The translations under genes were made by a program, and so were the position numbers. From the NCBI GenBank assembly GCA_025455775.1, contig JALOLT010000022.1, forward strand, positions 1-45,063: DNA of 45,063 bases, written 5' to 3'. Position 1 is the first letter of the stretch. The number at the start of each line of letters is the position of its first letter. This document shows positions 1-45,063 of the stretch, piece by piece. Under the pieces are notes generated by a model. The model did no database searches, was not told where the DNA came from, and saw only the letters and a program-made list of their open reading frames with translations. The DNA is from Fimbriimonadaceae bacterium (GTDB lineage Bacteria; Armatimonadota; Fimbriimonadia; Fimbriimonadales; Fimbriimonadaceae).

Positions 1-1
1 T

Positions 2-1282
2 GAGGCCGTGAAGACTGCTCCCAAGAGTCCAATCCCTTTAATTCCTGGCAAGGAGAGCGAAGAGATCAAGTATGTGGTGTTTATTACGAAGGAAAACCAT
101 ACATTCGATGGAATCTTCGGTGGTCTCAAGGGCTCAGTGAGTGAACCAGACTACGCAGAGTATGGTCGAAACGGATGGATTCGGGAAAAGGGCAAAGAGG
201 AGCGAGTGCCGATTATGCCTAACCATATCAATCTGGCGGAAAAGTGGGCCATAAGCGATAACTTCTACATGGAACCCCAAGCCAGTGGGGACGGCCACCG
301 CTGGTTGGTTGGCGTCTATCCCAGCTATTGGACAACAAGAGTTTTCTATTCTGGTTGGAACTTTGCCCCGAACAACGAGGTAAAGGGTCGCCTGACGAGC
401 ATGGGTTCGAACGGATCACAGATTCCCGAAGACTATTTGGAAAATGGCTCGATGTGGGAGCACTTTGACCGCGCTGGAATCACCTTCCGGAACTACGGCG
501 AGGGCTACGAGTTTCCGGCTCAAGCAGAACCAAACAATCCTCCCAGATCTGGCTCGTATCTGGTCGTGAATCACCCCTTGAACAAGGTGCTGTGGGAGAA
601 CACAGACTGGGGATACCCGATGTACAACACAAACATTCCGGACATTGCTAGGGTGGAGTGGTTTAAGGAGGATATTGAAAAGAACTTCCGGGCAAAAGGC
701 AAGCCTCTGCCCCGCTTTATGAACCTGACCTTGTGTAACGACCATGGCGATCGGGCAAGGCCGAACGACGGTTATCCCTTTGTCTGCAGCTACATGGCAG
801 ATAATGATCTTGCTCTAGGGCGGCTCGTAGAATACTTGTCTCAGCAGCCGGAATGGAAAAACATGGCGATCTTTGTCACTCAAGACGACCCAGGTGGGGA
901 CAATGACATGATCGATCGACACCGTTCCTTTGTTTTGGCGATCAGCCCCTACGCGAAGAAGGGATATGTGAGCAAGGATCACACCTCGATCATGTCGATT
1001 CTCAAGACCATCTACCTGATCTTTGGTATGGGGCCGAACAACCAGTTTGATGCTCTGGCGACAGATCTCAGAGATATGTTCACGGCAGAGCCGGATTTTG
1101 CGAGTTACGTTCACGAGAATAGCGATCCAAGGGTCTTTGTTGACAAAGATGCTTACAATCCCAACGATCCTTCCTGGGCAAGCAAGAAAAAGTACATGCA
1201 GCCAGGCGTCAGGATGGATGACCCTAAGTTCATTGACTGGCTGCGAGACCAGCCGACAGGGGAGCCAATCAAGAAGCCTTGA
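2..1282 (+). CDS. Phosphoesterase/alkaline phosphatase-like protein, 5'-truncated
   Basis: The reading frame is open to the left edge of the window, so the N-terminus is missing; the first possible in-window start is a GTG at position 8. The protein starts its recognisable domain with a KENHTFDGIFGG motif, the metal-site start of the acid phosphatase/phospholipase C family (Pfam Phosphoesterase), followed by PNH and SDNFYME segments and a later TQDDPGG segment typical of the same fold. Proteins of this type often carry an N-terminal YncE-like beta-propeller; whether this one does cannot be seen. It probably hydrolyses phosphate esters outside the cytoplasm. The substrate is unknown. The family call is fairly secure; the substrate and localisation are inference. 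Confidence 0.8.
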   Translation, partial: EAVKTAPKSPIPLIPGKESEEIKYVVFITKENHTFDGIFGGLKGSVSEPDYAEYGRNGWIREKGKEERVPIMPNHINLAEKWAISDNFYMEPQASGDGHRWLVGVYPSYWTTRVFYSGWNFAPNNEVKGRLTSMGSNGSQIPEDYLENGSMWEHFDRAGITFRNYGEGYEFPAQAEPNNPPRSGSYLVVNHPLNKVLWENTDWGYPMYNTNIPDIARVEWFKEDIEKNFRAKGKPLPRFMNLTLCNDHGDRARPNDGYPFVCSYMADNDLALGRLVEYLSQQPEWKNMAIFVTQDDPGGDNDMIDRHRSFVLAISPYAKKGYVSKDHTSIMSILKTIYLIFGMGPNNQFDALATDLRDMFTAEPDFASYVHENSDPRVFVDKDAYNPNDPSWASKKKYMQPGVRMDDPKFIDWLRDQPTGEPIKKP

Positions 1283-1292
1283 GGGTTTGTTT

Positions 1293-2543
1293 TCACTGCG
1301 ACTGGCTGAGCCAATCTTCAGCAGCTGTTTCGCCTGCGACGTAGCCAGTGGCCCAGGCAGCCTGCAAGTTGTAGCCTCCGACTGGGCCTGCAATGTCTAA
1401 GACTTCGCCGCAAAGGTAGAGGCCTGGGCAGAGATTGCTCCTCATCGAGTGGGGATCGACTTCTGAGAGGGTGACTCCTCCAGCGACGCACTCGCCCTTT
1501 TCCAAGGGGACGCGGCTGACGGTGCCGATGGGCCAGGCTTTGATCGTCTCAACGAGGAGATTCAACGCCTTCTTGCTGACGGACTGGCCAGTTTCTTCTG
1601 GTGAGATCTTCGCCTGATCAAGGAGCTCCTTCTCGAGGCTTTCTGGAACCAGGCCACGGATGCCATTTTTGACGAGCTTTTTTTGATTCTCCTGTTTCCA
1701 GGTCATCCATCTGGCTTGGATTTGTTCGAAGGTGAAGTCTGGGACGAGGTCTACTTCGAGATTGGCAGGGCCACTGGGCCAGTTTTCCGCGACGACGCGC
1801 GAGATGCCAAGCACGGTAGGGCCGCTGACGCCACGGTGGGTAAAGAGCAAATCTCCTCTCCAACGGGCGAGTTCTTTCCCCTTCAGCCTTGCCTTTAGGA
1901 CGATGTCGCGGAGGGCAACCCCTGCTTTAAGTTCCATCCCTGCGAGTTCGAGTTCCATTGGGGCGAGGGCAGCCAGGATCGGGACGATCGTGTGACCCAG
2001 TTGGGTCGCCCAGGGCCACCCGTCGCCGGTGGTTCCGCTCTTGGGATAGCTGGAGCCCCCGACACAGAGGATCACGTGTTGGCTTTCAAAGGTGTGGCGA
2101 TTGGTTTCGATGTGGAAGCCATTCTCTTGGGCGGTGATGGTTTGAACAGGAGTGTTTCGGTGGATCGTCACTCCTTGTTCGTTCAGATAGGTTTCAAGGA
2201 TTGCGACGACGTCCTTTGCCGTTTGGTGGGTAGGGAAGATCCTGCCGTCAGCTCGCGTGTAGACCTCGAGCCCTCTTGAGGTCAGCATTTCGACGACATC
2301 TTGGGGACGCCAACGGTAGCAGGCTGGCCGAATGAACCTGGCTTCGTTGGGGCGGAAGGCGCGCAAGACGTCCTCGAGAGGGCCATCGTGGGTGATATTG
2401 CACTTCCCCCCGCCGCTGATGAGAATTTTTGTCCCAATCCGATCCGTTTTTTCCAGAAGGACGACTTTCGCTCCCATCTGGGCCGCCCGCCAAGACGCCA
2501 TGATGCCAGCGGCTCCGGCTCCGATGACGATGATGGGTTTCAT
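1293..2543 (-). CDS. BaiN/HI0933-family FAD-dependent oxidoreductase
   Basis: A 416-residue flavoprotein. The N-terminus holds the dinucleotide-binding motif GAGAAGIMAS, then an LLEKTDRIGTKILISGGGKCN segment that is the family signature (RxGxKxxxSGGGRCN), and the C-terminus has the second FAD-contact region with LCGEVLDIAGPVGGYN. This matches the YhiN/BaiN/HI0933 group, whose physiological substrates are mostly unknown. I take the ATG at 2543 rather than longer options because it overlaps the kdsA stop as TGATG, which indicates translational coupling, and because the FAD motif then begins within the first 15 residues. Length is normal for the family. Confidence 0.88.
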   Translation of the reverse strand: MKPIIVIGAGAAGIMASWRAAQMGAKVVLLEKTDRIGTKILISGGGKCNITHDGPLEDVLRAFRPNEARFIRPACYRWRPQDVVEMLTSRGLEVYTRADGRIFPTHQTAKDVVAILETYLNEQGVTIHRNTPVQTITAQENGFHIETNRHTFESQHVILCVGGSSYPKSGTTGDGWPWATQLGHTIVPILAALAPMELELAGMELKAGVALRDIVLKARLKGKELARWRGDLLFTHRGVSGPTVLGISRVVAENWPSGPANLEVDLVPDFTFEQIQARWMTWKQENQKKLVKNGIRGLVPESLEKELLDQAKISPEETGQSVSKKALNLLVETIKAWPIGTVSRVPLEKGECVAGGVTLSEVDPHSMRSNLCPGLYLCGEVLDIAGPVGGYNLQAAWATGYVAGETAAEDWLSQSQ

Positions 2544-3361
2544 CAAAAGAGTTGACGCACCTTGTGGAGGGCGACGAGCTGTTGCAGGAGTTCGGAGGCT
2601 CGGTCGAGCGGCCACTGAGTGGCAGAATCGCTGAGCGCCCTTTCCGGATTTGGGTGGACTTCGAGAAATAGTGCGTCAATGCCGACCGCGATGGCGGCTC
2701 TTGCCATGGCGGGAATCGACTCTCGAACCCCACCAGTTTGGATGCCTTGGCCGCCTGGTCTTTGGGCAGAGTGGGTGGCGTCAAAGCAGACAGGAACTCC
2801 TAGGTTTCTCATTGTTTCGAGTCCCGGCATGTCGACGATGAGGGTGTTGTATCCGAAACTTGTGCCACGCTCGGTGAGCATGATTCCATCCGCGGCATGG
2901 GAGAGGAGCTTATCAACGATGTTTTTGGTATCACTTGGGGCCAGGAATTGTCCTTTCTTGACGTTGACTGGAATCTTGGTTTCTGCGGCTGCGGCGAGCA
3001 GGTCTGTTTGGCGGCAGAGGAAGGCGGGGATTTGTAGCATGTCCACGACTTCTGCCGCGATTTCTGCCTGCTCTGGGAGGTGGATATCGGTTGTCACTGG
3101 CAGGCTGAATTGCTCTTTAATGTCGGCGAGGATCGCGAGCCCTTCATCGATTCCTGCCCCTCTGGTGCTTGAGCCGGACGTTCGGTTTGCCTTGTCGAAG
3201 CTAGCTTTGAAGATGTAGCCGATCCCGAGTTGCTGGCAGATTTCCTGCATGGTGCCAGCCACCTGGTGGCAGAGTTCCCGGCTCTCTGCAAGGCAGGGGC
3301 CAGCGATGACCACGAGGTTACCTGTGCCAATTTTTACGCCATCGACTTCGATCTTTCTCAT
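2543..3361 (-). CDS. kdsA: 3-deoxy-8-phosphooctulonate synthase (KDO8P synthase)
   Basis: This enzyme condenses phosphoenolpyruvate with arabinose 5-phosphate to make KDO 8-phosphate, the first dedicated step toward the KDO of lipopolysaccharide. The sequence shows the AGPC(x)2ES motif near residue 20, the FDKANRTS active-site segment and the CFDATHS segment near residue 195, over about 272 residues, the normal length. The Cys in AGPC (residue 23) is the metal ligand of the metal-dependent class; the E. coli type has Asn there. The ATG at 3361 is preceded by a TTG at 3364, so the start is uncertain by one codon. It lies 8 bases after dsbD and overlaps the flavoprotein gene. Its presence argues for an outer membrane with LPS. 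Confidence 0.95.
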   Translation of the reverse strand: MRKIEVDGVKIGTGNLVVIAGPCLAESRELCHQVAGTMQEICQQLGIGYIFKASFDKANRTSGSSTRGAGIDEGLAILADIKEQFSLPVTTDIHLPEQAEIAAEVVDMLQIPAFLCRQTDLLAAAAETKIPVNVKKGQFLAPSDTKNIVDKLLSHAADGIMLTERGTSFGYNTLIVDMPGLETMRNLGVPVCFDATHSAQRPGGQGIQTGGVRESIPAMARAAIAVGIDALFLEVHPNPERALSDSATQWPLDRASELLQQLVALHKVRQLF

Positions 3362-3368
3362 CAAGTCT

Positions 3369-5390
3369 CTAGTTTAGACTGGCACCCTTGGCGGTACCCC
3401 GGTCTAGCCACGTGATGAACTCTTGGTTGCTGAGTGACATGCCTTGGAAAATGTCCAGCACCTGCATGTCGGGAGTCATGATAACGTAGACAGGATTTGT
3501 GCTCGACTTGGTGAGCTTTTCACGCAGGGCAGCGTTCGCTCGATCTTCGGCAAGGTCGCGGTCGGTGTAGAGCTCCAGGGGCACCATTGATTCGATGCGC
3601 TTGCGAACCTCGGGGGTGGGGAAGACTTCGCCTTCCATCACGCGGCAGTTCGTGCAGGTGACTCCGGTGAAATTGACGAAGATCAGCTTGCCTTCGGCTC
3701 TGGCTTTGGTTTGGGCTTCTTCCACTTTGTGCTGCCAGGCGATGGCTCCGGCAGCGGCTTGTCTTCCTGGGTAGGGGTTTGGCGGGAGGAACCCTGCCAG
3801 GTTACCGAGTCTGGAATTGCCGGGGATGGCCCCGAGGAGAAACACGACGATGGCCACGTTGACAAAGGCGATCGCCATGCGGGCAGGGCCAATTTTGACG
3901 TCGGTTTCTTTTGGAAGGCGGAACCAGCCAAAGAGGTAGGCGGTCGCAGCAGCGATGATCGCGACCCAGAGGGCGAGGAAGACTTCCCGCGTGATCCAAC
4001 CGAGCTGAAGCGTCAGGTCAACGTTGCTGATGAACTTGACGGCAGCCGCCAGTTCCAAAAATCCCATGTAGGCCTTGACAGAGACAAGCCATCCTCCCGC
4101 TTTCGGGAGCTTAGTCATGTATTGTGGAAGGAGGGCTAGGGCAAAGAAGGGGATGGCGAAGGCAAGGGAGAAGGCCCCCATCCCGAGAACAGGGAACAAC
4201 CAGTCATTCGTTGCGGCAGCGGTTGCCAGGAGAGTGCCGACGAAGGGAACTGTGCAGGTGAAGGTCGTGAGGCTGAAGACGAGCCCCATCAGAATCGGGC
4301 CAATGAGACTTTGTTGATTGGAAGCTTTTTGCACTTTGCCGACCCAGGCTTGGGGGACAGCGAGCTCATAGACGCCAAAGAGGTTGAGGGCAAGGGCAAT
4401 GAAGAGCAGAGCTAACAAGCCGTTCACGACTGGGTGAGCAGCAAGAGCCTGAATGCCTGCTGCGCTAAAGATCGCCGTGACAACAACCCCCAAGCCGACG
4501 AAGGTACCGATAATGCCGAGGCAGTAAGCCAGGGCCCCCGTCAGGTTAGTTTTCTTCTTGCCGTCAGTGGTCGAGACAGCTCCTTGGCCCTTGGTGAAAA
4601 AGCTGACTGTGATCGGGATCATTGGCCAGACACAGGGTGTGAGGAGAGCCAGCAATCCTGCGACAAAGGAGAGACCGAGAAAGGGAATGAGTCCCTGGTC
4701 TCGAGCTTGGTTGATTGCTTTGACTGTGTCGTCGGTTGGAACTGCCCCGGCACCGCTTGGAACCGAAGGTGTGTCTGCTTGGGCATCAGAAGCCAAAGCT
4801 GTTTCGTCGCGAGGAGGGACGTAGTTGCTTGTTTGGGGGGGGACGTCTGTTTGGGCCGCCAGGAATTCAGGGTTGGCTGGCCCAGGTTCGACGGTAAAGG
4901 GAATCTCGAGGGTCGCTCTCGCGGGGGGGTCGCAGCTCCTGGCATCGCAGGCTTGAGATCGGATGATGAGGCTGGCCACTTGGTTTCCGGTTGCGTTTGG
5001 GGCCACCTTTACCGGCATAGCGACGACGATCTCCCCTTCAAAAGTGATGACGTTGGCTTTGAATCCCCGGTCGTACTTCTTGATTCCCTCTGGTTCGAGG
5101 AACTTGAGGGCTTCTCCCGGCTTCCCGTCGCCATCTGGCAAAAGGGGTTGCCCTTCTTCCAGTCGGCCAGAAAGGGAAATCCACTCTCCCTGTAGCTGTC
5201 CGGAATAGATATGCCAGCCCTCCTGAATCTTGCCAGTAACGATAATCTGGGCAGATTCTCCTGCACGAACCGTTTCACGATTCAGCTTGGCGCTCCACTC
5301 AACTTTTGGGGCTGGTTGGGCCAAGGCGAGGCTGGTCACGAAGGTGACGAGCGTGAGGAGAAGGATTTTCAGGGTGGGATTGAGCCGCAT
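3369..5390 (-). CDS. dsbD: Thiol:disulfide interchange protein DsbD-like
   Basis: A 673-residue membrane protein that would carry electrons from cytoplasmic thioredoxin across the inner membrane to periplasmic thiol proteins. A signal peptide (residues 1-25) is followed by a DsbD-alpha type domain with a Cys pair at 148 and 153, then a membrane domain with the two conserved cysteines in LTPCVWPMIP (C253) and TFTCTVPF (C379), and a C-terminal thioredoxin-like domain with the active-site CTNC (C579, C582). All three redox centres are therefore present. Length is slightly above the E. coli protein, mainly through a Pro/Ala/Asp-rich linker at about 175-225. It heads a cluster with kdsA and the flavoprotein. 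Confidence 0.93.
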   Translation of the reverse strand: MRLNPTLKILLLTLVTFVTSLALAQPAPKVEWSAKLNRETVRAGESAQIIVTGKIQEGWHIYSGQLQGEWISLSGRLEEGQPLLPDGDGKPGEALKFLEPEGIKKYDRGFKANVITFEGEIVVAMPVKVAPNATGNQVASLIIRSQACDARSCDPPARATLEIPFTVEPGPANPEFLAAQTDVPPQTSNYVPPRDETALASDAQADTPSVPSGAGAVPTDDTVKAINQARDQGLIPFLGLSFVAGLLALLTPCVWPMIPITVSFFTKGQGAVSTTDGKKKTNLTGALAYCLGIIGTFVGLGVVVTAIFSAAGIQALAAHPVVNGLLALLFIALALNLFGVYELAVPQAWVGKVQKASNQQSLIGPILMGLVFSLTTFTCTVPFVGTLLATAAATNDWLFPVLGMGAFSLAFAIPFFALALLPQYMTKLPKAGGWLVSVKAYMGFLELAAAVKFISNVDLTLQLGWITREVFLALWVAIIAAATAYLFGWFRLPKETDVKIGPARMAIAFVNVAIVVFLLGAIPGNSRLGNLAGFLPPNPYPGRQAAAGAIAWQHKVEEAQTKARAEGKLIFVNFTGVTCTNCRVMEGEVFPTPEVRKRIESMVPLELYTDRDLAEDRANAALREKLTKSSTNPVYVIMTPDMQVLDIFQGMSLSNQEFITWLDRGTAKGASLN

Positions 5391-5539
5391 GGGATAAGGT
5401 TTGCCTCTCGGGGCGTCCGGTCAGTTTAATTCATCTCGCAAGGTACCAGTTCCAGGCCCCCTGGTGAAACCGGTCGTTCGGCAGACGGCGGGATGGAATG
5501 TGTGGTCACAGCTACCCCAGGTATAAGAGGGAGCGGCTC

Positions 5540-7951
5540 ATGGAAAAAATCCTCGTCATTGGGAGTGGCCCGATCATCATTGGGCAAGCGGCAGAGTTCG
5601 ACTACGCTGGGACTCAGGCCTGTAAGAGTCTTCGCGAGGAAGGTTACAAGGTCGTTTTGATCAATAGTAACCCAGCCACGATCATGACGGACGAGGAGAC
5701 GGCGGATGCTGTTTATATTGAGCCCCTGACTCCGGAGTTCTGCGAGAGGGTGATTGCCCAGGAAAGACCAGAAGGTCTGTTGCCAACCCTGGGGGGGCAA
5801 ACGGGACTTAACCTCGCGAGTCAGCTCGCTCAGCTCGGCATCTTGGAAAAATACAATGTGAAGTTGCTCGGGACCCAGCTTGAGGCGATCCGGAAGGCAG
5901 AGGATCGCGAGCTGTTTCGGTCTCTAATGAGGCAGATCAAAGAGCCTGTGCCTGAGAGTTGGATCGTCGAGTCGGAGGCAGACCTCGAAGCCTTGCTCGA
6001 TGTTGTTCCTTTTCCTTGCATCGTGCGCCCAGCCTATACTCTGGGTGGGACAGGGGGGGGAATCGCGCGCAACCATCAGGAACTGTGGGAGATTGGTCGC
6101 AAGGGACTGAAACTCTCTATGCGTTCCCAGCTGATGGTGGAGCGGAGCCTGTTGGGGTGGAAGGAAGTCGAGTATGAGGTCATGAGGGATAGCCGAGGGA
6201 CTTGCATCACGGTCTGTAACATGGAGAATCTGGATCCGATGGGGGTTCATACAGGGGACTCAATCGTGGTGGCCCCGAGCCAGACCCTTAGCGACATCGA
6301 GTACCACATGTTGCGAACTGCCTCGCTCAAGATCATCGATGCCTTGGGAATTGAAGGGGGCTGCAACGTACAGCTTGCGGTGAACCCAGATAGCTTCGAC
6401 TATTACATTATCGAGGTCAACCCTCGCGTAAGCCGATCCTCTGCTTTGGCAAGCAAGGCGACTGGCTATCCGATCGCAAGGGTCGCAGCAAAGATCGCGG
6501 TGGGTAAAACGCTGGATGAGATCGAGAATGCGGTCACGAAAACGACGAAAGCTTGCTTCGAACCAGCGCTTGACTATTGTGTTGTCAAGATTCCTCGCTG
6601 GCCCTTTGACAAGTTTTCGAGTGGGGATCGGAGCCTTTTCACCCAGATGAAAGCGACTGGCGAAGTTATGGCGATCGATCGAACCTTTGAGGCGGCTTTG
6701 ATGAAAGCGATTCGGGGACTTGAAGTCAAGTCAAAGGATCTGCGTCACGATAAGTTCATGGGTTATCGCACAGTCAGTTCGAGTGAGATCCCAGAGGAAG
6801 CTGTGCGGCAGGGAGATTCGCTGGTTTTCACAGTTTGGTTGGATGACGCACTTCCCCCAGAGGTGGCTTTGCCGCTCCTCAGCGAAAGGAAGGCGGAAAT
6901 CGAGAAGGCGAAGAGGCGGGGCGAGGAAGTCTCTTTCGTGCATCGGGTGGCGATGAACAAGCTCGACAGGGTGCTTGATGAAGGGAGAGGCGTGTGTCTG
7001 CTCCGCGATCGGGAAGTGGCGAAGTCCATTGCGGAAACATTGGGAGACCTTCACGGTGTTTTGGCTTATTGCGTGATGCCAAACCACATTCACGTGATGG
7101 CGAGCCCACTTGTCACAGAGTCAGAGGTACGCCAGGCCCTCCATGCCGCAGGTCACGAACTGGTCTGGTCTGACCAGAGCGTTGTACTCCCAGTCGAGGA
7201 CGACGAGACTTTTCGCCACGCCTTAGACTCGATCGAAAGCAACCCAGTCAGAGCGGGGCTCTTTGATTGGCCCTGGCAAACCAGAAACAGCCCTGTGTAC
7301 CGTCGGGCATTGACAGAGGGAAAAATGGCAGACGAGGATTTGCGCCAACACCTGCGATACCCGACTGACGAGCGACTTTGGGCCTTGGCTGAGGCTTTGC
7401 GGCGAGGTTGGGATCACGAGACTGTTTATGAGCTCTGTAAGGTCGATCACTGGTTTCTGCAGAAGCTCACGAACCTCTTGGGGATTGAGCAACGACTGAT
7501 CCAGGCAAAGGAGACTGCGGGCCGCTCGGAGCCTTTGCTCGATTTGGTGAAGGAAGCCTTTTTGATCGGCTTCCCGAGTCCGTCTATCCTGAATCTGATG
7601 GGTTTGACCCCAGGGGTTCAGAAGGCGATTGCTGAGGTCTTGGCCGTGAGTGAGAAGCCGTTGGATGATTTGCCAGAGGAGCCTCCGGTCATGTTGCCGG
7701 GGATTGGGGTTGTTTCTGTGTCTTCGTCTGGCTCGACAGCTCTGAAGGCAATGGAGCGACTGAGAGCGGAAGCCGGTGGCTTGGATCCTGCCTTTTTGAT
7801 GGAGGCGGCAAGGGCTGTGAACCAGGTTAAGGTCGAGCCAGTTTTTAAAATGGTGGATACCTGTGCCGGTGAGTTCGAGTCGGCGACTCCTTATTACTAC
7901 AGTACTTTTGAACAGGAGAACGACTTCTTGGCTGGCTCGTCGCAAGGTTAG
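5540..7951 (+). CDS. carB: Carbamoyl-phosphate synthase large subunit, N-terminal half, with an in-frame RAYT transposase-like domain
   Basis: CarB makes carbamoyl phosphate for pyrimidine and arginine synthesis. Residues 1-400 are the first ATP-grasp half ([50 protein letters not shown]). Residues from about 597 are the oligomerisation domain ([16 protein letters not shown] up to [18 protein letters not shown]), where the frame stops. The second ATP-grasp half and the allosteric domain are absent, so this is a carB1-type half gene; split large subunits are known in some bacteria and archaea. Between the two CarB domains sits about 188 residues that belong to a different family (see the separate entry). 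Start chosen at ATG 5540 because AAGAGGGAG lies just upstream; an upstream in-frame start at 5498 has no family support. The second half is not in this window. Confidence 0.9.
6764..7327 (+). other. RAYT (REP-associated tyrosine transposase, HUH) domain inserted in carB
   Basis: Residues 409-596 of the CarB half do not belong to CarB. They read as a RAYT/Y1-transposase domain: an [15 protein letters not shown] start, a [13 protein letters not shown] segment, the HUH motif in [12 protein letters not shown] (His516, His518) and the NPVRAGL motif. In the usual family motif YIxxNPVRAGL the Tyr is the catalytic nucleophile; here the aligned residue is Ser564 ([11 protein letters not shown]). The stretch from VW to NPVRAGL has the same length as in typical family members, so the substitution is not an alignment slip. 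The helix usually found between HUH and VW is shorter by roughly 20 residues. The frame is continuous on both sides and no terminal repeats are seen, so I read this as a fixed, probably catalytically dead domain. Confidence 0.82.
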
Positions 7952-8119
7952 GGCTTCACAAAGAGGTTGGGGAACTGTATTAATTAACGGCTTTACCTGT
8001 GTGTCGTTGTTCGTGGATAAGAGCGCCTCTCTGTCTCCCTTTACCTGGTATTTATACTGGGGGAAAGGGCGAGGGATGGGGGGCTCCAAATCACGGGACG
8101 GCACTGTTGGGTGGATGAA

Positions 8120-8155
8120 GAAATGGGGCTGCCTCTTTTGAGACAGCCCCATTTC
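8120..8155. terminator. Hairpin between convergent genes, probable terminator
   Basis: GAAATGGGGCTG (8120-8131) and CAGCCCCATTTC (8144-8155) form a perfect 12-bp stem; three further CTC/GAG pairs can form around a TTTT loop. It lies between the carB half gene (plus) and the Spy-like gene (minus), 18 bases past the stop of the latter. The T-tract is weak on both sides, so termination strength is uncertain. Confidence 0.65.
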
Positions 8156-8172
8156 TCGGCAAGATTGCCAGC

Positions 8173-8667
8173 TTAGTTTCCGCCGCCAGTCGATCCGCCG
8201 CCACGGCGTCCGCCACCTTGGCCTCCTTGACGACCGCCCTGTTGCTCGCGGAGTTTGCGAATCTCAGCTTGCATCTTGGTTTGATACTCCTTGAACTTGG
8301 CATCGCCCAAGATCTTTTTCATGCCATCCTCGCGCTTCTTTTGGATCTTCTGCATCTCGGCTCGCAGGCCTTCTCGATCCACGTTTTGGCCTTGCCCTTG
8401 GAACTTCTTGCGAAGGTTTTCTCGATCCTTTTGTATTTCAGCGTTGAGTTTGGTCAGCTGTTCCTTTTGGGTGGCAGTCAAGTTGAGGCTTTCGAGAACC
8501 TTCTTCTCAATTTCTGCCATCCGCTGCTGGCCTTGCTGGCCTTGGCGTCCCGGTTGGCCTTGACCTTGGCGGCCGCCCTGTCCTGGTCCCGCATTTTGAG
8601 CAAAAGCTGTGGTGACCATCGCGCTTGCGACTGCGAGTGCTAAAAGGGTGGTGATCAGTTTGTTCAT
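8173..8667 (-). CDS. Spy/CpxP-like periplasmic protein with Gln/Gly-rich ends
   Basis: A 164-residue exported protein. A signal peptide ends at about residue 23 (AFA). The central helical part carries an LTATQKEQLTKL segment resembling the LTxxQ motif of the Spy/CpxP family, which act as periplasmic chaperones or stress sensors. On either side are low-complexity tracts: Gly/Gln-rich at about 27-47 and Gly/Arg-rich at the C-terminus. The helical core is highly charged (Lys, Glu, Arg), as in this group. The LTxxQ family is loosely defined, so the function is inferred by type only. Confidence 0.65.
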   Translation of the reverse strand: MNKLITTLLALAVASAMVTTAFAQNAGPGQGGRQGQGQPGRQGQQGQQRMAEIEKKVLESLNLTATQKEQLTKLNAEIQKDRENLRKKFQGQGQNVDREGLRAEMQKIQKKREDGMKKILGDAKFKEYQTKMQAEIRKLREQQGGRQGGQGGGRRGGGSTGGGN

Positions 8668-8764
8668 TTTTTCCGTTCCTCTATCTCAGTGGAATGGTGG
8701 TAGAAACGACGTACGATCAGAAGTGTTCAGTAGGCCTAGGAAAAAGGCTGCTTTTCTTGGGAGT

Positions 8765-9367
8765 TCAGGCGCGGATTCTCTGGGATGAGGAGCGCGGGGG
8801 AGTGCGTCTTGCGCGGATTTCCCGCTCGGCAAGCTCCATGAATTGGTTTTGATCAATCCTGGCAAACTCTTCTGCGTAGATTCTGCTGTAGAGGACGTAC
8901 GTCTCTTGTCCGACGATATCCCGGAAGGCTGCCGCGTAAGTTTTTGTTTCTCGTTGAATTCGGTCTGAGGCTCTGCGCCTCCCTTCGTCGTTTGTCGCGC
9001 TGGACACCATGATCATCGCCTTTTCCATGGCAGACTCGTAGTTGCGATCCAGCGTTTGAACTCTGCGTCTTGCCTCCCGGCGGAGTTCCAGTCGAACCAT
9101 CGAATTCCTGTGAGCTTCACGGAAGACAAGAAAAGAGGTTCGCATGACGAGTTCGCCCCGGTTGACTGCGTCGGCTGGTTCGCCCCGAGAAGGGGCGGTC
9201 ATCGCAGGGGGCATGGTTGCGTTACTTTGTGCCAGGCGCAGTGGCGGAAGGTCAGGCTGGGGATTGATGCCAAGGACTTGGCTGAGAGCCACAGTTGCCA
9301 AGAGCCCGCCCAAGAGAAGTGCTGCGGCAGTCTTTAATGGTCTATTTTGTCCAAATCTGCTCTTCAT
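8765..9367 (-). CDS. Unknown membrane-anchored or exported helical protein
   Basis: A 200-residue protein of no family I recognise. From the chosen ATG at 9367 it begins with a basic stretch and a hydrophobic segment (residues about 11-27, TAAALLLGGLLATVALS), read as a signal anchor or signal peptide. The rest, after a Pro-rich linker, is strongly charged and predicted helical (many Arg/Glu, for example EAHRNSMVRLELRREARRR). A longer frame reaching 9481 would place the hydrophobic segment internally and is not supported. It could be a periplasmic or inner-membrane structural protein. It lies between the Spy-like gene and the MlaF-like gene, both on the same strand. Confidence 0.6.
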   Translation of the reverse strand: MKSRFGQNRPLKTAAALLLGGLLATVALSQVLGINPQPDLPPLRLAQSNATMPPAMTAPSRGEPADAVNRGELVMRTSFLVFREAHRNSMVRLELRREARRRVQTLDRNYESAMEKAMIMVSSATNDEGRRRASDRIQRETKTYAAAFRDIVGQETYVLYSRIYAEEFARIDQNQFMELAEREIRARRTPPRSSSQRIRA

Positions 9368-9447
9368 GCCCTCTCGCTCACTCCAAATATGACGGAATCT
9401 AAGAGTGCAGTGTACCAGTAAGCCTGTCATTTCTACCAAGCGTTTGA

Positions 9448-10191
9448 TCAGATACCAATGCGAAGGCTGAGGTCTTCGCACTTGGCTTTTTCAACCAGTT
9501 CCTTGATCTGGGGCGAGAGGTCGTCGCGAAACTCCTCTGGGGTGCCGAGGAAGAGCAGTTGGCCTTTGTGCAAAAAGGCGATGCGGTCTGCCACGCGGAA
9601 GACGCTGGAGACATCGTGGCTGACAACCACTGAGGTGGCTTGGGTGCGGCTCCTCGTTTCGACGATCAGCTGGTCGATTGAGTAGGCTGTCACAGGGTCG
9701 AGCCCACTCGTTGGTTCGTCGTAGAGCAAGACATGGGGTTCCATCGCCAAGGCGCGGGCTAGGCCAACCCTTTTTCTCATTCCGCCGCTGAGTTCGTTTG
9801 GCATCAGGTTTTCTTTTCCTGCCAGGCCTACTTCATTCAGCCTCTGCGAGACGATCTCTTTGGCCTGTTTGGCGGAGAGATGCTTCTTTCTTCTGATGCC
9901 GAAGAGGACGTTCTCTGAAACGTTGAGGTAGTCAAAGAGGGCTGCGTACTGGAAGACAAGGCCAAGCTTTGCGCGGGCCCTTTCTGGGTCACTCACGACG
10001 CTGATGCCTTCGATTTCTACGTCCCCTTTCGTGGGCTTGAGTAGACCGGAAATGCACTTGAGCAGAGTCGTCTTTCCTCCGCCAGAACTGCCCATGATGG
10101 CAAGAATCTCGCTCGTTCCAACCTCAAAGGAGATTGAGTGGAGTACCTCTCGTCCTTCGAAACTGTGGCTAAGATCCTTGACACAAAGCAT
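9448..10191 (-). CDS. MlaF/Ttg2A-like ABC transporter ATPase
   Basis: A 247-residue ABC ATPase. The Walker A is GSSGGGKTT (residues 34-42), the Q-loop region FQYAALFDYLNVSENV, the signature LSGGMRKRVGLARALA and the Walker B LLYDEPTSGLDP. The serine-rich Walker A, the AALFDYLNV segment and the GGMRKRVG signature are typical of the MlaF/Mkl group, which powers phospholipid movement between the inner and outer membrane with MlaE permease and MCE-domain proteins. No mlaE or mce gene is adjacent here. The neighbours upstream on the same strand are a fatty-acyl-type reductase relative and a DUF2993 lipid-binding protein, which fits a lipid theme. Confidence 0.85.
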   Translation of the reverse strand: MLCVKDLSHSFEGREVLHSISFEVGTSEILAIMGSSGGGKTTLLKCISGLLKPTKGDVEIEGISVVSDPERARAKLGLVFQYAALFDYLNVSENVLFGIRRKKHLSAKQAKEIVSQRLNEVGLAGKENLMPNELSGGMRKRVGLARALAMEPHVLLYDEPTSGLDPVTAYSIDQLIVETRSRTQATSVVVSHDVSSVFRVADRIAFLHKGQLLFLGTPEEFRDDLSPQIKELVEKAKCEDLSLRIGI

Positions 10192-10216
10192 GTTTTCTTG
10201 CCCTCTTGGTTCTGGT

Positions 10217-11278
10217 TTAGAGTGCTACGAGGCTCTGGCGGGCCTTCTTCACTCGTTCGATTGCCACTTGGTCCACTGCTTTTTCGAAGGATCGGAATCC
10301 TGCAAGCTCGAATCCATTGCGTTTTGCCATCTGAAGGGTTTCCTCGACTTGGGCCACTGAGACGTCTTTGCCGAGAGTGAAGTTCTCTGGTCGATCTTCC
10401 AGGGCCAGCATCATGGTTTCGCTCATGCAAGCATAGGCAGTCTTGGCGGGGAATCCAAAGTTGATCCCAAAGTCGACTTCGCCAGGAACCTTGATGACAC
10501 CGCCTTCTATAACCAGTACGTCTGGCCTTTCTTTGCTGACTCTTGTGCTGACGTCCCTGGGTCTGGCAACATCGCAGATCACTGCCCCTGGCTTTAGGTG
10601 GCGGGGTTCGATGAGGGGGGCGTCGGAACTGGTGACAGTGATGATGACGTCTGCCTCCTTGAGGCTGTCAATCGCAGTGGTGGCGATCGCATGGGGCAGG
10701 TCTTGGGCAAGTTCTTCCGTCCGCTCGAGGTTGCGGCCGATAAGAGTGGTACTCCGGAACTCTTTGGCAAGGACTTTGGCGCAGGTTTTGCCGATGCTTC
10801 CCGTGGCACCCACCACTGCCAGGTTTGATTCTTCAGGGATGATCCCGACCAATTCGCAGGCTTTGAGAGTGCCTTCGATGGCAGTGGCTACTGTGTAGCT
10901 GTTCCCAGTGGTGACAGCAATCTTCGCTCTTTGTGCGACTGTAATTCCGCCGTCCCCCACAACGCTGGTGAAGGCGCCGAGCCCGATAATCTTGCACCCT
11001 TCCCGCTCGGCAATCTCGCAACATTCGAGGATGCGGTCGTAAACCCATTCAAGAGGCCTTGTCTCGGTAAACATCTTGGGGGTGAGAGGAAGCCCAATGA
11101 AGATCCCTTCTGTTTTTCTGCCGTCCGGAGTTTGGATCCCTTTGACTTCGCTCGCGATGCTGACTGACTTTTTGGTTAAGAGCCATTCGAGCGCACTATC
11201 TGGCAAAACGCCAAAGAGAGGATGCTTGCGGGTGATGTCCCTTGCCTTGAGGGGGTGGATGATGAAAGCGAATTTCAA
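10217..11278 (-). CDS. Acyl-ACP reductase (AAR)-like NAD(P)-dependent protein
   Basis: A 353-residue protein with a Rossmann motif VVGATGSIGKT (GATGSIG at 157-163). Along its length it resembles the long-chain acyl-ACP reductase of cyanobacteria, which makes fatty aldehydes: LGAFTSVV (near 100), TTGNSYTVATAIEG (near 124) and AYACMSETMMLALE (281-294). Cys284 in the last segment aligns with the catalytic Cys of AAR (ACxxExM). AAR-type enzymes bind acyl-ACP or acyl-CoA, form a thioester on this Cys and reduce it with NADPH. No aldehyde-deformylating oxygenase is visible nearby. Such proteins are often annotated as shikimate dehydrogenase-like; the Cys makes a reductase role more likely. It is 25 bases upstream of the MlaF-like gene. 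Confidence 0.72.
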   Translation of the reverse strand: MKFAFIIHPLKARDITRKHPLFGVLPDSALEWLLTKKSVSIASEVKGIQTPDGRKTEGIFIGLPLTPKMFTETRPLEWVYDRILECCEIAEREGCKIIGLGAFTSVVGDGGITVAQRAKIAVTTGNSYTVATAIEGTLKACELVGIIPEESNLAVVGATGSIGKTCAKVLAKEFRSTTLIGRNLERTEELAQDLPHAIATTAIDSLKEADVIITVTSSDAPLIEPRHLKPGAVICDVARPRDVSTRVSKERPDVLVIEGGVIKVPGEVDFGINFGFPAKTAYACMSETMMLALEDRPENFTLGKDVSVAQVEETLQMAKRNGFELAGFRSFEKAVDQVAIERVKKARQSLVAL

Positions 11279-11332
11279 AGGGGGGTGTCCTTGGGAAGTC
11301 GCTCTATTCTACCGATCCACGTTGCCATGGAT

Positions 11333-11863
11333 TTACAGGGTCACCCCTTTGATCTTTCCGTGGATCGTGATCTTTCCATCGAGTGCAGTGACCTGGTTCA
11401 TTTCGATTTGGATCGGCAGATCCTTCCCATCGACGAGAGGGTTGATCTTGTTCAATTGGGTTTCAAGGAGCCTCTTGGCGGGAGTCCCCCCCAGATCAAC
11501 TGCCTGGAGCTCGACATGGAGCTGATTCCCTTCCCGTATGACGAGGCGACAATGGGCTGTGATGCTGAGCTCGACGACAATTCTGGCTTTTGCCGTGACT
11601 TTGACTAACCCGTTGGAGATCGAGATCACAAAGCTGTTCTTGCCAGCAGGGGCTTGTTTTTCCAGGAGGCTCTGGACAGACGCCTCTCCTACGACAACTG
11701 TAGCTTTTCCCGGTTGCTGGAGAGAAAGGCCGGGAGGATCCACCGACACCTGGGCTGAACCGCTCGTCACGACTAGCTCGTCTATCGTAAGGCCCATGTC
11801 GAGGCTGATGCCCCGGAGGGTCGCATCAAGTCCCAGAATCTCGATCTGCTTTACTTTAGGCAC
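11333..11863 (-). CDS. DUF2993 (LmeA-like) lipid-binding domain protein
   Basis: A 176-residue beta-rich protein of the DUF2993/LmeA type, a group associated with phospholipid binding in cell envelopes. The alternation of hydrophobic strands, VVVGEASVQSLLEK and the C-terminal VDLGGTPAKRLLETQLNKINPL segment are characteristic. The start is a GTG at 11863 with GGATGGGG upstream. Unlike most members there is no signal peptide in this frame, so either it acts in the cytoplasm or on a membrane face, or the true N-terminus differs. It is first in a minus-strand series with the AAR-like and MlaF-like genes (55- and 25-base gaps). Confidence 0.68.
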   Translation of the reverse strand: MPKVKQIEILGLDATLRGISLDMGLTIDELVVTSGSAQVSVDPPGLSLQQPGKATVVVGEASVQSLLEKQAPAGKNSFVISISNGLVKVTAKARIVVELSITAHCRLVIREGNQLHVELQAVDLGGTPAKRLLETQLNKINPLVDGKDLPIQIEMNQVTALDGKITIHGKIKGVTL

Positions 11864-11916
11864 GTTCGAACCCCATCCATTGCTGACAGATTAACCATTT
11901 TCGAGGTAGTTTGCTT

Positions 11917-13434
11917 ATGATGCTTTCGTCTTTTGTCGCTGCGGCTCTCATCGGTGAGACCATGGCCCCAAAGTTCACCCTGAATCGTGAGTTTCGCGGC
12001 GTTTGGGTCGCGACCGTTGCTAATATCGATTGGCCGAGTCGGCCAGGCCTTCCAGTTGCTGACCAACGAAGTGAGATGGAGGCGATCCTTGACCGTTGCA
12101 AAGACTTGAATGTGAATGCGGTCATCTTTCAGATCCGTCCTTCGGCTGATGCCCTTTACAACTCGAAGTTGGAGCCATGGTCTTTCTACTTAACCGGAGA
12201 GCAGGGCGTTCCACCAGCGGAAAGTTTTGATCCCCTGGAGTTTACGATCAAGGAGGCTCACGAGCGGGGCATTGAGCTTCATGTGTGGTTTAACCCCTAC
12301 CGAGCTCTGCACCCGAACCAAGTATCGAAGAACGGTGCTGTGCACGAAAGCCATATCAGCCGGACTCACCCTGACCTTGTCAAGAGATACGGAACTTTCC
12401 TGTGGATGGATCCAGGTGAGCAGTTTATCCAGGATCGCTCTTTTGCTGTCTTTATGGACGTAGTCCAGCGTTACGACATCGACGCGATCCACATTGACGA
12501 CTACTTCTATCCGTACCCAGTCACGGAGAATGGCCAGAAGACTCCTTTCCCAGACCAGAAGAGTTTTGCCCATTACCGCGCCAATGGAGGGAGGCTTGGT
12601 CTGGACGCTTGGCGGCGCAAGAATGTCGACGATTTCATTTTTCGAGTTCACCAGGGAGTCAAGCAGCGCAAGCCTTGGGTTCGATTCGGGATATCACCTT
12701 TCGGGATTTATCGGCCAGGGATTCCAGAAGGGATCCGGGCAGGGGTTGATCAGTATGCGGAACTCTATGCGGACGCTTTGAAGTGGTACCAAAAGGGGTG
12801 GGCCGATTATTTCTCTCCCCAGCTCTATTGGCCCATCGCTCAGACTCCCCAGTCTTACCCAGTCCTGCTAAATTGGTGGCGATCTCAAAACGCGGTGAAC
12901 CGACATCTGTGGGTGGGGAACTTTACGAGCCGAACCAACCCGGCAGAAGGGAATTGGAAATCGCAGGAAGTGCTTGATCAGATTGAACTGACGAGAAAAG
13001 GCGCAGTAGATACTGGCAATATCCATTTCTCCATGAAGGCCTTGATGACCAACTGGAATGGAATTGCCGACGCTCTCAAAACTGGCCCCTATGCGGAACG
13101 GGCGATTGCCCCAGCGACAACTTGGCTGGACAAAAAGGCACCGAAGCCGCCAACCCTTGGCGAAAACAATCTGACCGAACAGGGATGGAGGGTCGAGGTT
13201 GTGCCTGACAAAGGCGAGCCAGTCAGGTTTTTCGCCGTGAGCGCTCTTATCGATGGCAAATGGCGGATCCTGGATGTCTCAAGTCAGCCGACCTTCCTGC
13301 TTCCGTCTGGCGAAAATGCTCCGAAAGAGGTGGCGGTTGTGTCGCTAGATCGGGTGGGGAATAATAGCTCCCCCCTCGTCATTCGTCGGCCGAGTCAGTC
13401 GGGGAGGATCAGGGGGCTGGGACAGGGTCTCTGA
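11917..13434 (+). CDS. GHL10-family (DUF187) glycoside hydrolase-like protein
   Basis: About 505 residues. A hydrophobic N-terminus (MMLSSFVAAALIGE) suggests export. The start of the catalytic-type domain, REFRGVWVATVANIDWPS, followed by NAVIFQIRPSADALY, GIELHVWFNPYR, DIDAIHIDDYFYPYP and FGISPFGIYRPG, is the glycosyl-hydrolase-like 10 pattern of a TIM barrel related to YngK. Such proteins are thought to cleave sugar polymers in the envelope, but the substrate is not established. The C-terminal 100 residues look like a small beta domain. The ATG at 11917 (GAGGT 9 bases upstream) is preferred to a TTG at 11911. Followed 29 bases later by a DinB-like gene. Confidence 0.85.
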   Translation: MMLSSFVAAALIGETMAPKFTLNREFRGVWVATVANIDWPSRPGLPVADQRSEMEAILDRCKDLNVNAVIFQIRPSADALYNSKLEPWSFYLTGEQGVPPAESFDPLEFTIKEAHERGIELHVWFNPYRALHPNQVSKNGAVHESHISRTHPDLVKRYGTFLWMDPGEQFIQDRSFAVFMDVVQRYDIDAIHIDDYFYPYPVTENGQKTPFPDQKSFAHYRANGGRLGLDAWRRKNVDDFIFRVHQGVKQRKPWVRFGISPFGIYRPGIPEGIRAGVDQYAELYADALKWYQKGWADYFSPQLYWPIAQTPQSYPVLLNWWRSQNAVNRHLWVGNFTSRTNPAEGNWKSQEVLDQIELTRKGAVDTGNIHFSMKALMTNWNGIADALKTGPYAERAIAPATTWLDKKAPKPPTLGENNLTEQGWRVEVVPDKGEPVRFFAVSALIDGKWRILDVSSQPTFLLPSGENAPKEVAVVSLDRVGNNSSPLVIRRPSQSGRIRGLGQGL

Positions 13435-13463
13435 TTCTCTGTCTCCCATCCAAGGAACAACTT

Positions 13464-13946
13464 ATGACACGTGCAACTTTGATCAAGGCAGAACTCGACT
13501 CAGTGAGATCTGATCTGGCGGAGGTTTTTCCTCACTTGAAGGACGATCTCTTGCCCTGGGCTCCGACTGAGGGGATGAGAACGATTCAGGGGCAAATCGT
13601 GGAGATCATCTCGACTGAGCTCTCTATGACCGATGCTATCCAGGGCCTGCCTAAGGTTGACTTTTCGGAAAGAGAGGCGCCCTTTTGGGAAATCAAGACT
13701 CTGGAGGGATTGTTGAAGGCCTTGGCAGAGACCAGGGCTTCGACCCTTGCCTTGCTGGAGTCGATGAGTGACGAACAGCTTGGTCAAGCCCTGGATCTGG
13801 GCAAGGGGTGGGCCGACTATCTTTGTCTTGACCCAGTCCCAACCGAGGAGGCCTTCCGATTCATAGCCAGGCACGAGTCCTATCATGTTGGGCAACTCGT
13901 TTCCTATCTGTGGGCGCGGGGCAATGATCCTTACTCTTGGGAGTAA
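13464..13946 (+). CDS. DinB-like four-helix bundle protein
   Basis: A 160-residue helical protein with the layout of the DinB/YfiT superfamily: an amphipathic first helix, a second helix where the metal His usually sits, and a C-terminal FIARHESYHVGQLVSYL segment in which two His residues match the usual HxxxH pair. Family members are metal-binding and some are thiol transferases (bacillithiol or mycothiol dependent). Where a His is expected in the second helix I see no clear one (ISTELSMTD), so the third metal ligand may be missing. Function unknown. Confidence 0.72.
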   Translation: MTRATLIKAELDSVRSDLAEVFPHLKDDLLPWAPTEGMRTIQGQIVEIISTELSMTDAIQGLPKVDFSEREAPFWEIKTLEGLLKALAETRASTLALLESMSDEQLGQALDLGKGWADYLCLDPVPTEEAFRFIARHESYHVGQLVSYLWARGNDPYSWE

Positions 13947-14039
13947 GAGAGAAGCTGCTTTCTGTTCGAGACGGTGTTTGGGAGCTCGGCAACTAGCGGC
14001 AGATACTTTTGAACTGCTGAAACTGCCCCGCGGCGGACT

Positions 14040-14444
14040 TCAAATATCCGTGTTGCGGCGGATGTGAACCTTTGGCACTGGAAGCAGACTCTGGCCTTGC
14101 CGGATGGGAGCATTGCTGTTGGCCATATAAGCCTGGATGCGTGACTCCACCTCAGCCGCGTATTCGGACATCTGTTGCTCCATGTCGGTGCGGATCAACT
14201 CCATGTCGTCCAAGAGGCGCAGGATGATTTCGACCCCGGCGAGGTTCACGCCAAGCTCTTGAGTGAGCCTTTGGATTCTCTTCACTCGTTCAATATCTGC
14301 TTCGCTGTAAAGTCGGTTTTTGGCCCCGACCCGCGACGGTACGACGAGGCCAAGCCGCTCGTATTGACGAAGGGTTTGGGGGTGAACTTTGCAAAGTTCG
14401 GCAGCGACGCCGATCAGGTAAACCGGTTGGTGCGTCGTTCTCAA
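14040..14444 (-). CDS. hspR: HspR-type MerR-family heat-shock repressor
   Basis: A 134-residue MerR-like regulator. The YLIGVAAELCKVHPQTLRQYERLGL segment and GAKNRLYSEADIERVKRIQRL segment followed by GVNLAGVEIIL match HspR, which binds HAIR inverted repeats and represses chaperone operons, releasing when unfolded protein titrates DnaK. The start is TTG at 14444, overlapping the dnaJ stop (TTGA), with AGGAG 7 bases upstream. This places it as the second gene of a dnaJ-hspR operon, and a HAIR-like operator lies in front of dnaJ, so autoregulation is likely. dnaK and grpE are not adjacent. Confidence 0.9.
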   Translation of the reverse strand: MRTTHQPVYLIGVAAELCKVHPQTLRQYERLGLVVPSRVGAKNRLYSEADIERVKRIQRLTQELGVNLAGVEIILRLLDDMELIRTDMEQQMSEYAAEVESRIQAYMANSNAPIRQGQSLLPVPKVHIRRNTDI

Positions 14445-15388
14445 ATCTTAGCTCCTCTTGACACCAGAATTTCTTCCAACAGTTTGCGTTCCTGATCCGC
14501 CAAGGTTTTGGGGACTGTGATTTTGGCGCGGGCCAGGAGGTCACCTTTGCCTCCCCCTTGCTTGCTGAGCCCCTGTTGCTTTAGGCGCAAAACTTGTCCA
14601 CTCTGGGTTCCAGGGGGAACTGTGACCGAAAACTGGGAGGCAAGAGTCGGCACCTTGACTTTTCCCCCCAAACTGGCGATGAGGTAGTCGACCAGAACTT
14701 CGACCTCCAGGTCGTCTCCCCTGCGAACGAAAGTCTGGTGGGGGAGGATTTTGACCGTAATGTAAAGGTCTCCTGCCTTTCCCACATTGCCCTTGATACC
14801 GCGGCCTGGGACGCGCAATTTTTTTCCTTCGGGAAAGCCAGGTGGGATCGTGACCTCGACCTTGCGTGAGTTGGTCACGATTCCTGTTCCTTGGCAGTAG
14901 GGGCAGTTCGCTGCACCTCCGTCTCTGGTCGCGACTTGGCCAGATCCTTTGCAGTTTTCGCAGGCGTCCTGAGTCTGGTACTGCAGAGTGCGCTTGGTAC
15001 CTTTGTCGATTTCTTCGAGGGTTACTTCGACGACCTGTTCGAGGTCTTGACTGGGGATCGTTTTTCCTCTTGTCTGGTAACCAAATCCGAAGTTGTGGAA
15101 GATCTGCTCAAAGATCGTATCCATTCCAGCCTCGCCAAAGTCTGATCCGGAGCTTCCGGTTTGGAAGTTCTCGTAGTCTGATCCGAATCGGTCATACTTT
15201 CGCCTCTTTTCTGGGTCACCCAAGGTTTCGTAAGCCTCGTTGATCTCTTTGAACTTGGCTTCTGCCTCTGAGTTACCAGGGTTTAGGTCAGGATGGTACT
15301 TCCTGGCGAGCCTGCGATAAGCCTCCTTGATCGCTTTTTCATCTGCTTCTTTTGAGACGCCCAGAAGTGCGTAGTAATCCTTTGCCAT
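14441..15388 (-). CDS. dnaJ: DnaJ-family co-chaperone with a half-size zinc finger
   Basis: A 315-residue Hsp40. The J domain (residues 1-70) has the HPD motif at 32-34 that stimulates DnaK ATPase. A Gly/Phe-poor linker follows, then a cysteine region with only two CxxCxGxG-type repeats (C143/C146 and C162/C165) instead of the four of standard DnaJ, then the two beta-domain substrate-binding region with VTIPPGFPEGKKLRV and a second VPPGTQSGQVLRL. This is intermediate between DnaJ (four repeats) and CbpA (none). First gene of the operon with hspR, under a HAIR-type promoter. Confidence 0.92.
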   Translation of the reverse strand: MAKDYYALLGVSKEADEKAIKEAYRRLARKYHPDLNPGNSEAEAKFKEINEAYETLGDPEKRRKYDRFGSDYENFQTGSSGSDFGEAGMDTIFEQIFHNFGFGYQTRGKTIPSQDLEQVVEVTLEEIDKGTKRTLQYQTQDACENCKGSGQVATRDGGAANCPYCQGTGIVTNSRKVEVTIPPGFPEGKKLRVPGRGIKGNVGKAGDLYITVKILPHQTFVRRGDDLEVEVLVDYLIASLGGKVKVPTLASQFSVTVPPGTQSGQVLRLKQQGLSKQGGGKGDLLARAKITVPKTLADQERKLLEEILVSRGAKI

Positions 15389-15407
15389 AGTCTCTGGTGC
15401 TCAATCA

Positions 15408-15443
15408 ATTGAGCATCTTACACTCAAGTAACGAATGAACCAA
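15408..15443 (-). promoter_or_regulatory. dnaJ promoter with HAIR operator over the -10 box
   Basis: Read on the minus strand there is TTGGTT (15443-15438), a 17-base spacer and TAAGAT (15420-15415), a plausible sigma-70-type promoter about 30 bases from the dnaJ start. The HspR consensus CTTGAGT-N7-ACTCAAG is matched by CTTGAGT (15428-15422), a 7-base spacer, and GCTCAAT (15414-15408): the first half is exact, the second matches 5 of 7. The spacer contains the -10 box. A further palindrome, TGCTCAAT-CA-ATTGAGCA (15398-15415), overlaps one half and could be a second binding site. Confidence 0.75.
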
Positions 15444-15487
15444 GCTTTAGGATTCATCGGTAGGGCGGAGGGATCTAAGAACCTCCT

Positions 15488-16411
15488 TTGGAAAACCGTC
15501 TTGTTACGAGGTTCTTTCTTCTCTGGAACCTTGATCAGGTTACCGATGATAGGGATGTGGAGCTATCGTCCCTTGAGATTAGGCTAGCACGAAGCGAGAA
15601 TCTTCCGGTTCTTCCCCAGGCGGTGAGTACGATCATTCGCTTGGCAGACGACCCGAATGCCTCGCAGCGTGATCTGGAGAGAGCCTTTGAAAAAGATCCT
15701 GCCATCGCGGCAAAGATTCTCAAGGTAGCAAATAGTGCCTACTACGGCGGCGCCCATGTTCCTTCCATCGGCAGAGCCCTGAGCTTCTTGGGGACCTCGG
15801 CAGTTCGTTCCCTGGTCGTGGGGGTGGCGTTCCACCAAATGACTGCAGGTAAGAGCCTTTCGAAGCAGTTTGACAAGTTAGAGTATTGGCGGCACTCTCT
15901 GGCAACGGCTGTGATCTGTCGCATTCTTGGCAAGATTCGCAGCCCAGGCAGAGCGGAAGAGCTTTATGTCGCAGGGATGATGCACGATCTTGGCCAGCTG
16001 ATCATGGAACGGTTCATGCCGGCCGAATTGGACGAGTGCATTCAGAACAGTCGGATGATGGGGCTCCCTCTCCATGTTGTCGAGCAAGAGGTGATTGGGT
16101 TCAACCATGCTCAGGTGGGAGGAATTCTTGCAAAGCGTTGGGGCCTCAGTGCTCTGGTTCAGGCGGGGGTCAGCTTCCACCATGATCCCGATGGAGACGG
16201 AGATTTTTACGATACAACCATCCTTGTGGCAGCGGCAAATGCCATGGCTCACGAGGCAGGATTTATGAATGGTCAAAGACAGGGAGTCGAGTCACTGAGC
16301 TACCCAATGGTTGAGGCGATGAGCCTTCCCCTTGAGCAGCTGGACGTGATCCGGCAAGTGGCATCTCAAGAGGTCACTAAGGCCTCCGAGGCGTTCCACA
16401 TCGCCGCCTAA
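15488..16411 (+). CDS. HDOD-domain signalling protein
   Basis: About 307 residues. An HDOD domain begins at LPVLPQAVSTIIRLADDPNASQRDLERAFEKDPAIAAKILKVANSAYYG, with the usual LSFLGTSAVRSLVVG and the HD-superfamily fold. In this family metal-binding residues are generally incomplete; HSLATAV and MMHDLG (HD) segments are still visible. HDOD proteins act as adaptors in chemotaxis, c-di-GMP and stress signalling in many bacteria. The start is uncertain: TTG at 15488 has no ribosome-binding site, and a GTG at 15557 would shorten the protein by 23 residues without touching the domain. A hairpin terminator follows. Confidence 0.82.
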   Translation: MENRLVTRFFLLWNLDQVTDDRDVELSSLEIRLARSENLPVLPQAVSTIIRLADDPNASQRDLERAFEKDPAIAAKILKVANSAYYGGAHVPSIGRALSFLGTSAVRSLVVGVAFHQMTAGKSLSKQFDKLEYWRHSLATAVICRILGKIRSPGRAEELYVAGMMHDLGQLIMERFMPAELDECIQNSRMMGLPLHVVEQEVIGFNHAQVGGILAKRWGLSALVQAGVSFHHDPDGDGDFYDTTILVAAANAMAHEAGFMNGQRQGVESLSYPMVEAMSLPLEQLDVIRQVASQEVTKASEAFHIAA

Positions 16412-16426
16412 AAGGCGGCACTTGAG

Positions 16427-16473
16427 GCCTCCCTGAGCCGATTTAGAGCGGTGAGGGGAGGCTTTCCATTTTT
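16427..16473. terminator. Convergent terminator between the HDOD and serpin genes
   Basis: GCCTCCC (16427-16433) pairs with GGGAGGC (16456-16462), with inner GAGCCG/CGGTGA pairing possible. On the plus strand it is followed by TTTCCATTTTT. It lies between the convergent stops of the HDOD gene (16411) and the serpin gene (16489). A smaller GCCGCCT/AGGCGGC hairpin sits at the HDOD stop codon itself. Confidence 0.7.
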
Positions 16474-16488
16474 GGGTTTCCTCTTCGC

Positions 16489-17610
16489 TCAGTCGAGACG
16501 TCCCGTCACGACCACCAAACCTGTCTTGCGGTCCAAGAGGAAGAATCTTTCGCCTGGCCGACGGATTGGTTTCCCTCTGAGTTCTCCGACCCCAATTCCT
16601 TCTGCACCGACAGTGAAACGGAACATCTGCTTGGCAAGGCCGATCCTTTGGTTGCCTCTGAGTTCCATGGCGACCTGGGGCATGTCGACCGGGCCGGTCC
16701 AGAGAGATTTGACTCCGACCGGTTCAAGGGCCTTTGCCAAGTCGAGCTCTGCTGTAACAGAAAAAGTGGGAACCGAGAGGGGTAAGTTTGCCTCCTTTGC
16801 ATCTCGGGCCAAGGCGACAGTTTCTTTCATCTCCCCTACTGACCCTTCTGGGTGGGGCAGGAGGGTTTGGGCGATGACTAGGTCGAACCGGTCTCCGGCA
16901 AGCGGAATCACTGAGACGCGGAGGCGATCGGAGACGGCGATTCGATTTGGGGCGGCAAAGCGCAGAGTGCCATCTTCGCTCTGGATCGGGGACTGCTTCC
17001 ATTCTGCTTGGAATCGCTGGGTTGAGGCCAGCACCATCACGAGCTCCCGCTCCAGCTTTGGGCTGAACTGGTCAATCGCTCCTCCACTCCTTGCTCTGAC
17101 GTAGTCGTTCAGGGCGCGGTTGGCTCCAATTCCTGCGCTTCCGAGCCGGACGATGTCTGCTCCATAGGCTCGTGCCATCTCTTCTTGAAACATTGGAGTG
17201 ACCAGGATGGGCCAGACCATGAACAGACCAGTGGTCACACTGAGACCTGAGTCTTGCAGCGATCCTGCGTAAGCATTCATCGCGTCGTTGAAGTCGCTGG
17301 ATTCCTTGTCTGAGAGGTTTAGGCTGGTCTGCAGCTCGCGAGAGGTTTGGCCTTCGCTCGAGTTCATCAGGAACGCCAGAGCGATGCCGATGCCAGGCCC
17401 TGAGACAAGGTCGCCATCTTTGCTGAGGGTGAAGGTGAGGTCGTTCAGGCGAGTGAACCAGCTTGGGCTGACCTCACTGACTGGCATTGATGCCTCGACC
17501 GGTTTGGAGTCGCTAGGAATTTTGTAGGTTGTATCCCGGCAACCACAGAGGATCCCGATCAGGATAAAGAGGCTCAAGGGGGCGGCAGTCTTGCGCAAAA
17601 TCTTGGTCAT
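16489..17610 (-). CDS. Serpin-family lipoprotein with a shortened reactive loop
   Basis: A 373-residue protein. A lipoprotein signal (ILCGC, Cys24) suggests membrane attachment. The serpin fold is recognisable from GPGIGIALAFLMNSSEGQTSRELQTSLNL, NDYVRARSGGAIDQF, VLASTQRFQAEW, VIPLAGDRFDLVIAQTLLP, LPLSVPTFSVTAELDLAKAL and the C-terminal FFLLDRKTGLVVVTGRL. Inhibitory serpins have a hinge (EEGTEAAAAT) and a reactive loop between it and the last strands, about 35 residues. Here only about 18 residues lie between AEG and FFLLD, and the small-residue hinge is absent. It is therefore probably not a suicide inhibitor of the usual kind. Family confidence is good, function open. Confidence 0.8.
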   Translation of the reverse strand: MTKILRKTAAPLSLFILIGILCGCRDTTYKIPSDSKPVEASMPVSEVSPSWFTRLNDLTFTLSKDGDLVSGPGIGIALAFLMNSSEGQTSRELQTSLNLSDKESSDFNDAMNAYAGSLQDSGLSVTTGLFMVWPILVTPMFQEEMARAYGADIVRLGSAGIGANRALNDYVRARSGGAIDQFSPKLERELVMVLASTQRFQAEWKQSPIQSEDGTLRFAAPNRIAVSDRLRVSVIPLAGDRFDLVIAQTLLPHPEGSVGEMKETVALARDAKEANLPLSVPTFSVTAELDLAKALEPVGVKSLWTGPVDMPQVAMELRGNQRIGLAKQMFRFTVGAEGIGVGELRGKPIRRPGERFFLLDRKTGLVVVTGRLD

Positions 17611-17651
17611 CGACCTTGTTGAGACTCTACCTGGCCTCTGACCATGTGACC

Positions 17652-18422
17652 TCAGACTGCCTCACCGAGATAGGCTTCGATCACCTTCGGATCGTTTCGG
17701 ATGGCTTCGGGTGGGCCAGCAGCAATTTCTTCTCCGTGATCGAGGACGACAATTTTCTCGCAGAGTCCCATCACGAATCTCATATCGTGCTCGATCAGGA
17801 GGACGGTCTTTTGAAATTCGTCTCGTATGCGACGGACGACGAGGTGGAGTTCCTCTTTTTCCTGAGGGTTCATCCCTGCCGCAGGTTCGTCCAGGAGTAG
17901 CAGGTCAGGCTGAGTCGCCATGGCCCGGGCGATTTCCAGCCGCCTTTGTTTGCCGTAGGGAAGGTCGGCGGCTCTGGCGAGAGCAACGTCGGCAAGATCG
18001 ACGACTTCTAGGAGGGCCATGGCTTGGGCGCGAAACTGTTCGGTTTCCCGGATCGCGCCAGGCAGGTAAAGGAAGGCGCTGAAGATGTTGGTCTTGTGGC
18101 GCAAAAAGGCTCCTACCATGACGTTTTCTACGACAGAGAGGGAGGGAAACAATCGAATGTTCTGGAAAGTCCGACAAATCCCCTTTTCTGCAATTCGGTT
18201 CGGGGGAGTGCCTCCGATCTCAGAGCCTTTGAACAGGATTTTGCCGGAGGTCGGTTTGTAGACTCCTGTGATGAGGTTGAAGCAGGTGGTTTTTCCGGCA
18301 CCATTGGGGCCGATGAGACCGAAAAGGTCGCCTCGTTCGATATCGAAGGAAACCTTGTTGACTGCGGTCAGACCCCCGAATTTGATGGTGGCTTCATCGA
18401 GGGAGAGGAGAGGAGTGGTCAT
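17652..18422 (-). CDS. livG: Branched-chain amino acid ABC transporter ATPase LivG-like
   Basis: A 256-residue ATPase: Walker A GPNGAGKTT, the ICRTFQNIRLFPSLSVVENVMVG segment typical of LivG, signature LPYGKQRRLEIARAMA and Walker B LLLLDEPAAGMNP. The LivG-specific C-terminal HDMRFVMGLCEKIVVLDHGEEIAAG segment is present. Its start overlaps the livM stop by 4 bases (ATGA). It would hydrolyse ATP for uptake of branched-chain amino acids or related substrates with the LivM/LivH permeases. A second ATPase (LivF) normally follows directly, but the next gene downstream is the serpin, so LivF must be elsewhere or LivG works as a homodimer. Confidence 0.93.
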   Translation of the reverse strand: MTTPLLSLDEATIKFGGLTAVNKVSFDIERGDLFGLIGPNGAGKTTCFNLITGVYKPTSGKILFKGSEIGGTPPNRIAEKGICRTFQNIRLFPSLSVVENVMVGAFLRHKTNIFSAFLYLPGAIRETEQFRAQAMALLEVVDLADVALARAADLPYGKQRRLEIARAMATQPDLLLLDEPAAGMNPQEKEELHLVVRRIRDEFQKTVLLIEHDMRFVMGLCEKIVVLDHGEEIAAGPPEAIRNDPKVIEAYLGEAV

Positions 18423-19645
18423 GTGGGGTTTGCACCTGGTTTTCCGAACCGAAGGGCCTTCATCGCTTTTTGCCAGCCAAACTCCTCGTGTCCAAAGATG
18501 CCTTGGGGCCGAATGAGCATGAGGACGATGAGGGTAACAGCGAGGAACACCATTCTGAGGGCACCCACGTCCCAGGTGCGGTTGGCGAGAACGGGGATGA
18601 GCCCGAAGACTGTCCCGAGGAGGACTGTGCCGATGATTCCACCCCCGACGATCCCTACGATTCGCAAGGTTTTGGTTCGTTGGGGGCCGTGATATTCATC
18701 GATGGTTCTCTTGACGAGATAGACGCTGACGATCAGGCAGATGGCCCCTGCCAGGAGGGTTGCTCCTGTGACTTGCCAGGGCTTGCCACCCTCTACCATA
18801 AATCTCGGCCACTCAGGGATGCTGAAGAGCAGAAGGGCTGCGATGACAGAGCCAGTTATTGACCCAGTGCCACCCAATACCACCATGGTGAGGATGAGAA
18901 AACTGACGTCCATTCGGAAGGTGTCTGGCGTGATGAGTCCGTCATAGACCCCGAGCAGGGCTCCAGCGGCCCCCGCGAAGGCAGAGCCCACGATAAAGGC
19001 GGTCACTTTGACCCGCGTGACGTTCACCCCCATTGCGGAGCTCGCTACTTCGTCTTCGCGCACAGCCAGGAAGGCTAGTCCGTGGGGTGTCTGGCAGAGG
19101 TTCCGGCAGACAGCGATGCAGAGGATAGCCAGGAGCAACACTGCCCAGAGAGACTTATCGTTTTTGTCGGCGATGTTCAGGCCAAAGGAGCCACCGAGGA
19201 ATGGTTGGTTAAAGACAATGATCCGGATGATCTCGCCAAAGCCAAGGGTGACGATGGCGAGATAGTCTCCTTTCAGGCGCAGGGAATGTAAGCCAACGAT
19301 GAGTCCTGCGATCCCTGCCGCAACTGCCCCGCCGAGGGCAACGACAAAGAGCCATGTTTCCGGGCCAAGGGGTTGGATCTTGTAGAGGGAGTTGGTGAGG
19401 GTTGCTCCCGCATAGGCTCCTACCATGTAAAAGGAAGCGTGACCGATCGAGAATTGGCCGGTGATCCCGTTGATGAGGTTTAAGCTGACAGCAAGAGTGA
19501 CGAAGAGTCCGGCCAGTACTGCCAAACGATAGATGTAGTCCAGAGATTGGTCTTGGGCTACGAGACCTCTCATGAAGAACTCAAACCCAAAGACAGCGAC
19601 GAGCGTGCCGATGATCGACAGAATTCGAACGACCCAGATTTTCAT
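18419..19645 (-). CDS. livM: Branched-chain amino acid ABC transporter permease LivM-like
   Basis: A 408-residue polytopic membrane protein with SLNLINGITGQFSIGHASFYMVGAYAG, LRLKGDYLAIVTLGFGEIIRI, FLAVREDEVASSAMGVNVTRVK and VVLGGTGSITGSVIAALLL, all standard LivM signatures. It forms the membrane channel with LivH. An extended C-terminal part (residues about 300-390) holds extra hydrophobic segments. Overlaps livH by 4 bases (ATGA) upstream and livG by 4 bases downstream, so the three are one translationally coupled unit. Confidence 0.93.
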   Translation of the reverse strand: MKIWVVRILSIIGTLVAVFGFEFFMRGLVAQDQSLDYIYRLAVLAGLFVTLAVSLNLINGITGQFSIGHASFYMVGAYAGATLTNSLYKIQPLGPETWLFVVALGGAVAAGIAGLIVGLHSLRLKGDYLAIVTLGFGEIIRIIVFNQPFLGGSFGLNIADKNDKSLWAVLLLAILCIAVCRNLCQTPHGLAFLAVREDEVASSAMGVNVTRVKVTAFIVGSAFAGAAGALLGVYDGLITPDTFRMDVSFLILTMVVLGGTGSITGSVIAALLLFSIPEWPRFMVEGGKPWQVTGATLLAGAICLIVSVYLVKRTIDEYHGPQRTKTLRIVGIVGGGIIGTVLLGTVFGLIPVLANRTWDVGALRMVFLAVTLIVLMLIRPQGIFGHEEFGWQKAMKALRFGKPGANPT

Positions 19646-20826
19646 ACTTTCTCCACCGCACTTGACCCGAGGAGGCCTCCTGGTCGGAAAAGAAGGATGA
19701 CGATGAGGATGACGAATGCGATCGCGTCTTTATAGCCGCTGAGGCCAACCCACACGACCAAGGACTCTGCAACACCCATGAGGATTCCGCCGAGAACAGC
19801 ACCTGGGATATTGCCGATTCCTCCAAGAACAGCCGCGACAAAGGCCTTGACCCCCAGGGCAACTCCTGCGAAGGGAGTGATGGCTGTTCCTTCGAAGGTT
19901 GAGTTCATCATGGCGCCTGCCCCTGCGAGGGCGGAACCGATCATAAATGTGTAGGTGATGACTCGGTTCACGTTCACCCCCATGAGAGAGGCAGATTGGA
20001 AATCGTGGTTTACTGCCCTCATCGCTCGCCCCGTAGCTGTCTTAAGCACGATGTGGCGAAGGATGATCATCAGGACTAACGCCGCGGCAAACATGATGAG
20101 TTTGCCTTTTTGGATCACGACGAAGACGGAGGCATCGTTGACTTGGGCTCGCAGGCTATTGCTCTTGATCGTGAGTTCACTGAGTCTTTCTCGAACCTCG
20201 AGGGCTTCTGGCGAGAGCTCGGAGGTCAGGGCACCTGGCGGGGCGAGTTCAGCAAGTCTTTCTTCCGCAGCTTTTTGAGCCAGGCTTGCAGTCTTGAATT
20301 CCTGTTTCAGAGAGGCAGGAGCTTGACGAAGTGTGAGGGAGATCGTATCTCGAAAGGGGTTGACTTCAGCTTGGATGTTCTGCTGCAACGGGGGAAGGAA
20401 GAGTTGTCCGCCGAATTGGAGGAGAAGTGACACGCCGATGGCTGTGATGAGGGAGGCAATTCTGCTTTGATTCCTCATGGGCCGATAGGCGAACCTCTCG
20501 ATCGTGACTCCGACCAGGCTACAGACTGCCATGGAGACGAAGAGCATGATGAGGAGGGTGACGATGTTACTGGTTGGCGGCTTTGCCGCTTGCATTCCCG
20601 TGGCAGTAAATCCCATGGCCCACGAGGTGAAGAGAGCGGCGTAGCAGCCGATCATAAAGACTTCTCCGTGGGCGAAGTTGATCAGACGAAGGACGCCATA
20701 CACCATTGTATAGCCGAGGGCGATCAAGGCATAAATCGAGCCGATGAGGATGCCATTGACCAACTGCTGAGGCAGAGCTCCAAAGTCCATTTGGAGCCCT
20801 GCCAGTGGTGATAAGAGAACGTCCAT
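19642..20826 (-). CDS. livH: Branched-chain amino acid ABC transporter permease LivH-like, with an internal insertion
   Basis: A 394-residue membrane protein; LivH is usually near 300. The N-terminal QQLVNGILIGSIYALIALGYTMVYGVLRLINFAHGEVFM and the C-terminal ATGRAMRAVNHDFQSASLMGVN and GGIGNIPGAVLGG segments are family signatures. Between residues about 147 and 235 lies a polar, charged, Ala/Glu/Leu-rich stretch (for example SLAQKAAEERLAELAPPG) that has the look of a helical hairpin or coiled coil, about 60 residues longer than the loop normally between those membrane helices. It would face one side of the membrane. Overlaps livM by ATGA; preceded by the binding-protein gene. Confidence 0.9.
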   Translation of the reverse strand: MDVLLSPLAGLQMDFGALPQQLVNGILIGSIYALIALGYTMVYGVLRLINFAHGEVFMIGCYAALFTSWAMGFTATGMQAAKPPTSNIVTLLIMLFVSMAVCSLVGVTIERFAYRPMRNQSRIASLITAIGVSLLLQFGGQLFLPPLQQNIQAEVNPFRDTISLTLRQAPASLKQEFKTASLAQKAAEERLAELAPPGALTSELSPEALEVRERLSELTIKSNSLRAQVNDASVFVVIQKGKLIMFAAALVLMIILRHIVLKTATGRAMRAVNHDFQSASLMGVNVNRVITYTFMIGSALAGAGAMMNSTFEGTAITPFAGVALGVKAFVAAVLGGIGNIPGAVLGGILMGVAESLVVWVGLSGYKDAIAFVILIVILLFRPGGLLGSSAVEKV

Positions 20827-20856
20827 TTCGTGGGCAAGTTCAGCGAGATACTAGAC

Positions 20857-22119
20857 TCAGAGGTCGCCCGGTTCGTAGGCTTTGCGGAAGACTTGTCCTG
20901 TTCGCGAGACTTCCACGACCAGAGCTCTCTTCGGGGGATTTCCGTTATTGCCCTTGAGGGTGATCTTGCCGCTGACAGACATAAAGTTCTCGGTCGCTTC
21001 GAGTGCTTCCAGGATTCCCTTGCTGTTGGGGGTCGTGGCTCTTCGGATGGCGTCTACTGCGAGCATCGTGGCGTCGTAGCCCAAGGCACCCATGGTTGTG
21101 CCGGGGGTGGTCGCGTACTTTTTGTTCCAGGCAGCGAGGAACTTTTTCACTTCCTCACGCGGCTCTTGGTTGTTGTAGTGGTTGCAGAAGAATCCGCCGA
21201 TAATGGCGTCGCCGCCGCCAGAGGTGAGTTCAGTCGAGTCCCAACCGTCTCCTCCCAATAGCTTGACATCCTTCATACCGATATCCCGGATTTGTCTGGC
21301 CATGGGGCCGACTTCTGGGAAGTAACCGCTCATAAAAATTCCGTCTGGCGTTTTGCCTTTCACGTTTGTGAGCTGGGCGGTGAACTGGGTTTCTTTGCTT
21401 TGGTAGAACTCTTCGGTGACGATTTCTCCTCCAAGTTCGGTGAATTTCTTGCGGAACGAGTCACTGAGCCCAGTGGAGTAGGGAGTGCTGCGATCGGTCA
21501 TGATTGCCACTCGTCGTAAGTTCAATTCGCGGTAGGCAAAGGCAGCCATGACAGGGCCTTGGAAGTCATCTGTGTAGCAGACTCGGAAGAAGTTGCCCTT
21601 TTGGGCGAGGTCAGTGCGGGTCGCGCCGATCGCGATGAGGGGAACTCCCTTTTCGTAGGCGACTTCGTTCATTTGGGCAGTGATGCCGCTCGCGACTTCG
21701 CCGAGCACGACCACGGCTCCGTCTGCGATGAGCTTCTGCGCAGCGTTCTTACCGTCCTGTGGGTTGCTAGCACTGTCCCCTACCATGACTTGGATCTTCT
21801 TGCCGTTGATGCCTCCGGCCGCGTTGACCTCTTCTTCTGCCAGCTTCGCTCCTGAGACTGTATCGATTCCCCAAGGTCGCAACTCTCCGTTTTGACTGGC
21901 CACAAGGCCGATCTTGATCGTGTCCCCCGTGATTTCATTTCCCGGGGCCTCGGGAGCAGTTCGTGCTGCTGTGGCTGGTGTGGTTCCAGCGGAGGTGGAT
22001 GTGCTGGGCGTTGAGGAGCCGGTACCTGTTGTTCCGGTCGGTTCGGCTGGCTTGCAGCCAACCATAAATGCGGAGATGGCCAGGGCACAGAGGCCTGCAG
22101 GCAACAATTGTCGAATCAT
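20857..22119 (-). CDS. livK: Periplasmic substrate-binding lipoprotein of the Liv transporter
   Basis: A 420-residue solute-binding lipoprotein: signal peptide with the lipobox FMVGC (near residue 22), a Thr/Ser/Pro-rich linker to about residue 60, then a type I periplasmic binding fold (IKIGLVASQNGELRPWGIDTVSGAKLAEEEVNAAGGINGKKI and KLLGGDGWDSTEL). It would capture the amino acid or related ligand and deliver it to LivHM. The start at 22119 is chosen because the lipoprotein signal begins there (AGAGAGAC upstream); longer starts up to 22248 add residues without family support. Ligand specificity cannot be told. First gene of livKHMG. Confidence 0.9.
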   Translation of the reverse strand: MIRQLLPAGLCALAISAFMVGCKPAEPTGTTGTGSSTPSTSTSAGTTPATAARTAPEAPGNEITGDTIKIGLVASQNGELRPWGIDTVSGAKLAEEEVNAAGGINGKKIQVMVGDSASNPQDGKNAAQKLIADGAVVVLGEVASGITAQMNEVAYEKGVPLIAIGATRTDLAQKGNFFRVCYTDDFQGPVMAAFAYRELNLRRVAIMTDRSTPYSTGLSDSFRKKFTELGGEIVTEEFYQSKETQFTAQLTNVKGKTPDGIFMSGYFPEVGPMARQIRDIGMKDVKLLGGDGWDSTELTSGGGDAIIGGFFCNHYNNQEPREEVKKFLAAWNKKYATTPGTTMGALGYDATMLAVDAIRRATTPNSKGILEALEATENFMSVSGKITLKGNNGNPPKRALVVEVSRTGQVFRKAYEPGDL

Positions 22120-22290
22120 GATGTCTCTCTTGGAATGTCGCCGTTGGATGCCCCATTGCACGGCGTTCAGTGGGCTGGAGTATACAGGATATTTGCCGGT
22201 TCGTGAAACGGCAAGCTCGGCTGAGGCGTTGAATTGCACAGGTGCCAAGTCGGTTCGTGTCGGCAGTGCCCATAATAGAGAGACAAAGCC

Positions 22291-23460
22291 ATGATTAGCT
22301 CGTTGCTCGTGACCCTTCCGCTTCTTGCCCAGCAGACTAAACCGATTGAGGTGCCGTTTCGGCTTGCCGAGACGGCGATCATCGTTGATGCCACGATCAA
22401 TGGCAAAACTGTATCGTGCATGTTCGACACAGGATTCTCGGGGAGCTTCAAACTCAACGAGGGGATCAATATCGGTAAGGCCACAGGCTCAATTACTTTG
22501 ATCGACTTTGTGGGGAGCTTCCAGGCCCCGACTGTAAAGATCAACGATCTCAGTTTTGGCCCCATGAAGATTGACCCAGCTGGGATGGCTGCGGTTCAAC
22601 ACGGAAACAACGACTACAGCCTCAGCTACGGGATGACGGTCGACGGCATCATGGGTCTCGAACCCCTGCGCAACACGATTATGGAAATCAACTTTGAGCG
22701 CAAAATGTTGATCTTCCACCCAAAAACCCATGATCTGACCAAAATGGTGCCAGACAACAAAAAGACGTTCAAGCCAGAAGTTCTTCCTGTCGGAAACGCC
22801 TCGGTGGAGCTCATGGTCGAAACAGAATCAGGGGAATACATGGTTCTAGCCCTTGACACTGGCAACAGCTTCTATGCGACCACCCACCGCGACGTCCTCG
22901 AAAGAATTGGGATTTGGAAGCCAGGAAAAAACCCTGTCTACACCAAAACCTCTTGGGTGGCGAGTGGGCCAGTTCAGAGCTGGTACCTGAGGATGCCAAA
23001 ACTCAAGATATACGGAGCAGAGGTGGAGAATAGTGTTTGGAGCATCATCGACCTTCCTTCCAGCCGGGCAACAGGAGATGGAACCGTTGGTTTCGGCTTC
23101 TTGAAGCACTTCAACACGACAATTGACCTTCAGCGCAGAGTGGTTTGGATGGAGAATTGGACTGGCAAGTTTACGGAGGATCCGCTTGCTTCGACTGGCA
23201 TGAGTGCCTTCAATGATCCAAGCACCAAAAGAATGAGAGTTGTGAGCGTGACTCCCGGCTCGTCTGCCGAAAAGGCGGGGATTCGCCGGGGAGACGATGT
23301 TCTCAGTGTCGATGGTAAGCAGGTGGTAGGTCTCACCTTTGACCAATTCCAAACCCTGATGGAAGGAGCAAAGGGCTCCAAGGTACAAGTGGCTCTTTCC
23401 CGAAGCGGAAACTTGATGAGAGTCGAGCTAGAGCGCACGGTCCTGGTGAATAGCCTGTAG
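22291..23460 (+). CDS. Two-lobed aspartic protease with a C-terminal PDZ domain
   Basis: A 389-residue protein. A short hydrophobic N-terminus (LLVTLPLLAQ) may be a signal peptide. There are two retropepsin-like lobes in one chain, each with a catalytic-type triad: FDTGFSG (D46) and LDTGNSF (D189). A PDZ domain follows at about 300-385 (PGSSAEKAGIRRGDDVLSVDGK). Bacterial aspartic proteases usually carry a single DTG and act as dimers. The single-chain duplication resembles pepsin in architecture, although the two copies are weakly alike. The PDZ domain suggests substrate recruitment. Whether both aspartates are active cannot be judged. The gene diverges from livK. Confidence 0.72.
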   Translation: MISSLLVTLPLLAQQTKPIEVPFRLAETAIIVDATINGKTVSCMFDTGFSGSFKLNEGINIGKATGSITLIDFVGSFQAPTVKINDLSFGPMKIDPAGMAAVQHGNNDYSLSYGMTVDGIMGLEPLRNTIMEINFERKMLIFHPKTHDLTKMVPDNKKTFKPEVLPVGNASVELMVETESGEYMVLALDTGNSFYATTHRDVLERIGIWKPGKNPVYTKTSWVASGPVQSWYLRMPKLKIYGAEVENSVWSIIDLPSSRATGDGTVGFGFLKHFNTTIDLQRRVVWMENWTGKFTEDPLASTGMSAFNDPSTKRMRVVSVTPGSSAEKAGIRRGDDVLSVDGKQVVGLTFDQFQTLMEGAKGSKVQVALSRSGNLMRVELERTVLVNSL

Positions 23461-23480
23461 CACTCCCTTGTTGTCAGGGG

Positions 23481-23630
23481 CTGGCTCACAAGTGATTGAA
23501 CCTCTTCGGTTGGCAGATGCCTGCCCCGCCGAGGCGCAGCCCCGAAGCGCAAGCGGAGGGGAGGGCGTGGCCTCGGGGAGGTGGGGCAGGTGATTTCACC
23601 AAAAAAGTGATTTAATCACTTGTGAGACAG
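23481..23630. repeat. MITE- or REP-like inverted-repeat element
   Basis: The ends are CTGGCTCACAAGTGATT (23481-23497) and, inverted, AATCACTTGTGAGACAG (23614-23630): 17 bases with one mismatch. Nested inside are CCTGCCCC/GGGGCAGG (23520-23527 and 23583-23590) and CCGAGGC/GCCTCGG (23529-23535 and 23570-23576), so the whole 150 bases can fold into one long stem. It also contains short palindromes GGTGA-TT-TCACC and AAGTGATT-T-AATCACTT. It lies between convergent genes. No target duplication is clear. It could instead be a bidirectional terminator or regulatory RNA; a second copy would settle it. Confidence 0.6.
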
Positions 23631-23689
23631 CTCACTTCTGTAGCTCGGATTCCGCCTGCCTTTTTTTCAAGTGGTTTAGGAGTCGAAGG

Positions 23690-24658
23690 TTAGAGAAAGC
23701 CGTAGGGGGCACGGAAGACGCCTTTCTCCGTGACAATCGCCGAGATGAGATCGGCAGGAGTGACGTCAAAGGCGGGATTCCAAACTGGGCAGTTCTCCGG
23801 TGCCACTCTCACCCCTTCGATTTCCGTGAGTTCAGAGGATTCTCGCTCCTCGATGGGAATCAGGGATCCATCGGAGAGGCTCGGGTCAATGGTGCTGCTG
23901 GGTGCTGCAATCACAAAGGGAATCTTGTGGGTGTGAGCAAGGGTGGCGAGCATGTCTGTGCCGATTTTGTTGGCAGTGTCGCCGTTGGCAGTGATCCGAT
24001 CCGCTCCTGCGACCACGAAATCGACTTTACCTTGCCTCATAAGGCTCGCTGCCGCAGAATCTGCGATGCTGTGGAATGGGATTTTGTCGTGCAAGAGTTC
24101 CCATGCCGTGAGACGGAGGCCCTGTTGCCTCGGCCTTGTCTCGCAGCTATAGACATGGGCCACTTTGCCTTGCGTGTAGGCAGTGCGGATGATGCCGAGG
24201 GCTGTTCCGTGTCCTGCCGTTGCCAGGGAACCAGTGTTGCAAATCGTCAGGATCCTCGCTCCATTCGGCACCAATTCTGCCCCGAACTGTGCGATCTTGT
24301 GGTTCATTTCAAGATCCTCTTGCTCGATGGCTTGCGCCTCGGCAAGGATCTTTTCGCGACTCCACTGTGAAACTGTGGCGATCCTGTCGAGGGCCCAGAA
24401 GAGGTTCACGGCAGTTGGGCGACTGTTTCGGAGACCCTGATCTGCGATGGCGCGATCTTCACCTGCCTGAGCAGCCAATGCCATGCCGTAGGCTGCTGCC
24501 ACCCCGATGGCAGGAGCCCCGCGGATTGCCATGTCTCGGATCGCTGATTCGACTTCTTGCCACGTGGTCAGAGTCAACCATTTCTCCTCGGCTGGTAGGA
24601 GTCGCTGATCTAGCAACAAAAGGGACTTCTCGGACCAACGCAGAGGGGCGATTGCCAT
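23690..24658 (-). CDS. mtnA: S-methyl-5-thioribose-1-phosphate isomerase
   Basis: A 322-residue enzyme that converts methylthioribose 1-phosphate to methylthioribulose 1-phosphate in the methionine salvage pathway. The eIF2B-like fold shows MAIRGAPAIGVAAAYG (near 43), the TICNTGSLAT catalytic Cys (C140), ADRITANGDTANKIGT with catalytic Asp (D220) and the VTPADLISAIVTEKGV C-terminus. The start at 24658 is chosen because the family N-terminus MAIAPLRW begins there; a longer frame reaching 25057 has no homology to the family and would overlap the opposite-strand receiver-like gene. Other salvage genes are not adjacent. Confidence 0.94.
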   Translation of the reverse strand: MAIAPLRWSEKSLLLLDQRLLPAEEKWLTLTTWQEVESAIRDMAIRGAPAIGVAAAYGMALAAQAGEDRAIADQGLRNSRPTAVNLFWALDRIATVSQWSREKILAEAQAIEQEDLEMNHKIAQFGAELVPNGARILTICNTGSLATAGHGTALGIIRTAYTQGKVAHVYSCETRPRQQGLRLTAWELLHDKIPFHSIADSAAASLMRQGKVDFVVAGADRITANGDTANKIGTDMLATLAHTHKIPFVIAAPSSTIDPSLSDGSLIPIEERESSELTEIEGVRVAPENCPVWNPAFDVTPADLISAIVTEKGVFRAPYGFL

Positions 24659-24757
24659 ATGGAATAGGGTACCTTCCGGTCTTGTTTGGCGACGTGGCCG
24701 ACACAAGCTCCAGCCTCTGGAAGGTTGGGGTATCCCTTTAGGATAAGTTAAACCCTC

Positions 24758-25084
24758 ATGCGCGTTTTGGTTTTTGAAGACGATCTGATCTGGAGTACTC
24801 GCCTGCGGCAATCGGTGCGCGGGCACGGCCACGATGTCACGATGTACACGGAGATCCCTCACTCGATCCCTCCGGCGGACGTCGCCATTTTGAACCTGGC
24901 TAGCGAGAAGATGATGAACGATAAGCTCATCAAAAAGCTCAAGGTTCAGGGCACGATGGTGATCGGCCACGCAGGTCACAAGGAGAGCGCCCTTCTGGCG
25001 AAGGGTTCTCAGGCAGGATGTGACCTCGTCGTGACGAACTCGATGCTTACCTTCCAACTCGGCAAGGTTCTAACGACGTTCTAG
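24758..25084 (+). CDS. Receiver-like protein lacking the phosphoacceptor Asp
   Basis: A 108-residue stand-alone domain with the fold pattern of a response-regulator receiver: a first strand ending in VFEDD, a helix, then AILNLAS where a receiver has a phosphorylatable Asp (normally ...DxxMP). Here the position reads Asn (LNLAS), and the later conserved Lys is not obvious. So this is likely a pseudo-receiver, which would be controlled by something other than phosphotransfer, or a distantly related NAD-fold protein. It has AGGAT upstream. The convergent SARP gene begins 8 bases after its stop on the other strand. Confidence 0.5.
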   Translation: MRVLVFEDDLIWSTRLRQSVRGHGHDVTMYTEIPHSIPPADVAILNLASEKMMNDKLIKKLKVQGTMVIGHAGHKESALLAKGSQAGCDLVVTNSMLTFQLGKVLTTF

Positions 25085-25092
25085 CGCAGCTC

Positions 25093-26220
25093 TCAGTCTC
25101 TTTTCATCGCTTTTTCCTCGACCATCTCGACCACGGCTTGGTTGCTGATGGGGGCCCTTTTGACGAGGCTGCGGGAGGCTTCGTAGACGCTTCGTGCCGG
25201 GGCACTCAGGAGGATCGTCCCTCGATCGGCCGCCATCAGCTGAGTTTTGAGTTCCTCGGCAAGAGGTTCGCCAGACTTGTAAACTTGGGTGTGGAGAAGA
25301 ATTCTGGCCCGGGGATGGTGTTGCAGCACCATTTTGGCGAGTTGGATGCCGAGAAGGGGGTTTGGCAATTCCGCCCATGTCATGTTTTCAAATCGTTGCA
25401 CCAGCGGCGAAGCAAAGTGTGGGGAGATGTTTGGCAGCTTAGCCCGGTCGGTAATCAACAACGTGGAGGTTTGCCAGGAGGTTGGATCAGAGCTGGCGAG
25501 GGCCTCGGCAGAAGTCAGGGTATGTAAGAGGCTTTGCGACGGCTTCTCATAAGTAGACCTAATTTCTCTTGCGACGTAGAGTGCCTGATCAAACTTGTTT
25601 CCAGCCAGGAGATATCGAATCACAAGGGCAGCTGCTTCGTCGTAGTGGGCGGTCTTGGCAAGAGCAGAGTCGATCAACTGCCACGCTTCGGCGAGGTCGT
25701 TTTGGGTCAAGGATTGGTTCATTAGGACGAAGACTGCTTCGAGGAAGTCGCCGACGGCTTGACTTCTGCGTGGCATCACCCATGCTTCGTTCATTCCCAG
25801 GAGCAGGTCGCCTTCGTAGAGGGCGATGAGGCGTTGCCTTTGCTCGGTTGCCTCCGGCGAATTTTGTCCGACACTTTGGGAAGTGAGTCTATTGAACTCA
25901 TCCCAGTCGCAGTGAACTTCGTCCTTTCGAATCGAGAGGGTATCTCGCGACTGGATGAGGATTCGATCTGGGTCGATATCGTTCTCCATCAGTTCTTTTC
26001 GCAGCTGATATAGGGTGACGCTGAGCTTATTGGGAAGGTCGCCAGGTTTGTTTGCCCACAGGGCCTTGGCAACTTCATCTCTGGATCTCTCCCCAGTATA
26101 GAGGCAGAGGTACCCTAGGAGGGCTCCCGCACGAGAGGTTCGAAGGGTGTTGACGATTTTTGTGCCTTGTCGGACTTCCAAGAAGCCAAACATGCGCACA
26201 TATGGTGCGTTTGGATTCAC
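25093..26220 (-). CDS. SARP/BTAD-type transcriptional regulator
   Basis: A 375-residue regulator. Residues about 8-100 read as an OmpR-type winged helix (VRMFGFLEV, SRAGALLGYLCLYTG, RDEVAKALW, NKLSVTLYQLRKEL), and 105-250 as the bacterial transcriptional activation domain (EGDLLLGMNEAWVMPRRSQ, then TPR-like helices). This is the SARP arrangement. A further ~110-residue C-terminal part is unassigned. The GTG at 26220 is preferred, with AAAGGGAGAG upstream. An inverted repeat at 26237-26255 lies in its upstream region. It sits directly beside the prophage repressor gene on the same strand and is most likely the last host gene before the phage. Confidence 0.82.
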   Translation of the reverse strand: MNPNAPYVRMFGFLEVRQGTKIVNTLRTSRAGALLGYLCLYTGERSRDEVAKALWANKPGDLPNKLSVTLYQLRKELMENDIDPDRILIQSRDTLSIRKDEVHCDWDEFNRLTSQSVGQNSPEATEQRQRLIALYEGDLLLGMNEAWVMPRRSQAVGDFLEAVFVLMNQSLTQNDLAEAWQLIDSALAKTAHYDEAAALVIRYLLAGNKFDQALYVAREIRSTYEKPSQSLLHTLTSAEALASSDPTSWQTSTLLITDRAKLPNISPHFASPLVQRFENMTWAELPNPLLGIQLAKMVLQHHPRARILLHTQVYKSGEPLAEELKTQLMAADRGTILLSAPARSVYEASRSLVKRAPISNQAVVEMVEEKAMKRD

Positions 26221-26236
26221 TTATACTCTCCCTTTA

Positions 26237-26255
26237 TCGAGCAATGTTTGCTCGA
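26237..26255. promoter_or_regulatory. Inverted repeat upstream of the SARP gene
   Basis: TCGAGCAA-TGT-TTGCTCGA is a perfect 8-base dyad, 17 bases upstream of the SARP start codon. It could be an operator for this regulator or a small hairpin. There is no T-tract on the minus side, so a terminator is less likely. It lies in the 80 bases between the SARP gene and the prophage repressor. Confidence 0.45.
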
Positions 26256-26300
26256 CCACTGTATTTTAAGTGATCTTTTTATGAAAATGCAAGATGGGGG

Positions 26301-26972
26301 TCAAACTTTCAAATCGCGCATTCCCCAAGTGAGCCCGCTTCGAAAATCGACAAAACTTCTCACGCCGAATTCTGTGTAGCGAATGCGGGCGACGCAGACG
26401 CCTTTTACTTTCCACCCCCGGGCAGAAAAGGCAGGGAAGTCTGGGTTGAACGGGACAAGCTGAGCCGCCTCCCCGTGCCCCCGAAGGCACTTGACTGTGT
26501 CCTCTCCATCGCAATAGGCATGGATTACATCGTTTGGCTTAGCAGCCCGGTTTTCGAACACGGCAATATCTCCCGGAAGAAGCAGGTTTGCCATGGAATC
26601 TCCCTCGACTTTTCGTCCCCATCGCTGAAAGTCGTAGCCCCAGTCTGGGATTTCCTCGTAGTCCACGTCCGCCCACTGTGCCCAGGGGTCTCCGGCTGTA
26701 ATGGTCGCGAGGACTGGAAGCCGACGGAGGCTTCTCCCAATCGCAGCGACGGTTCCTGCTCGCTCTAAGGTCGCAGTTCGCTCCGCCTGTTCTCGCCCCA
26801 GGACGAAGAGCATTTTTTCCCACACTTTGGGGTCGCGAGGTCGTTTCGTAGAGCCTTCCAAAATGTCACTTATTGTGACGTGGTTCACACCGAGTTGCTG
26901 GGAGAGCCACCTTTTGGTTAGGTTCATCGCGAGGAGCATTCGGTTGATTTCTTCAGCACGGGGATCAATCAC
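26301..26972 (-). CDS. Phage CI/LexA-type repressor with S24 peptidase domain
   Basis: A 223-residue repressor. An HTH of the XRE type at about 17-38 (NLTKRWLSQQLGVNHVTISDILEG) is followed by an S24 peptidase domain: a possible Ala-Gly cleavage site at A93-G94 (ITAGDP), Ser126 in VEGDSMA and Lys161 in TVKCL, the Ser-Lys dyad of LexA-type autocleavage. Such repressors hold the prophage silent and are inactivated during RecA-mediated stress. The GTG at 26972 has no strong ribosome site. The gene faces the early phage genes across a short region with operator-like half sites. Start and exact cleavage site are inference. Confidence 0.88.
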   Translation of the reverse strand: MIDPRAEEINRMLLAMNLTKRWLSQQLGVNHVTISDILEGSTKRPRDPKVWEKMLFVLGREQAERTATLERAGTVAAIGRSLRRLPVLATITAGDPWAQWADVDYEEIPDWGYDFQRWGRKVEGDSMANLLLPGDIAVFENRAAKPNDVIHAYCDGEDTVKCLRGHGEAAQLVPFNPDFPAFSARGWKVKGVCVARIRYTEFGVRSFVDFRSGLTWGMRDLKV

Positions 26973-26999
26973 TTGGGGAAAACCTCATAAAAAGTTTCC

Positions 27000-27036
27000 A
27001 TAATACTACCACATTTCTTTCCGACTGGAGTAGTAT
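27000..27036. promoter_or_regulatory. Divergent promoter-operator between the repressor and the early gene
   Basis: ATACTAC (27003-27009) and GTAGTAT (27030-27036) are inverted half-sites 20 bases apart. On the minus strand TATTAT (27005-27000) fits a -10 for the repressor gene. On the plus strand TAGTAT (27031-27036) fits a -10 for the gene starting at 27043. The -35 boxes are weak. Both half-sites overlap a -10, as expected for a repressor that controls both directions. Confidence 0.5.
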
Positions 27037-27042
27037 GGGGAA

Positions 27043-27405
27043 ATGGTAGACAAAAAGATACCACAACGTCACGCGCCAGTTCCACTCGGCATTCGCGAAT
27101 CTGAACCTCAATCGGTCTTCCTCCTGTGGTCTCTCCTTTTGGCTGGGCCTGTGGTGGGCCGGTACCCCTCACTCGGTGATCAGGTTGGGGCTGTTGCCTT
27201 TGAAGGTGAGGATGAAAACCAGTCCAGGCGACTCGGGGAGAGTCTCGCTCACGGGATCCTTGCTCAAGTTCCGGAGGTCGCTCCTCTTTGCCTGTGGAAG
27301 GTGACCTTTCATGAAGCTCGGGCCCTCTGCCGGGAGGCAGGTCTGCCTGTTCTTTTCATTTTCATGGAGTCAAAGCCAAAGCCGGAGGTCTTTCACCTTG
27401 TTTGA
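27043..27405 (+). CDS. First early phage gene, unknown function
   Basis: A 120-residue protein I do not recognise. It has a Leu-rich, hydrophobic segment near residues 24-40 (FLLWSLLLAGPVVG) that could be a membrane segment or a buried helix, then a mixed sequence. The ATG at 27043 is only 6-7 bases after the likely -10 box (TAGTAT), so the transcript may be leaderless; the GGGGAA just before the ATG is too close to be an ordinary ribosome site. It overlaps the next gene by 8 bases. Position next to the repressor suggests a role in lytic commitment or early replication, but this is position only. Confidence 0.5.
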   Translation: MVDKKIPQRHAPVPLGIRESEPQSVFLLWSLLLAGPVVGRYPSLGDQVGAVAFEGEDENQSRRLGESLAHGILAQVPEVAPLCLWKVTFHEARALCREAGLPVLFIFMESKPKPEVFHLV

Positions 27406-28075
27406 TTCAGAAGAACTGAGACTTGTGGGAAGGAGAGCCCTCCAGTTCTACAGCGAGACCCTTGTGGCTCGGGCTGATGGTGCCGTCTTTGCTCCCCGCC
27501 ATGCCACCCAGGAATGGGAGTCTCTCTCAACGGAGGAGCTCAAGAAGTTTGTCGATTCTGGATTAGCGGAGAGACTGACCCGGGAGGAGATGATTGATCT
27601 CTTGCGCTATCGTCGCGATGGCACTTCTGGCTCCCTTGCTCATCCTGATGCGAATTTGGAGGGACGAAGACGGGAGGACATGGCCCTTGTGAGTTCAACT
27701 CTCAGGCAGTTTGGGCTGGAGATTGAGCAAGCCACCGAAGGGCTTCTCCCGAGTCGTTCGTTTCAAAACTTTTGGGATGGCCTGTTGGTTTCTCATTACG
27801 TGAAGGGGAGAAGGAAGCCACGCCCGAAGTCTTTGATGCTCCAGGCAGCTCTTTTGGGGATCAAAAAGTCTGAGGTGGATCGCTGGGTTCAGACTGCTCT
27901 TTCTGACATGGAGCTCCGAGTCGGAGAAAACATAACAGAAGGAGAATGGAAAGAAAAGAAAGAAAAAAGTCGGAATAGTGGAACTTTGTCTGGCGGTTTT
28001 GCGTTAGGAACTCTTGCAGGGGATCGCCATGCCTCACAAGAACTCCAAAATGCCGAGCAAGGGCAGGGGTCTTGA
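27398..28075 (+). CDS. Early phage protein, unknown, charged C-terminus
   Basis: A 225-residue protein with no family I can name. Start chosen as TTG 27398, which has GGAGG nine bases upstream and overlaps the previous stop; an ATG at 27311 would run deep into the previous gene. The sequence is largely helical, with a basic middle (HYVKGRRKPRPKS) and a Lys/Glu-rich segment near residues 180-195 (EWKEKKEKS). It could bind nucleic acid. With the preceding gene it forms the main part of the early region; no replication motif is visible. Confidence 0.55.
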   Translation: MFDSEELRLVGRRALQFYSETLVARADGAVFAPRHATQEWESLSTEELKKFVDSGLAERLTREEMIDLLRYRRDGTSGSLAHPDANLEGRRREDMALVSSTLRQFGLEIEQATEGLLPSRSFQNFWDGLLVSHYVKGRRKPRPKSLMLQAALLGIKKSEVDRWVQTALSDMELRVGENITEGEWKEKKEKSRNSGTLSGGFALGTLAGDRHASQELQNAEQGQGS

Positions 28076-28123
28076 CCACAGCGAAGGCATTGCCTATCCC
28101 CTGTCTCAAATTCAGGAAAAGAG

Positions 28124-28384
28124 ATGGGTTTTTCTTCTGTCAGTGCGCTACTGCGCGAAGTCTTAAGTGAACAAAACGGGGCTAAGGCGAAGGAGATGGC
28201 AAGGAAAGCGGTTGAGATGGCTTGCGAAGGAAACGCGACTCTCTTCCGCGAGATCATCGCCAGAGTCGATGGCCCTCTCCCCATGACCGTTAAACAAGTT
28301 GAACAAATGCCCGACGACGAACTGCTTAAAGAAGCGCTTGCGATCCTCGCAAGCCATGGAGTGAAGCCAGGAGCACTGGAATGA
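28124..28384 (+). CDS. Small phage protein of the RVDG type
   Basis: An 86-residue helical protein. The layout LLREVLSEQ...GNATLFREIIARVDGPLP resembles a small protein common near packaging genes in phages (DUF5681-like; the ...REIIDRVDGK... pattern). Function unknown; a packaging or DNA-binding role is often suggested. Its stop overlaps the endolysin start by ATGA. A strong terminator-like hairpin lies 22 bases after this stop, within the next gene, so this gene may be the last of the early transcript. Confidence 0.6.
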   Translation: MGFSSVSALLREVLSEQNGAKAKEMARKAVEMACEGNATLFREIIARVDGPLPMTVKQVEQMPDDELLKEALAILASHGVKPGALE

Positions 28385-28968
28385 ATCCCAAACCTCAGAA
28401 CGTGAAGACCGGACTCAAGAGTCCGGTCTCTTTTTTATCCGATAGTGTATTTGCCGCCCTGCCTGGGCCAGAGCGCCGTTTGATGGTGCAAAGGTCGTGG
28501 GTCGGAAAGGTGGAGTTACCCTTCAACAGGGGAACCTTTGTCGAACGCATCCTGTCGACTGTTGGCCTTGGGCCAGGGTACGCCTGGTGCGCGGCAGCCC
28601 AGTATTCAGCATCCCTCAACGCGGGAATCGATCCCCGGCTCCTTCCCGGCAAACGCCAGGCAGCAGCCGTGAGCGAGTGGGTGAGGTGGGCCAAGCGCAC
28701 GGGACGACTTCGCAAGACTCCTAAGAGGGGGGATCTCTTTTTCTGGCTCTTGACCACCAAACCTGGCTCTCCCGGCCACATTGGCTCGGTGGCGGAGGTC
28801 TTTGGCAAAGGCGACGAGGCGATCCTCCGCACCTTTGAAGGCAACACCAGTCAGGGAGAGGGGGGGAGTCAGAGAGAGGGTGATGGCTTTTATGAACGTC
28901 GCAGAAGCCTCAGGGCTCTGAAGGGCTACTCCCAGTGGGGGTTTATCTCCCTGGAGGATCTGCCTTGA
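28381..28968 (+). CDS. Phage endolysin with a CHAP-like cysteine peptidase/amidase domain
   Basis: A 195-residue lysin. The core reads as a CHAP-like domain: GYAWCAAAQYS (Cys70), GDLFFWLL, GHIGSVAEV (His133) and TFEGNTS (Asn155), a Cys-His-Asn arrangement that cleaves peptidoglycan peptides. No cell-wall-binding domain is evident and no signal peptide, so it would depend on the holin. ATG 28381 has AGGAG seven bases upstream, so I trust this start even though an intrinsic-terminator-like hairpin (28406-28436) lies inside codons 9-19. A later ATG at 28483 would also give a complete domain. The holin gene starts in the stop codon overlap. Confidence 0.85.
   Translation: MNPKPQNVKTGLKSPVSFLSDSVFAALPGPERRLMVQRSWVGKVELPFNRGTFVERILSTVGLGPGYAWCAAAQYSASLNAGIDPRLLPGKRQAAAVSEWVRWAKRTGRLRKTPKRGDLFFWLLTTKPGSPGHIGSVAEVFGKGDEAILRTFEGNTSQGEGGSQREGDGFYERRRSLRALKGYSQWGFISLEDLP
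28406..28436 (+). terminator. Terminator-like hairpin inside the endolysin frame
   Basis: AGACCGGACT (28406-28415), loop CAAG, AGTCCGGTCT (28420-28429), then C and six T. This is a textbook intrinsic terminator: perfect 10-bp GC-rich stem, four-base loop, U-tract. It lies 25 bases after the endolysin start codon. It could end early transcripts before the late genes, with antitermination or active translation allowing read-through. Confidence 0.8.
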
Positions 28969-29426
28969 GACCTCAGGTAGCGGCTTTGGTTGGCTTTGGA
29001 ACTGCGACAACCGCCCTTCTCGAGTACTTGCTCCCTGGAACCTTGACTGACCAGCTTTTTTGGGCTGGTCTTTGTCTGGTCTTTCTGGACTCGATTAGTG
29101 CCTATCTCGCCGGGCTTCGTCGGAAGGGGCCAGCAATCTACAGCTCAAAGCTCCGAAAGACCGGTGAAAAGCTTGTTGGCTATGGGGTCGCGTACCTTTC
29201 CGTAGTTTTGGCGGCACAGGCCCTCCAAGTGGGGCAGGTCGAGTGGGCAGCAGTCGCGATTCTTTCGTGGGTTGTCTTGACCGAGGCCATCTCGATTTTC
29301 GAAAACCTTGTCGTCGCGGGGGTTCCGATCCCCAAGGGGTTGGTGAAGCTCTTTCGCGCGAAGCTCGACCGCTTTGAGAAGTCGTGCGAATATTTGGAAG
29401 AAGAAGAAACATGCAAGAAGTTATAG
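28965..29426 (+). CDS. Phage holin (family 4-like)
   Basis: A 153-residue membrane protein. Start chosen as TTG 28965, which overlaps the endolysin stop (TTGA) and has GGAGGA six bases upstream. Three or four hydrophobic segments can be seen (about 5-22, 27-42, 68-85, 92-110), with the VFLDSISAYLAGLRRKG and SKLRKTGEKLVGYGVAYL segments characteristic of the phage_holin_4_1 family. It would form lesions in the inner membrane, releasing the endolysin. The C-terminus is charged. The next gene starts within its last 16 bases. Confidence 0.82.
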   Translation: MRPQVAALVGFGTATTALLEYLLPGTLTDQLFWAGLCLVFLDSISAYLAGLRRKGPAIYSSKLRKTGEKLVGYGVAYLSVVLAAQALQVGQVEWAAVAILSWVVLTEAISIFENLVVAGVPIPKGLVKLFRAKLDRFEKSCEYLEEEETCKKL

Positions 29427-29677
29427 GAAAAATCATCTTCGGCTCAGTTCTGACTTACGCAGAACAAATGCTCTCGATCAGTGGCTCATTTGCTCAGGCA
29501 GGGGTCGAAAGGGCTCTGACTGTGCCGGAAGCCACGGTACGCGATTGGTGTCGCAGGAGGGGAATTCGAGACGAGGCTTCCATCCAGCAGATAGTGGCGT
29601 CTCTTCGCGAGGCAGCAGATCGAATGAGTGATGCGATTGTAATGATCGCAAGCAATGGCAAGGTGAAGCCCGATTGA
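29411..29677 (+). CDS. Small helical phage protein, candidate small terminase
   Basis: An 88-residue protein starting at ATG 29411 within the end of the holin gene. The sequence has a helix-turn-helix-like stretch (ALTVPEATVRDWCRRRGI) and a following long helix. Size, position immediately before the large terminase and the DNA-binding look fit a terminase small subunit, but the family is too divergent to be certain. If so it would recognise the packaging site and recruit the large subunit. Confidence 0.5.
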   Translation: MQEVIGKIIFGSVLTYAEQMLSISGSFAQAGVERALTVPEATVRDWCRRRGIRDEASIQQIVASLREAADRMSDAIVMIASNGKVKPD

Positions 29678-29780
29678 CAAGAGGGGAATTGCCTGGCGTT
29701 TCTCGCCTCGAGAACGGGCCCTCTTAGCAGAGATCGGCAAACGCCAAAAGTCGGAAGTTAAGCAGATCGATGCCGAGACA

Positions 29781-31088
29781 ATGCCAGCTTGGTTTCATGA
29801 GGGCCAGAGGTTGGCGTGGGAGTCAGATTCCCAGGAGATTGTCGTGTGCAGTGGCACTCAGGGCGGGAAGACAGCCCTCAATGCTCCCTGGCTTTTGCGC
29901 CTGATCCAGCGGACGACTCTTGACCTCTTGCGCCGGCAAGCGATCCCCTACTTTCACACCTTGTTTGTGGAGCGTCACCAGCTCGGGACTCTGATTGGGG
30001 CCGACACAGGGAGGCCGAAGTTTCGATTTTCTGCCGAAGGTGCCGTGCGACTGTGCGGTACTCAAGTCCCGATCGTAGTGCACTTTCTAAACATGGCAGA
30101 TCCCGAATCGAATGAGTCCTTCACGGCTCTTGGGGGGGTCTGGGACGAGGCGGGACAGGCAACAAACAAGGAACTGAGCTTTGAGGCAAACAACCGTCGG
30201 CTGGGAGCAGCTCGCTCCCTTGCCTCTCGGGCAAACATCCCCTATCTGGGCAGCCGACTCTGGACGACCACTCCCTATGACCACACATGGTTCAAGCGCA
30301 GGATCGTTGATCCGGCAATTCGAGGGGATCGCGGTTGTTCGTGGCACAACTGGCCCAGTTGGGCGAACCCAGGAGGAATCAGTGAAGAACAAGCTAGGAA
30401 GGAACTGGAGGGAGGGATGCCGCTTTGGCGGTGGCAAATGATGTACGAAGGTGAATTTACTCGCCCTGCGGGGGCTGTTTATGACTGCTTTACCTCGGCA
30501 AACATCGTGAGGCCCTTCCCAATTCCCAGCAGTTGGCCGCTGGTGGTTGGCATGGACTTTGGTTCAGCAAACCTGGCGGGAGTTTTCGGGGCGATTGATC
30601 CGAGCGACGATTCCATCGTGATCTTCAGCAGCTACTGGGCTGGGAGCGACACATTACAGAAACATGTTGACGTTATGAAAACAAAGGCAGGAAAGAAACC
30701 AAGTCTCGTCGTGGGAGGGGCTCAGAGTGAGTCGAACTGGCGCAGAGACTTCACCGCATTGGATTGGCCGGTCAGAGCTCCGTCGCTTCAGGGCCCCGAT
30801 AGTGTCGAGGCAGGCATCAGCCGAGTCTACGGCCAATTTGCGACGAAAAAGCTCAAGATCTTCTCAGATCTCACGGCTTTGATCGACGAAATCCAAGGCT
30901 ACACCAGAGTCGTGGACGGCGAAGGGAGGGTAACGAGCGTGATCCAGGATAAGTCGAGCTACCACCGCTTGGACGCGTTGCGGTACCTGGTTGGGACTCT
31001 CCGCCCTGGTTCCGGAGCAACCCAGACCCGCCGAACTTCGCGAATATTGGAAGACGAGGAACCCAACGCAATCGGAGGCTTGGTTTGA
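29781..31088 (+). CDS. terL: Phage terminase large subunit
   Basis: A 435-residue packaging motor-nuclease. An adenine-binding FHEGQRLAWES is followed by the Walker A SGTQGGKT (24-31), Walker B GGVWDEAG (D122, E123) and a coupling motif WTTTPYD. The nuclease half starts at VVGMDFGSAN (D259) and ends with YHRLDALRYL near residue 400, typical RNase H-fold metal ligands. The middle acidic residue of the nuclease site is less clear. The frame stays open upstream to about 29674 but has no ATG, GTG or TTG there, so the 103 bases before the ATG are left as untranslated. The next gene begins in the stop (TTGA). Confidence 0.92.
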   Translation: MPAWFHEGQRLAWESDSQEIVVCSGTQGGKTALNAPWLLRLIQRTTLDLLRRQAIPYFHTLFVERHQLGTLIGADTGRPKFRFSAEGAVRLCGTQVPIVVHFLNMADPESNESFTALGGVWDEAGQATNKELSFEANNRRLGAARSLASRANIPYLGSRLWTTTPYDHTWFKRRIVDPAIRGDRGCSWHNWPSWANPGGISEEQARKELEGGMPLWRWQMMYEGEFTRPAGAVYDCFTSANIVRPFPIPSSWPLVVGMDFGSANLAGVFGAIDPSDDSIVIFSSYWAGSDTLQKHVDVMKTKAGKKPSLVVGGAQSESNWRRDFTALDWPVRAPSLQGPDSVEAGISRVYGQFATKKLKIFSDLTALIDEIQGYTRVVDGEGRVTSVIQDKSSYHRLDALRYLVGTLRPGSGATQTRRTSRILEDEEPNAIGGLV

Positions 31089-31663
31089 CCGGCGAACGTT
31101 CCTCTGTCTTGGACTTGGTGCCAGTGGGAGAAGAGATTTTTTCTCTTCCCCCTTGTCGCTACGAACCTTTGCCTGGAAGGGTGGTTTTATCGATGGCAAA
31201 GGGAGAGAGAATTGGTTCGCTCCTGCTCCCTTCGAGTGGCCGGTGCAACCCTGACTTGGCACTGGTTGTGAGGTCGGGGGTTCCGTGGCTTCATCCCGGA
31301 GATCAGGTCTTGGTTCGCCCCTATGTCGGGGCTTGGCTGACCGATGGATTCCGAATCGTCGGAGTACAGGAGTGGGCCGAAGACGCGATTCCCGCCCTGT
31401 GGAAGGCAGGCGAGATTCTCCCTCTTCAAAAGTGGGTCTTGGTGCGGAGGAATCTCTGCTCATGGACCAACCAGTATCTAAAGGAAGGGGTCGTTGTGAC
31501 AGCTGGCCAGGCCTCGCCCGTCAAGCCGGGACAGAAGGCGCTTGTGCCGTTCGAAAAGCTGGAAGCTACTTACGGCCCGCTCACGATTGGCCTTTTTGGC
31601 GACAGAAGTTTGGCCCTGGTTCATGACCCAGTGGCATGGGAGGAAGAGCCTCGTGATGAGTGA
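31085..31663 (+). CDS. Tandem GroES-like protein
   Basis: A 192-residue protein made of two GroES-type modules. The first (about 28-105) has PLPGRVVL, a mobile-loop region with GSLLLPSS, LALVVRSG, then HPGDQVLVRPYVGAWL. The second (about 112-180) has PLQKWVLVRRN, GVVVTAGQ, VKPGQKALVPFEKL and a closing LTIGLFGDRSLALVHD that matches the end strand of GroES. The order (PLxxRVLV, GxVV, PGDxVL) is that of a co-chaperonin. Single GroES-like proteins such as T4 gp31 are known to assist capsid folding. Here the gene lies between terminase and portal, overlapping the first by TTGA and the second by 8 bases. The two-module form is unusual. Not certain that it binds GroEL. Confidence 0.72.
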   Translation: MTGERSSVLDLVPVGEEIFSLPPCRYEPLPGRVVLSMAKGERIGSLLLPSSGRCNPDLALVVRSGVPWLHPGDQVLVRPYVGAWLTDGFRIVGVQEWAEDAIPALWKAGEILPLQKWVLVRRNLCSWTNQYLKEGVVVTAGQASPVKPGQKALVPFEKLEATYGPLTIGLFGDRSLALVHDPVAWEEEPRDE

Positions 31664-33392
31664 TCTGAGGTTCTTTCTGCCAGGTGGCACGGGATTGCTC
31701 AAGGTCTCTCTTTCGGAAGTTCAGGGTCGCAAGGACTTTGCCCACTGGTTGGGTGAGGCAGTCGATCAGGCCTTAGCCGGAAAGGAGCTCTTGCACCGCA
31801 GATGGCGCGTCTTGGAGGCGATGTACCGCAATGAACCGGGTTCGAGCGGCTTTCGCCTCATGAAGAGAGTCGAAATCCACCCTGCGCCACTTATAACTCC
31901 GCGAATCAAACGCATCTCGAACACGGTCTACGCTCAGGTCTTGGCCCCCGACCCTTGGGTTCAGTGTATTCCCGATGAGTGGGGTTCGACCAGAGAGGGG
32001 GCGGTGGAGAAGGGTCTCCAAGCCATCGCGGAGCGGTCGGGATTTCGTGAAACCTTTCGGGATTCGCTGGACATCGCTGGCTGCTGTGGTCAAGCAATTA
32101 TTCGGCGGCGGTTTGTGGCAGGAGAGGGTCTGGAAGACGAGTTGATTCATCCCGCAGACTTTATCGTGAGCCCAACTTACCAGACCGACTTAAGAGAGGC
32201 TCACCTGATGGGACATCGCTTTTACCTGCCAGTTTGGCGGATCGAAGAGCTGAGACGCACTGGTAAGTTCATCTCTGGCCCCTCGCTGGCTGCCTCTTCG
32301 ACAATCGAGCCTTCTGGCCACAGCCAGACTCTCTCGGGAGGAGTCGAAAACCAGAACTCAGAGGAGGATTCCCGCCGACCGGTAGAGCTATGGGAGCTCC
32401 TCGCCATCGTTCAGTTTGAGTCTGGTCCGCAAAGAGTACGGGCAGTGATTTCCGTCGAGTCGCGCCAGCTTCTTTTGGCAGAGATTTACCCTTACGAGGA
32501 GCCTTGGTACTTTGACCTGCGCTACCACAAGGAGTATGGAGTCTGGTGGAATTCGAATTCGGTTGCGAACCTCTTGCAGGGGTTGCAGCACGATTACACG
32601 ATTCTTCACGCCCTCTTAACGCAGGGAACTCTGGTTTCGGCCTTGCCTCCTTTGGTTGTCTCGGGCGGGTTCTTGACGGAGCGTCTCAAGAGCTATGACT
32701 TCGCCGACGTGATTGAGACCGACGTTCCGATTCAGGCTCAGTCTTTGCCAATCAGCTTTCGGCCAGAGACGATTCCAGTTCTCATCGACCAAATTGAACG
32801 TTTGGCAGATGCAGTGACTGGGGTGAGCCAACTCGGAATTAGTCAAGAGCTCCGTCAAGGGACAACCGCGACGGAAGTGAACGTTCTGGCTGCGATTCAA
32901 AAGCAGTCAGAGAACAGCTACCTGAGTTACGCGAGTCAGACCTTGAGTCGCTTGTGGCAATTTGCCCTTGTCTTGGCGAAGCACCACCGGGCGAGTTTTC
33001 TTTCGACTTACGGCCCTGCTTTGCCTCCCGACTTCTGGACAGCAATTCGAAAGATTGCTTCGTACCGATTCTTAGTGAGTGGCGAGAGTGGAAGTGAGAT
33101 TCCCGCCGTTCAGATGCAGAGCCTCCAAACCTTGCTCGCCATGAGCCAAGCCCCCAACTCTGGTCTCGACTACCGGGCAGTTGAGTTGGCAGTGGTGAAC
33201 GCGATGCCAGTCAAATTTGCGACCCAGACGCTTTTCCGCCATGAAGAACCAACCAGAATTTCAACCGAGCCAGGAAGAGGCGAGGGTCCTCGCCTGGCTC
33301 TCCATGCCAGAGGGGAGGATCTTTCGCGAATGGTGCCACCAGAAGGAACAGGTGGCGATTCGGAGCCTTCTCCAAAACCGACCCAGCCCTGA
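31656..33392 (+). CDS. Phage portal protein
   Basis: A 578-residue protein. Start chosen as ATG 31656, with AGGAAGAG upstream, overlapping the GroES-like stop by 8 bases; a longer frame from 31542 would lie inside the GroES-like gene. The segments NLLQGLQHDYTILHALLTQG and IERLADAVTGVSQLGISQELRQGTTATEVNVLAAIQKQSEN are typical of portals of the P22/podovirus type, including the TTATEV motif. It forms the dodecameric ring through which DNA enters. The C-terminal ~60 residues, rich in Pro and Gly, overlap another reading frame and may be dispensable. Confidence 0.85.
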   Translation: MSDLRFFLPGGTGLLKVSLSEVQGRKDFAHWLGEAVDQALAGKELLHRRWRVLEAMYRNEPGSSGFRLMKRVEIHPAPLITPRIKRISNTVYAQVLAPDPWVQCIPDEWGSTREGAVEKGLQAIAERSGFRETFRDSLDIAGCCGQAIIRRRFVAGEGLEDELIHPADFIVSPTYQTDLREAHLMGHRFYLPVWRIEELRRTGKFISGPSLAASSTIEPSGHSQTLSGGVENQNSEEDSRRPVELWELLAIVQFESGPQRVRAVISVESRQLLLAEIYPYEEPWYFDLRYHKEYGVWWNSNSVANLLQGLQHDYTILHALLTQGTLVSALPPLVVSGGFLTERLKSYDFADVIETDVPIQAQSLPISFRPETIPVLIDQIERLADAVTGVSQLGISQELRQGTTATEVNVLAAIQKQSENSYLSYASQTLSRLWQFALVLAKHHRASFLSTYGPALPPDFWTAIRKIASYRFLVSGESGSEIPAVQMQSLQTLLAMSQAPNSGLDYRAVELAVVNAMPVKFATQTLFRHEEPTRISTEPGRGEGPRLALHARGEDLSRMVPPEGTGGDSEPSPKPTQP

Positions 33393-33531
33393 GCTTTGCC
33401 CTTGGATGGCAGAACTTCGGGCCCAGGCAAGGGTCTTTTCTCGACTCAAGGACTCTGGCGATCTTGCCAGGGTCCTTGCTACTTTTCTCCACCCCATAGA
33501 TGATGAAAAACGAAACACACCCAGAGATTGA
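33241..33531 (+). CDS. Small phage protein overlapping the portal end
   Basis: A 96-residue frame starting at ATG 33241, 152 bases inside the portal gene in another frame. The translation (PSQEEARVLAWLSMPEGRIFREWCHQKEQVAIRSLL, then VFSRLKDSGDLARVLATFL) has the alternation of small helices typical of a short phage protein found between portal and scaffold. No ribosome-binding site is clear. Alternatives are a start at 33304 or no gene. The downstream scaffold-like gene begins in its last 32 bases. Confidence 0.55.
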   Translation: MKNQPEFQPSQEEARVLAWLSMPEGRIFREWCHQKEQVAIRSLLQNRPSPELCPWMAELRAQARVFSRLKDSGDLARVLATFLHPIDDEKRNTPRD

Positions 33532-33997
33532 ACAATCCGATTGGGATGAAATTTCCCCAGCGGAGCTCGTTCGGTTCGCTGTCCGCGAAGCGGTCGAAGA
33601 CGTGATCTCGCCCCTCGCTGAGCGGCTCGCCCGACTCGAAGCTCAGGCTGGTTCGGCAGGCCTAGCGGAGCGCATTGCGCAAGATGCTGGAGTCCCGGAG
33701 GCGGCGGAGGGCCTGCGCTCTTTGCTTGCCCGATTCGATGACCCAACTCTTGCGGAAGTCTATGACTCTGTTCCTGCGATGAAGGAACTGCTTCAGACCG
33801 CAGCGCGCGAAGTTGCCAATGGCTTACGCGATAAGTCACCGATCCCACAGGCAGAAAAGGTCTCCGGCGAAGGTCAAGAGGCAGCCCTTCCGAGGGGCTA
33901 TGACTCGATGAGCAAAGCCTTTGATTCGATGGCAAAGGATCAGGGCCTGAATCTCAACTTCCGCAAGATCTTTCGCGATTCCCTTAACAAATCCTAA
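33500..33997 (+). CDS. Probable scaffolding protein
   Basis: A 165-residue acidic, helical protein between the portal and the capsid region. It has heptad-like stretches (LAERLARLEAQAG, LLARFDD) and a C-terminal basic/aromatic patch (FRKIFRDSLNKS) resembling the capsid-binding end of phage scaffolds. No sequence motif defines the family, so the call rests on composition, size and position. The start (ATG ATG at 33500/33503) has no ribosome site and probably depends on coupling from the previous gene. Confidence 0.5.
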   Translation: MMKNETHPEIEQSDWDEISPAELVRFAVREAVEDVISPLAERLARLEAQAGSAGLAERIAQDAGVPEAAEGLRSLLARFDDPTLAEVYDSVPAMKELLQTAAREVANGLRDKSPIPQAEKVSGEGQEAALPRGYDSMSKAFDSMAKDQGLNLNFRKIFRDSLNKS

Positions 33998-34003
33998 CCT
34001 TAC

Positions 34004-34363
34004 ATGAGAGAAAGCAGAAACAGAAAAGGTACCCCTCCCTCTGCAGGGGATTTTCAACGCGTCTTAGTGACCAAGGATGCCCAAGAAATCCATAGTGCTT
34101 ACGAACCACATGATCTTTTGACCGACTTGGGTTATGAGATTGACCCAGAGATGAAAACAAATTCTGGGGTGATCTACCGAATCCCAAACGTGAGGGCGGA
34201 AGACAATCGGCGCAAAGCCATGGATCAAGCAGATAGACTCGCTGGCATCACCCACGGACAAATCGAAAGAGATAAGACGGCGGAAGGTGACCCTGAGTAC
34301 TTCCAGTCAGTAAACGCTATTGATGAGCCTTTGAAAACGACCGCCCGCCTTCAGGATCAATAA
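34004..34363 (+). CDS. Unknown phage structural-region protein
   Basis: A 119-residue polar protein of no known family. N-terminal Arg/Lys-rich stretch (RESRNRKGTPPS), then a predicted mixed alpha/beta part with several Asp/Glu/Arg-rich segments. It sits between the scaffold-like and decoration-like genes and is probably expressed with them. No domain recognised. Confidence 0.5.
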   Translation: MRESRNRKGTPPSAGDFQRVLVTKDAQEIHSAYEPHDLLTDLGYEIDPEMKTNSGVIYRIPNVRAEDNRRKAMDQADRLAGITHGQIERDKTAEGDPEYFQSVNAIDEPLKTTARLQDQ

Positions 34364-34366
34364 AAG

Positions 34367-34894
34367 ATGAGTGCTTATCCAAAAAATGTTTTCACGAAAG
34401 TCGTTGTCCCATTTGATCAAAGCGGTGCGAATACCCTTGGGCTTGTCTCCATTCCCATGGCAGCGAACCAAACGATTAAGCCTGGTGACTTGCTTATCTT
34501 GTCCTCCGGTAAAGCGGCTCAGGCCGTTGCCCTGCCGAGCAACAACAATAGCGTGACAGCGAGTGCAGGAAACCTTGATATCCAGTATGTGGCGGTTGAG
34601 AACGCGACAACTGGTGGTTCCGTTACGAATGCGAACGTGATTCGCTGTATTCCTTTGAGTAACGAGAATCTTGGAATCATTCTCCGTGCCTATGACTCAA
34701 GCCCAGCCAATACGACCCAGGCTAACTTTGCTGTGGGATCTAAGTATCGTCTGGCTCGATGGAGGGGGTCAAGTTCTAGTCAGAGCTGGTATTGCCTGAC
34801 TCCGACAACTGAGAACGGTGATCTAACCCTCGCCTATTTTCACCCAGAAAGCGGTTCGACTGATCAATACACCCTTTTGGTGGTGAAGAAGTAA
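34367..34894 (+). CDS. Phage head decoration-like protein
   Basis: A 175-residue beta-rich protein directly before the major capsid gene (2-base gap). Ser/Thr/Asn-rich, with VVVPFDQSGANTLGLVSIPM and KPGDLLILSSGKAAQAV segments. Its position and composition fit a head decoration or stabilisation protein. It could also be a head-fibre base. There is no diagnostic motif; the function is by position. Confidence 0.5.
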   Translation: MSAYPKNVFTKVVVPFDQSGANTLGLVSIPMAANQTIKPGDLLILSSGKAAQAVALPSNNNSVTASAGNLDIQYVAVENATTGGSVTNANVIRCIPLSNENLGIILRAYDSSPANTTQANFAVGSKYRLARWRGSSSSQSWYCLTPTTENGDLTLAYFHPESGSTDQYTLLVVKK

Positions 34895-34896
34895 CC

Positions 34897-35838
34897 ATGA
34901 TTCAAACTATTGCCACAAATCCAGAACTGGCTCGCGTGGGCCTTGCAGCTGTCGTACCAGCCTTTCAATCGAAACAAACGACCTTTTTCCAAATGCTTAA
35001 AGCGCAGAAGATTGCGACGAAGCAGCAGTTTGAACGCTTTACTCAAGAAGCGGATCTGATGCTGGCCCCAGTTGTGAATGAGGCTCAAGGGATCCCGACT
35101 CAGCAGATGGAGACTTATAACCAAAAGGACTACCATTGGCGAAAGAGAGGCCTGGGGGTTATGGTCAGTCGTGAAAAGGTTGAAAGTGACCAATACGGCG
35201 TCTTTACCCTCTCCAATATCGGCAAGAAAATTGCCAAGGCGATGAATCAGACCGAGGAGGTTTTAGCTGCAAATCGGATCAACTTTATGACGAGTTCAGC
35301 TACAGAAAATCTAGGGTTGGACGGATCGCCCTTGTGCTCCAGTATCGGACTGGGAGGAGGACACCCTCTGGAATCAGGCGTTGGCAACAACCGCGGCGTT
35401 CTGGTAAATGGAATTTATGTGGATGTCTTACCCAGCTATAACGCCCTGATGATGGCGACAGCTGAACTGATGGGCCAAGTGAGCCACAAGGGCCTTCCGA
35501 TGCCTTCGGCAGGTCCTTATCGGATCATTTGCAGCAGAAACTACAAGTGGGTCTTCGATACAATCGTCGGGAGTACTCAGAGAGCTCAGACGAGCGATAA
35601 CGATAAGAACGTCGCGATAGATCTGATTAGTCAGGTGTATTGGAATCCTTATCTGACATCTCCTGGTTCGTGGGGCCTTCTCGCCGAAGACGCTGACGTC
35701 TTTCACCGATTGACTTTCGGAGGTAAAACGTTTGAAAGTGAATACGTTAAGGGGAAACAAGTCTACGCTTATTACGCAACCGAAGTCTATGAGTATGGCC
35801 ACCGTGACTGGCGCGGATTCTGGGGAACCACTCCATAA
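34897..35838 (+). CDS. Major capsid protein (HK97 fold)
   Basis: A 313-residue protein following the decoration-like gene. The N-terminal helix (residues 1-45), the SREKVESDQYGVFTLSNIGKKIAKAMNQTEEVLAANRINF segment and the C-terminal SPGSWGLLAEDADVFHRLTFGGKTFESEYV segment fit the capsid fold of podovirus-like and siphovirus-like phages: long spine helix, then beta-rich P and E domains. No prohead protease is seen; a scaffold-dependent assembly is implied by the upstream acidic protein. Confidence 0.82.
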   Translation: MIQTIATNPELARVGLAAVVPAFQSKQTTFFQMLKAQKIATKQQFERFTQEADLMLAPVVNEAQGIPTQQMETYNQKDYHWRKRGLGVMVSREKVESDQYGVFTLSNIGKKIAKAMNQTEEVLAANRINFMTSSATENLGLDGSPLCSSIGLGGGHPLESGVGNNRGVLVNGIYVDVLPSYNALMMATAELMGQVSHKGLPMPSAGPYRIICSRNYKWVFDTIVGSTQRAQTSDNDKNVAIDLISQVYWNPYLTSPGSWGLLAEDADVFHRLTFGGKTFESEYVKGKQVYAYYATEVYEYGHRDWRGFWGTTP

Positions 35839-35843
35839 AAAAT

Positions 35844-36332
35844 ATGAGTCTACACACTAACAGCAACGGCTTTCAGCGCAAAGCCTTTCTCACTGTGAAT
35901 GGACCGCTCGATAACGATCTGGTCGCCTTTCACGTGGTAGTGGATGTGACAAGCGGAGGGGGGGTAACCCCCATTCTTCCTGATCATGCGATTCCCCCAG
36001 GTCATAAGGCGTTTCTCCAAGGGTTCAGTCTCACCACCGACGGAAACGCTTGGACAGGGGGCGAGTCGGTAAGTCTTGTCGATGGCTCAGACGGCCAGGC
36101 GACGACATTCGCCACGATCACCCAAGCCAACCTCCCCACTCTAACGAATCCGATTCGACTAGGTCACCTTGGCACTGTCACTCCATCAGCTGGATTGGCG
36201 AGTGGGTCAAGGGCAGGGCGAGGCATCAGCTTTGCCAGAACCGGAACCTTTGCTGGGAACGCAACTCTGAAACTTGCAGCCTGGGGGGTTGTCCGTGCCG
36301 ACCAAGCCGATCAGATAGGATCTGGGATTTAA
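35844..36332 (+). CDS. Unknown beta-rich phage structural protein
   Basis: A 162-residue protein, Gly/Ser/Thr-rich, no recognised family. Strand-like segments (LVAFHVVVDVTSGGGVTPIL, ATLKLAAWGVVRADQ) suggest a beta-sandwich, as in small head or connector proteins. It follows the capsid gene by 5 bases and precedes a gene with a hairpin inside it. Possibly a head-surface or neck protein. Confidence 0.5.
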   Translation: MSLHTNSNGFQRKAFLTVNGPLDNDLVAFHVVVDVTSGGGVTPILPDHAIPPGHKAFLQGFSLTTDGNAWTGGESVSLVDGSDGQATTFATITQANLPTLTNPIRLGHLGTVTPSAGLASGSRAGRGISFARTGTFAGNATLKLAAWGVVRADQADQIGSGI

Positions 36333-36348
36333 AGGAGCTTGATCACTC

Positions 36349-36993
36349 ATGGATCAGTGGCTTCTTCCTTTCGCATCCTTCGCCACGGGGTTTTGGAGGC
36401 CTGATCCCCCTGGTTTCTCCATCGCCCAAAACCTTGCCAAGACCGCTCCGGACGATTTGTCCGGAGCGGTCTTTTCCTTTCTCGAACCAGGTGTGACTCC
36501 AGTGTCCTCGTCACCGTTTGACCTGAACGTCACTCTGAACCCAATCCCTTCCTTGCCCCAATCCTCCACCTTATGGTTAAGGCTTGGCGAGGGGCTTGGG
36601 GTCGTTTTGGTTCAGGTCTTTACCGGGGATGAAGAGTGGGGTTCCTGGTTTTTGTCCATCGGAAACGCCCTCGAGACTCACATCTTGAGTCACCCGAAGC
36701 TGCTCCCCCCCGGAGAGGAGATCACCGTGGTGGTGAGGCCCCTCGCAGGAATGAAAAGTTTAAGGGTGACCTGGTTGGCGATCCGGCAAGCCGAGGGCGA
36801 TCCGTCGAGATTCGAAGAGAGCCCTTATCACCTGGATCAAGGGGGAAGGGGGCGTTTCAATCCCCAAGGTGAGGGCTCCTTTTTGCAGCCCAGGCATCCC
36901 GAATCACCTCCTCCCAAAACTTGGCCTTGGGGGGCGAGTCACGACTTCTTTCGGCCAAGTCGACTCCGCGAAGACGGGGATAACAGTCCATGA
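36349..36993 (+). CDS. Unknown phage protein with a terminator-like hairpin in its frame
   Basis: A 214-residue protein I do not recognise. AAAGGAG lies 11 bases before ATG 36349. Residues about 31-42 are encoded by a strong hairpin (36439-36473). The C-terminal half is rich in Pro, Gly and charged residues. It could be a neck or tail accessory protein. The stop overlaps the adaptor start as ATGA. If the true start is downstream of the hairpin, the nearest in-frame alternative (GTG 36493) has no ribosome site, so the full-length frame is preferred. Confidence 0.55.
   Translation: MDQWLLPFASFATGFWRPDPPGFSIAQNLAKTAPDDLSGAVFSFLEPGVTPVSSSPFDLNVTLNPIPSLPQSSTLWLRLGEGLGVVLVQVFTGDEEWGSWFLSIGNALETHILSHPKLLPPGEEITVVVRPLAGMKSLRVTWLAIRQAEGDPSRFEESPYHLDQGGRGRFNPQGEGSFLQPRHPESPPPKTWPWGASHDFFRPSRLREDGDNSP
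36439..36473 (+). terminator. Terminator-like hairpin within a phage frame
   Basis: AAGACCGCTCCGGAC (36439-36453), loop GATTT, GTCCGGAGCGGTCTT (36459-36473): a perfect 15-bp stem. The T run is TTTTCCTTT. The outer ends (AAGACCG / CGGTCTT) resemble those of the endolysin hairpin. It separates the head region from the tail region and would give polarity or conditional read-through. Confidence 0.72.
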
Positions 36994-37631
36994 CAGTATC
37001 TGAAGCAATCGACCGCGCGCGGCTCACTTACCCTGAAATGCTAGCTCCCCAGGCCCTCGTTTACCTGCAAGAAGTCGTTCGGGACGTCTTGCAAGACGTA
37101 AAAGCGGAGCGAACGAAAATCCAGATTGATGTTTCCCCGGGGGAGAGCCAGTACCTTCTTCCCCAGGGGACTTTGTCTGTTTGGACAGCCGCCTATGTGG
37201 CAGGAGTTGGTGATGCCTGGAGTCTTCGGTGTACAACCGAGGAGGAGCTGGATGACATTGAACCCCTGTGGCGGGAGCTTGCCTTAGAGGCGGAGCCTCG
37301 ACTCTTTTTCGTTTCTGGCTCCAAGATCTGGCTCTATCCGGCACCCCAAAGCCCAACCGTAGCAGGATATCCCCGCTTGGTGCTCTCGGCAACCGTCGCT
37401 CCAACGCTCACACCCACAACTTTGCTCCCCACGATCTTGGATGGTGGAGCTTACGTGGAGGGAATCAAGGCTAAGTACGCCAGCGATCTGAGGCTAGAGG
37501 CCAAGGAAGTTCACGAGCTCGCTTACATTCGGGAGAAGGAAAAGGCGATTCTTGCCGAACGGCGGAGACAACCAAACGGGCCTCAGGGCTGGAGAGGGAA
37601 CTGGGTCAATGGCCAAAGGGGGATCGTTTGA
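36990..37631 (+). CDS. Phage head-tail adaptor-like protein
   Basis: A 213-residue protein. The N-terminal VSEAIDRARLTYPEMLAPQALVYLQEVVRDVLQDV helices, then beta segments including KIQIDVSPGESQYLLPQG, then SGSKIWLYPAPQSP and a C-terminal helix (VHELAYIREKEKAILAERRR). This resembles the gp4/gp11-type adaptor (tail tubular A) proteins that attach the tail to the portal in podoviruses. Start overlaps the previous stop by ATGA. Adaptor function is by order and fold type. Confidence 0.62.
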   Translation: MTVSEAIDRARLTYPEMLAPQALVYLQEVVRDVLQDVKAERTKIQIDVSPGESQYLLPQGTLSVWTAAYVAGVGDAWSLRCTTEEELDDIEPLWRELALEAEPRLFFVSGSKIWLYPAPQSPTVAGYPRLVLSATVAPTLTPTTLLPTILDGGAYVEGIKAKYASDLRLEAKEVHELAYIREKEKAILAERRRQPNGPQGWRGNWVNGQRGIV

Positions 37632-40051
37632 AAGGCCAAGGAGAGGTTTTTTGGCGCCTTTGCGACTCCCAATCCGTTCCTTACCTTGGCTTGTTTTCGG
37701 CGCGAACTCCTGCGAGTTTACGACCTGGCCAAGCCTCCGTGGCAAAAAACATCCGTTGGCAAGATGGTTCCCTGCGCTCGCGTTGGGCAGTCGAAACAGT
37801 GGCACCTCCGCCTCCGGGGGGAGGAACTGCTCTGGGTGGAATTGAGCTTCCCTTTGGCGATTCGCAAAGTGTGGCACTGGTCGCCCTGGCAGTCCCTGGG
37901 CAGGGCAGTCAGGTATGGGCAAATGTCTTTAATGGCTCCGCTTGGGGAGGATGGTTTGAGGTGACAAGTTCATCTGGCCAAAACGGGAACACACGATTGA
38001 CCGGAAACAAGTGCCTTTTTTGTGCCACAAAGCTTGGGGTTTTTGTCCAGGATGGTGTGTCTCTCCCGCGTCTCATCTCCCTTTCCGCCCTTGGGAGTGG
38101 CAGTGCCAGAATCATGCGGGCCATTCCCGCTCCGAGTGCATTGGTTGCTTCAAATCCAGTCTTCGGAGGAGGGAAACGCCTCAATCTCTCGCTTGTTCCG
38201 ACAGTCACGGATTCTGGTCAATCTCGGTTGACCTTTGATTCCTCCTGGCAGTTGAATTTGGCAAATCCGTCAGTTGGTGATTGGGCGCAGGCTTCGGTCA
38301 CGCCAGTCACTTTCACTCATGGAAGACAGGTTTGGATCGTCGTTTCTCCTTCGGCTGGCTCCCACTTCGACCCGGTTTGGCTGAGAAGCTTTCGTTGGGA
38401 GGTTGTCTTAGCAGATGGGTCGCGACAGGTGATTCAGGATGTCGAGGCAGGAATCGACAATGCCTTTGCGGTGGAGACCAACAGTCCCGCGACCGCCCTC
38501 TTCGCTTTTCCCTTGAGCTTGCCACCAGGGGGTTGGTCGGTCCAAGGAATGCGCTTGACCGTGATCAGTGGGTTTTCCTTTACAGGGAATCTTTCATTCC
38601 AAATGGTGAGCGAAGGCGGGAAGGTGCCAGGCGGGGCGACTTACGGAGTCTCCTGGGCAAACCCTGGATCTCGTTGCGAGGGGCCTGGCATTGTTTTGGG
38701 GCTCCCTCAGTTACAAGGGGCAGAGTCAGGCAAGGCCAGAACACTCTTGACAAAGGGAGGGGTTCAAACCCTGGCTGGCACTCGCCTACCCAGTGGATTC
38801 CTCTTGCCTCTCGATGGTCGCCTGACCTATGAGGTAAGGGTTCCTGTTACCTCTTCTCCAAGCTCTGATGCAAACCAAGGAGTGAGTCAGATTCGGCTCT
38901 ATCGCCGGGATGGGGGGGAAGATGCTTTCTCGCTGATCCAAGAGATTACAGCGGCAAGCTGGAACGGAACGACCTGGTCTCCCGTGGCACCCTTCAGTGG
39001 GTTCGGGGTGAGTCAGGTGGTCGAAGACCATGTCGGGCCAGAAGAGAAAGACTTCACCCAAGCTCTCCCAGACTCAGGAGTCTTGACACCGCCGGTGGGA
39101 GAGGGGATGGCGAGTTGGGGGGATCGGTTGGGAATTATCAGTGGAAATAGGATCTGGCTTTCCGAAGCAGGAAAGCCTGCCTCGTTCCGTGCTTCTGCCA
39201 GAACGTTGCAAGGGATTCCCCTGTGGGAAACAGCTTTCACGGCTGATCTCCCTGAATCGGAAAAGGCAGTCGCTCTCTTGAGTCAGCCAGGTACAGGGGC
39301 CCTATTGGTCTTCGGCCAGAACAATCTGTATCGCCTCTCGCGTTTCCAATTATCGTTGGTTGCCAAGGTTTCCTGCGCCTCTCCCCACGCTGTCTGCCAG
39401 TCTCAGACGTCACTGTTTTGGGTTGGAGCCAGGGGGGAGGTCTGGAGATGGGGAAGCTCCCTTGCCGAAATCACAATCGGGAGAATTCCTCGCTTCGCTG
39501 TCCCAGGTGAGGTCAAGGTCGGTGCTCACGGAGAGCGAGTCTTTTTTGGAACCTCAGGAGGGGCGATGATCTGGAACGAGGTAATAAAGGAGTGGGAGAG
39601 TGAGGACGTTTTTCAGCCAAGGACAGCAGCCTGGCTTCGAAGCGGTACCCACTTTCTTCTGGCTCTGGACTCCGCCGGAAGTCTCCGCCGCCACGAGATG
39701 GTCGGCCTGACGAATCCAGTGGAAAGTGCCGTTCGGTTCTCGATCCCTGCTTCGAGCCCTGACCAGAGAATGAGCCTTCGCAGAGGTCTTGTCGAGTCAG
39801 CTCCCGACCCTTCGGGAACGATGACCTTTACCAGACTTTTCCGCCATGGGTCGCCCCCGAGCGTCGGCTCGGCAACCCTTGCTGGTGGAGTTTGGCGACA
39901 CGATCAGGCCCCCAACGGTGGTGTGCCTGGGGGAGTTGGATACGGGGCAGAAGTCCTGGTTGAATGGCAGGGAGCCGGCGGCTTGGCCATCACGACTTTG
40001 GCGATCGAGCTCGGGCAAACGGTTGGGGGAGGGCCAGATGCAACCCCCTGA
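37628..40051 (+). CDS. Large phage tail protein (nozzle/hub-like)
   Basis: An 807-residue beta-rich protein. The N-terminus ARTPASLRPGQASVAKNIRWQDGSLRSR is a common start of large tail proteins that form the tail tube or nozzle; the body consists of many strand-rich repeats with WXXG-like turns. It follows the adaptor and precedes ejection-type proteins, where tail tubular B sits in T7-like phages. The start is TTG 37628, overlapping the adaptor stop (TTGA), with AAAGGGGG six bases upstream. Propeller-like folds are an inference. Confidence 0.6.
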   Translation: MKGQGEVFWRLCDSQSVPYLGLFSARTPASLRPGQASVAKNIRWQDGSLRSRWAVETVAPPPPGGGTALGGIELPFGDSQSVALVALAVPGQGSQVWANVFNGSAWGGWFEVTSSSGQNGNTRLTGNKCLFCATKLGVFVQDGVSLPRLISLSALGSGSARIMRAIPAPSALVASNPVFGGGKRLNLSLVPTVTDSGQSRLTFDSSWQLNLANPSVGDWAQASVTPVTFTHGRQVWIVVSPSAGSHFDPVWLRSFRWEVVLADGSRQVIQDVEAGIDNAFAVETNSPATALFAFPLSLPPGGWSVQGMRLTVISGFSFTGNLSFQMVSEGGKVPGGATYGVSWANPGSRCEGPGIVLGLPQLQGAESGKARTLLTKGGVQTLAGTRLPSGFLLPLDGRLTYEVRVPVTSSPSSDANQGVSQIRLYRRDGGEDAFSLIQEITAASWNGTTWSPVAPFSGFGVSQVVEDHVGPEEKDFTQALPDSGVLTPPVGEGMASWGDRLGIISGNRIWLSEAGKPASFRASARTLQGIPLWETAFTADLPESEKAVALLSQPGTGALLVFGQNNLYRLSRFQLSLVAKVSCASPHAVCQSQTSLFWVGARGEVWRWGSSLAEITIGRIPRFAVPGEVKVGAHGERVFFGTSGGAMIWNEVIKEWESEDVFQPRTAAWLRSGTHFLLALDSAGSLRRHEMVGLTNPVESAVRFSIPASSPDQRMSLRRGLVESAPDPSGTMTFTRLFRHGSPPSVGSATLAGGVWRHDQAPNGGVPGGVGYGAEVLVEWQGAGGLAITTLAIELGQTVGGGPDATP

Positions 40052-40499
40052 CCTCGTGAGCGACCTTCAAGAGAGGGTGGCTTGGCTTGAGCAAGCTCTG
40101 GTGCGGAAGGAGTCCCAGGTGGCCCCCTCGCCTAGTTCTGCTCACCCCCTGATGCTCCCTTCGCCAGTTCTCCTCGCATCGGGAACTGACCTCCTCGACT
40201 GGATCACCATCGAGGGGGCTCGGTTTCTTCCCGCGGGATCTCGCATCGCTTGGATTCAGGGACTCGTGCATACAGGCCAGAACTGGCAAGTGATTTTGGG
40301 TCGAACAGACTCAAATTCTCATGCCTTCCGGCTCGCTGCCGTGAGGGCTGGTGGGGATGCCGACACTCTCGCTTGTCTTTCGGTTGCTCCCTTAACCCTC
40401 GCTCCTGATCTGAGCTTTCAGCTCGCTGTCACATCACATCCCGACCCCCAACCAGACGCCTGGAGAGAATGGCAAATCTGGCTTTGGGGGTCTTCGTAA
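40038..40499 (+). CDS. Small phage tail-region protein, coiled-coil start
   Basis: A 153-residue protein beginning at ATG 40038 (GGGGGAGGG upstream), 14 bases inside the previous gene. The first 30 residues (DLVSDLQERVAWLEQALVRKES) form a coiled coil; the rest is beta-rich, ending in WQIWLWGSS. It may be a tail tip or chaperone-type protein. A frame open from 39846 would overlap the tail gene far more; the later start is preferred. Confidence 0.5.
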   Translation: MQPPDLVSDLQERVAWLEQALVRKESQVAPSPSSAHPLMLPSPVLLASGTDLLDWITIEGARFLPAGSRIAWIQGLVHTGQNWQVILGRTDSNSHAFRLAAVRAGGDADTLACLSVAPLTLAPDLSFQLAVTSHPDPQPDAWREWQIWLWGSS

Positions 40500-40524
40500 A
40501 CCCTGGAGAAACAAAGAAAAAACT

Positions 40525-41355
40525 GTGAGCCTCTTAAAATCAATCGGGAAAGCAGTGAGCTCTCCCTTCAATAGCTTGGGTCGTCTGACTGGGGTCAAGA
40601 TCAATCCATTTCGGATCCAAGACTCCAAGATAACGTCCCCCCAACTGAATCTCGACGACGCTCTGAGCGTGGCTGGCTGGGCAAAGAATCCAGCCGCTAG
40701 CTTGCTGGGCGATGCCTTGGGTTCTCTTTCGTCGCCTGCTGGCGGTGGGAATGGCCCAAGCAGGGGAGAAGCCCTGACGGAGCTGTCTGCCTTTGCTGCC
40801 GAGCTCGCTCGACGTGAAGTCCAACGGAACCTCACCACAGAACCAACTCGCAACGATCTGATCGACCAAGCCGTTGCGTCCCTGAGCCCGGGATCAAGCC
40901 TGACCCTCGCCCAAAGATTCCGAACCACCTCACTGCAGCAAGGCAGAAAGGCAGCCGAGCGCAGAGCGATGGAAGCCAGAGCTAAGGGCTATGCAACAGG
41001 AGTTCAGTCTGGGATTGCCGAAGAGGCAGAAAGCCAGGCGAACGATCTCGCCGGTCGGATGTTGGCAGACCTTCTCTCGCCAGAGTCTGGGGCTAAAAGA
41101 GCTGTCGCTGCGGCTGATCTCTTGCGGCCAAGTCTCTCTGCGACTGCTTTCGCCTTCTCGAACCAACGCCAAAACATCTCGGATTCCCAGCGACAGCAAC
41201 TCTTTGATCGCCAGATGGAAGCCACTCGGCCTGCCAGTCTGGGAGAGTCTCTCGTCGCTCTCGCTCCCGAGATCATCGCCTCTTATCTGGAAACCCAGAA
41301 GCGCAAAAAGTCGCAAACCGATCTTCTCGCAGCGGCGCGGAGGTACCTGCGTTGA
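40525..41355 (+). CDS. Internal virion/ejection-type protein
   Basis: A 276-residue protein starting at GTG 40525. A hydrophobic-amphipathic N-terminus (SIGKAVSSPFNSLGRL), then a long Ala/Gln/Arg-rich helical body (RREVQRNLTTEPTRNDLIDQ, RKAAERRAMEARAKG). This composition is typical of internal core proteins of short-tailed phages that are ejected with the DNA. Its stop overlaps the next start (TTGA). Function is by type and position. Confidence 0.5.
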   Translation: MSLLKSIGKAVSSPFNSLGRLTGVKINPFRIQDSKITSPQLNLDDALSVAGWAKNPAASLLGDALGSLSSPAGGGNGPSRGEALTELSAFAAELARREVQRNLTTEPTRNDLIDQAVASLSPGSSLTLAQRFRTTSLQQGRKAAERRAMEARAKGYATGVQSGIAEEAESQANDLAGRMLADLLSPESGAKRAVAAADLLRPSLSATAFAFSNQRQNISDSQRQQLFDRQMEATRPASLGESLVALAPEIIASYLETQKRKKSQTDLLAAARRYLR

Positions 41356-42956
41356 TCAATAAGCTGGTTCAGCAGGCCAGATTCTCGGCACGAGAAGAGC
41401 AACTCAGGAACCAGCTCCGCGATCGCCGAAAGGCACTCGAAGGAGCCTGGCAAGAGCGGCGAGACCTCACTCTGGACTTTCCTGAACCAAGGACTCAGCC
41501 AGTGCAAGAGGTCGCCCTAGCTGCTGGCATCGCTCTACTGGCTCAAGCGATGGGGGCCAGGACTCAGTTCACCCATGGGGGATTTCGCTCCTTTCAGACT
41601 GCGAGGAAGTCGTCGCTCCAACAACAAAGTCTGGTCGACCAACAGGAAGCCCTGGCGCAATTTCGAAAGCAAGACGACGCCTTGTCGGATCAGGCAGCAA
41701 GCCTTCAGCGTTTGCTCAGCGACGATGCTCGGTCCTTAGATCAAGTCGAGAAGGATCGGCTGGCGTGGAACTCCCTTCTTCAGAAAGACCAAACCCAGCG
41801 CGACCTGGCAAAACTTAGGTCATCTGACCAGGCCAAGCGTCTCGCCGTGCAAGTCAGCCGGAATCAAGATCTGAAGGAGCAAGCAGATCGAACTGGCAAC
41901 CAACGAGATCGCGACTTGTCCCAGAAGGATCGAAGTCTCGCTCAGCGCGACAAGGAGATCTCTCTCCGTCAGTCTGCTCAAGCTGACCAGAAGGAGCGAG
42001 ACAAAGCCAGACTGCAGCTCGAGCGGGAGAAGATGGCAGCCCAAGCAGCGCGATTCCGAACCCAAACTCAAAAGTTTGACGAGGTCTTCAACCTGGCTAA
42101 GGGATTAGGAGTCAGCGATGAAGCAGCCCAAGCACTCGCCTATGATGCGATTGGAGTAAACCTTGCCAAGGCTGGCCTTGCTGGCCCCTTCCCAGCTGGT
42201 TCGACGAGGTCGAGGGATGGGGCACGGATGGACGCCATCCTGTCTCAGCAGGTGAACAGCGACTACCTCAACGCTCTGGATGCTCTCGACAGCTTGCGAG
42301 CCAACGGGGCACTCGGAACCGCCAGGAACACTTCTGAGTTTCGCCGAATTGTGATAACACCTTTGCTCCGGGTTGACGAAGAAATCTCCCGCATCATCAA
42401 GGATATTCGCGAACCAGATGAGGACACGGTCGTCCCGGCTGCTGCTAAAGCGTCGCTAAAGTCCCTTGAAGAAAAGCTACTTTTTGTCAGAAGCGTCTTG
42501 AAGGGAGCCATGACTCCGACGACGATCCCTCGAACGGGACTCTCCTGGGGTGGCCACCAAAATGGCAGGATCCCCAGGTCAGCCCTTCGAGAGATTGGAG
42601 GGGCACAGGGCCACTTCATGATGCCGGAAGCGAGCCGCGCCATGGAGCTTTTGATAAAGCAAGCCAGAGCGGACGGAATTGATCTTCGGATCGCGAGCAC
42701 TTATCGCGACTTTGATCACCAGGCTCGCCTGCATAGGCAGAATCCAACCCAGACAGCACCAGCCGGGAGGAGCAATCATGGCTGGGGCAGGGCAGTGGAC
42801 TTCACGACGAAGGGCCGTCTTTTGCGCTTCGATGACCCTGCCTACGCTTGGCTCATGAAGAATGCTTCCCGGTTCGGCTTCATCAATCCGCCTCTCCTGC
42901 GAGATGGAAGGGGGCTCGATGAGGCTTGGCACTGGGAGTTCCACGGGTCTCGCTAG
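41352..42956 (+). CDS. Virion-associated coiled-coil protein with a C-terminal M15 peptidase
   Basis: A 534-residue protein starting at TTG 41352. Residues about 20-260 are an extended coiled coil, rich in Gln, Lys, Arg and Asp (DLSQKDRSLAQRDKEISLRQSAQ). The last 110 residues are a VanY/M15-type LD/DD-carboxypeptidase: SNHGWGRAVDF (His476, Asp483) and EAWHWEFHG (Glu524, His527) are the zinc ligands and catalytic residue. It fits an ejection protein that locally cuts peptidoglycan at entry, as T7 gp16 does with a different enzyme. The role is inference; the peptidase call is firm. Confidence 0.82.
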   Translation: MINKLVQQARFSAREEQLRNQLRDRRKALEGAWQERRDLTLDFPEPRTQPVQEVALAAGIALLAQAMGARTQFTHGGFRSFQTARKSSLQQQSLVDQQEALAQFRKQDDALSDQAASLQRLLSDDARSLDQVEKDRLAWNSLLQKDQTQRDLAKLRSSDQAKRLAVQVSRNQDLKEQADRTGNQRDRDLSQKDRSLAQRDKEISLRQSAQADQKERDKARLQLEREKMAAQAARFRTQTQKFDEVFNLAKGLGVSDEAAQALAYDAIGVNLAKAGLAGPFPAGSTRSRDGARMDAILSQQVNSDYLNALDALDSLRANGALGTARNTSEFRRIVITPLLRVDEEISRIIKDIREPDEDTVVPAAAKASLKSLEEKLLFVRSVLKGAMTPTTIPRTGLSWGGHQNGRIPRSALREIGGAQGHFMMPEASRAMELLIKQARADGIDLRIASTYRDFDHQARLHRQNPTQTAPAGRSNHGWGRAVDFTTKGRLLRFDDPAYAWLMKNASRFGFINPPLLRDGRGLDEAWHWEFHGSR

Positions 42957-42960
42957 GAGC

Positions 42961-43100
42961 AACCATCCTCTTGGTTCGTCCCCCACCCTAGTCGTTCACC
43001 CGAAGGGCGAAGCCTCTGTCCGATCGAACCGGCGGAGGCTTCCAGTAAAGCCCTGGAAATGCTTTAAGGCACCGGTTGTAGCCGGCTCCAAATCCCCGGC
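42961..43100 (+). other. Gene-free gap with consecutive stem-loops
   Basis: Between the M15 gene and the next gene are 195 bases with no convincing frame. Four small stems follow each other: AACCA/TGGTT (42961-42976), AAGCCTC/GAGGCTT (43010-43041), TTCCAG/CTGGAA (43040-43058), GCCGG/CCGGC (43081-43100). They might be an untranslated RNA, a packaging or processing element, or chance. I see no complete tRNA. Confidence 0.35.
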
Positions 43101-43151
43101 AGCTGGCAACCCTTACGCTTACTGCTTGGGGATCCGTTTGAATCTCACAAA

Positions 43152-43493
43152 ATGTCTAAAATCAAATCATCCTTAGGTCGTCAAAAACAGACAGTTGGCG
43201 CGACCCCTCTTATCGTCTTTGGTTCCTTAAGTTGGACGAGTTCTGATCCGAACATCGCCAGTCCCCGATTAGCCACTTTGTGCAATATGGCTGCTTCTGG
43301 CGGAGCTATTGTCTATGTCTTAAAGGAGACTGTCGGAGCCAATTCAGTTGTGTCATCCTCCGACTTCGACTATATTCTGTATCCTTCTGAGACGCTGATT
43401 GACGTCGGCTTAGCTCCTGGTGAGCAGCTCAGAATCGTGGCAAGTGGTGGAAGTACAGAGGTAGCAGCGACGTACTTACGGGAGGTTCATTGA
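43152..43493 (+). CDS. Small beta-rich phage protein before the tailspike
   Basis: A 113-residue protein of no known family: strands SSLGRQKQTVGATPLIVFG, GGAIVYVLKE and TEVAATYLREV. It may be a tail fibre adaptor or spike-base protein. The ATG has no ribosome-binding site. The tailspike gene begins in its stop (TGATG) with GGAGGT seven bases upstream of that start. Confidence 0.55.
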   Translation: MSKIKSSLGRQKQTVGATPLIVFGSLSWTSSDPNIASPRLATLCNMAASGGAIVYVLKETVGANSVVSSSDFDYILYPSETLIDVGLAPGEQLRIVASGGSTEVAATYLREVH

Positions 43494-45063
43494 TGGGGCG
43501 GCGCGCCTATCGTCACCCGAGTCGTTCCTCACTGAGCTCTCCCGGTGGGGACAGCCCTCTCCTTTTTTCTGGATTTGCCACGATGGCAAACATGCCTCAC
43601 CCTCTTTCCGCTGCCTTTGTGGGCTGGTGCCACAAGCGGATTGACCAGTATATGGAAGGGGCAGTACCACCGGAAAGCAGACCCAGCAAGCGGTACGTCT
43701 CTGTGGCAGGCAATGACACAAGCGACGGTTTGACCCCCGCTACCGCCTGGCGATCGCTGCAAAAGGTTCAGGACTTTATCGACTCCCTCACAATCCCCCA
43801 GGCCAGAGAGGCAGCTATCTTGTTCCGCCGAGGGGACACCTGGTTCTTCAACACAGCGCAAGGTAAGGCTTCTCGCTCGGTCGCCCTTACCGCCGCAAGT
43901 CAGACAGCAAATACAGTAACCCTGACCTCGGCTCCGGTTGGTTTTGAACCAGTTCCCGGCGAAATGTGGTATCTCAACACGTCGGCGGCACTGGCCCCGA
44001 ACGAAGTCTTAAGCTACAACTCTGCGACGAGAGTTGTGACCTTCCGAGAGAACTGCTACGGTGCTTCTGCCGCAACCATGTCCTGGGAGACAGCCCTCCA
44101 CATCAACCGTCCAGTGGCCCTAGGAGCCTACGTTGACGGGACTGTGCCAGAAGCGAGTCAGCCACGATTTGCCCATGCAGTCAGGCTCACCAATAGTCAA
44201 TGGAATACAACTGCCGACCCAAAGGTAGTCTCTCACACTTTGTCGGCTGGGGTCACGCTTGCGAGGGTAAAAAAAGCAAAGGCATACAACGATTGCGCCT
44301 GGAAAGTCACGACTGAGGCAGAAGTGCAGGCCAGGGAAAACTCCTGGGCCCAGGTTGGGACCACCGTCTTTTATCGCTTCCGGATTGGCGAGAATCCCCG
44401 AGAGGCAAACGTCAATGGGGCCGAGCTTGTTGTGAGAAACTTCCAAGACGGGATCTGTGTTGCCGACCTCGACGGTGTTTTTGTCAGCGATATCTGGATC
44501 GATGGTTACGGGGCCTACGGCGATCGAAATGCAACTCAGATGTCTTACCCTGGCTATGGTTTAAGGGCAACCAATAGGGGGGCAAGTGTCTTGGTAGTGC
44601 GAAATTCTTTGTTTTCCAATAACAACAGGCACGGGGTTGGAACCGTCGTGATCGGGGCCGGGGGAGTCATGGTCTGCGACGATTGCCGGAGCGACTGGAA
44701 TGACGAGGGGCCTCCCTTTATTAGCTACGCAAGCCTGGGAGCAAATGAGTGCTGGCTCAGGAATTGTTCAACAAAGAATACTGCTATTCCAATTGGCGTA
44801 ACTCCTTTCAACACGATGGGTTCCGGATTCAGTCACGGCTACTACGCCCATACCAGCGGCGGAGCAAACAAGATCGGAATGTGCGTCGCCCTTGGCTTCC
44901 AGGACGGGCCTGGAGAGTGGATGGCCGTCGACACGAGCGGCTGGGGAGATGCGCCCAGTTGGATCAGTATTCGCGATTGCCGAGCATTCAATATTGATTA
45001 CCGATTCGAAAAGCTCCCTCGAACCCCCTATTTTGATCGCCACACACTTTCGAGTGGTTTGAC
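43493..45063 (+). CDS. Phage tailspike/beta-helix protein, 3'-truncated by the window
   Basis: An open frame of 523 codons from ATG 43493 to the right edge without a stop. GGAGGT seven bases upstream and the TGATG overlap with the preceding gene support the start. After an N-terminal part (residues 1-65) the sequence reads YVSVAGNDTSDGLTPATAWR, the typical start of a right-handed beta-helix or pectate-lyase-like domain, followed by repeated hydrophobic strands (VRNFQDGICVADLDGVFVSDIWIDG; VRNSLFSNNNRHGVG; GGVMVCDDCRSDWND). Such proteins bind and often degrade surface polysaccharide. It is the most downstream gene seen, as expected for a receptor-binding protein. Catalytic residues cannot be assigned from this part. 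Confidence 0.78.
   Translation, partial: MGRRAYRHPSRSSLSSPGGDSPLLFSGFATMANMPHPLSAAFVGWCHKRIDQYMEGAVPPESRPSKRYVSVAGNDTSDGLTPATAWRSLQKVQDFIDSLTIPQAREAAILFRRGDTWFFNTAQGKASRSVALTAASQTANTVTLTSAPVGFEPVPGEMWYLNTSAALAPNEVLSYNSATRVVTFRENCYGASAATMSWETALHINRPVALGAYVDGTVPEASQPRFAHAVRLTNSQWNTTADPKVVSHTLSAGVTLARVKKAKAYNDCAWKVTTEAEVQARENSWAQVGTTVFYRFRIGENPREANVNGAELVVRNFQDGICVADLDGVFVSDIWIDGYGAYGDRNATQMSYPGYGLRATNRGASVLVVRNSLFSNNNRHGVGTVVIGAGGVMVCDDCRSDWNDEGPPFISYASLGANECWLRNCSTKNTAIPIGVTPFNTMGSGFSHGYYAHTSGGANKIGMCVALGFQDGPGEWMAVDTSGWGDAPSWISIRDCRAFNIDYRFEKLPRTPYFDRHTLSSGL

Follow-up and report, generated by a model that had tools for sequence, protein, structure and literature searches.

From the GroES homology of both modules of a single protein chain (in sequence and in fold), the state of their loops and roofs, the order of the genes and a strict co-occurrence with a portal gene, we infer that the open reading frame at 31085–31663 of the window (the whole stretch of DNA that was analysed, 45,063 nt) probably encodes a prophage-borne accessory co-chaperonin. 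The protein would assemble into a ring-like cap that docks on GroEL and serves phage morphogenesis proteins, with the portal protein as the most plausible client. The first-pass annotation of this DNA had read two consecutive GroES-type modules in one chain between terminase and portal; it had offered either a cofactor for host GroEL or a structural protein with a borrowed fold, and had named structure prediction, a profile search and a comparison with the host groES as checks.

Gene order in the prophage

The leftmost 26 kb of the window hold ordinary bacterial genes. A prophage in this chromosome of an uncultured member of the Armatimonadota extends from about 26.3 kb, with genes for a repressor, an endolysin, a holin, the terminase large subunit (TerL), the GroES-like protein, portal, a probable scaffold, capsid, adaptor and tail; the contig end falls inside it. 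Its features include the following:

26301–26972, minus strand: prophage repressor (HTH and S24 peptidase)
28381–29426, plus strand: CHAP-type endolysin and holin
29781–31088, plus strand: terminase large subunit (phrog_2, 4.5e-20)
31074–31078, plus strand: ribosome-binding site GGAGG, 6 nt 5' of the TTG start, from the sequence
31085–31663, plus strand: tandem GroES-like protein gene (192 aa, 21.1 kDa, pI 5.3), with orthologues at seven further loci
31656–33392, plus strand: portal protein (578 aa, 64.4 kDa; phrog_1216, 1e-6)
33500–33997, plus strand: probable scaffold protein (phrog_9857, 0.012, a weak match)
34897–35838, plus strand: major capsid protein (34.8 kDa; PF25209, 3.3e-7)
36990–37631, plus strand: SU10-type head-tail adaptor (PF24175, 1.7e-15)

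The GroES-like frame lies between terL and the portal gene, as the first-pass annotation had placed it, and we judge it to be a real gene of 192 codons. It overlaps both neighbours: its TTG start at 31085 shares the letters TTGA with the terL stop, and its own stop codon (31661–31663) overlaps the portal gene, whose ATG is at 31656, by 8 nt. The host genome has two complete groES-groEL operons (C27 and C58), indicating that the phage gene is an addition and not a replacement; a substitute for a missing host GroES is thus ruled out. The same two host groES genes weigh against a co-chaperonin, in that they leave the need for an extra one unexplained; the operons also supply the GroEL partner twice, which speaks for one.

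Two other frames in the window deserve mention. The phage ORF 41352–42956 (plus strand) encodes a long, charged N-terminal region and, at its C-terminus, a VanY-type D,D-carboxypeptidase domain; the product is possibly a virion-borne peptidoglycan hydrolase. ORF 5498–7951 (plus strand; 817 aa) is carB-like and has a long gap between its ATP-binding D2 and oligomerisation D3 domains, as placed by Pfam. Relative to E. coli CarB, this gap is presumably ~190 residues longer than usual; it contains, in frame, a ten-residue stretch followed by ESNPVRAGL, which by eye recalls REP-associated tyrosine transposases. The frame ends after D3, so the second half of CarB lies elsewhere.

The two GroES modules

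As a single sequence, the protein gave nothing useful against Pfam, PHROGs or the PDB, and tblastn against 50,697 phages returned chance matches only. Likewise, with E allowed up to 10, tblastn of the relatives and portals against phages gave nothing beyond chance matches, scans of viral contigs with the protein and its relatives found no relatives, and a first scan of genome contigs gave no match; alignments A2 and A5 proved too divergent for scanning by pattern. A second genome-contig scan, with alignment A4, recovered the contigs of two relatives; the homologues emerged from genomes of the same family as the source genome. Four tandem relatives (L029–L032) match Pfam Cpn10 (PF00166) above the curated cutoff in two stretches each, with E from 6.5e-12 to 1e-7, and the relatives match the PHROG co-chaperonin GroES (phrog_3188), which the protein alone does not. 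It is therefore through its orthologues, and not by a Pfam match of its own, that the protein belongs to the GroES/Cpn10 family. The GroES-like domain of alcohol dehydrogenases was rejected, as the PF08240 match in L031 is weaker than that to Cpn10 and stands lower in the structure ranks.

A profile of the family led to ordinary host GroES in most of 85 family genomes (80 with a match), by way of module 1 in some genomes and of module 2 in others, and its best matches in the PDB were the tandem chloroplast co-chaperonins Cpn23/Cpn20 (5.9e-12). Compared with a host GroES profile by hhalign, the module 1 profile scored 2.7e-13 and the module 2 profile 7.7e-13, whereas the two module profiles matched each other more weakly than either matched host GroES (2.9e-10). 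The profile search thus reached Cpn10/GroES through the relatives and the family profile, with the single sequence silent.

In a chance test, the protein was left out of its relatives' module profiles and its scores were compared with those of shuffled sequences. Module 1 scored 47.1 bits against the relatives' module 1 profile, with 7.1 for the best of ~900 shuffles, and module 2 scored 9.2 bits against the module 2 profile, with 5.2 for the best of ~800; chance resemblance of motifs as the source of the GroES likeness is thereby ruled out. Module 1 is certain to be GroES-like. In the relatives module 2 is clear too, but in this protein it is strongly diverged and is identified by colinearity with the relatives and by the predicted fold. 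The features of the chain, all on the plus strand, are as follows:

31085–31159: N-terminal extension (residues 1–25) before the first barrel, by alignment; a similar N-terminal motif occurs in the relatives' extensions
31160–31402: GroES module 1 (residues 26–106), by leave-one-out score, predicted fold and hhalign
31196–31255: mobile loop of module 1 (residues 38–57), AKGERIGSLLLPSSGRCNPD
31220–31228: tripeptide LLL, counterpart of the GroEL-binding IVL of GroES (ILL in host GroES)
31280–31294: roof hairpin of module 1, reduced to the five residues VPWLH
31415–31660: GroES module 2 (residues 111–192), diverged, by alignment, predicted fold, hhalign and leave-one-out score
31451–31483: mobile-loop remnant of module 2, NLCSWTNQYLK (11 residues), lacking the hydrophobic tripeptide

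The relatives' Cpn10 matches, the family profile and the predicted fold agree with the two consecutive modules of the first-pass annotation. All the motifs that it quoted are present; one of them, GVVVTAGQ, is however the strand that follows the module 2 mobile loop and not the loop itself.

The AlphaFold model of the protein fits Cpn20 over residues 22–187 as one rigid body (Z 10.6; rmsd 3.2 for 146 residues). Its mean pLDDT is only 65.7, which weighs against the co-chaperonin reading. The L031 model is better (pLDDT 79.6), with a Z of 11.7 to Cpn20 and of about 8 to 10 to many GroES structures. For both models the best Foldseek and VIA-align matches are Cpn20/GroES, supporting a GroES beta-barrel, and no other fold, in either module; T4 gp31 appeared only in the structure match lists for the protein and not among its sequence matches. 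The low-confidence stretch inside module 1 coincides with the mobile loop in both models (residues 39–55 here and 52–62 in L031), as expected of a flexible loop.

Set beside host GroES, module 1 keeps the tripeptide (GSLLLP here, GGILLP in the host), the roof is lost in both modules (five residues in module 1 and six in module 2, versus 16 in the host), and the module 2 loop is lost. In all eight family members the module 1 loop has a glycine with hydrophobic residues after it, and in most a proline as well; seven of the eight have a module 1 roof of five or six residues, the exception being L034, which has an insertion there. The module 2 loop is kept in L029–L032, is weaker in L034 and is reduced in the protein studied here, with the tripeptide gone. 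Module 2 is absent altogether from L033 and L071.

Pairing with the portal gene and proposed role

Among 291 Armatimonadota genomes, the GroES-like phage gene was found in seven and the portal gene in exactly the same seven, at eight loci each, and the two adjoin at seven of the eight. TerL is the upstream neighbour, by PHROG match, in the prophage studied here and at L033 and L071; it is probably upstream at L030–L032, by eye and with no PHROG match, and lies on the other strand at L029. The GroES-like gene is a constant part of this Armatimonadota phage group, accompanying all eight portals. The remark in the first-pass annotation that such a gene would be unusual in a short-tailed-phage gene set was thus half right: it does not hold within this group, nor for Cellulophaga crAss-like podoviruses, which also have the gene.

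Some of these loci show features of their own. L030 and L032 belong to two prophages of the group in one genome (G077), with tandem GroES proteins that are 69% identical; dN between them is 0.26 and dS is saturated, and purifying selection was seen only for these relatives. Their terL genes are apparently split over several ORFs. At L071 (G076:C49, 5080–6776) the portal match is in two pieces with an in-frame stop, while the single-module GroES-like gene is open; given the broken portal homologue, this prophage may be defective. At L034 (G005:C25) the tandem gene carries a 38-residue stretch at the module 1 roof position and lies beside a 1451-aa ORF, ~8 kb from the portal gene; this locus is a rearranged or decaying prophage. 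Elsewhere, Fimbriimonas ginsengisoli Gsoil 348 has a 45.5-kb prophage whose excision was seen by PCR (PMC4072686).

In a portal tree with all forks supported, drawn with a midpoint root for display only, the prophage is sister to the pair L033 and L071, which have one module only, and the tandem L029, L031 and L032 stand apart. These data would fit descent from a tandem ancestor, with one branch in the course of losing its second module, the rooting not being certain. A tree of the modules, which did not include those of Cpn20, was too weak to decide between duplication and recruitment of a second GroES as the origin of the tandem.

In the proposed mechanism, chains with two GroES barrels each would build a ring-like cap, for example from four chains (eight modules) or from three chains and one host GroES. 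The cap would dock on host GroEL by way of LLL, the module 1 tripeptide; module 2 would supply a barrel and ring contacts, with no GroEL-binding loop. Without roof hairpins its opening would be wider than that of host GroES, as in T4 gp31, and the roofless cap would help phage morphogenesis proteins to fold or assemble. The portal, product of the gene that follows and overlaps, would be the most plausible client, favoured by that overlap, by the strict co-occurrence, by its size relative to a GroEL-GroES cage that accommodates about 60 kDa (PMC5780408), and by the requirement of the lambda portal protein B for GroES/EL (PMC3224144). The reason that applies in T4, a 56-kDa capsid protein, does not transfer, because the capsid protein here is not oversized.

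Two further findings weigh against a co-chaperonin. The first is the loss of the module 2 loop together with the weak profile match of that module; the second is the mismatch between an even number of modules and seven-fold GroEL, although Cpn20 tolerates it (PMC5780408). GroES concatamers of six or eight modules also function, with either an unoccupied site or a spare module (PMC5780408), and since these and Cpn20 work, even-numbered GroES assemblies do work with GroEL.

Of the two readings in the first-pass annotation, the co-chaperonin appears the better, judging from the module 1 loop motif kept in all eight members, and it is unlikely that the GroES fold was recruited here as a head structural or assembly factor, such as a portal-associated ring or an assembly chaperone independent of GroEL. 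The position of the gene, its translational overlaps with terL and the portal gene and its strict portal co-occurrence would suit such a factor, as would the N-terminal extension outside the GroES fold, the missing module 2 loop of this protein and the complete lack of module 2 in L033 and L071. A structural role would not, however, require the GroEL-binding tripeptide of module 1, which persists in eight of eight members at roughly 25–40% overall identity. A weak negative comes from Cellulophaga phage phi18:3, where the genes marked as structural from mass spectrometry of virions do not include the tandem GroES.

We consider it improbable in the extreme that the protein redirects or inhibits host GroEL, as a cap short of loops that would compete with host GroES and divert folding from host proteins: one loop per two barrels and a host that has its own GroES twice would agree with this, but the gene sits in a morphogenesis operon and not among early takeover genes, and most relatives have loops in both modules. 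Equally improbable is that the gene is decaying, losing the second loop first and the second module later, since against the divergence of module 2, the loss of its loop and the single-module sister group stand an open frame, a good ribosome-binding site, tight overlaps kept on both sides and a well-conserved module 1.

With a double GroES of its own, the virus may be equipped to fold its shell proteins. More speculatively, this prophage lineage, and in parallel crAss-like phages, might have evolved an even-numbered, roofless double co-chaperonin, coupled to the portal by gene overlap, as a dedicated cap that makes host GroEL a portal-folding machine, with two-loop tandem, one-loop tandem and single module as successive states; we regard this broader scenario as possible but doubtful. 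In plastid-type organelles, the pairing of an even number of modules with a seven-fold chaperonin still awaits an explanation, and phage versions that occupy one operon position with two loops, one loop or just one module form a natural series for testing it. The strict pairing with the portal likewise opens to direct testing the GroEL/GroES requirement of phage portals, which is long known but poorly understood (lambda B, PMC3224144).

Comparison with known co-chaperonins

Cpn20/Cpn23 of chloroplasts and apicoplasts resemble the protein most closely, with a pair of GroES modules joined head to tail in a single chain, and are its best PDB profile and structural matches. Cpn20 cooperates with GroEL and can stand in for GroES in E. 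coli (PMC3542282), and tandem co-chaperonins have been treated as a chloroplast/apicoplast speciality (PMC5780408, PMC3542282); the open-access literature found describes them only from plastid-type organelles, with no account of a tandem co-chaperonin from phages or bacteria, though phage proteins of this kind have database entries under plain names. Unlike Cpn20/Cpn23, the protein is phage-encoded in bacteria, within a morphogenesis operon and with no transit peptide; identity is only about 20%, the roof hairpin is gone from both modules and the second loop is lost. Convergence with Cpn20 is likely, the module tree being too weak to decide, and a plastid origin is unlikely on taxonomy.

T4 gp31 and the single-module phage co-chaperonins (phrog_3188) share with the protein a phage-encoded, roofless GroES fold and a presumed role in folding head proteins. 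The absence of roof loops from gp31 is believed to let it cover a larger substrate, and its mobile loop has 22 residues versus 16 in GroES, by the count of the same source (PMC6318259). By contrast with gp31, which has one module, forms a heptamer and has the longer loop, the protein has two modules, a loop that is not lengthened, a gene beside the portal gene and a small capsid protein to accompany it.

A tandem GroES in a phage is not unique to this prophage. Foldseek against viral models led to phi18:3, in which gp096 (KC821620.1, 41458–42060; 200 aa), annotated as chaperonin cpn10, matches Pfam Cpn10 with its second half, is GroES-like by eye in its first half, and lies upstream of TerL (gp098) and portal (gp099), one gene away. 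The same phage carries a second, single-module GroES, gp080. Podoviridae ctfjg026 (MW202828.1, 31782–32345; UOF82516) has the same arrangement, with a tandem GroES-like gene upstream of TerL and portal. Both phages, as Pachyviridae, count as crAss-like; their tandem proteins are annotated as plain cpn10 or as hypothetical. A0A516LTQ1 and A0A516LJK4 are possible further phage tandem GroES proteins.

These crAss-like proteins (phrog_13932) resemble the one studied here in size (about 190–200 aa), in their two GroES-like halves and in their closeness to TerL and portal. They differ in that theirs precedes TerL whereas ours lies between TerL and portal, and in that the clear GroES match of phi18:3 is module 2 whereas the clear module here is module 1. 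The sequences are barely related, with no tblastn match between the Armatimonadota group and the crAss-like tandem proteins, and the TerL and portal families of phi18:3 and ctfjg026 differ from those of this prophage, indicating that a tandem GroES beside TerL and portal occurs in at least two phage lineages. Host GroES (C27 and C58), finally, has the same fold and a similar loop tripeptide, but is a single module with a full roof, encoded beside groEL.
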